33,636 nt of DNA from a bacterium (lineage in GTDB: Bacteria > Patescibacteriota > Minisyncoccia > Phycocordibacterales > SBAW01): positions 1 through 33,636 of the forward strand of contig JAKBZO010000006.1 of the NCBI GenBank assembly GCA_021839985.1, given 5' to 3'. Each line of letters starts with the position of its first letter. The stretch's first letter is position 1. A model generated the notes under the pieces. That model saw only the letters and a list, made by a program, of their open reading frames with translations. It was not told the origin of the DNA and ran no database searches. The position numbers and the translations under genes were made by a program. Positions 1 to 33,636 of this stretch are shown one piece after another.

Positions 1-245
1 AGCACGCTCACGTTGTGGCTTTTGTGCAGGTAGATGCTCACAGCTCTACTCTAACACCGCAGCAAGCTGCGGGGTATTTACCCTAAGAGGGAATAAATAC
101 CTATAGGTAAGTCAAGTTTCCTATATATATATTTATGTGGATAGTTATAGTCCCTTTATGTATTAAAAGCATAAACGTACTCGCTCCCCATCGTTTCTGT
201 AATCTATACCTTTTGCAACGTCAGTTAAATGATAAACTTTCAATC

Positions 246-899
246 ATGGCGACTTCCCTGAAAAAATATTCTGAAAAGATCTGCGAGCTTTTAACGCCGG
301 CTGAACGAGATCTTTTTGAGTCTCTTGATACGCCACACAAGATCCAGGACTTCTTGGACGACCTGCCGATGAACTTCGTACAGACGGCGCGTTCCCCGCG
401 ATTCGTGATACGCAAGCATACCGCTCAGTGCATCGAAGGCGCCATGTTCGCCGCAGCCGTACTCGCATATCACGGCAAGGCACCGCTCTTGCTCGACCTG
501 CAAGCTATCGATGAAGACGACGATCATGTGATCGCACTCTTTCGTGAGCATGGTCATTGGGGTGCAATCAGTCAGACCAATCATGCGGTCCTCAGTTGGC
601 GCGATCCGATCTACGCAAGCGTGCGCGAACTTGCCATGTCATACCCGCATGAATATTTTTTGCAAAAGAATGGCCAGCCGAGCATGCGCGCGTTCTCGAC
701 GCGCCCGTTCGATCTGCGGCGCTATGAACCGCACCAGTGGCTGACCGCTCGCGAAAGTCTGTGGTGGCTTGCGACCGACCTTGATGACGCGCGGCACACG
801 CCGGTCTTGCCGCGTAACGTAGAACGTAATAAATTGCGAAAGGCGTCAAGCATCGCGCACGAGGCCGCATTCGGGCATGCTAGGTGGAAGCAAAAATAG
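246..899 (+). CDS. Transglutaminase-like superfamily protein (hypothetical)
   Basis: The protein is about 217 aa, starting at MATSLKKYSEKIC. The ORF track extends the frame to 135, but that upstream part is AT-rich and not protein-like. The ATG at 246 has a possible -10 box (TAAACT) 7 nt upstream, matching the leaderless pattern elsewhere in the window. A Cys in 'TAQCIEGA' is followed by a His in 'EDDDHVIALF', then a W/H-rich stretch 'GHWGAISQTNHAVLSWRDPIY'. This Cys, His, Asp order is what transglutaminase-like cysteine hydrolase folds use, so a papain-like fold is inferred. No signal peptide or membrane segment is visible, so it is probably cytoplasmic. It is convergent with mreD. The substrate cannot be named from sequence, and the family call is tentative. 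Confidence 0.55.
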   Translation: MATSLKKYSEKICELLTPAERDLFESLDTPHKIQDFLDDLPMNFVQTARSPRFVIRKHTAQCIEGAMFAAAVLAYHGKAPLLLDLQAIDEDDDHVIALFREHGHWGAISQTNHAVLSWRDPIYASVRELAMSYPHEYFLQKNGQPSMRAFSTRPFDLRRYEPHQWLTARESLWWLATDLDDARHTPVLPRNVERNKLRKASSIAHEAAFGHARWKQK

Positions 900-961
900 G
901 CGGCGGCTCTTCCCTCTTTTCTCTCCCCTCTTTTGAGAGCGCGAGCTTTGGAAGGTGGGTT

Positions 962-1234
962 CTACTTTCTTAGATAGAGTGCCGCGGCGCGGCGCACGAG
1001 CACGCACGCCACGGCGCACAGCGTGAATGGAAACATGATCGTGTGCAGCGCTCCCGCAGGCGGTACGCCGTACACGAGATCGCACAGCAGACCGAAGATG
1101 ACCGCAAAGAAGGTGCGCCCTGACAGTGCGGCGAACATGGCCAGCATCAGCGAAAGCGGCCACCACAACAAGAGTCCTGCGCACGCGACAAGCAGCATGA
1201 TGATTGTGAGACGAGTATCGTTCATGGAGATCAT
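962..1234 (-). CDS. mreD: MreD-like rod-shape determining membrane protein
   Basis: This is a 90-aa, very hydrophobic protein directly after mreC. Its ATG overlaps the mreC stop in an ATGA arrangement, so translational coupling is likely. It has about three membrane helices, for example 'TIIMLLVACAGLLLWWPLSLMLAMFAALSG' (quoted in part) and a central 'FGLLCDLVYGVPPAGALHTI', which resembles the MreD signature around a conserved Asp and Pro/Gly. The family is usually about 160 aa, so this is a short form. Its role is as integral partner of MreC/MreB in the elongasome. An alternative start at the next Met (MNDTRL) is possible. The usual neighbours PBP2 and RodA do not follow; the next gene is convergent. 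Confidence 0.75.
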   Translation of the reverse strand: MISMNDTRLTIIMLLVACAGLLLWWPLSLMLAMFAALSGRTFFAVIFGLLCDLVYGVPPAGALHTIMFPFTLCAVACVLVRRAAALYLRK

Positions 1235-2043
1235 TTCTTTTGGATATTCACGGATCGGATCGAGAATATATTGAGCGGCGCGTGCAGATACAGCGTCTTG
1301 AACGACGAGCTGTCCGGCGCATCAATACTCGCCACGACTTCCGAGATCCCATTCATGACGCCTGGGAAGAATACTTGATCACCGACCGCGACATTGACGT
1401 CGGATGGTACGCGAGCCGAGAGCGCGCCCGCGCCATCGCCATTGACCGTGACCGGCGTCGAACCTTGCAGAAAACCCTCATGCGTCACACCCGCTGATGA
1501 AAAGAGTGCGACGCGGGCCGTGGCAGCATACACCGCGGTGACCGAGCCGATGATCACGCCGCCATCGCCTATCCACACATCGTCGCCTATCGCCACACCA
1601 TCTTGTTCGCCCGCGTCGACCATAAGCGTGTCGTACGGCAGCTGCGGCGGCTGCGCGATGACGCCAGCTCGAATGAAATCGTAACCAAGATGCGGACGCC
1701 CCAGAACACTCTTGAGCTCGAGATTCTCGGCATAGAGCGCGTCGCGATCGATCAGTGCATCCTGCGCGCGGACCAGTTGCGTCTGAAGTTGCTCATTCTG
1801 CTGCCGTAGGATGGCATTGTCGCCGAACGGCACGCTGACATATGACGCAGCTTGAGATAGTGAGTCTTGTACACCTTGCAGCCATGGAAACACTCGCCAC
1901 AGAACGCTTGAAAGCGGCGCGCGCGCCAGCACCACCACGATGACGATCACGATCAGCAAACCCGCCGACCGCATGAAGCGCGCGCTCTGGTGCGCGCGCC
2001 GCCGCTCACTGGAGATCTTTGACCATGGATCAAATGACGTCAT
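1231..2043 (-). CDS. mreC: Rod shape-determining protein MreC
   Basis: The protein is about 270 aa with the MreC layout: a short basic cytoplasmic tail, one membrane anchor ('SAGLLIVIVIVVVLARAP'), a coiled coil ('NAILRQQNEQLQTQLVRAQ'), then the paired beta-domain that forms the extracytoplasmic part. The ORF track starts at a GTG at 2106 inside mreB; the ATG at 2043 (MTSFDPW) gives a normal N-terminus and overlaps the mreB end by 14 nt. MreC links cytoplasmic MreB to the periplasmic wall-synthesis machinery. It lies between mreB and mreD in the classical mreBCD order, with overlaps on both sides that point to one transcript. Confidence 0.9.
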   Translation of the reverse strand: MTSFDPWSKISSERRRAHQSARFMRSAGLLIVIVIVVVLARAPLSSVLWRVFPWLQGVQDSLSQAASYVSVPFGDNAILRQQNEQLQTQLVRAQDALIDRDALYAENLELKSVLGRPHLGYDFIRAGVIAQPPQLPYDTLMVDAGEQDGVAIGDDVWIGDGGVIIGSVTAVYAATARVALFSSAGVTHEGFLQGSTPVTVNGDGAGALSARVPSDVNVAVGDQVFFPGVMNGISEVVASIDAPDSSSFKTLYLHAPLNIFSIRSVNIQKK

Positions 2044-3082
2044 CTTCGTGTTCGATAAGGAGATGTCGGTGTTCGTCGAGGTTCTCAAGCACGACGCCCG
2101 TGCCACGAACGACCGCCGTCATCGGATCATCGGCAACATGTACCGGGACCTTCATCCACTCAGAGAGCAGCGAGTCGAGACCGCGCAAAAGTACGCCACC
2201 ACCGACGAGATGAATGCCGCTGCGCCCGATATCGGAAAGGATCTCCGGCGGCGTCGTCTCGAGCACGCTGTGCACCGCCTCGATGAGCGCGTCGACCGAC
2301 GGCGAGATCGCTTCACGCATGTCGTTGTCGGTGAGCACGATCTCGCGCGGCAGACCGGTAATGAGGTCGCGACCGCGCACAAGCGCTTCCAAGGGCGAGG
2401 GCGACGAGACCAGTGACGCGACGGATATCTTGACCGCCTCTGCGGTCTTTTCCCCGATCAAAATTTTGAATTCCGAACGCACGTACGCCATGATATCTTT
2501 ATTAAGTTTGTCGCCGGCGATGCGCACATTCTTCGAGCGCACGATGCCGCCGAGCGAGATCACCGCGATGTCAGCCGTACCGCCGCCAACGTCGACGATC
2601 ATACTGCCAACCGCGTCGCGTACCGGGAGTCTGATGCCGAGCGCGGCCGCCATCGGCTCTTCGATGATGAAAACTTCGCGCGCGCCGGCGTTCATCGCCG
2701 CATCGCGCACCGCGCGTATCTCCACGTTCGTGATGCCGGACGGCACGCCGATGACGGCGCGCGGCCCGAGCAATTTCGTGACGGTACCCTGCGCTTTCTT
2801 CATGAAATACGCGAGCATCTCTTCAGCCGCTTCGAAGTCAGAGACGACGCCGCCTTCAAGCGGGCGCACAGCAGAGAGATGCGCTGGCGTGCGGCCGAGC
2901 ATCTGCCTCGCTTCATTCCCGACCGCGACCACGCGCCCGGTCTTTTGATTGATCGCGACCGCGGTCGGCTCATTCACGACGATGCCTTTGCCGCGCAGAT
3001 ACACGAGCGTGTTGGCAGTGCCGAGATCGATGCCGATATCGTGCGAAAGAAAACCTGAGATCTTTTCTCGAAAATTCTTCAT
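2030..3082 (-). CDS. mreB: Rod shape-determining protein MreB (paralogue in mreBCD)
   Basis: This 350-aa actin-like ATPase has the phosphate-1 motif 'DIGIDLGTANTLVY', phosphate-2 'IVDVGGGTADIAVISLGG', and the adenosine motif 'GIHLVGGGVLLRGL'. An amphipathic N-terminal tail (MKNFREKISGFL) could bind the membrane. The length is normal for MreB. The ATG is preceded by a good Shine-Dalgarno, GGAGGT, 8 nt upstream, located just past the proS stop (gap of 6 nt), so it is translated as a downstream operon gene. It polymerises under the membrane and organises lateral wall synthesis. A second MreB is encoded at 7839-8879, and the two differ through most of subdomain II, so they are paralogues and not a recent duplication. 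Confidence 0.95.
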   Translation of the reverse strand: MKNFREKISGFLSHDIGIDLGTANTLVYLRGKGIVVNEPTAVAINQKTGRVVAVGNEARQMLGRTPAHLSAVRPLEGGVVSDFEAAEEMLAYFMKKAQGTVTKLLGPRAVIGVPSGITNVEIRAVRDAAMNAGAREVFIIEEPMAAALGIRLPVRDAVGSMIVDVGGGTADIAVISLGGIVRSKNVRIAGDKLNKDIMAYVRSEFKILIGEKTAEAVKISVASLVSSPSPLEALVRGRDLITGLPREIVLTDNDMREAISPSVDALIEAVHSVLETTPPEILSDIGRSGIHLVGGGVLLRGLDSLLSEWMKVPVHVADDPMTAVVRGTGVVLENLDEHRHLLIEHEDDVI

Positions 3083-3088
3083 AGCGTA

Positions 3089-4360
3089 TTACCTCCCGTG
3101 GCGTCGCTCTGGCCGCACCGACTCGATGAGTTCCGTGTTCGTCTTGTGTTCGGTCTTGCCGCTCCCACGATGAACACACTCGCACTTCCCTGCCGCAAGC
3201 GTCTTTTCGGAGACGACGACGCGGAGCGGTATGCCCATCAGATCGGAGTCGGCGAACTTCTCACCAGCGCGCGCATCGCGATCATCGAAGAGCACTTCGA
3301 CGCCAGAGGACGTGAGGTCGCGGTACAACTCTTCCGCCTCCGCCTTCACGTCAACACTACCGTTCGAAAGTTCGATAAGATGCACTGCAAACGGTGCGAC
3401 ACTCTCCGGCCATACGATCCCCTTCTCATCAGAAAGTACCTCGACGATCGTCCCCATGACGCGCGACGGTCCGATGCCGTAACTTCCCATAACGACCGGC
3501 TGCGATGCGCCCGCTTCATCCTTGTACGCAAGACCGAGCGCCTCCGAGAACCGCGTGCCGAGATGGAAGATGTTGCCGACCTCGATCGCTTTGCGCTCGA
3601 CAAGATCTTCGCGCTTCAAGCCGAGTTTTGCGAGCGCCTCATCGGTATAAACTTCTTTGTTGACCGCGATATGTTTGCCTTCGTGCACATAAATAATGTC
3701 TTCGCCAGCGTCGGAGATCGTCTGAAACTCCTCAGAGAATTCGCTGAAGATGCCGCCCGATGCGAAGGTCGGATAGGTCACCACGCCGAGACCGAGGCGC
3801 TCGAATGTTTTGATGTAGGCAGCGCGAGCCGCATCATACTGTCTCTGATTCTCTTCATCGGTGCGCGCGAATGAATACAGATCTTTCATGAGAAATTCGC
3901 GGCCGCGCATGATGCCTGACTTCGCGCGCATCTCATTGCGGAACTTGTTCTGGAATTGATACGCCATGAGCGGCAGGTCGCGATACGACGACACATACTC
4001 CGACATGATGCGCGTAAGCGGTTCTTCATGCGTGATGCCGAGACCGGTCTCACCGCCAGCCTTGAGACTGGTCTTGAACCAGTTGTCGACCTTCTCGTCA
4101 TCCCAACGATCGGTGCGCTCCCACAGCGTCTTGTCCTGAAGCGCCGTCATGACAAGCTCCTGTCCGCCGATCGCATTCATCTCTTCGCGTATCACATCGA
4201 CGATCTTATTGAGCGTCCGCAAGCCAAGCGGCAAGAACGAGTACACACCTGCCATCTCTTTGTGAATGAAGCCGGCGCGGATGAGAAGCTGCGCGTTCTT
4301 GGCAACTTCATCTTTAGGCGCCTCGCGGCGCGTCTTGGTAAAGAGTTGTGATTGGCGCAT
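3089..4360 (-). CDS. proS: Prolyl-tRNA synthetase, short form without the INS editing domain
   Basis: This 423-aa class II synthetase charges tRNA-Pro. Motif 2 is visible as 'FRNEMRAKSGIMRGREFLMKD', motif 3 as 'GSYGIGPSRVMG', and the C-terminal anticodon-binding domain as 'VEVLFDDRDARAGEKFADSDLMG'. Bacterial-type ProRS is normally about 570 aa with a YbaK-like INS editing domain between motifs 2 and 3. Here the spacing is too short for it, so the cis-editing domain is absent. TACAAT lies 9 nt before the ATG, consistent with a transcript with almost no leader. The gene heads the proS-mreBCD run and follows a large hairpin element at 4461-4585. Confidence 0.95.
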   Translation of the reverse strand: MRQSQLFTKTRREAPKDEVAKNAQLLIRAGFIHKEMAGVYSFLPLGLRTLNKIVDVIREEMNAIGGQELVMTALQDKTLWERTDRWDDEKVDNWFKTSLKAGGETGLGITHEEPLTRIMSEYVSSYRDLPLMAYQFQNKFRNEMRAKSGIMRGREFLMKDLYSFARTDEENQRQYDAARAAYIKTFERLGLGVVTYPTFASGGIFSEFSEEFQTISDAGEDIIYVHEGKHIAVNKEVYTDEALAKLGLKREDLVERKAIEVGNIFHLGTRFSEALGLAYKDEAGASQPVVMGSYGIGPSRVMGTIVEVLSDEKGIVWPESVAPFAVHLIELSNGSVDVKAEAEELYRDLTSSGVEVLFDDRDARAGEKFADSDLMGIPLRVVVSEKTLAAGKCECVHRGSGKTEHKTNTELIESVRPERRHGR

Positions 4361-4369
4361 AGTTCTTGC

Positions 4370-4375
4370 ATTGTA
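4370..4375 (-). promoter_or_regulatory. Putative -10 box of proS
   Basis: TACAAT on the minus strand lies 9 nt upstream of the proS ATG. A start site about 7 nt downstream of the box would leave only 2-3 nt of leader. No clear -35 was found. The call rests on similarity to better examples in this window. Confidence 0.4.
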
Positions 4376-4460
4376 CGGCGAAAACCAGCTAGTCGCAAAG
4401 ACACGGAAAATCGTTTATGACCAGTGGTTAAATCAGCACTCTATATAAGTACTCGCTTAG

Positions 4461-4585
4461 CGTTACTGAACAAAAACGATGAAATGCTGGGCGCGGGCTG
4501 CGAGCGAGAGAGCAATACTGGCTTGGTATTGCGATGAGCGAGCGGGCGTCCGCAACGACGCAGTTCGCGATTTTGTTCAGTAACG
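4461..4585. repeat. Long hairpin element, copy A
   Basis: A 125-bp inverted-repeat element fills the gap between rseP (ends 4590) and proS. The outer arms CGTTACTGAACAAAA and TTTTGTTCAGTAACG pair perfectly over 15 bp. Inside are a second stem (GAAATGC with GCAGTTC), a GCGGGC/GTCCGC stem, and a terminal hairpin CAATAC/GTATTG followed by GAGCGAGCGG. The core is nearly identical to copy C at 32669-32783, while the outer stem differs. It could act as the rseP terminator, an RNA, or a small mobile palindromic element. Confidence 0.75.
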
Positions 4586-4589
4586 TCCG

Positions 4590-5681
4590 TTAGATCAGTT
4601 TAGCGATATCATGCCACGTGACCACGACCATGAGGATCGCGAGCAGCGAAAGACCGATCATAGAGAAGTGCTGGTGGAAACGCGCCGGTAATGTTTTGCG
4701 GCGGATCGACTCGATGATGATGACGAGCAAGCGGCCGCCGTCGAGTCCGGGTATCGGCAGCACGTTGATGAGCGCGAGGTTGATCGAGATGATCGCCGCG
4801 AACCACAACAGCATCCCCCACCCTTCCGCCGCAGCGCCCGCTCCTTCTTTGGCGATACCGACCGGCCCGGAGACCGCGGAGAGATCCGCGTGACCAGTAA
4901 AGAGACCGCCGAAGAAATGATAGAGACCTTGTGTCGTGCTGACCGTCTCCGAGATCGTGAGCTTGCCGCCTTCGATAAACGCTTGTGTGAACGGATAGCG
5001 CACCGTGCCGACGTCGGCAAAGTCGACGCCGAGCGCTTTGCGCAACGGCTCGTCAGCGATCACACCTACTTCTGGTTTCGCCACGAATACTTTTTGTGAG
5101 CCGCCGCGCATCACGGTCACCACCAGGCTCTCGTCGCCATGCGCGCCGATGAAATCGCGTGCCGCTGGTGCGGTGAGGGGCGCGGGCATGACTGTCGTCC
5201 CGGTCTGGATCGCGGTCACGACGTCGCCCGGTTCGATGCCGACCGCAGAGGCAGGGGAATTCGGAAGTATGTCGATGACGGTCAGCTTGGCATTCTGCAC
5301 ATGGCTTGCGTGCGTGCTGTCGACCGCAGTCGGCATGCCGATCATGAAAACGACCGACAGCAGCAGCCACGCCGCGATGATGTTGGCAACGATGCCAGCG
5401 GCCGCGACTCCCGCTTGCACGTAGCGCGGTGCGTGCGCGAACGAGCGCGGATCGACTTCTCCCTCGCCGTCGTTCTCGCCCGCGATGCGCACGAAGCCGC
5501 CCACGAGAAGCAGGTTGAGCGAATAGAGCGTCTCGCCGTATTGGATCTTGAAGAGCCGCGGCGGGAAACCGATCGCGAATTCATCGACGCGGATGTTCGA
5601 GAGTTTGGCAACGATGAAATGCCCGAACTCATGCGCGACAATGAGCAGTGCGAGAACGAGGATGAATAGAATGATGGACAT
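4590..5681 (-). CDS. rseP: RseP-type site-2 intramembrane zinc metalloprotease
   Basis: The protein has 363 aa. Zinc-binding 'HEFGH' lies in the first membrane segment (residues about 17-21), the third metal ligand is in 'GLDGGR' near the C-terminus, and a PDZ domain sits in between ('ILPNSPASAVGIEPGDVVTAI'). About four membrane helices are visible. It belongs to the M50B family, which cleaves membrane-embedded substrates such as anti-sigma factors or remnant signal peptides; the substrate here is unknown. It is flanked on both sides by large hairpin elements (4461-4585 and 5713-5834), so it may be its own transcription unit. A single PDZ domain is present, versus two in E. coli RseP. Confidence 0.92.
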   Translation of the reverse strand: MSIILFILVLALLIVAHEFGHFIVAKLSNIRVDEFAIGFPPRLFKIQYGETLYSLNLLLVGGFVRIAGENDGEGEVDPRSFAHAPRYVQAGVAAAGIVANIIAAWLLLSVVFMIGMPTAVDSTHASHVQNAKLTVIDILPNSPASAVGIEPGDVVTAIQTGTTVMPAPLTAPAARDFIGAHGDESLVVTVMRGGSQKVFVAKPEVGVIADEPLRKALGVDFADVGTVRYPFTQAFIEGGKLTISETVSTTQGLYHFFGGLFTGHADLSAVSGPVGIAKEGAGAAAEGWGMLLWFAAIISINLALINVLPIPGLDGGRLLVIIIESIRRKTLPARFHQHFSMIGLSLLAILMVVVTWHDIAKLI

Positions 5682-5712
5682 ATAGCTCGGACACTATGCG
5701 GAACTGTGTACT

Positions 5713-5834
5713 AAAACTTTCAGGTTTGGATGCAGTGCGAGGCGCGCGAGAAAAATGACGCGAGGCGTATTCAACATACGATGAGCGTCATTTTCCGACG
5801 CGCAACGAAGCAATGCGCCAAACATGAGAGTTTT
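5713..5834. repeat. Long hairpin element, copy B
   Basis: A 122-bp imperfect palindrome lies between frr and rseP. The outer arms read AAAACTTTCAGGTTTGG and, after complementing, AAAACTCTCATGTTTGG. Inner stems GCGCG/CGCGC and AAAATGACGC/GCGTCATTTT follow. It shares with copies A and C the internal-loop motif 5' TGCGAGGC opposite 5' GCAACGAAGC, but most paired positions differ. Its right arm overlaps the frr stop codon by 2 nt, so it is transcribed at the end of the frr message and may terminate it. Confidence 0.65.
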
Positions 5835-6384
5835 AACTCGACATCTCCTTTTCTTTGTGAACTAACATCTCATCGAACTTGGCGTTCGCCACGTCGACGC
5901 GCCTCTGCATGTCATCCTTGGCGCGGAACTTGTCGTCCTCCGGCATGGCACCCTCGCGTTCAAGCTGTTGGATGTCGCTCCACACATGGTCGCGCGCGCC
6001 ACGCAGAGCGATGCGGGCTTCTTCGATCTTTTCTTTTGCGATCTTTACGAGCTCCGTGCGGCGCTCTGAGGTGAGATCCGGAAAAAAGACGCGCACCCCC
6101 CGTTCATCGGCGCCAACTGAAAGGCCGAGGTTCGCGACCGTGATCGCCTTCTCGATGTCCTTCGCATTGTTCATATCCCACGGCGCAATGCGCAGCGAGC
6201 GTGCGTCTTCGACCGAGATGTTCGCGAGCTGATTGATCGGCATGCGCGTGCCATAGCTCTCGACCTGGATGCCATCGAGGACAGAGGGCGTTGCGCGACC
6301 GGTGCGCACGGAGCCAAGCTCGCGCGAGAGACGTTCTGTGATATCAGTGATCTGCTTTTCGAACGGTTTGAAGTCGTAAGACAT
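5833..6384 (-). CDS. frr: Ribosome recycling factor
   Basis: This 183-aa protein is full length for RRF and splits post-termination ribosomes together with EF-G. Family hallmarks are visible: 'ELGSVRTGRATPSVLDGIQVESYG', 'LANISVEDARSLRIAPWD', 'AITVANLGLSVGADERGVRVFFPDLTSERR', and the C-terminal helix 'DDMQRRVDVANAKFDEML'. It sits downstream of nth with 59 nt between them, a gap that contains a heptad repeat array. The stop codon lies within the arm of hairpin element B. pyrH, the usual frr partner, is not adjacent. Confidence 0.96.
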   Translation of the reverse strand: MSYDFKPFEKQITDITERLSRELGSVRTGRATPSVLDGIQVESYGTRMPINQLANISVEDARSLRIAPWDMNNAKDIEKAITVANLGLSVGADERGVRVFFPDLTSERRTELVKIAKEKIEEARIALRGARDHVWSDIQQLEREGAMPEDDKFRAKDDMQRRVDVANAKFDEMLVHKEKEMSS

Positions 6385-6388
6385 GGGC

Positions 6389-6423
6389 TAGTTGGTAGTT
6401 AGTAGAACGTAGTTCGTAGTAAT
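6389..6423. repeat. Degenerate 7-bp tandem repeat (5 units)
   Basis: Five consecutive heptads between nth and frr read TAGTTGG, TAGTTAG, TAGAACG, TAGTTCG, TAGTAAT. Each unit starts with TAG while the last positions drift. Comparable 7-bp arrays with different words occur at 7395, 7775, 10248, 10314 and 13828. Confidence 0.75.
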
Positions 6424-6443
6424 ACAGCCAGTATACCAAACTA

Positions 6444-7106
6444 TCATACGCGAAACACGGTCGCGGCAGGAGGATAGATCTTTATAAGCGGGTCGAGTGA
6501 GGTGTCGTACTTGCGCGCCGGAGCTATCGTGCGGCCGTAGTCGATGACACGATAGGTGAAGCCGGGCCACTCCTTTTTAGGCAACAACTCCATAAGATCG
6601 CGCTCGATCTTCACCGCATCTTTGTGGTCGGAGAGATCGAACCGCTGCACGAAACGGATCACATGCGTGTCGACCGCAATGCCTTCGACCGCGCCAAAGA
6701 CATTCCCCATCACGACGTTCGCGGTCTTGCGCGCCACGCCGGGGATCGTGACCATCTCTGCCATCGTATGCGGAAGCTTGCCGCCGAATTTTTCTTTGAT
6801 CACTTTCGCTGCCCCTAAGATGTTTTTTGTTTTGTTGCGGAAAAAACCAGTTGCATGAATATCCTGCTCGAACTCCGCGGGATCGGCGTGCACATAATCG
6901 TCGAGCGTCTTATACTTTTTGAAAAGCGCCGCGGTCACTTCATTGACCTTTTTATCGGTGCACTGCGCGGAAAGGATGACCGCCACCAAAAGCTCCCACT
7001 CATTGCTGAAATCGAGCGCGATGTGCGCCTTCGGAAACAACTTCTTGAGCTCATGGTCGAGCTTCATGATCCGCTCCTTTCGTTCTTTTAATTTTCCAGG
7101 GGTCAT
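6444..7106 (-). CDS. nth: Endonuclease III-like DNA glycosylase lacking the 4Fe-4S cysteines
   Basis: The protein has 220 aa. The helix-hairpin-helix is visible as 'MVTIPGVARKTANVV' with the catalytic Lys, and the catalytic Asp is in 'AVDTHVIRFVQR'. It excises oxidised pyrimidines and nicks the abasic site. Standard Nth ends with a C-X6-C-X2-C-X5-C iron-sulfur loop; here the end reads 'YGRTIAPARKYDTSLDPL' with no cysteine, so the cluster has been lost while the catalytic pair is intact. The ATG overlaps the stop of holB (ATGA), so coupled translation is likely. An A/G-specific MutY identity is less likely because of the Lys and the length. Confidence 0.92.
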   Translation of the reverse strand: MTPGKLKERKERIMKLDHELKKLFPKAHIALDFSNEWELLVAVILSAQCTDKKVNEVTAALFKKYKTLDDYVHADPAEFEQDIHATGFFRNKTKNILGAAKVIKEKFGGKLPHTMAEMVTIPGVARKTANVVMGNVFGAVEGIAVDTHVIRFVQRFDLSDHKDAVKIERDLMELLPKKEWPGFTYRVIDYGRTIAPARKYDTSLDPLIKIYPPAATVFRV

Positions 7107-7771
7107 ATCTTTGGCAATGAGGCGGCGAGGTGTTCGAGGATCATTTTCAGCGATGGCGAGCGGTCGGAGAGATAAGTGCGCAGTGTCGCAATATCGCGCA
7201 GTGCCTCGGCGATCACGGGGTCGGCGCCATCTTTCTTATACATATGGACATACAGCTCTTTCTCAAGAGTGTTGATGAAGGAGCGGACGAGACCGCGATC
7301 ATCAGCGCTTTCCTTTATGATACGTGCCACTTCTGCAGAACGCTCTTTGTAGTCGAGCGCAAGAAATACTTTAGCATTTCTTGCGCTCTCAGTATCTTGA
7401 TTCTTGATTCTTGAATCTTGAATCTTGAGCTCTTCGCATCGTGAGCGAAGTGTCGGCAGGATCATGCCATGCGGCATGATAAGCACGAACACGACCCCCT
7501 GCTGCGGTTCTTCAAGAAGTTTCAAAAGCGCCTGCTGCGCTTCGGTCGTCGCACCTGCGATCGCAATGATGAACAGGGTACGGCCGCCGGATGATCTCAG
7601 CGACGCCGTGGCACTCAAAGCACGCGCATCATCGATGCCGAATTTCTCATAATGGCGGACAACGAAGTTGGGATCGTGCGCGTCGAAGCGCTCGCTTGCG
7701 CGCAGCGCCTCGGCGATAGCGCCCGTGCGATGCACGTCGCCTTCATATATATATGCGTGGTGAGACAACAT
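7103..7771 (-). CDS. holB: DNA polymerase III delta-prime-like clamp-loader subunit (truncated AAA+)
   Basis: The protein has 222 aa. The recognisable part is 'ATTEAQQALLKLLEEPQQGVVFVLIM' followed by 'ILPTLRSRCEEL', the sensor-1/SRC region of clamp-loader subunits. The N-terminal P-loop of typical delta-prime/gamma proteins is missing, so ATP binding is not expected; a structural role in the clamp loader is inferred. Residues about 115-128 (KIQDSRIKNQDTES) are encoded by a 7-bp tandem repeat array at 7395-7429 inserted in frame directly after the SRC motif. The gene precedes nth with a 4-nt overlap. Its start lies just after a heptad repeat/hairpin spacer following mreB. Confidence 0.75.
   Translation of the reverse strand: MLSHHAYIYEGDVHRTGAIAEALRASERFDAHDPNFVVRHYEKFGIDDARALSATASLRSSGGRTLFIIAIAGATTEAQQALLKLLEEPQQGVVFVLIMPHGMILPTLRSRCEELKIQDSRIKNQDTESARNAKVFLALDYKERSAEVARIIKESADDRGLVRSFINTLEKELYVHMYKKDGADPVIAEALRDIATLRTYLSDRSPSLKMILEHLAASLPKI
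7395..7429. repeat. 7-bp tandem repeat inside holB
   Basis: Five heptads on the plus strand read TCTTGAT, TCTTGAT, TCTTGAA, TCTTGAA, TCTTGAG. They encode the Lys/Asp/Gln-rich stretch KIQDSRIKNQD in the holB reading frame without breaking it. Confidence 0.85.
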
Positions 7772-7774
7772 AAA

Positions 7775-7845
7775 GCTTTTAGTTTTTAGCTTTTAGCTTT
7801 TAGGGATTTCCTAAAACCTACCAGCTAAAAGCTAACAGCTATCGC
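7775..7845. repeat. Degenerate 7-bp tandem repeats between holB and mreB paralogue
   Basis: Heptads GCTTTTA, GTTTTTA, GCTTTTA, GCTTTTA, GGGATTT are followed after one base by CTAAAAC, CTACCAG, CTAAAAG, CTAACAG, CTATCGC. The two halves are roughly inverse complements, so the stretch also folds as a weak hairpin and may slow or end transcription after the mreB paralogue. The right end overlaps the mreB stop codon. Confidence 0.75.
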
Positions 7846-8879
7846 TTAGCGATGATCGCTTTTTTATAGGTATCCAAATGCTCAAGCGCAATGCCCGTGC
7901 CGCGCGCCACGCACAGAAGCGGTTCATCGGCAACGCGCGCAGCGACGCCGGTTCGGCGTTGCACCAACTCCGCCAAGTGCCGCAGCTGCGACGACCCGCC
8001 GGTCATTACGATGCCGCGATCGATGATGTCGCTTGCCAGCTCCGGCGGCGTCTCCGCAAGCACGTCGCGTATCGCTTTGGTCATCTCGCGCAGCTCCTTC
8101 CCTATCGCGCGCACCAGTTCGTTGGTCTTCACCTCGATCGAGCGTGGCAGACCGGTGATGAAATCGCGCCCTTTGATGACCGCGACCAATTCTTCTTCCG
8201 GCTCGACGGGGATCGCCGAACCGATCGCCATCTTCACGCGCTCCGCGGTCTTGTCGCCGATCGCGAGATTGTAGGTCTTTTTGATGTAATCCGCGATCGC
8301 AGCGTCGAGCCGGTCACCGGCGCACTTCACCGACGTGCACGCGACGACACCGCCGAGCGAGATGACCGCGACGTCGGTCGTGCCGCCGCCGATATCGACG
8401 ACCATGTTGCCGTGCGGTTCTTGAATGGAAATATTCGCGCCGATCGCCGCGAGGATCGGTTCTTTGACGACATACGCGTTCTTTGCACCTGCCCTGATCG
8501 CCGCCTCGACGACGGCGCGGCGCTCGGTCGATGTCACGCCCGCCGGCACCGAGATCATGACCTCCGGCTTGAAGAACTGCATCCGGCCGAGCGCTTTGCT
8601 GATGAAATAGCGCAGCATCGCTTGCGTCACGCGGTAATCAGCGATCACGCCGTCGCGCATGGGGCGATAGGCGATCACCTCGCCCGGCGTGCGCCCGACC
8701 ATATCTTTGGCTTCATTACCGACCGCCAGCACGCGCTTGTCGCGCTCCGACACAACGACGACTGACGGTTCGTTGAGCACGACTCCCCTCCCCGGCACGA
8801 AGACGAGCGTATTGGCAGTACCGAGGTCGATGCCGAGTTTTGGTGTGAGAAAACTTTTGAAAGAGAGATCGTTGAACAT
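7839..8879 (-). CDS. mreB: MreB paralogue (second actin-like cell-shape protein)
   Basis: The protein is about 346 aa from ATG 8879 (MFNDLSFKSFL). The ORF track begins at a GTG at 8897 that overlaps murA; the ATG gives an N-terminus like other MreB proteins. Actin-fold motifs are 'LGIDLGTANTLVF', 'VVDIGGGTTDVAVISLGG' and 'GIVMTGGSSQLRHL'. It differs from the MreB at 2030-3082 through much of the protein, for instance 'RVKMAIGSAIPVEPEEELVAV' where the other has 'AVKISVASLVSSPSPLEALV'. An Mbl-like partner filament is the simplest idea. It lies 8 nt after the murA stop, so co-transcription with murA is likely. Confidence 0.92.
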   Translation of the reverse strand: MFNDLSFKSFLTPKLGIDLGTANTLVFVPGRGVVLNEPSVVVVSERDKRVLAVGNEAKDMVGRTPGEVIAYRPMRDGVIADYRVTQAMLRYFISKALGRMQFFKPEVMISVPAGVTSTERRAVVEAAIRAGAKNAYVVKEPILAAIGANISIQEPHGNMVVDIGGGTTDVAVISLGGVVACTSVKCAGDRLDAAIADYIKKTYNLAIGDKTAERVKMAIGSAIPVEPEEELVAVIKGRDFITGLPRSIEVKTNELVRAIGKELREMTKAIRDVLAETPPELASDIIDRGIVMTGGSSQLRHLAELVQRRTGVAARVADEPLLCVARGTGIALEHLDTYKKAIIAKR

Positions 8880-8887
8880 AGTGTTGG

Positions 8888-10186
8888 TTATTCGCACTGT
8901 TCGCGGCTTATGGAAAGACCGATGCCAGCGAGACGATCTTCGATCTTTTCGTAGCCGCGATCGATGACATACGCATTATCGATATGCGATACGCCTGAGG
9001 CAATGGCCGCCGCGATGATGTAGGCAAGGCCGGCGCGAAGATCAGGGCTCTCAAGTTTAGCACGAGAGAGCGGTTTCGGACCGCGCACGAGGATGCGATG
9101 CGGATTCATGACCGTGATATCGGCGCCCATGCGGTTGAGATCGTCCGCATAGCGGAAGCGTCCGTCGAATATCGTCTCGAGTACCGTCGCTTCGCCCTCA
9201 GCCTGCGTGAGGAATATCGCCATGAGTGCCTGAAGGTCGGTCGGAAAACCAGGGTACTCATGCGTGCGCACGGAAATGCTTTTATAGGGCGAAGTCGCAG
9301 CGCTTCCCTGCACGCGCACGAATGTGTCACCCACTTCAAGCGGCACGCCAGCGCGCAACAGAAGATCAAGAAGCGAATGCACATGAGTGGGTTCGCACTG
9401 GCTGATCGTCACGTCATCGCCCGCAAGCGCGGCGAGCACAAGAAAACTTCCGGTCTCGATGCGGTCAGGCGGTATCGTGAATGTTTGCCCGTTCGCATGA
9501 AGCGGCTTCCCTGCCGTGCCATTGATGCGGATGACTGGCGTACCGGCGCCCTTGATGTGCGCGCCGCTTGCATTCAGCATCTGCGCGAGCGCCACGATCT
9601 CCGGTTCCATCGCTGCGTTCTCAAGTACGGTCTCGCCCTCCGCGAGAGTCGCCGCCATCATGAGCGTCTCGGTACCGGTCACCGACACAAACGGAAAGAA
9701 GATGTGCGCGCCGTGAAGCACGCCGTCCTTGGCACGCACGTGGAATTGTTCATCTCGCTCCTCAACGCTTGCACCGAGCGCTTCAAAGCCGGAGAGAAAA
9801 AGATCGATCGGCCGCTCGCCGAGCACGCAGCCGCCCGGGAACGGGAACGACACTTCGCCCATATCGGCGAGCATCGGGCCGGTCGGCACGATCGATGCGC
9901 GCAAACGCTTCGCGATCGCAGTGTCGAGCGCTGGCTTCCACTCTGCAGGGGGCACGACGGTCATCGTGTGATCTTCGAAACGGACGGTTGCGCCGGAGCT
10001 TTCGAGAAGCTCGCCCATGCGATGAATGTCTTCGATCGCCGGCATGTTGTCGAACCTCACTTCATCATCGAACAGGATGGTTGCGGCAAGAAATTTCAGC
10101 GCCGCGTTCTTCGCGCCGCTCACCGGAAGGTCGCCCCGGAGCACTCGCTTCCCCGCCAGTCCCTCGACAACAAATCGTTCTCTCAT
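8888..10186 (-). CDS. murA: UDP-N-acetylglucosamine 1-carboxyvinyltransferase MurA
   Basis: This 432-aa enzyme transfers enolpyruvate from PEP to UDP-GlcNAc, the first committed step of peptidoglycan synthesis. Visible hallmarks are the N-terminal 'VSGAKNAALKFLAA', the catalytic-loop Cys in 'FPGGCVLGERPIDL' (Cys, not the Asp found in fosfomycin-tolerant forms), and the C-terminal 'SPDLRAGLAYIIAA'. The start is set at ATG 10186 (MRERFVVEGL) instead of the track start at 10222: the inner Met gives the normal MurA N-terminus, and TACAAT lies exactly 6 nt before it. It is the first gene of a long minus-strand run with mreB, holB, nth and frr. Confidence 0.95.
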   Translation of the reverse strand: MRERFVVEGLAGKRVLRGDLPVSGAKNAALKFLAATILFDDEVRFDNMPAIEDIHRMGELLESSGATVRFEDHTMTVVPPAEWKPALDTAIAKRLRASIVPTGPMLADMGEVSFPFPGGCVLGERPIDLFLSGFEALGASVEERDEQFHVRAKDGVLHGAHIFFPFVSVTGTETLMMAATLAEGETVLENAAMEPEIVALAQMLNASGAHIKGAGTPVIRINGTAGKPLHANGQTFTIPPDRIETGSFLVLAALAGDDVTISQCEPTHVHSLLDLLLRAGVPLEVGDTFVRVQGSAATSPYKSISVRTHEYPGFPTDLQALMAIFLTQAEGEATVLETIFDGRFRYADDLNRMGADITVMNPHRILVRGPKPLSRAKLESPDLRAGLAYIIAAAIASGVSHIDNAYVIDRGYEKIEDRLAGIGLSISREQCE

Positions 10187-10192
10187 GGGGCT

Positions 10193-10221
10193 ATTGTACG
10201 CTCCACTGGTCACAATACACA
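10193..10221 (-). promoter_or_regulatory. murA promoter, leaderless type
   Basis: On the minus strand TACAAT (10198-10193) is followed by 6 nt (AGCCCC) and then the ATG. A TTGTGT hexamer lies 18 bp upstream of the -10 as a possible -35. The expected start site falls at or next to the A of ATG. No Shine-Dalgarno is present. Confidence 0.6.
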
Positions 10222-10247
10222 AATCTCCGATCGTGTGGTGTAGTCGA

Positions 10248-10348
10248 AAGTTCGCAGACCGCAGTTCGTAGTTCGCGCAGGCTACGCCTGCGCGGCATTT
10301 GGTCTCTGGTTTCTCTACGATCTACGTTCTATACTCTGCGTTCTGCGT
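10248..10348. repeat. Two 7-bp tandem repeat arrays around a perfect hairpin
   Basis: The first array (10248-10275) reads AAGTTCG, CAGACCG, CAGTTCG, TAGTTCG. Then comes a perfect 9-bp hairpin, CGCGCAGGC-TAC-GCCTGCGCG (10274-10294). The second array (10314-10348) reads TCTACGA, TCTACGT, TCTATAC, TCTGCGT, TCTGCGT. All lie in the divergent gap between murA and priA. Confidence 0.75.
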
Positions 10349-10383
10349 TTGGTCCTTCTCATCTCCAGCGGTAAGCTGTAGGC

Positions 10384-12279
10384 ATGTGGATCATCTCGGT
10401 ACTTCCGCTCGGACCCGCCGCACCGCAAAAAGAATTCTCCTACTGGAGCTCTGAACCGATCGAGGAAGGATCGATCGCAGAGATCCCCGTGCGCGGTGGC
10501 GTCTCGTTCGGGCTCGTCACCCACTGCGACTCTTTGGCCGACAAGAAACAAGAAGTGCGCGGCGCTGACTTCTCATTCAAAAAAATATCAGGTGGCGGCA
10601 ATCGCGTGCTCACGCGCGCTTTCTTGCGGGCGGCATTTTCCATAGCAAATCAGCACGCGTGTTCTGCGGGTGCCGTGATCGACGCGCTCACGCCCGCATA
10701 CATCCAAGCGAGTGCAACCAAACTTCCCTCGGTCTCGTTTGAAGAACCGCAGCGGCATGCCATCCGCGAAGAAGAATTCGCCGGCTCCCGAGACGAACGC
10801 GCACAGCGCATCACCACCATCGCACGCGAGACCATCGCGCATGGCAAGAGCGCGCTCGTGATCGCGCCAACCATCGTCGAAGCGCGGCGGCTTGCCGATC
10901 TGCTCGCCCGCAGCACGCCGGACGCGCCACTCATATATATAGATAGTGCGATCACCAAGAAAGCGCTCGGATCGGCGTGGCGCACCGCGGTCGAAACCGA
11001 AGTACCGGTGGTCGTGGTCGGTACCCTGCAAGCGCTATCGTGTCCGCGGCAGGATCTCGGCGCGGTCATGGTCGAGCGCGCCCTGTCGCGCGCCTATCGC
11101 CGCGATGAACGACCATATCCCAATGCGCTCGTATGCGCAGAGGAGGTGGCGCGCGCCGCAGGCGCGCGCCACGTCCTGCTCTCACCCGCTCCGCTTCTTC
11201 GACCTGACTCGCTTGAGCAAACAACACCTCTGGTTCTCCCGCCTGCAGACATCATCGACATGCGGCCCGCACGCGACACCGATCTCGAACCACAGCACAC
11301 GCAAGAGAAAAAACCATTCTCCGTATTTTCCGATCGCGCACGAGAGACGATAACGCACGAGATCGCGCACGGCAAGAACGTACTGCTTCTGTGCGCGCGG
11401 CGCGGCCTCGCCACGCAAACCGTATGCAACGACTGCGGCGAGCTCCTGACCTGTACCGCCTGCGGATCGGCGCTCATACTCTCCGAGCGATCGGGTGCGC
11501 GCGCCTTTCACTGCCCGCACTGCCGCAGCGAAGAAGGCGCAAAAACACTGTGCCGCAAGTGCGGCGGATGGCGTCTCGCGCCGCTTGGCATCGGCACTGA
11601 ACGCGTCGCTCACGAAGCTCACTCATTCTTCCCCAGCGCACAGGTCGTGGTCGCCGATGAAAAGCAGCTCCGCTCACTCAAGCAGATGACCGGTCTGGCG
11701 AAACAATTCGAAGAGGGTTCCGGTGCGATCTTCATCTCGACCGAAGGCGCTCTGCCGTATCTCACCCGCGTCGATAGCACGGTCGTCGTCTCGATCGATC
11801 CGTTCCTCTTTGCTCCCGAATATTCAGCGGCCGAGCGCGCACTGCATATGCTCGCAGAAGCGCGCGGACTCTCGCGCGCGATGATCATCCAAACGCGCGT
11901 ACCTGAACACGCCGTCGTGAAGACGCTTGAGAGCGGCGATGCGAATCTGTTCACACAAGAAGAATATGCGGTACGCGAGCGCTTCCAGTATCCACCGCAC
12001 TTCACGCTCATCAAGATCACTCTCGTGGGCACGCGCGAGGCAGTGCGCGCACAACTCGACGCACTTCTCCCTGCGCTCGCGGCATATAAACCGCAGACCT
12101 TTTCAGGAAAAGTGACGGCCCCAGTGCGCGCGCGAAGCGCGCGCACTGGGGCCCGCGAACATATACTCATCCGCCTGCCCCACAACACCTATCCCGACCC
12201 ACACCTCCTCGCGATCCTCCGTTCCCTCCCGCAATCAACCGAAATACGCATCGACCCACTCTCCGTTCTTGGTGATTGA
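10384..12279 (+). CDS. priA: PriA-like primosomal protein N' with degenerate helicase motifs
   Basis: This 631-aa protein is shorter than typical PriA (about 730 aa). The PriA zinc-binding region is intact: 'CNDCGELLTCTACGSAL' then 'HCPHCRSEEGAKTLCRKCGG' gives eight Cys. The C-terminal helicase-like 'EVARAAGARHVLLSPAP' and 'EYSAAERALHMLAEARG' regions also match. The ATPase motifs do not: where Walker A (GSGKT) should precede 'GKSALVIAPT' there is 'RITTIARETIAH', and the DEEH box position reads 'MVERALSRAYRRD'. It is therefore expected to bind DNA or the replisome without unwinding DNA. It is the first gene of a plus-strand run; priA-def-fmt is a common bacterial order. Two perfect GC hairpins lie inside the coding region. 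Confidence 0.85.
   Translation: MWIISVLPLGPAAPQKEFSYWSSEPIEEGSIAEIPVRGGVSFGLVTHCDSLADKKQEVRGADFSFKKISGGGNRVLTRAFLRAAFSIANQHACSAGAVIDALTPAYIQASATKLPSVSFEEPQRHAIREEEFAGSRDERAQRITTIARETIAHGKSALVIAPTIVEARRLADLLARSTPDAPLIYIDSAITKKALGSAWRTAVETEVPVVVVGTLQALSCPRQDLGAVMVERALSRAYRRDERPYPNALVCAEEVARAAGARHVLLSPAPLLRPDSLEQTTPLVLPPADIIDMRPARDTDLEPQHTQEKKPFSVFSDRARETITHEIAHGKNVLLLCARRGLATQTVCNDCGELLTCTACGSALILSERSGARAFHCPHCRSEEGAKTLCRKCGGWRLAPLGIGTERVAHEAHSFFPSAQVVVADEKQLRSLKQMTGLAKQFEEGSGAIFISTEGALPYLTRVDSTVVVSIDPFLFAPEYSAAERALHMLAEARGLSRAMIIQTRVPEHAVVKTLESGDANLFTQEEYAVRERFQYPPHFTLIKITLVGTREAVRAQLDALLPALAAYKPQTFSGKVTAPVRARSARTGAREHILIRLPHNTYPDPHLLAILRSLPQSTEIRIDPLSVLGD
11146..11172. repeat. Perfect 12-bp inverted repeat inside priA
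   Basis: GTGGCGCGCGCC-GCA-GGCGCGCGCCAC, with a 3-nt loop, lies wholly within coding sequence (EVARAAGARHV). Confidence 0.85.
12117..12153. repeat. Perfect 17-bp inverted repeat inside priA
   Basis: GGCCCCAGTGCGCGCGC, a GAA loop, then the exact complement. It encodes the Arg/Ala-rich stretch APVRARSARTGAR in a variable loop near the PriA C-terminus and keeps the frame open. Confidence 0.9.
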
Positions 12280-12361
12280 CATGAGACCTCGAACCACATA
12301 CAGTAGCGCCAGCAGCACCTCTCAATACTTTCCGAAGGTAACCCTCACAAAGGAGATCGCT

Positions 12362-13144
12362 ATGCACTTCGCAGCTCGTCTCGCAGAACACAACCTGCAA
12401 TGGTTGCGCGACAATCCGTATCCCGGCCGCGGCATCGTGGCGGGCGTCAACAGCGACGGCGACCGACTCGTCATCGTCTACTTCATCACCGGGCGCAGCG
12501 AAAACAGCCGCAACCGTATCCTTCGCGAAGAAGATGGACGTGTCTTCACCGAAGCAGCAGACCCTTCAAAAATGAAGGATCCGAGCCTCATCATCTACCG
12601 TGCCATGCGGGATCTCGGCGGCTACTCCATCGTCAGCAACGGCGATCAAACCGACACCTGCCTGGACGGTCTAGCGTTTGCCGCATCCTGCGCGGGAGGA
12701 ATGAATTTCGTGACGCCTGACATCGCATTCCTTCTGCGCAACCGTATCTACGAGCCCGACAAGCCGAACTTCACCTCGCGCATCACCGCACTCTGTTCGA
12801 TCGGCGATGATCCCGAGATCCAGATGTCGATCTTGCGCAAGTCGCTGCTCGACGTCGGGTGCGAACAGTTGCAGTACCAGTACGGCCGCGAGAGCCTGCG
12901 CCCCGGCTACGGCTATGGCATCACCACCTATTCCGACGACGGCGACCCTCTCCCGGCATTCCGTGGTGACCCGCTCATCTTGCCTCTGCACGGTGCGCAG
13001 CTCGAGATCATGGACCGGTACTGGGGTGCCCTGAACGAAGACAACCGCGTCGCGATCGCCGTGAAGTTCGTCGGCCTCGAGACGGGTCGCTCGACGACCA
13101 GCATCATCAACACCCGGCAGAAGGTGGTTGCAGAGCCAGCCTGA
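12362..13144 (+). CDS. IMP cyclohydrolase-like protein (PurO-type fold)
   Basis: The protein has 260 aa from ATG 12362, which has a strong Shine-Dalgarno (AAAGGAG) 6 nt upstream; the track start at 12269 overlaps priA and lacks one. The N-terminal 'NPYPGRGIVAGVNSDGD' followed by 'YFITGRSENSRNRIL' matches the IMP cyclohydrolase family typified by archaeal PurO, which closes FAICAR to IMP in the last step of purine synthesis. Other parts ('PDKPNFTSRI', 'GITTYSDDGDPLPAF') fit the same family. No other purine genes are in the window, so a salvage or side role is also possible. A clear terminator follows at 13169. Confidence 0.75.
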   Translation: MHFAARLAEHNLQWLRDNPYPGRGIVAGVNSDGDRLVIVYFITGRSENSRNRILREEDGRVFTEAADPSKMKDPSLIIYRAMRDLGGYSIVSNGDQTDTCLDGLAFAASCAGGMNFVTPDIAFLLRNRIYEPDKPNFTSRITALCSIGDDPEIQMSILRKSLLDVGCEQLQYQYGRESLRPGYGYGITTYSDDGDPLPAFRGDPLILPLHGAQLEIMDRYWGALNEDNRVAIAVKFVGLETGRSTTSIINTRQKVVAEPA

Positions 13145-13168
13145 TCACGGCGCCCAAGCGGCGCCAAC

Positions 13169-13198
13169 GGCCATCGCAGTGCGATGGCCTTTTCTTTT
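13169..13198 (+). terminator. Intrinsic terminator after the IMP cyclohydrolase-like gene
   Basis: GGCCATCGC-AGT-GCGATGGCC, a perfect 9-bp stem, is followed by TTTTCTTTT. It separates this gene from def. Confidence 0.9.
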
Positions 13199-13243
13199 GG
13201 AGAGGTTGCAGGTGCGACGTAAATAAGGCACATTAGAACCATC

Positions 13244-13816
13244 ATGGCTGCTACAAAGAAATCGGTCTCAAAGACGACTGGCGCGTCAGACGATCCCATC
13301 ATCCAGGATGGCGAGCCGGTGCTGCGAGAACACGCGAAAACACTTACGCAGAAAGAGATCGCATCGCCCGAGATCCAAAAACTCATCGCGAAAATGAAGA
13401 AGTTGCTCGCGAAAGAAAAACACGGCGTCGGTCTTGCTGCGCCACAAGTAGGTAGTGCCGTCCGCCTCTTCATCATTGCCGGACGCGTCTTCGCGCCAGA
13501 GATCGAGAATGAAGATGAAGAAAGTAAGAAGGTTCCGCCGCCGCCCGACCGCGTGTTCATCAACCCTACGATCATTCGCCGATCGAAGTCCGTGAGTGAG
13601 ATGTCGGAAGGCTGTCTCTCCGTGCGCGGCCTCTATGGCGCGGTCATACGCCACGACAAGGCGACCATCAAAGCGCTCGACGAGAACGGCAAACCGTTCT
13701 CACTCAACGGCTCCGGCCTACTCGCACAGATCTTCCAGCATGAGACCGACCATCTCGACGGCGTACTCTATATCGACAAAGCAACCGCGCTGCGTCCAGA
13801 GAAGATCGATCGGTAG
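13244..13816 (+). CDS. def: Peptide deformylase
   Basis: This 190-aa metalloenzyme removes the formyl group from nascent N-termini. All three family motifs are present: 'GVGLAAPQVG', 'EGCLSVRG' with the metal-binding Cys, and 'QHETDHLDGVLY' with the two His ligands and catalytic Glu. Between motifs 1 and 2 there is a charged insert (ENEDEESKKVPPPP) absent from short enzymes. The N-terminal 15 residues are low complexity. It pairs functionally with fmt, which starts 49 nt downstream across a heptad repeat spacer. Confidence 0.97.
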   Translation: MAATKKSVSKTTGASDDPIIQDGEPVLREHAKTLTQKEIASPEIQKLIAKMKKLLAKEKHGVGLAAPQVGSAVRLFIIAGRVFAPEIENEDEESKKVPPPPDRVFINPTIIRRSKSVSEMSEGCLSVRGLYGAVIRHDKATIKALDENGKPFSLNGSGLLAQIFQHETDHLDGVLYIDKATALRPEKIDR

Positions 13817-13827
13817 CAGGCCGCTTT

Positions 13828-13862
13828 CACTTTTCATTTTTAATTTTTAATTTTCCATTTCT
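13828..13862. repeat. 7-bp tandem repeat between def and fmt
   Basis: Heptads CACTTTT, CATTTTT, AATTTTT, AATTTTC, CATTTCT fill the whole gap between the two genes and end 3 nt before the fmt ATG. Confidence 0.75.
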
Positions 13863-13865
13863 CTT

Positions 13866-14777
13866 ATGCCGCTCTTCGCTTTCTTCGGTTCATCAAAGCT
13901 CTCCGTGTATGTGCTCAACGCACTCGAGGCACAGGGCCTTCTGCCGGCGCTTGTCGTGACCGCACCGGACCGGCCGCGCGGGCGCGGACTTGAAACGACG
14001 CCGAACCCGGTGCGCGCGTGGGCGCTTGATCATGAGATAGAAGTGATCGCCCCGGAGACGCTCAAAGACGACGCACTCGCGCGCGAGCTGCGCAACACGC
14101 CGTGGGACGTGTTCGTCGTCGCCATGTATTCGAAACTCATCCCGCAGGATATGCTCGATATCCCCCGCCGCGGCGCGCTCAACGTGCACCCGTCGCTTTT
14201 GCCGAAGTACCGCGGTCCGTCGCCGGTGCTTTCTGCGATCCTCGACGATGTGCGTGTGACTGGCATCTCGATCATGCAAATGACCGCAGAGATGGATGCC
14301 GGTCCGGTCGTCGCGCAAGCACGCGTCGAGCTTGAAGAAAGCGAATGGCCGCCCGAGGGCAGCGAGTTCGAGATACTGCTCGCTTCAGAAGGCGGCACTA
14401 TGCTCGCCGAAGTGCTGCCGGAGTGGCTGCGCGGCGAGATCACGCCGCAGCCGCAGGACGATTTGCAAGCGACCTATACGAAAAAATTCGGAAGCGAGGA
14501 CGCGCTCGTGCACGTCGTCGATGAAAAAGGCGCGCCGCTTACGGGCAGCGCTGCGCGCAAGGCGCTCGGTACTATCCGCGCTTTTGATAAAAATCCGCGC
14601 GCGCATTTCTTCGCCACGGCACCGGGCGGCAAGCAGATCCGCGTCATCATCACACAAGCAAAGATCGAAAACGACATTCTGATGATCGAGCGCGTCATTC
14701 CTGAAGGTAAAAAAGAAATGGACTATGCGGAATTTCTCCGCGGCGGAGCTACGCCCGATATGCAACATCACGCATAA
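13866..14777 (+). CDS. fmt: Methionyl-tRNA formyltransferase
   Basis: This 303-aa enzyme formylates Met-tRNA(fMet) from 10-formyl-THF. Catalytic signatures are 'GALNVHPSLLPKYRGPSPV' with the Asn and His, and the Asp in 'QMTAEMDAGPVVAQ'. An N-terminal Rossmann-type start 'FAFFGSSKLSVYVLNAL' and a shorter C-terminal OB-like domain ('FATAPGGKQIRVIITQAKIE') follow. The ATG at 13866 has no Shine-Dalgarno; the spacer is a T-rich repeat. Two hairpins follow the stop, the first of which probably ends the priA-def-fmt transcripts. Confidence 0.96.
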   Translation: MPLFAFFGSSKLSVYVLNALEAQGLLPALVVTAPDRPRGRGLETTPNPVRAWALDHEIEVIAPETLKDDALARELRNTPWDVFVVAMYSKLIPQDMLDIPRRGALNVHPSLLPKYRGPSPVLSAILDDVRVTGISIMQMTAEMDAGPVVAQARVELEESEWPPEGSEFEILLASEGGTMLAEVLPEWLRGEITPQPQDDLQATYTKKFGSEDALVHVVDEKGAPLTGSAARKALGTIRAFDKNPRAHFFATAPGGKQIRVIITQAKIENDILMIERVIPEGKKEMDYAEFLRGGATPDMQHHA

Positions 14778-14819
14778 GCATAAGAGGGTTTATCGATAGG
14801 CCAATAAAATGAAGGGGTG

Positions 14820-14847
14820 CGCTCTATGATATATCATAGAGCGTTTT
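14820..14847 (+). terminator. Intrinsic terminator after fmt
   Basis: The perfect palindrome CGCTCTATGATATATCATAGAGCG is followed by TTTT, 43 nt after the fmt stop. Confidence 0.75.
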
Positions 14848-14881
14848 CCACTTTTGAGACGACCGTCTCAAAAGTGGAAAA
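14844..14881. repeat. 38-nt perfect palindrome
   Basis: TTTTCCACTTTTGAGACG, an AC spacer, then the exact complement: 18 bp per arm. It sits between two terminators in the convergent fmt/phoH gap. It could be a bidirectional terminator or a dimeric protein site. Confidence 0.85.
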
Positions 14882-14929
14882 AGAAAAAGGTCCTGGTGCA
14901 TGAGCTAAATTAAGCTATGCAGCAGGACC
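14882..14929 (-). terminator. Intrinsic terminator after phoH
   Basis: Read on the minus strand: GGTCCTGCTGCATAGCT, a short loop, AGCTCATGCACCAGGACC, then TTTTTCTTTTT. The stem has two mismatched positions. It lies 26 nt after the phoH stop. Confidence 0.85.
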
Positions 14930-14954
14930 TCGTGGACCTTCGAACACGGAGGGA

Positions 14955-16478
14955 TCAGAGCACGTCGCCGGCGTAGTCGGCAAGCCGCGAGCGCTCGCCG
15001 CGCTGGAGCGTGATGTGACCCCCATGCGCCCAGCCCTTGAAGCGATCGACTACATACGTTAGGCCCGATGAGCCTTCGGTGAGGTACGGCGTGTCGATCT
15101 GTCCCAAGTTGCCGAGGCAGACCACCTTGGTGCCGGGACCGGCGCGGGTGATCAGCGTCTTCATCTGCTTCGGAGTCAGGTTCTGGGACTCGTCGATGAT
15201 GAGGAACTTGTTGAGGAAGGTGCGGCCGCGCATGAAGTTGAGCGACTTGATCTTGATGCGGCTGCGGATCAGTTCCTTCTTCACGTTCAGTGGATACGTC
15301 TTGTCGTCCGTCTTCACCTTCCCATGCTGTTCAGCAACGCTCCGCTGCTCAGACCTTACAAGACAACCCGCGATCACTTCAATATTGTCATCGAACGCCC
15401 CCATCCACGGTGTCATCTTCTCTTCTTCCGAGCCGGGCAGGAAGCCGATATCTTCGCCGACGGGCACCGTCACTCGCGTAACGATTATCTCCGAGTATCG
15501 ACCAGCTTCAACCGCTTGCGCAACAGCTGCCGCCAACGTTATAAGTGTCTTGCCCGTACCCGCTTGCCCGAGCAACGTGACGAAGTCGATCTCCGGATCC
15601 ATCAGCAGGTTGAGGGCAAAGTTTTGCTCGCGATTACGAGCCACGATGCCGGAGACAGCATTCTTGGCGTGGCCGTAGTCCACGATCGTCGACAGCGTCG
15701 CTTTCTTGTCATCGCGTTTGCGCACGATGGCATAGAAAGCTTTTCCGCCGCCACCTCGTGCTTCAAGATAGACGAACTCGTTGACGAACATGCTGGCACG
15801 AGGCGGGCACTGAACCTGATACCAGGTCCGGTCCTTTTCCTTCCACGACTTCATGTTCTTGCCATGCGTGTCCCAGAAGTCGGGCTGCAGTTCCGTGAAG
15901 CCCGCGTACAGCAAGTCAGTGTCCTCGAGCACCTTGTCGTTGAAGTAGTCTTGCGACTGCAAACCGAGGGCTCGAGCCTTGATGCGCATGTTGATGTCCT
16001 TGGACACCAAAATGACCTGATGCTTCGTAAACTTTTCGGACAAGTGCTTGACCACCGCAATGATCTGATTGTCCGCCTTCGCGGTCGGCAGTGAAGCAGG
16101 CAGCTCGCTATCGGCCGCATCGGTTTGCAGGAATAGCCGCCCCGTAGCGAGTCCGCCGGAGAGCTTCGTCAGGCCGATCCCATCCTTGATGTCACACTCG
16201 CAGCCGGACACGAGTTCATCGATGATGCGACTGGTCTGGCGTGCGTTGCGTTCGACCTCCGACGAACCTTTCTTGTGCGCGTCGAGTTCTTCGAGCGTCA
16301 TCATGGGAACGAACACGTCATGTTCCTCGAAGCGGTAAATGCTCGTCGGATCATGCATGAATACATTGGTATCGATCACGAAGATCTTCGGCCCCGACAC
16401 TCCCGCACGCTCCATGAGTCTGGAAACAATGCGAGAAGGCTTCGGAGCAGCGGTTTTACTAGCGCGTATCTTGTTCAC
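14955..16478 (-). CDS. phoH: PhoH-family ATPase with N-terminal PIN ribonuclease domain
   Basis: The protein has 507 aa. The N-terminal PIN domain (about residues 30-190) shows 'FVIDTNVFMHDP' and later acidic residues as in 'LVSKDINMRIKA'. The C-terminal PhoH domain carries Walker A 'LGQAGTGKTLITLAAA', Walker B 'FLIIDESQNLTPKQMK' and 'NLGQIDTPYL'. PIN-PhoH (PhoH2-type) proteins are associated with RNA unwinding and cleavage. The start is GTG 16478, 8 nt after an AAGGAG Shine-Dalgarno. A terminator lies just downstream (14882-14929). It sits alone on the minus strand, downstream of hpf. Confidence 0.93.
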   Translation of the reverse strand: MNKIRASKTAAPKPSRIVSRLMERAGVSGPKIFVIDTNVFMHDPTSIYRFEEHDVFVPMMTLEELDAHKKGSSEVERNARQTSRIIDELVSGCECDIKDGIGLTKLSGGLATGRLFLQTDAADSELPASLPTAKADNQIIAVVKHLSEKFTKHQVILVSKDINMRIKARALGLQSQDYFNDKVLEDTDLLYAGFTELQPDFWDTHGKNMKSWKEKDRTWYQVQCPPRASMFVNEFVYLEARGGGGKAFYAIVRKRDDKKATLSTIVDYGHAKNAVSGIVARNREQNFALNLLMDPEIDFVTLLGQAGTGKTLITLAAAVAQAVEAGRYSEIIVTRVTVPVGEDIGFLPGSEEEKMTPWMGAFDDNIEVIAGCLVRSEQRSVAEQHGKVKTDDKTYPLNVKKELIRSRIKIKSLNFMRGRTFLNKFLIIDESQNLTPKQMKTLITRAGPGTKVVCLGNLGQIDTPYLTEGSSGLTYVVDRFKGWAHGGHITLQRGERSRLADYAGDVL

Positions 16479-16562
16479 GGATCGCTCCTTGTGAAAATGT
16501 ACATATATTAAGGATCATACGAACGATGATCCACCCGCAGTAGGTATACCACGATTTCCAAA

Positions 16563-16605
16563 AGCGACAAAGGGCACGGACTTCGTCCGCGCCCTTTGTC
16601 GCTTG
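16563..16605 (-). terminator. Intrinsic terminator after hpf
   Basis: AAGCGACAAAGGGC pairs with GCCCTTTGTCGCTT, with an inner GGAC-TTC-GTCC hairpin. On the minus strand it ends in TTTT. It lies 17 nt after the hpf stop. Confidence 0.85.
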
Positions 16606-16621
16606 TCACGGTATTAAAATA

Positions 16622-16975
16622 TTAAAACCCTCTGAAAAGACTCTTGATCTTCCCAGCACCTACCTTCCAGAGACGCATCTTCCTATCTTTCGCATGCGAC
16701 AGCTCACGATTGAGTTCGCCGGTTGCCAGATCGATCGCCTCATGAAGCGTCGAGCCGTTGGACTGCGCGCGATAGGTTTGCGCGCCGCGAGCACATACGA
16801 GCTCGGCGCGATACTTCGGTCCTGCAGCACCCGACTCGAACTCAAGCCGCACATCAAGTTTGGTCGCGGTGTCGTTCTGCAAGAATTTCTCAACATGCAG
16901 ACTCACCTGCTTCTCGACATACGCGTGCGTTTCCGGAGTGAGTTCGATGCCCTTGCCCGTCAGATTGTAGTTCAT
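16622..16975 (-). CDS. hpf: Ribosome hibernation promoting factor, short form
   Basis: This 117-aa S30AE-family protein binds the 30S decoding region in stationary phase. Visible features are the start 'MNYNLTGKGIELTPETHAYVEKQ', the central 'DVRLEFESG', and 'NGSTLHEAIDLATGELNREL'. The C-terminal dimerisation domain of long HPF is absent. It ends with a short basic tail (KIKSLFRGF). A terminator follows directly, so it is probably monocistronic. YfiA-type activity cannot be distinguished from HPF-type by sequence alone. Confidence 0.9.
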   Translation of the reverse strand: MNYNLTGKGIELTPETHAYVEKQVSLHVEKFLQNDTATKLDVRLEFESGAAGPKYRAELVCARGAQTYRAQSNGSTLHEAIDLATGELNRELSHAKDRKMRLWKVGAGKIKSLFRGF

Positions 16976-17009
16976 AAGTACGACGTTATTACTAAATGAT
17001 GTATTTTTA

Positions 17010-17594
17010 TTATACCTCGCGCGCAGCCTTGAGCATCTGCCCCCACCACAGGAGCTGCGTCAGCATACCTTCTGCGACCTTAGTGTATTGATCGAGCGCG
17101 CCGTCCTTAAGCACGCCCTTCTCATCGCAAAGCAGCCAGGGGTTCGGGATATTCACCCCGGCGCGTATCGGCACCATCTGCAATTCGATCGACACCAAGC
17201 GCAACTGCTCAACACTACGCGCGCCACCCACGCCGCCATACGATACGAACGAGACGGGCTTCTTGTTCCATTCTGCATACACGGAGTCGAGCGCATTCTT
17301 GAGCACGGCCGGATAGCCATGGTCATATTCCGGTGCGACGATGATGAACGCGTCTGCTTCGCGGATCTTCGCCGCCCACGCGCGTACTACTTCATTGCCA
17401 TACGCGCCGTCCACCACATGCGACGGCAAAACCGACTGATCAAAGAATGGCATCGGATAGTCGCGCAGGTCGAGTACTTCAACCGCGGTATCGTCCAACT
17501 GCGCCTCAGAACAAACGCGAGCGAGCCACGGAGCTACCTGCTCGCTGAAGCGGCCGGGTCGCGTACTTCCAAGAATGATCTTAATGTTGAGCAT
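17010..17594 (-). CDS. NADPH-dependent FMN reductase (flavodoxin-like)
   Basis: The protein has 194 aa from ATG 17594 (MLNIKIILGSTRPGRF). The track start at 17633 is an upstream extension through the promoter. The flavin-binding 'GSTRPGRFSEQVAPWL' loop, 'PEYDHGYPAVLKNALD', and 'SYGGVGGARSVEQLR' match the NADPH-dependent FMN reductase / azoreductase family. It reduces flavin or quinone-like substrates with NAD(P)H; the substrate is unknown. It is divergent from the PEBP gene, with 98 nt between starts. Confidence 0.9.
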   Translation of the reverse strand: MLNIKIILGSTRPGRFSEQVAPWLARVCSEAQLDDTAVEVLDLRDYPMPFFDQSVLPSHVVDGAYGNEVVRAWAAKIREADAFIIVAPEYDHGYPAVLKNALDSVYAEWNKKPVSFVSYGGVGGARSVEQLRLVSIELQMVPIRAGVNIPNPWLLCDEKGVLKDGALDQYTKVAEGMLTQLLWWGQMLKAAREV

Positions 17595-17692
17595 GGCGGC
17601 AGGATCTATACTACTAGTATACACCAGCGACATTGGTGGCCGCGCGCAGCGGTTGATATAGTATCAGTAGTATCAGGAGGTCAACAACAAAC
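17595..17692. promoter_or_regulatory. Divergent promoter region between FMN reductase and PEBP genes
   Basis: On the plus strand TTGGTG (17633-17638), an 18-bp spacer and TATAGT (17657-17662) form a plausible promoter, and AGGAGG (17675-17680) is the Shine-Dalgarno for the PEBP gene. On the minus strand TATAGA lies 10 nt before the reductase ATG, overlapping a small dyad TATACT-ACT-AGTATA that could be an operator. Confidence 0.5.
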
Positions 17693-18136
17693 ATGCTCAC
17701 CATTACCAGCAGTGCCTTTGCACACAACGCGCTCATTCCACCGCAGTACACCTGCGACGGCGCCGACATCATTCCACCGCTCTCGTTCGCGGACATCCCC
17801 GCAGACGCGCGATCGCTCGTGCTTATCATGGACGATCCTGACGCGCCTCGCGGTATCTGGGATCACTGGGTCGTCTTCAACATTCCTCCGCAAACGGCCG
17901 GCGTCGAAGAAGGGCGCGCGCCTCACGGCACCGCTGGTATCGGCACTTCAGGACAGAGCACGTACATGGGCCCCTGCCCCGGCGTAGGCGAACACCACTA
18001 CGTCTTTACGCTCTACGCGCTCGACACAGATCTCTCGCTTCCTGCAGGAGTTACCAAAAATGAAGTTCTCGCAGCACTTCACGGACATGTTCTTGAACAG
18101 GCAACACTCATCGGCCGCTTTGCTCGAAAGCGCTAG
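17693..18136 (+). CDS. YbhB/YbcL-type phosphatidylethanolamine-binding (PEBP) family protein
   Basis: The protein has 147 aa. It shows the PEBP ligand-site signatures 'PPQYTCDGADIIPPLSF', 'LIMDDPDAPRGIWDHWVVFNIPP' and 'YMGPCPGVGEHHYVFTLYALD'. The length fits the bacterial YbhB group. The family resembles Raf-kinase inhibitor proteins, but the bacterial role is unclear. No signal peptide is present. The start is supported by AGGAGG 12 nt upstream. It is divergent from the FMN reductase and convergent with a small frameshifted gene. Confidence 0.92.
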   Translation: MLTITSSAFAHNALIPPQYTCDGADIIPPLSFADIPADARSLVLIMDDPDAPRGIWDHWVVFNIPPQTAGVEEGRAPHGTAGIGTSGQSTYMGPCPGVGEHHYVFTLYALDTDLSLPAGVTKNEVLAALHGHVLEQATLIGRFARKR

Positions 18137-18164
18137 CGACAGCGGTTCCTCGCAGAGCTCAGAC

Positions 18165-18190
18165 AAAAAATGCCCCAGCATGTGCTGGGG
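18165..18190 (-). terminator. Intrinsic terminator for the small minus-strand gene
   Basis: CCCCAGCA-TG-TGCTGGGG is followed on the minus strand by a run of six T. It lies 20 nt after the stop of the 18211-18484 gene and may also slow plus-strand transcription from the PEBP gene. Confidence 0.8.
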
Positions 18191-18210
18191 ACTTGTAAAT
18201 CATATACCGA

Positions 18211-18484
18211 TCAGATCGCCGGCGGGTATTGTTCTTTGCGCGCCTCGACGAGTAACGCTTCGATGGCAAGGCATGTCCCGGCGAGGAGCGCCGGATGGTT
18301 CTTGTGAAAGCGCAGCGGGTTGATCTGCTGGCGCTCGGTCGTCCCCTCGTCCTTCATGCCGGTCTCTTCGAGGAACGACTCCCAGATAATCGACAGTCGG
18401 CCTTTGAGCAATTGGTGCATGTCCACCTGACTGGGACCCGTCGTCCACGAACGCCTTTTCTATTTCCGCAGCCGTCATAAGCAT
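18211..18484 (-). CDS. Small hypothetical protein, frameshifted
   Basis: Two track ORFs are parts of one gene. The start MLMTAAEIEKAFVDDG at 18484 has a GAGGAG Shine-Dalgarno, but its frame then becomes Arg/Pro/Gly-rich and unnatural. The other frame, VDMHQLLKGRLSIIWESFLEETG..., reads like real protein to its stop at 18211. Removing one G from the GGG around 18435 joins them into an approximately 90-aa protein. It is unknown whether this is a natural mutation, a sequencing error or regulated frameshifting. The product is soluble and of unrecognised family; a terminator with six T follows, supporting a real gene. Confidence 0.55.
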
Positions 18485-18616
18485 GATGCCTACTCCTCTT
18501 GTGATTGATCGATCATCCGAAATACGATCCGAATGAGTACGTGCTTACAAGTTTTTAGCATGCCCGATACACCGCGTCAACACGCACCCATCAGCTCAAT
18601 TCAAGAACCAAAAAAG

Positions 18617-18642
18617 AGCCGCCCAACGTACGTTGGGCGGCT
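18617..18642 (-). terminator. Intrinsic terminator after the 87-aa gene
   Basis: The perfect 26-nt palindrome AGCCGCCCAACGTACGTTGG... is followed on the minus strand by CTTTTTT. It lies 15 nt after the stop. Confidence 0.85.
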
Positions 18643-18657
18643 GCCGATCCGGCCATC

Positions 18658-18921
18658 TCACATCTCAAACACCAGTATGGCGTCAAGGATGCGGACGATA
18701 TTTTCTCCATCCTTCAAACCGCACAGCTCGTATGAAAAAGGCATGAAGTTAAAGCTTTTCCCGGAATACCGTCGAAGCACTTCGGCGTACATCTCAGCAA
18801 GCACGACTTCCGGCCTCATTCCACCATGAGCGCACGCATCTTCCAATCTCAACTTCAACGTCAGCGGCGATTCCTTTACGACAGAGATCGAACCACCAGG
18901 CACTTCTCGAGTAGAGTCCAT
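18658..18921 (-). CDS. Small hypothetical protein (87 aa)
   Basis: The start is set at ATG 18921 (MDSTREVPGG), 6 nt after GGAG. The track version starts 69 nt further up and would add a signal-like hydrophobic segment, so a secreted form cannot be fully excluded. The protein is mixed alpha/beta, with 'SPLTLKLRLEDACAHGG', 'VVLAEMYAEVLRRYSG' and a hydrophobic end 'ENIVRILDAILVFEM'. No family is recognised. It is followed by a strong terminator and stands alone on the minus strand. Confidence 0.6.
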   Translation of the reverse strand: MDSTREVPGGSISVVKESPLTLKLRLEDACAHGGMRPEVVLAEMYAEVLRRYSGKSFNFMPFSYELCGLKDGENIVRILDAILVFEM

Positions 18922-19074
18922 GTCAGTCTCCAAAGAACATGTTGCTTGTACCATACCACACACCACGAGCAGAAACGATAGCAAATGCACAACTGGCGCC
19001 GCGTCACCTTTTTGTGCGCGGCAGTGTTTGAATAGATAAAGTAATCATCACGCACTATGACATACAGCCTGTAA

Positions 19075-19113
19075 GCCGAGGAGACCGACTCTCAAGAGAT
19101 CCGGTCTCCTCGG
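19075..19113. repeat. Near-perfect palindrome upstream of dgkA
   Basis: GCCGAGGAGACCG pairs with CGGTCTCCTCGGC, with an inner TCTC-AA-GAGA. No T-tract follows on either strand. It lies upstream of the dgkA promoter, in a gap with no upstream gene pointing at it; an operator or an RNA hairpin is possible. Confidence 0.7.
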
Positions 19114-19131
19114 CGCAGCAAGCGGAACATC

Positions 19132-19140
19132 TGCTATGCT
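19132..19140 (+). promoter_or_regulatory. dgkA extended -10, leaderless
   Basis: TGCTATGCT is an extended -10 box that ends exactly 6 nt before the ATG at 19147. Confidence 0.55.
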
Positions 19141-19146
19141 TGAAGT

Positions 19147-19539
19147 ATGAACGGCCAGTCGAATACAAATACAGCAGAAGAAAGTTTTTCGCTCGTGAAG
19201 CACGCGAAGAGTTTCGTGCACGCGGGACGCGGCGTAAAAGTGGTGCTAAAAACGACACACAATGCATGGGTGCAGATCTGTATATTCATCGCAGCAGTAG
19301 CGCTCGGCATCTATGTGCAGCTCGCCTATCTCGAATGGATCATGATCATCTTCGCGAGCGGTTTGGTGTTTACCGCTGAAGCATTCAACACCGCGATCGA
19401 GATCGATATCGATCTCACCTCGCCCGAATATCATCCGTTCGCGCGAGACACCAAAGATGTCGCCGCTGGCGCAGTGCTCATCGCCTCGGTCTCCGCGGCG
19501 ATCATCGGCATCATGATCTTCGCTCATCATTTGGCATAA
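19147..19539 (+). CDS. dgkA: Diacylglycerol/undecaprenol kinase family membrane protein
   Basis: This 130-aa protein has three predicted membrane helices. The family core is visible as 'FTAEAFNTAIEIDIDLTSPE' followed by 'RDTKDVAAGAVLIASVSAAIIGI', matching the ENTAIE and K-x-x-D-A-A-G-A-V pattern of DgkA kinases. In Gram-positive-like bacteria this fold phosphorylates undecaprenol, which would recycle the lipid carrier for wall synthesis and fit the murA/mre genes here. The first Glu of the usual NEA/ENTAIE motif reads Ala-Phe, a mild departure. The transcript is probably leaderless. It is convergent with the next membrane gene. Confidence 0.88.
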   Translation: MNGQSNTNTAEESFSLVKHAKSFVHAGRGVKVVLKTTHNAWVQICIFIAAVALGIYVQLAYLEWIMIIFASGLVFTAEAFNTAIEIDIDLTSPEYHPFARDTKDVAAGAVLIASVSAAIIGIMIFAHHLA

Positions 19540-19568
19540 AAAAGGCCCGGCACCTCTCGATGCCGGGC
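19538..19568 (-). terminator. Intrinsic terminator for the 190-aa membrane protein gene
   Basis: GCCCGGCA and TGCCGGGC flank an 8-nt loop. On the minus strand a run of six T follows. The hairpin starts next to the dgkA stop, so it probably acts in both directions. Confidence 0.85.
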
Positions 19569-19595
19569 AAGCTCCTTGCTGCTAAGGCGAGCATA

Positions 19596-20165
19596 TCATG
19601 TGTCGAACACATCGTCCACACTTGCGGTAAGCCAATCCTGCGAGATGCGCTTGGAAAACCACGGACTCTTGGTCGGGTCCTGCAACTTGAAGATAGCGAT
19701 CAGGTAGGCCATGAACACGAACGTTGAGATCGAAACGACGACCACGCCGCTCCAAACGCTGTGATAGTCCAGGCACATTGTCTGGAAGATGATGCAGGGC
19801 GGGGAGACGAACACCAGCACGAAGTAATCGATCGGCGGACGCTCGTCGCGATAGATGACGAACATACGTTTGTTTTTATCCGCCCAGTAGTTCAACAACT
19901 TCTCGCTGCGCCCATAGGTGATGTCGAGTAATTTTGGCGCCCAAATGCCGAAGACGATAAAGGGTCCTGCAATGCCAACCGCCGTCACCGCGATCTCATC
20001 CTCATGCGAAAAGTGGATGCCGGTCAGATAGAAGCAGTTGAACCACACCAGGACCATCAGAAACGCGATCGCCGCCGACTGCAGGACGATGTGGACTTTT
20101 TGCTCGAACGACAGCCACATACGAGCCGGGCGCCGCTTCGAAGACTCTCCCTTAATGTTTTCCAC
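19596..20165 (-). CDS. Membrane protein of unknown function (about 189 aa)
   Basis: Four hydrophobic segments are visible: 'IVLQSAAIAFLMVLVWFNCFYLTG', 'IAVTAVGIAGPFIVFGIWA', 'YFVLVFVSPPCIIFQTMCL' and 'VVVVSISTFVFMAYLIAIF' (each quoted in part). Charged loops lie between and the C-terminus is hydrophilic. The start is placed at GTG 20165, 6 nt after AAGGAG; the track start is a TTG at 20180 that lies upstream of this Shine-Dalgarno. No family is recognised. A terminator follows 28 nt after the stop. Confidence 0.65.
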   Translation of the reverse strand: MENIKGESSKRRPARMWLSFEQKVHIVLQSAAIAFLMVLVWFNCFYLTGIHFSHEDEIAVTAVGIAGPFIVFGIWAPKLLDITYGRSEKLLNYWADKNKRMFVIYRDERPPIDYFVLVFVSPPCIIFQTMCLDYHSVWSGVVVVSISTFVFMAYLIAIFKLQDPTKSPWFSKRISQDWLTASVDDVFDT

Positions 20166-20256
20166 AACCTTCTCCTTCAATTTTCATCCGCGCACGGGCG
20201 CGTAACTGGTCTGCGGAGACATTACTATATTTTTGTAGACATGTCAAACAGGAGCG

Positions 20257-20658
20257 CTACAGACTCATGTCAGCGTTTATGCTGCTGATCGACGACTGGA
20301 TAAGACTTTGTGTCCAAACATACATGAGGTAGATGATCACGACCGTCGAAGCAACCAGGAGTATCCATGCAATGAGGCCGATCTGATGTTCCTTCGGATC
20401 AGCCGAGCGGTAGTATCTTGTTCCCTGCCACTTCGAGATGCCGATGAAGACGAACAGGGGCAAGATGATGCTAAAGGCGTAGAGGCCGATCTGCGACGCA
20501 ATGTCGGTCGGCAGCGGACGCGGACGAAGGTTCGCGCCGCAATTAGGACAAAAATAATACTCCGGCATGACCGGCTGATGACACACCGGGCATGTGAGCG
20601 GTGCGGGCGCCTGTGCTCCGGCGTCACTTCCCTGCATGATATCGATACCATCACTCAT
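20257..20658 (-). CDS. Zinc-ribbon membrane protein
   Basis: This 133-aa protein starts at ATG 20658 (MSDGIDIMQGS), 6 nt after a TACAAT -10 box; the track start at 20673 is upstream of this. Near residue 25 'CPVCHQPVMPEYYFCPNCG' forms a two-CXXC zinc ribbon, followed by two membrane helices ('IGLYAFSIILPLFVFIGIS', 'LIAWILLVASTVVIIYLMYV'). The ribbon would face the cytoplasm. The function is unknown; zinc-ribbon/TM proteins of this kind are frequent and uncharacterised. It is read in the same direction as the 53-aa membrane gene upstream. Confidence 0.75.
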   Translation of the reverse strand: MSDGIDIMQGSDAGAQAPAPLTCPVCHQPVMPEYYFCPNCGANLRPRPLPTDIASQIGLYAFSIILPLFVFIGISKWQGTRYYRSADPKEHQIGLIAWILLVASTVVIIYLMYVWTQSLIQSSISSINADMSL

Positions 20659-20664
20659 GCCTGT

Positions 20665-20670
20665 ATTGTA
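20665..20670 (-). promoter_or_regulatory. -10 box of the zinc-ribbon gene, leaderless
   Basis: TACAAT on the minus strand, 6-nt spacer ACAGGC, then the ATG at 20658. This is the same geometry as murA. Confidence 0.55.
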
Positions 20671-20700
20671 CACCAGCTATCGAAGCAGGTTCGACCCCTT

Positions 20701-20862
20701 TTACTTTAGGAACCTCAAAAAGAATGCGGCACACACCAAGATAATGCCGACGTTGGCAGCAAGCCGTTCCCAAAAATGATCTCTGAAGAACAGCACATCA
20801 ACACCGACGATAACGGCAACCATACCGATAATACAAACCGTGAGCAACAGAGGTTTTGTCAT
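20701..20862 (-). CDS. Small membrane protein (53 aa), missed by the ORF track
   Basis: This ORF is below the 60-aa track cut-off. It reads MTKPLLLTVCIIGMVAVIVG and continues 'VDVLFFRDHFWERLAANVGI', ending 'AAFFLRFLK'. It has two hydrophobic helices around a charged 'FRDHFWER' turn. TATACT lies 7 nt before the ATG, giving a leaderless promoter. The balanced helices, the promoter and the tidy stop argue that it is real; the family is not identified. It is the first chromosomal gene left of the island, so before integration it would have lain about 40 bp downstream of the tRNA-Asn 3' end. Confidence 0.7.
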   Translation of the reverse strand: MTKPLLLTVCIIGMVAVIVGVDVLFFRDHFWERLAANVGIILVCAAFFLRFLK

Positions 20863-20899
20863 TATTTAAAGTATACACCCGAGCAGTTCGGACACGATC

Positions 20900-20915
20900 G
20901 CTCCGGCGGTAGGAC
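20900..20915. other. Putative left attachment site (attL), 16-bp tRNA-Asn 3'-end repeat
   Basis: GCTCCGGCGGTAGGAC is identical to 32471-32486, which is the 3' end of tRNA-Asn plus one flanking base. The two copies are in direct orientation and flank the region that carries the serine recombinase, as expected for an integrated element. Confidence 0.75.
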
Positions 20916-21062
20916 CGTGGGTACACTTTTCTCCCTCGACTAAACACTCGCCGTCGCTCGTGTTTGTCTGGGCACCGCCTCGCTCCCACATCTGCTGATG
21001 TGGGGCCCGCTCCGGCGTTCGAGTCCTACACGGGAAGTGCACCGCACTTCCCTCGCCGGAGC
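20916..21062. other. Structured left end of the island with tRNA-like fragments
   Basis: No gene is seen here. Hairpins include AAACAC/GTGTTT, CCCACATC-tgct-GATGTGGG and GGAAGTGC-acc-GCACTTCC, enclosed by GCTCCGGCG (21009-21017) and CGCCGGAGC (21054-21062). TTCGAGTCCTAC (21018-21029), a T-arm-like word, and the acceptor-like CGCCGGAGCA occur in the orientation opposite to attL. On the minus strand 'GAGCGAGGCGGTGCCC' resembles the core of hairpin element copy C. Confidence 0.5.
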
Positions 21063-21101
21063 ATATGAAAAGACCGCCGTGATGGCGGTCTTTTCATATG
21101 C
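21061..21101. terminator. Bidirectional terminator-like hairpin after the DUF262 gene
   Basis: GCATATGAAAAGACCGCC-gtgat and its exact complement form a perfect 18-bp stem with A4/T4 inside the arms. It lies downstream of the minus-strand DUF262 gene. Confidence 0.75.
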
Positions 21102-21208
21102 TCCGTACTCGGGTCGTCAACTTTAGGACTTCAACCCCCACAAGGGTTTTTGAGCAATTTCAATATAACATGCAGGACAGGGATGGGTCAGATTAGGTTG
21201 TTATCCAC

Positions 21209-23007
21209 TCAAGCAATTTTCCAAGTCTCTGCATAGGCTTTGTGGGAGAGAGTGCGGGCTCTTTCGTCGATGGAAGCAAACAATTTGTCGCGCGTCATCC
21301 AATCTTTTCCATTGAAATCCTCAACGAATTCATGAACCAATGGCAGCTTTAGTCCGAACTTTTTATATATTTTTTCTACTTTTTCTTGCGCTAGAGGAAT
21401 ATTTTGCGCCCTCGAGTTTGAGTGGAGAGAAATCACCATCAAATTACCGATATTATTTATGTACTCACGATCGCCCTCGTTAGCATAATCATACAGATCA
21501 CTTTTCTTGGGGTTCATGTGATCAATATTGAAGTTCTTTTTCGATATACGAAGATCAGTGTTGTAGATCTTTTCTCGGTCAGCTCCTCGTCGGCCATTGT
21601 TATTTAATCGATCGAATATGTAATAAAGCATTTTGAACGATGTCTCGCCAGGCTCGTAAGACAGTCCGGTGAAATTATCAGTAAACGAATCTATCTTTTC
21701 CTTCCGTTCGGTGAGTCCTGATATGACAGAATCAACCAGCTTATTGAGTGAAGTACTCGATTCCGCGATCTCTTTACTTTTTTCAGCATAGAATTTCTCT
21801 ATCTCGTTGTTCGGCTTCTTGCAGATAGCATTGTTAATGAAGTGAAAGCACTCCAATGCATGCAAAAGCCGCGCAAACTGCTCCATGTCAGATTCTGTGG
21901 TGCCTTCTTTTCTGATTATACGGTCGTAGGTAGCACTGACCAATGGTAAGTATTGAGAGACTTTAAAAAGTTGAAGTGCTCCTATCGAATCACATATACT
22001 TCCCAATACATATTCTTTGATCTTGGTTTTTTTACTAATACTTTCAATGAGATATTCTTCAAGTTCCTTCCTATTGGCACTAGTGAAGTTGTAGTAGCGC
22101 TCAGAGAACTCCTTGAGTCGTGCGAGGAACTCTTTAGCACCCAAGTCCTTTACGAGTGTCTTAAGTTTTTTATATAGTTCGTTCTTGCGCACATGACCTC
22201 TATTGGAGATATAAAAATATCGCAATAGCCGCACGAGATCATTGTCGGAATTTTTGAATATCTCCTCCCAATCGGTACTGATTTCTTCTTCAGAGAGTTG
22301 ATGAGTGAAGAGATGGTTTTTAAGTAGTTCAGCCGCGTTAAGCTCTATGCCGCGCGCATTCATACGCTCGAAGATATCAAGAGCCTCTAAATCATCAGAA
22401 ATCTTAATCACTACGAAATAGCAGCGATTTCGTAGTGTGTCGAGCAAATGCTGGATGTTTTCTTTACGATTGAACTTATTATCTTCAATATTCAGGGTAA
22501 AAAAATCGTAAACGGGTCTTATTCGCCGAACCTGAAGCTTAATGTGCTTACTGCCAATCTTAGGTACAAATTCACCGTCCCATTTTTGATCGACCATTTC
22601 GTTATAGATATCGGCGATGAGATGCGAGGTTTTCATTTTTGGTCTGGATTCCGTCGCCATGATGTCTGATGATCCTAAGTAGGTGTTCTGCAACTGCATC
22701 GCTGCCTCGCGTAATTTTAGTTTTTTCTCAACTTCGCGGATTGCGATAAATAAAAGTGATATTGTAGTTAGTCTCTGTTGACCATCGACCACAGAACAGG
22801 AGTTCGTTCCCTCGCTTGTTTTAAGGACTATCGTTCCCAAAAAACCCTCTTGTTTTCATCTTCCACAGCATCCATGAGGTCATTCCAAAAGTCGGAGGCC
22901 TGTTCACGACCCCATTCAAATCCGCGCTGGTTGAGCGGGACCTTAATTTCTTCATACTCTTTCAGTACGCTGTCGACTGTCTGTGAGAATGGTTGGAGTT
23001 GAGCCAT
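21209..23007 (-). CDS. GmrSD-like DUF262/DUF1524 restriction endonuclease, frameshifted near the N-terminus
   Basis: The track shows 543 aa from a TTG at 22840, but the true N-terminus is upstream in another frame: ATG 23007 gives MAQLQPFSQTVDSVL... with 'VPLNQRGFEWGREQASDFW', the DUF262 start, and stops after 59 codons. A -1 shift at a run of six T (GGGTTTTTTGGG) joins it to 'LGTIVLKTSEG'. The full protein is about 600 aa. DUF262 shows 'VVDGQQRLTTISLLF', the ParB-like nucleotide-binding motif; the C-terminal DUF1524 shows 'NFNIDHMNPKKSD' and 'NIGNLMVISLHSNSRAQN', an HNH-type nuclease. Fused GmrSD proteins cut modified (for example glucosylated or hydroxymethylated) phage DNA. The gene is more AT-rich than its neighbours, suggesting transfer. 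Confidence 0.85.
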
Positions 23008-23546
23008 AATGCGGACGGGTCGGATTCACCCAAGTTATCTGCTCCGCATGGTGCGCAACGTTCGAACGGCAGCGTACGAGAGCATGTTGCCTCCACGCCG
23101 CACGCATTTACCCAGCGAACAAGCCGTATTCACCCCCTAATCGCACGCGTGTGCGATTCTTCTGACAAAGTGGCATGTTGAGCAGGTCGGAATGGCAGCC
23201 GCGCGCGTGGACAACGTGGGACGGTGTGCGGCCCACCGAGAGTACATCGGTGCCTCCAAGCCGGCCCCACCACCCGCCACACGACAAAATGAAGAAAAGC
23301 TATGAATGAAGCCAAAAGCAGCAAAAAGCCCGTGGCGCAAAATGTCGCTTCTCGCGCGTAAGGCCATAACTGTCGCTTGTGTCTCTGAGCACCGTACACG
23401 CCGTGGCGGGTTTGCACGGGTCTGCATTGGAGGGAAGGAAGATAAAATGGCGCAAAACTTATGGATTTCAATAAAAACGCTGTTATTCCTATGCCGATTT
23501 GTGCGGATTTTCTCGCGCGCGTACGCGCGAGACCGGTTCTGTCTTA
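23008..23546. other. Gene-poor spacer between two minus-strand defence genes
   Basis: About 540 bp with no convincing gene; the track ORFs here (for example 23306-23626) have shadow-like composition. It holds a 20-nt palindrome AATCGCACGCGTGTGCGATT at 23139-23158 and a 9-bp hairpin TCTCGCGCG-CGTA-CGCGCGAGA at 23511-23532 that may end transcription of the gene at 23547. Confidence 0.5.
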
Positions 23547-24713
23547 TCAGCCCCTCTTCAACGGCCCATCAAACAGTGTTGTCGAGATTGTTTCTGCGCC
23601 TTCCTCGAGACCTTGCTTCACCATGAGATACGACTGATCGCCGAGCAGGATGCCGTGACGGTTCGGTTTCGTAGATGCAATAAAGTCGAGACCACCGCCG
23701 ATCGCGTTTGCCCACGACTGGTGATGGACGACCCCGTTCGGCGCATGTCCGGGAATCGGGTTCGATGGCTCCGTCAAGTCACGGGTGGGCACCGGGAATG
23801 AGAGAGTTTGCTGTCCTAAGACGGCGGTCATCACGCCGTAGTTACTATCGAGGAGTGACTCTAGAAAAATAAGGTAACCATTCAAGTGTTCATCAGCCTG
23901 CTTCGCGGGTAGCTGGAACGCTTGGATTTTGTCGAGAATCTTCTTTTTGATGCGCTCCGACGGACTAATCGAACGGCCCGGCCCTCCACCGCCGACCCAT
24001 TGACCGAGGCTGCCCTCATACGCCCGGCGGAACTCGAATCGGATGACATCCCTTCCGTCGATGGTGTACATGCGCTGCGCTTCGTCGTCTTCGTCTTTCA
24101 GGTGGATTGTAGGAATGGCGGCTTCCACGAAGGCGACGGCTTCGGCAACGCGTTCCTGTGGCAGGAAATCTCGCATGTGCGAGCTCACGAAATACGGATT
24201 GCCGGCGAGCTTGTTGATACCGATGACGAGCGCGTTGTGCACCGCCTCCTCTTCGAGCGTCGCTTCGGAGTCGTTTATCGAAAGGATCTCGAGGTAAATG
24301 GGTTTTTCCGTCTTTATGAGCAGATCGGGCCGCCGATCGCCGATGTTGCGGGTCGGCTTCCACTCAACATCGAACCCGCGACCGCGCAAGGCATGATACA
24401 CGTCCACCTCGCGTATCGCGCCCATAAGTTCGCCACGCGTCCGCTTCGACTTCAGATCGGAGATGAAACGTGCAGCGTTCGGACTCTCGCTCTTGAGCCT
24501 GAGGAGTGCCTCCGCGATGCGCCGATTGCCGAGCGGGTTCGCAAGCTCCCAGAAGAGCGGGTGAACGTCCGCAGTGCCCATGCCGGTGGTGCCGGTCGAC
24601 ACGAGCCAACCCGAACCAAAGAGAGTATCGAGCTGGGGATACGCGCAGATGAGAGTGGTGAGGTCTTCCACCTGGTCTTGCTTCACAAGTCCGACAAACG
24701 CATCAGGATCCAT
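23547..24713 (-). CDS. PD-(D/E)XK-like nuclease-fold protein, unknown specificity
   Basis: The protein has 388 aa. Near residues 115-145 'GFDVEWKPTRNIGDRRPDLLIKTEKPIYLEILS' (quoted in part) has the layout of a PD-(D/E)XK core: a beta-hairpin, an RPD, then an E-x-L. The usual catalytic Lys in E-x-K is replaced, so activity may be altered or the Lys supplied elsewhere. The C-terminal half has 'GGGGPGRSISPSERIKKKILDKIQ' and no recognised domain. It is divergent from the methyltransferase, and both promoters are leaderless. A restriction or accessory defence role is inferred from context only. The ATG is fixed by TAAAAT 6 nt upstream. Confidence 0.6.
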   Translation of the reverse strand: MDPDAFVGLVKQDQVEDLTTLICAYPQLDTLFGSGWLVSTGTTGMGTADVHPLFWELANPLGNRRIAEALLRLKSESPNAARFISDLKSKRTRGELMGAIREVDVYHALRGRGFDVEWKPTRNIGDRRPDLLIKTEKPIYLEILSINDSEATLEEEAVHNALVIGINKLAGNPYFVSSHMRDFLPQERVAEAVAFVEAAIPTIHLKDEDDEAQRMYTIDGRDVIRFEFRRAYEGSLGQWVGGGGPGRSISPSERIKKKILDKIQAFQLPAKQADEHLNGYLIFLESLLDSNYGVMTAVLGQQTLSFPVPTRDLTEPSNPIPGHAPNGVVHHQSWANAIGGGLDFIASTKPNRHGILLGDQSYLMVKQGLEEGAETISTTLFDGPLKRG

Positions 24714-24821
24714 ACTCCGATTTTACCTTGCGATGATGGGAAGAAAAATACCGCCGCTGTTCCTTCGCCTGACTGCAACTTCGCCGAACATCTTATTTTA
24801 TGCCAGTGATACAATGAGGGT
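24714..24821. promoter_or_regulatory. Back-to-back leaderless promoters of the nuclease and methyltransferase genes
   Basis: Minus strand: TAAAAT (24725-24720), 6 nt, ATG at 24713. Plus strand: TACAAT (24810-24815), 6 nt, ATG at 24822. Both have identical geometry. No operator dyad between them is obvious. Confidence 0.65.
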
Positions 24822-26522
24822 ATGAGAGTTAGCACTCAAAAAGGACAACTCGCACAATCCTTCCTCCCGGGTCTTTCTCGAGTCCAATCGGCCGTAGACG
24901 AACTGGCTGAAGCAAAAACCGACGATCGCGGCGCAATCTTCACACGGCGGGAGGTAGTGGATTTTATACTCGATCTCGCCGGTTATTCGGTCGACAAACC
25001 ACTACAGGACTTCCGACTGCTGGAACCATCCTTCGGGCACGGTGATTTTCTTATACCAGCTGTCGAGCGTCTCATAGCATCGCTCGCGCGGCAAAACCTG
25101 CGGCCAACAGCAGCCCTCCTCAAAGACAATATTCGCGGCGTGGAGCTCCACGTCGCCTCGTTCGGCAAAACGGCCGGCGAAGTCCGGGACATCCTCATCC
25201 GAAACGGACTACTGGAAAGCGATGCAAATGACCTGCTTGACGCATGGCTCGTGCGCGGCGACTTTCTCCTCACTCTCTTCGGTCACTCCTTCACGCACAT
25301 CGTGGGTAACCCTCCGTACATCCGGCAGGAAATGGTGCCGGACGCGCTCATGGCGGAATACCGTCGCCGGTTCGAGACGATCTACGACCGCGCAGACATC
25401 TACGTGCCGTTTATCGAGTACTCGCTCAAGCTGCTCGACGAAGGAGGAGTGCTCGGCTTCATCTGTGCCGACCGCTGGATGAAAAACCGCTACGGCGGTC
25501 CGCTCCGCGACCTCGTGGCGGGAGAATACCATCTTCGCACCTACGTCGATATGATCAACACGGACGCTTTTCACTCGGAGGTGATCGCGTACCCGGCCAT
25601 CACGGTGATCGCACGCGAACCCTCCGGTCCGACGCGCATAGCCAAGCAGCCGGAAATAGACGCACGCACTCTCGCGCAGCTCTCGCAAGCGCTGACACAG
25701 GATGCTCCGCACGGTGACATCCTCCAGACAACCGTATCCGCCGGCGGACCATGGACACTCGACGAGTCGGAGGCGCTCACGTTGATACGCCGCCTCGAAG
25801 CTGAGCTCCCGACGCTTGAAGAAACGGGCTGCAAGGTAGGCATCGGCGTAGCAACCGGCGCGGACAGCGTGTACATCGCACCGTTCGACACGCTCGACGT
25901 GGAGTCGGACCGGAAGCTCCCGCTCGCCATGACCAAAGACATACAAAGCGGAGTGGTGGAGTGGCGGGGTCTCGGCGTGGTGAATCCCTTCGATGAAAGC
26001 GGCAAGCTCGTGTCGCTCTCCGACTACCCGAAGCTGCGCGACTATCTCGAACGTCACGGCGATGCGATCAGGAAGCGCCACGTATCGAAGAAGAACCCGA
26101 ACGGCTGGTACCGGACCATCGACCGCATCTACCCGGAGCTCGTCACAATACCGAAACTCCTTATTCCGGACATCAAAGGCGACGCCCACATTGTCTACGA
26201 GGAGGGCAAGTTCTATCCGCACCATAACCTCTATTACATCGTATCGGACGACTGGGATTTGCAGGCGCTCCGGTCGGTACTCACGTCCGGCATCGCGCGT
26301 CTCTTCATCGAAGCGTACTCGACGCGCATGCACGGCAACTGTCTGCGCTTTCAGGCGCAGTACCTGCGACGCATACGCGTACCGCGATGGGCTGATGTGC
26401 CGAAGGATCTCCGACGCCAACTGCGCGCCGTGGCCGAAAAGGACGACGTGGCCGCGCGGGAAGACGCCGTCTCACGACTCTACTCCCTCTCGCCGTCCGA
26501 ACGTGCTACGATCAGGAAGTAA
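24822..26522 (+). CDS. N6-adenine DNA methyltransferase of a PaeR7I/XhoI-like system
   Basis: The protein has 566 aa. Motif I is '[19 protein letters not shown]' (SAM binding) and catalytic motif IV is '[15 protein letters not shown]', the NPPY type of N6-adenine methylases related to Eco57I/TaqI. An N-terminal '[22 protein letters not shown]' fits the same group, and the C-terminal third would hold the target recognition domain. The stop overlaps the start of the downstream endonuclease (TAATG), so the two are coupled. The neighbour's PaeR7I resemblance predicts methylation of the A in CTCGAG. The promoter is leaderless. Its GC content matches the core genome better than the DUF262 gene does. 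Confidence 0.9.
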
Positions 26523-27256
26523 TGGCTGTAAATCTCGCACAGTACGAAGACGGCGCTAAGCGCGCCGTAAAACTCTTCTGGGGCAACCGCGCCGCCGCAG
26601 TAAAGCAGCAGCTTGCCGCCGGAACGGTCGACCACGGGACACGCGGAGCGGTGACCGCCGGGAAGAATATGGACGGCTTTGCGTCGCTCATGGCGAGACT
26701 CGTGGAGGCGAATGGCCTCAAAAACGCCACCGTGATTCACGGCGGCCGTCTTGTCACGCTGCCCGGTTTCTTTCGGCCGACCAAACAGTGGGATCTGCTT
26801 GTGTTGAACGAAGGCCGCCTCATTGCCGCGCTCGAATTCAAGTCGCAGGTCGGCTCTTTCGGCAACAACTTCAACAATCGAACCGAGGAAGCGATCGGGA
26901 CTGCACATGACCTATGGACTGCATACCGCGACGGCGCGTTTGGCGAGCAGCCGAAGCCGTTCGTAGGATGGCTAATGCTTCTTGAAGATGCACCGGGTTC
27001 CCGTACCCCGGTGAATGATAGCTCCCCGCACTTCCCAGTGTTTCCGGACTTCAAGGGCGCATCTTATGCAGATCGTTACAACATCCTCTGTAAGAAACTC
27101 GTGCAGGAAGGGCTCTATACTGCTGCTTCCATCATGCTCTCGCCACAGACGGCACAGAACAGCGGTGAATATGCGGACATGAGCGACCTCACCAGCTTGC
27201 AGACTTTTGTCGCGACATTCGCGGGACATGTTGCAGCGGAAGCTGCTCGGAAATAG
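26522..27256 (+). CDS. PaeR7I/XhoI-family type II restriction endonuclease
   Basis: The protein has 244 aa, close to R.PaeR7I (about 246 aa). Characteristic segments are '[20 protein letters not shown]', '[20 protein letters not shown]' and '[20 protein letters not shown]'. The catalytic PD-(D/E)XK core is D in 'KQWDLLV' and E-x-K in 'ALEFKSQ'. Members cut CTCGAG, and that specificity is inferred for this one. Its ATG overlaps the methylase stop by one nt, giving a methylase-first order. CTCGAG sites occur many times in this window, so protection by the partner methylase would be essential. Confidence 0.88.
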
Positions 27257-27299
27257 TCAAAGTGCCCATCCCTTCCGTGGCAGATCTCTTTTAGCTACT

Positions 27300-27806
27300 G
27301 TGAACAGTCCTAGTCCACAAACTAAGCGATCGCGTCGCAATACTCGACGCGGCCACGAACTGACAGAGAAAGTGCTCGAGTGGTGCCGCTCACAGTACCC
27401 GAATCTGCGATTCGAGACGGAAGTAACCTACCGGCTTAATCCGCAGGTCGTGGACGGTATTTCAAAGCCGTACTTCAGGGCTGACGTCGTGGGATTCAAT
27501 ACGAAAGGCAAAGAGGTACTGGGAATCGAGATAAAATCGATGCGCGACCACGACACGTTTAGAAAAACCGCCACGGCTATCGGTCAGGCGATGATACTGA
27601 AAGCTGCTTTTGGCAAGGCAATCATGGTGTTCGAGGTGGACCAGACATTCAAGAGCTACAAGTTAGGCCGCTACCAATGGCTCACGAACATAAACTCCGA
27701 GCAAGGTATCGGGGTAGCATTCGTTCAAAAGAGCGTTGCCTTAATCGAGCCGCCGAAGCAGGGCAAGGCACCGGGCCGCACCCTCTTCACACGGCTTAAG
27801 CGGTAG
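27300..27806 (+). CDS. Second PD-(D/E)XK-like nuclease-fold protein
   Basis: The protein has 168 aa from GTG 27300 (VNSPSPQTKRSRR). The track start at 27207 lies inside the endonuclease gene and gives no better N-terminus. After a basic start, 'RGHELTEKVLEWCRSQYPNLRFETEV' leads to 'FRADVVGFNTKGKEVLGIEIKSMRDHDTF': D followed by E-x-K, the restriction/Holliday-resolvase-like core, then 'ATAIGQAMILKAAFGKAIMVFEV', typical of that fold. It lies 43 nt after the PaeR7I-like gene in the same direction. It may be an accessory nuclease of the system or an unrelated island gene; no named family is recognised. Confidence 0.6.
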   Translation: MNSPSPQTKRSRRNTRRGHELTEKVLEWCRSQYPNLRFETEVTYRLNPQVVDGISKPYFRADVVGFNTKGKEVLGIEIKSMRDHDTFRKTATAIGQAMILKAAFGKAIMVFEVDQTFKSYKLGRYQWLTNINSEQGIGVAFVQKSVALIEPPKQGKAPGRTLFTRLKR

Positions 27807-27816
27807 CGATCCCGTC

Positions 27817-28305
27817 TCAATTTGCCCACTTGATCAAAACGCGGCCCCGCTCGTCTTTGAAGATCCCCGCGGCAATCATGATCAAGTCCACGAGTACCCA
27901 GACGCCGAGGCCGCCGAGAGTAAGCAGCATCAGGATGCCTGTGCCGACCTTGCCGACGTAGAAGCGGTGGACGCCGAGCACACCGAGGAACAAACAGGGA
28001 AGCAGCGCAATAAGTCTGAGCTTAGGAGACGGTGGTAGCGCCGATGCGCCCATTGCCGCAGACGTTGTGAGTCCTCTCGAGTCGACCGTGGGATCACTAC
28101 CGTTTTTTACTATCCGACGGAACGTCATTATGCGAGGGCTGCCGAATAAATCGCTCGTCGTGTTCATCATCTCCCAGCCATCCTTTGCCAAGTTCTCCGT
28201 TGCTGACGCCGCTCGTGCTGGAAAACGCATGGTCCAAAAACCGTACAACCCCCTGTTGCGCCTCATTAGATTGACCGTTTTGTATTCGTAGTTTTCAGAT
28301 CCCAT
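27817..28305 (-). CDS. TM2-domain membrane protein
   Basis: The protein has 162 aa. The C-terminal half is a TM2 domain: 'FLGVLGVHRFYVGKVGTGIL' then 'LTLGGLGVWVLVDLIMIAAG', two helices with the D-R-F-like turn replaced by H-R-F. The N-terminal 60 residues ('YEYKTVNLMRRNRG', 'LAKDGWEMMNTTSDLFGSPR') resemble small DUF4177-like modules that end with a Trp-Glu and a hydrophobic strand. The function is unknown. It lies convergent to the nuclease gene (10 nt between stops) and downstream of the secreted-protein gene with a 22-nt gap, so it is probably co-transcribed with that gene. Confidence 0.8.
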   Translation of the reverse strand: MGSENYEYKTVNLMRRNRGLYGFWTMRFPARAASATENLAKDGWEMMNTTSDLFGSPRIMTFRRIVKNGSDPTVDSRGLTTSAAMGASALPPSPKLRLIALLPCLFLGVLGVHRFYVGKVGTGILMLLTLGGLGVWVLVDLIMIAAGIFKDERGRVLIKWAN

Positions 28306-28326
28306 AGAACATCTTGCCTAGGGCAA

Positions 28327-28953
28327 CTAGAAATTGAACCCGTTGATGACGGCGTGCTTCGAGATGTCATTCCCGGTCAGTCGGTCGGTCGCAGTGTAGG
28401 CTTCGATACTCATGCTCGTGGCGGTGGGCGCGTTTACGTCGATCTCAAGTGTGCCGTCTGCCGGAATTTCGCCTTCAGGCATCGGCAGGTACCATTGATC
28501 GGTCGGCCAGACGTTCTTGGCATCGAGCGAAGTTGCGCCGAAGGAATTTTCCATCAGGTGTCCGCCCGTGCTTACGGAGAGAACTGGCGTGCCGCGAGGC
28601 ACGGTGATCGCGATGCTGTTAAGGATGACTGGATCCTTCCCGGCCGTAATGAAGAAGGTGCCGAGCGTCCCTGGTGTGATAGTGAGAGCCGACGCGGGAG
28701 CTGGAGTGGGTGTCGCTACCGGCGTCGACGCCGGTGTGACCGTAGCGGTCGGCGGCGTTTGTATCGGCGTTGCTACTGGCGCCGTCTGCGTTGCCGTCGG
28801 AAGCGGTCCCGTGTTACCGACCGGGGCAGTCATGACGACCGTCGCCGGCGTTGCGGCGTTCGTGAGGATCGCGTTGACGTTGTTCACGGTCGACTGCGAT
28901 ACCCCGAATGATAAGAGTAGTTGTAGAATTGCTGCGATTTGTAATGCGGTCAT
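28327..28953 (-). CDS. Probable secreted/surface protein with Thr/Pro-rich linker
   Basis: The protein has 208 aa. It starts with a hydrophobic segment 'MTALQIAAILQLLLSFGVSQ', followed by about 55 residues rich in Pro, Thr, Ala and Val (for example 'TPPTATVTPASTPVATPTPA'), then a beta-rich domain from about residue 90 ('LTITPGTLGTFFITAGKDPV', 'YLPMPEGEIPADGTLEIDV'). The layout suggests an exported or membrane-tethered protein with a stalk. AAAGGATC acts as Shine-Dalgarno, 5 nt before the ATG. The leader contains the large structured RNA at 29001-29158, so expression may be controlled there. No named family is recognised. Confidence 0.65.
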   Translation of the reverse strand: MTALQIAAILQLLLSFGVSQSTVNNVNAILTNAATPATVVMTAPVGNTGPLPTATQTAPVATPIQTPPTATVTPASTPVATPTPAPASALTITPGTLGTFFITAGKDPVILNSIAITVPRGTPVLSVSTGGHLMENSFGATSLDAKNVWPTDQWYLPMPEGEIPADGTLEIDVNAPTATSMSIEAYTATDRLTGNDISKHAVINGFNF

Positions 28954-29000
28954 AGTGATCCTTTCGCTTAATTGCTAAGCAACTGAATGCGGGAAACTGA

Positions 29001-29158
29001 ATGGCTACAGAAAACCCGCCACGGGTTCCGGCTTGCGCCGGACGTACAGGTTTCCCCATACGGCGGATCACGCAACCCCATGACGGGTTTTCTATGCGTG
29101 ATCCGACCGGAAGCCATGCCACCGTTGCCGATGGTTTAGGCCCTGCCCTCTCGGGCTA
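29001..29158 (-). ncRNA. Candidate structured RNA leader with four GNRA tetraloops and a pseudoknot
   Basis: Read on the minus strand, 5' to 3': GCCC-GAGA-GGGC; CCATCG-GCAA-CGGTGG; a closing stem ATGGCT with AGCCAT (29117-29112 and 29006-29001); an 11-bp hairpin CGGATCACGCA/TGCGTGATCCG (29105-29064); CGTATGGG-GAAA-CCTGTACG (29062-29043); TCCGGC-GCAA-GCCGGA (29042-29027). The 11-bp hairpin's loop carries AGAAAACCCG, which pairs perfectly with CGGGTTTTCT downstream (29018-29009), forming a pseudoknot. All four tetraloops are GNRA only on this strand. It ends 47 nt before the secreted-protein ATG. No known class was recognised; a riboswitch, ribozyme or trans-acting RNA are all possible. Confidence 0.75.
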
Positions 29159-29231
29159 TTCAATTGTTCCTAAATGTTAGCATCGGCGGCGCGTAAGTAC
29201 CACTCCTTTTGCTAGCGGCGGCGATGGGGCC

Positions 29232-29237
29232 TAGAAT
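29232..29237 (+). promoter_or_regulatory. -10 box of the 254-aa gene, leaderless
   Basis: TAGAAT is followed by a 6-nt spacer (GGAGTA) and ATG. The spacer also reads GGAG, but it is too close to the ATG to act as a normal Shine-Dalgarno. Confidence 0.55.
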
Positions 29238-29243
29238 GGAGTA

Positions 29244-30008
29244 ATGACGGCGGCAAACGATCTCGATGTGCGACGAGTTGAGTTTATAAGCGATCGGTTA
29301 AAGCAACGACTTAAGCAATCCGGAAAAACCTCTCTCATTTTTACCTTTGAAGAAATAGAGCAAATGCCATTATTCGGCAACCGCCTTGCGTTCGTTCATA
29401 CTCTCGAACTCATCCAAAAGCATTCCAAGAGAATGGTGTGTTTTGATAGCGCCGATAGCCCGCAGCAAATCCTGCCCGGTGGTTTCAGATCACCGGGCGG
29501 AAGCTCAGTCATGGACGCATTCGGTTCTGTGTTACCGCCGACGATCGTGCCATCGCAGCCGATTGGCTACACGGTGTCCATCACGTCTGACCCGAAGAAA
29601 CTCGATGTGTATTTCAACATGGTGCAAAAAGGAATCACGTCAAAATTCGAAGGCAGAGAGATTCGCTCCATTGAGGTGATTGAGAGTGATGTAGATTCAA
29701 AGGCTACTTTCATGATCAACGAAAACCCCGAGCACTGTCTGAAGCTGAAGCCGAAAAACTACTGGGAGAAATTAGTCGATGTCGCGAAGGACGGATCCAC
29801 CCACAGTAATAACGCCCGAGCCGTTGCTGACTACTTCAACAGCAACGACAAATGCCCCCTGTACACAAAGACCAAGAGAAAAAACTTCGGGTACACCCTG
29901 ACGCGTTTGTTGGTGGTCGACAACGATACTCTACGCCCTGCTCTGGGAGTTCGAATAGAAATAAAAACCCGCAAATCCATTGCTCAAAGAAAGAAGAAAA
30001 CCGCTTAA
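29244..30008 (+). CDS. Hypothetical protein (254 aa)
   Basis: No family is recognised. The protein is soluble with no membrane segment. The N-terminus 'DRLKQRLKQSGKTSLIFTFEEIEQM' looks helical. A central part has 'GGFRSPGGSSVMDAF' and 'YTVSITSDPKKLDVYFN', and the C-terminus is basic ('KTRKSIAQRKKKTA'), so nucleic-acid binding is possible but unproven. The ATG has TAGAAT exactly 6 nt upstream, a leaderless promoter. It is divergent from the structured RNA and followed by a strong terminator, so it is its own unit inside the island. Confidence 0.7.
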   Translation: MTAANDLDVRRVEFISDRLKQRLKQSGKTSLIFTFEEIEQMPLFGNRLAFVHTLELIQKHSKRMVCFDSADSPQQILPGGFRSPGGSSVMDAFGSVLPPTIVPSQPIGYTVSITSDPKKLDVYFNMVQKGITSKFEGREIRSIEVIESDVDSKATFMINENPEHCLKLKPKNYWEKLVDVAKDGSTHSNNARAVADYFNSNDKCPLYTKTKRKNFGYTLTRLLVVDNDTLRPALGVRIEIKTRKSIAQRKKKTA

Positions 30009-30044
30009 GATTACTTAAGTGTGGATAACTCCAGTGTCGAGAGG

Positions 30045-30079
30045 AATCCGCTGTGAAAAATCAGCGGATTTTTTCTTTT
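30045..30079 (+). terminator. Intrinsic terminator after the 254-aa gene
   Basis: AATCCGCTG, an 8-nt loop, CAGCGGATT, then TTTTCTTTT. It starts 36 nt after the stop. Confidence 0.92.
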
Positions 30080-30122
30080 ACAAAAACCAGCTTGAGTAAT
30101 TTTTATTTGGGATTCTGCGACC

Positions 30123-30332
30123 ATGCTTCCTTCGAAGGCACGGCGCGAACTTAAAGAAATTATAGCACGCGATTACGGCGTGATGATCTCCGACGACCAA
30201 GCAGAGGAACTTGGTGTTTCTCTGCTGCGCATTACTCGTGTGGGCCTCGCTGCTCTCGCCCGAGCGAACGACCAAAGGTCGCTCGTTCAGGCGAGGGAAA
30301 GCAATTCCCTCGAGAGCAAAACAAGCGGGTAG
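30123..30332 (+). CDS. Small hypothetical protein (69 aa)
   Basis: The sequence MLPSKARRELKEIIARDYGV... continues 'MISDDQAEELGVSLLRITRVGLAALARA', a helical basic/acidic pattern seen in small proteins next to recombinases in Patescibacteria (from memory, not searched). It is soluble, with a Ser/Glu-rich tail. The tail is encoded by a nested inverted repeat (30252-30317) that may be an overlapping RNA hairpin or terminator. No Shine-Dalgarno is obvious. A regulatory role for the island is speculative. Confidence 0.55.
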   Translation: MLPSKARRELKEIIARDYGVMISDDQAEELGVSLLRITRVGLAALARANDQRSLVQARESNSLESKTSG

Positions 30333-30761
30333 GAATGTCCGCCTCTGCCAAGCCCCGGGCGAATCTGTACAGGGCTTGTAAAAACAAAACAGGTACAGGA
30401 TGGCTCCGTGATCCCGCGGTACAGGGATGGCCGAGTATCGGCGTAAAAGCCAGCCACTGGTTGCGGTGTAGCGAGAGGTTCCTAACGCAACCATGCTTCA
30501 GCAGCGGAATGCGCTTGCGCTCCTCCGACTGACAACTGGAACCAAGTCGCCCTCCGGGAGAAAACGGATCAAGGGCACGGCGATACCTCTTAGGCAACAG
30601 CCATGGGGTAAGGGGGATTTAGGGGGTTCAGGGGCTCTGGCACTCGGGCCAAGTATCAGCATTATCAGGTTCTTCACTTCCAAGCGAATTATGGACTAGC
30701 TATAAAACGTGTTCTCGATACTGTTCGTTGTAAGCAGCATTAAAAATCAACTCCTAAAACC
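30333..30761. other. Long spacer before the recombinase with repeats, hairpins and a G-rich tract
   Basis: A 429-bp stretch with no convincing gene. It holds a repeated word (GGTACAGGATGGC near 30392 and GGTACAGGGATGGC near 30419), a hairpin GGTTGCG/CGCAACC around 30456-30490, and the G-rich tract at 30605-30634. TATAAA near 30701 could be the recombinase -10. It may contain a non-coding RNA or the recombinase control region. Confidence 0.45.
30605..30634 (+). other. G-quadruplex-forming motif
   Basis: GGGG-TAA-GGGGG-ATTTA-GGGGG-TTCA-GGGG: four G-runs of 4-5 with loops of 3-5 nt on the plus strand, 128 nt upstream of the recombinase start. Confidence 0.8.
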
Positions 30762-32483
30762 ATGAAAACAAAACACGCAAAATTGAATTACAAACCATAC
30801 GCGCGCAAGTCGAGTGAAGCCGAAGACAAGCAAGCGCTCTCGATCGACTCGCAGAAAGACGAACTCAAGAAACTCGGCGCGAGCAAAGGAATCGCGCTAC
30901 ACGACGACGACTTCCTGACCGAAGCGCACTCGGCAAAGACCGCATTCGCGCGGCCCGTCTTCGAGCAGCTGATCAAACTCATTGAACAGGGCAAGGTGCA
31001 AGGCATCATCGTGTGGCATCCGAACCGACTCTCGCGCAACGCCGTCGACGCCGCGCGTCTCATCCAGCTCATGGACGAGGGCAAGCTCGTTGAGATCGTC
31101 ACGCCGAGCCAGACTTTCCGCGACACACCGCAGGACAAGTTCTTCTTCACGCTCCTTACGAGCCAAGCGAAGATGGAGAACGACGCCAAGGGTATTGACG
31201 TGAAGCGCGGCCTGCGCAAGAAGAACGAGATGGGGTACCCGGCCGGCGTCGCAAAGCTCGGCTACATCAACGACTACGGCGAGAAGGGTTCACGCAAGCT
31301 CATGGCCGATCCGGAGCGCTTCGAGCTCGTGAAGCAGCTCCTCCAGATGTTCCTTACTGGCAAACACTCCGCCAGAGCGCTCCTGCGGTATTCAAACGAT
31401 GTGCTGCACATTAAGACCATTCAACGCAAGAAAGAGGGCGGCCGGCCGATCCAGCTCTCGCGCATTTATGCCGCACTTCGCGATCCGTTTTATGCCGGAT
31501 TTTTCTACGGTACCGACGAGAACGGCGAGACGAAGCGGTACGAGGTCAACGAGGCCGTGCCGCGAATGATCACGGAGGTACAGTATTGGCAGATTCAAGA
31601 CATGCTCGGCCGCGACGGCGTGCCGCGCCCGATCGTCAACAAGGATACCTTTCCGTACGCCGGCAGGACACGCTGCGGGAATTGCGGCGGTACGGTGATT
31701 GCCGAGCATAAGCATCAGCTCATCTGCCCGAAATGCAAGCACAAGTTTGCATACCGCAACAAAGAGGCCTGCCCGAAGTGCGACGCGCGCATCGACCACA
31801 TGGAAGGCGCGACCTACCTCCACTACACCTACTACCACTGCAACTGGGGAAAAAACGTAACCTGCAAGGAACCGAGCATGGAGGAGACGAAAATGAACGA
31901 GTCGCTCGCGAAACGCGCCAGCGACGAACTGGAGGCCTCCTCGGCCCTTAGCGAGTGGTGCATCGCGAACCTCGAGGTCATAGCCAACGAGGAGCGTAAG
32001 AACGAATATGAGCGCAAGGCGGGACTGGAGCGCGAGCTTGCGCAGAAGGAGAAAGAGAGCGCCGAGCTCATCCGGATGCGCATGAAAGGCCTCATCGAGG
32101 ATGATGACGAGTTCCTGAGATACAAAGAGGCGTTGGAGATCGAGAAGCGCCGCATCAAGGGCGTGCTCGCTGACATGCGTGGCACGGACACCGCGAGCCT
32201 TGAGGAAGCCAAGAAGGCGTTCAGGACGATAGTCGGTCTGAGCGAAGTCTTCAAAAGTGGCACTTTCGAGGAAAAACAAGAGGTCTTGTCGGCTCTCGGT
32301 TCGAACCTAACGTTGAAGGCGCAAATCCTCAATATTTCCAACAAAAAACTGTTCTCAGTGATCTCAAAAGGGCTACTTGAGGCACGACGCAAAAACCCCA
32401 CGTTCGAACCTAGAAAATACGAGGCAGATAAAGACGAAACCGACACTTTCGTGTCGGTTCGTCCTGCTTTGCTCCGGCGGTAG
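30762..32483 (+). CDS. Large serine recombinase (site-specific integrase)
   Basis: The protein has 573 aa. The N-terminal resolvase domain has 'YKPYARKSSEAEDKQALSID' with the catalytic Ser in RKSSE, and 'IIVWHPNRLSRNAVDAARLI' with the active-site Arg residues. Next come the recombinase domain ('GYPAGVAKLGYIND', 'IYAALRDPFYAGFFYG'), a zinc ribbon ('RTRCGNCGGTVIAEHKHQLICPKC', quoted in part, and a further Cys pair) and a coiled-coil region. It would integrate and excise the island by strand exchange at attL/attR. Its last 12 coding bases lie inside the tRNA-Asn 3' end on the opposite strand, so the stop codon is supplied by the attachment site. Confidence 0.95.
   Translation: MKTKHAKLNYKPYARKSSEAEDKQALSIDSQKDELKKLGASKGIALHDDDFLTEAHSAKTAFARPVFEQLIKLIEQGKVQGIIVWHPNRLSRNAVDAARLIQLMDEGKLVEIVTPSQTFRDTPQDKFFFTLLTSQAKMENDAKGIDVKRGLRKKNEMGYPAGVAKLGYINDYGEKGSRKLMADPERFELVKQLLQMFLTGKHSARALLRYSNDVLHIKTIQRKKEGGRPIQLSRIYAALRDPFYAGFFYGTDENGETKRYEVNEAVPRMITEVQYWQIQDMLGRDGVPRPIVNKDTFPYAGRTRCGNCGGTVIAEHKHQLICPKCKHKFAYRNKEACPKCDARIDHMEGATYLHYTYYHCNWGKNVTCKEPSMEETKMNESLAKRASDELEASSALSEWCIANLEVIANEERKNEYERKAGLERELAQKEKESAELIRMRMKGLIEDDDEFLRYKEALEIEKRRIKGVLADMRGTDTASLEEAKKAFRTIVGLSEVFKSGTFEEKQEVLSALGSNLTLKAQILNISNKKLFSVISKGLLEARRKNPTFEPRKYEADKDETDTFVSVRPALLRR
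32428..32464 (-). terminator. tRNA-Asn terminator embedded in the recombinase 3' coding end
   Basis: On the minus strand ACCGACAC-GAAA-GTGTCGGT lies within a longer GACGA/TTCGTC stem followed by TTT. It begins 8 nt beyond the tRNA 3' end. On the plus strand the same bases encode DETDTFVSVRP of the recombinase. Confidence 0.75.
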
Positions 32484-32486
32484 GAC
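32471..32486. other. Putative right attachment site (attR)
   Basis: GCTCCGGCGGTAGGAC is identical to 20900-20915 and covers the 3' acceptor arm and part of the T-arm of tRNA-Asn. It lies at the recombinase stop codon. Confidence 0.75.
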
Positions 32487-32543
32487 TCGAACCTACAACC
32501 AACTCCTTAACAGGGAGCTGCTCTACCATTGAGCTACACCGGA
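32472..32543 (-). tRNA. trnN: tRNA-Asn (GTT anticodon)
   Basis: This 72-nt cloverleaf has acceptor TCCGGTG/CGCCGGA with discriminator G, D-arm GCTC-AATGGTA-GAGC, anticodon arm GCTCC-CTGTTAA-GGAGT (anticodon GTT), variable TGGTT and T-arm GTAGG-TTCGAGT-CCTAC. The CCA end is not encoded (the next bases are CAA). It is the integration target of the island. Confidence 0.96.
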
Positions 32544-32668
32544 ATATATGTTCGCCACTCAATCCATTGAATGACCTGTAGCGCAGTATATAAGGTAATT
32601 ACACGTCGGGCAAGATAGTTCTCGCCGGAGATTTGATCTACCGCGACAATAGCAGCGTCTCACAGAGT

Positions 32669-32783
32669 CAACTGAAAATCGATGAAATGCGAGGCACGGG
32701 CTGCGAGCGAAGAAGACGTATGTGCTGGTACGGCGACGAGCGAGGCGGGTGCCCGCAACAACGTAGTTCGCGATTTTCAGCTG
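32669..32783. repeat. Long hairpin element, copy C
   Basis: This 115-bp element has outer arms CAACTGAAAATCG and CGATTTTCAGCTG (one mismatch). The core is close to copy A: GATGAAATGC, CGGGCTGCGAGCGA, GAGCGAG, GCAAC and AGTTCGCGATTTT are shared in order. Where copy A has GCGGGC/GTCCGC this one has a CGGGC/GCCCG stem, and the apical stem is CGTA/TACG instead of CAATAC/GTATTG, so pairing is kept while sequence changes. Confidence 0.75.
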
Positions 32784-32810
32784 CCTGAATTAGCACTCTA
32801 ATTGCACAAC

Positions 32811-33636
32811 TCACCTCCTCAGAAATATCTGACGCGGACTCTTGAATCCAAGGCGCTTGCGTGGCCGGTCATTGAGGAGGCGCACTGAATGGGCAAGTTC
32901 CTCAGGACTGATCAGGTTGAAATCGAGATTCTTCGGGAAATACTGCCGCAACAGACCGTTGGCGTTCTCGTTGGTGCCGCGTTCCCACGCATGGTACGGG
33001 TATGCGAAGTACACCGTCATGCCGCTCTTCTTTTCCAAGTGCTCCCAGTCGCTGAACTCGGTGCCGTTGTCGAGCGTGAAGGTCTTTCGCTGTGCTTTTG
33101 GGATGCGACTGAAGCACTTGAGCGCGAGCGACGTGAGGAGTTGCGCCCGCATCTTGGGCAGGAGGAAAGCGACCAGGTACCCGCTCCTGCGGTCGACGAA
33201 CGTGACGATGCGCACGCGTTTGTCGCGACCCATGACCGTATCGCCCTCCCAGTCGCCGATCCGGGAGCGTCGTTCCACGATCGCAGGCCGCTCGTCGATG
33301 CGGCGCTTCTTTGCTTGCTCCCTGGCTTTCTCGCGGATCTTTGTACCGCGCCTGCGTCGGTATGTTCCTTTCTGGCTTCGCAGGAATCGCTTCAGGTGCG
33401 GCGTGCGCTCGTCGAGGTACCGGTATATGGTGCTTGCCGCAAGCACCCGTCCTTTGGTGGCAAGCGCACCGCCGATCTGTTCAGGAGACCGGTGTTTTTT
33501 CAATTCTTTCACGACCGTACGCAGGAGTGCGCCCTTGAGCGCCCGAATGCCATCCATGGCGGCAACACGCAGCATGCGCTTCCTTCGGCGCACTTCGCGC
33601 ACATCGTATGCGCTCCTGCCTCCATTGCGTGCGATG
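32811..33636 (-). CDS. IS30-family transposase (partial, continues past the window end)
   Basis: At least 275 aa. The frame stays open to the window edge; the track start at 33602 is an internal GTG, and the codons beyond it read IARNGGRSAYD, typical of the region after the IS30 helix-turn-helix. The DDE catalytic residues are visible: D in 'GDWEGDTVMGRD', D in 'TLDNGTEFSDW', and E in 'ERGTNENANGLLRQYFPK'. The C-terminal 'LNDRPRKRLGFKSPRQIF' is the family hallmark. It cuts and joins DNA at the ends of the insertion sequence. The left inverted repeat probably lies in 32784-32810, but its partner is outside the window. Confidence 0.93.
   Translation of the reverse strand, partial: IARNGGRSAYDVREVRRRKRMLRVAAMDGIRALKGALLRTVVKELKKHRSPEQIGGALATKGRVLAASTIYRYLDERTPHLKRFLRSQKGTYRRRRGTKIREKAREQAKKRRIDERPAIVERRSRIGDWEGDTVMGRDKRVRIVTFVDRRSGYLVAFLLPKMRAQLLTSLALKCFSRIPKAQRKTFTLDNGTEFSDWEHLEKKSGMTVYFAYPYHAWERGTNENANGLLRQYFPKNLDFNLISPEELAHSVRLLNDRPRKRLGFKSPRQIFLRR

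Follow-up and report, generated by a model that had tools for sequence, protein, structure and literature searches.

A -10-like box at 6-9 nt before ATG starts and loss of the anti-Shine-Dalgarno sequence in an order of Patescibacteria

Genes of a Parcubacteria genome carry a TANNNT box 6-9 nt upstream of their ATG start codons, and the 16S rRNA of the same lineage lacks the anti-Shine-Dalgarno sequence CCUCC. Very probably, extended -10 promoters in this organism give rise to leaderless mRNAs that are translated from a 5'-terminal AUG without Shine-Dalgarno (SD) pairing. Under this model, promoters of the sigma-70 type would be set such that RNA polymerase starts 0-3 nt from the A of the ATG, the resulting transcripts would be leaderless and ribosomes would start directly on the terminal AUG, with SD pairing in its usual form predicted to be impossible in the lineage because the 16S rRNA has lost CCUCC. 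Both the transcription start sites and the use of the 5' AUG by the ribosome are what we infer from sequence.

A -10 box at a fixed distance from ATG starts

The window, the whole 33,636-nucleotide stretch of DNA analysed here, corresponds to contig C10 in its entirety; the genome comprises 736,398 bases in 38 contigs and has a GC content of 0.56. All 38 contigs were analysed and 678 genes were called with a simple hexamer model, which makes these our own calls and not a curated annotation. In a comparison of MurA sequences, the named relatives are Patescibacteria/Parcubacteria with isolate REEB248 and Ca. Adlerbacteria being nearest at 67% identity, and the genome is that of a Parcubacterium (Patescibacteria/CPR) close to Ca. 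Adlerbacteria. Genomes used for comparison with this source genome (G000) include two of the same genus (G002 and G003) and a complete genome of the same order (G017) whose 16S rRNA lacks CCUCC. The initial annotation of the window had reported boxes 6 nt before murA, dgkA, a zinc-ribbon gene, a methylase, a putative nuclease (ATG 24713) and a gene starting at 29244, 7 nt before a 53-aa gene and 9 nt before proS. All of these are present, together with two boxes absent from that list:

4370..4375, minus strand: TACAAT, -10 box of proS, 9 nt before ATG 4360
8888..10186, minus strand: murA coding sequence, EPSP synthase family (Pfam PF00275, E=2.6e-80)
10193..10198, minus strand: TACAAT, -10 box of murA, 6 nt before ATG 10186; start supported by MurA alignment
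10372..10377, plus strand: TAAGCT before a 631-aa gene, 6 nt before ATG 10384; newly listed
19135..19140, plus strand: TATGCT, -10 box of dgkA, 6 nt before ATG 19147
20665..20670, minus strand: TACAAT, -10 box of the zinc-ribbon gene, 6 nt before ATG 20658
20870..20875, minus strand: TATACT, -10 box of the 53-aa gene, 7 nt before ATG 20862
24720..24725, minus strand: TAAAAT, -10 box of a 388-aa gene without Pfam match, 6 nt before ATG 24713
24810..24815, plus strand: TACAAT, -10 box of the Eco57I-type methylase, 6 nt before ATG 24822
26507..26512, plus strand: TACGAT of the XhoI-type endonuclease, 9 nt before ATG 26522; newly listed
29232..29237, plus strand: TAGAAT, -10 box, 6 nt before ATG 29244

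Within the window, 7 TANNNT boxes lie at 6 nt compared to 0.93 expected per spacing (p=5e-5). A LOOT RNA (RF03000, 82.9 bits) occupies positions 29027-29142 (minus strand) in the space separating two divergent genes and immediately precedes the predicted leaderless gene at 29244.

To extend this to the whole genome, we carried out the motif search at fixed distance from starts that the initial annotation had suggested, tallying TANNNT at each spacing upstream of all in-frame ATG candidates around gene starts while leaving start codons unfixed. The box is strongly enriched at 6 nt (121 occurrences, p=5e-58), 7 nt (72, p=4e-22), 8 nt (42, p=7e-7) and 9 nt (44, p=1e-7), with 17.8 expected per spacing, and the remaining spacings within 0-30 nt are near background. 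A distance of 6 nt is consequently the mode but not the rule that "exactly 6 nt" had implied. No excess is seen before GTG or TTG starts, confining the box to ATG. Genome-wide, a box at 6-9 nt precedes about 30% of genes, and about 59%, many of them inside operons, have neither box nor SD motif under the definitions used, and leaderless initiation therefore cannot be the sole route. The breadth of the peak also bears on an improbable alternative in which the box is a promoter but the transcripts have very short leaders (1-10 nt) and are bound by the 30S subunit in the ordinary way at an unstructured start. The enriched 7-9 nt spacings would yield leaders of 1-3 nt if transcription starts 7 nt from the box; however, enrichment ends sharply at 10 nt with a mode of exactly 6 nt, while a simple tendency towards short leaders would give a broader distribution.

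Promoter character and conservation of the box

The box has the features of an extended -10 element. TGn is found directly upstream of 36% of sites compared to 9% of decoys, while -35-like hexamers accompany 17% of boxed sites and 14% of decoys, indicating at most a faint -35 element. A pyrimidine occupies position -1 in 88% of 6-nt sites, which fits a YR initiator but is not decisive, as ATG starts in general show the same (79%). For the comparisons that follow, genes are termed conserved if they have a tblastn match in the Patescibacteria sequence sampled and orphan otherwise, and some housekeeping genes, for example gyrA, consequently fall among the orphans. Among conserved genes, the boxed share is 56% for divergent genes and, for genes following another on the same strand, 39% at gaps of at least 60 nt, 27% at 20-59 nt and 16% below 20 nt. 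Box frequency in conserved genes thus follows the need for an own promoter. This distribution and the promoter grammar of the sites (TGnTATAAT, fixed spacing) argue against the box being a translational signal, such as an S1-binding site or a means of keeping structure low around the start, a very unlikely reading even though S1 has been held responsible for an AT-rich bias ahead of non-SD genes in some bacteria (PMC5397173). That the box is a product of chance or of start choice in AT-rich intergenic DNA is refuted by the positional test almost beyond doubt: TANNNT is a loose motif and about 18 matches at each spacing are background, but candidate starts were left unfixed, no peak appears at 3341 inner in-frame or 740 out-of-frame ATGs, and E. 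coli K-12 analysed with the identical pipeline yields 0% boxed genes (31% SD).

Returning to extended -10 promoters, orthologs in same-genus G003 carry a box at 6-9 nt for 25 of 51 boxed genes and for 19 of 75 unboxed genes (p=0.008), with the upstream DNA around the boxes largely diverged. Both TACAAT and the 9-nt spacing of proS are kept in G003. The 6-nt spacing of murA is found in the source genome only, with relatives showing 8-9 nt or no box, and individual spacings therefore turn over. Taken with the 6-9 nt peak, the extended -10 element and the enrichment in genes needing a promoter, this conservation in a relative supports, as strongly as sequence can, the leaderless architecture proposed in the initial annotation, with spacings wider than first described. 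In the complete genome G017, 28% of genes are boxed, and named Ca. Campbellbacteria and Ca. Wolfebacteria contigs show the peak as well. The geometry extends beyond the order: about 18% of genes show it in pooled contigs of 20 genomes from other classes, and in most of 287 Patescibacteria genomes TANAAT-N6-ATG is more frequent than its reversed control. The leaderless geometry may therefore be older than the loss of the anti-SD sequence.

A further proposal, that an island in the window is adapted to the host's expression system, gains a little from these data, the restriction-modification genes being boxed. In contrast, the GmrSD-type gene at 21209-22840 (minus strand) is unboxed, and the boxed share of orphans across the genome is 21% compared to 36% for conserved genes. 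Alternatively, the box geometry of the island could have been brought in on DNA of another Patescibacterium. The Eco57I-type methylase and XhoI/PaeR7I-type endonuclease pair (24822-27256, plus strand) shows 64-69% DNA identity to plasmid-borne restriction-modification genes of Proteobacteria. The GmrSD-type gene is AT-rich, lacks a clear start and may be truncated, its Pfam match running from residue 1 at profile position 43.

The 16S rRNA tail and the distribution of SD motifs

The 16S rRNA tail of the source genome after helix 45 reads GTGGAATGATTCAAGG, compared to the canonical GGATCACCTCC, and CCUCC is absent. The same is true of all order genomes covered (CCUCC in 0/22), comprising the source genome, 11 family or order relatives and 10 genomes from a phylum-wide scan. 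Outside the class, 91 of the 109 genomes listed from that scan, tallied by hand, possess CCTCC and 18 carry one- or two-base variants (Fisher p=2e-14 versus the 0/22 of the order), while the state is mixed inside the class but outside the order. One order genome, G216, contains a canonical 16S end on a second contig, which is probably foreign. Anti-SD sequences with one- or two-base changes (CTTCC, TCTCC, CCGCC), possibly representing intermediate states, occur in Patescibacteria family f94 and in a small number of further families. Contamination was rejected as the source of the unusual 16S rRNA: the contig carrying it (C8) matches G002 at 88% over 4 kb and its end overlaps the end of the window contig, and the tail likewise lacks CCUCC in 21 further genomes of the order. 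An intron displacing the anti-SD sequence was likewise rejected, there being no CCTCC at a conserved place downstream of the 16S rRNA, as was a substitute SD motif pairing with the new tail, whose complement is not enriched. The 16S unit ends in a conserved AACGGAACAAGAGAAAGG-like element (L169-L180, ca. 150-250 nt after the 16S rRNA) with a terminator-like repeat behind it in several genomes, and transcription of the 16S rRNA appears to be separate from that of the 23S rRNA.

AGGAG-type motifs are nonetheless enriched 5-8 nt before some ATGs (about 10% of genes), with SD-like AGGAG/AAGGA motifs at this distance before some 60-90 starts, mostly of orphans. In the source genome, the SD share is 1.2% of 410 conserved genes versus 24% of 268 genes without relatives in the Patescibacteria sample. 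The corresponding values are -1% and 30% in G003 and 0.4% and 23% in named Parcubacteria contigs, and G017 shows no SD signal in conserved or orphan genes (SD 0% overall). Conserved genes less than 20 nt from the upstream gene have an SD excess of 0% while 16% still show the leaderless geometry. The earlier statement that genes inside runs use SD sites is not supported, given this value, the 16S rRNA without CCUCC and the concentration of SD motifs in orphans. Strong-SD orphans are scattered over the source contigs (e.g. L053:13133-13948 and L024:5440-6144) and clustering in islands was rejected (6 adjacent pairs of SD orphans versus 5.3 expected). A phage origin was also rejected, with a PHROGs match for none of 10 tested. 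Among the SD-bearing genes are one for a DapD that closely resembles solved bacterial DapD enzymes and one for a protein restricted to a few members of the family. Many SD-bearing orphans are probably horizontal imports that retain the SD sites of their donors.

The source genome encodes both IF3 and a short S1-like protein of four domains. A causal loss of bS1 or IF3 was accordingly rejected, and leadered initiation is presumably retained. Two S1-like genes of near-equal score (C9:873-1883 and C6:1798-2808) cover only model positions 12-340 of 516, corresponding to a shortened bS1. bS21 was not detected in the source genome with a model that is weak in this phylum.

Relation to known systems

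In Deinococcus-Thermus and Actinobacteria, roughly one gene in three has TANNNT about 6-7 nt before the open reading frame (PMC12340547; Zheng 2011, PMC3160421), similar to the boxed share reported here. The source genome differs from these groups in its confinement to ATG, its extended -10 element and a 16S rRNA without CCUCC; Deinococcus retains GGAG-type sites (PMC12340547). CPR bacteria are not named among the groups with leaderless genes in Zheng 2011 (PMC3160421). The combination of a missing CCUCC and almost no SD motifs in conserved genes resembles the SD-scarce, CCUCC-less category iv of PMC10783764, whose account lists Flavobacteriia, reduced symbionts and single Ca. Campbellbacteria and Ca. 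Wolfebacteria genomes. That account treats single genomes in those two phyla and, in its description of the category, draws no link to leaderless promoters, whereas the loss reported here is order-wide (22/22) and accompanied by leaderless geometry. Nanoarchaea and other archaea are described there as pairing leaderless mRNAs with CCUCC loss (PMC10783764). The source genome presents the same pairing of predicted leaderless mRNAs with a lost anti-SD sequence but uses a bacterial -10 promoter. Archaeal transcription relies on a TATA box and TFB. Earlier work had thus established leaderless genes for other phyla and the loss of CCUCC for individual Campbell- and Wolfebacteria genomes, while a non-exhaustive literature search found no report of leaderless promoters in CPR, of order-wide CCUCC loss or of their combination.

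CPR bacteria account for a large part of bacterial diversity and are mostly uncultivated, yet many gene finders and expression tools presuppose starts led by SD sites; the presence of a -10 box 6-9 nt upstream offers a direct rule for correcting start calls. Order-wide anti-SD loss together with leaderless promoters constitutes a natural test of initiation without mRNA-rRNA pairing and of the fate of foreign SD-bearing genes. We tentatively consider, as a possibility we would not yet favor, that the whole order has abandoned SD pairing, with conserved genes using 5'-terminal AUGs and SD-independent starts and imports keeping donor SD sites that cannot be read in the usual way. If so, the presence of an SD motif would mark recent imports and anti-SD loss may hinder the expression of foreign genes.
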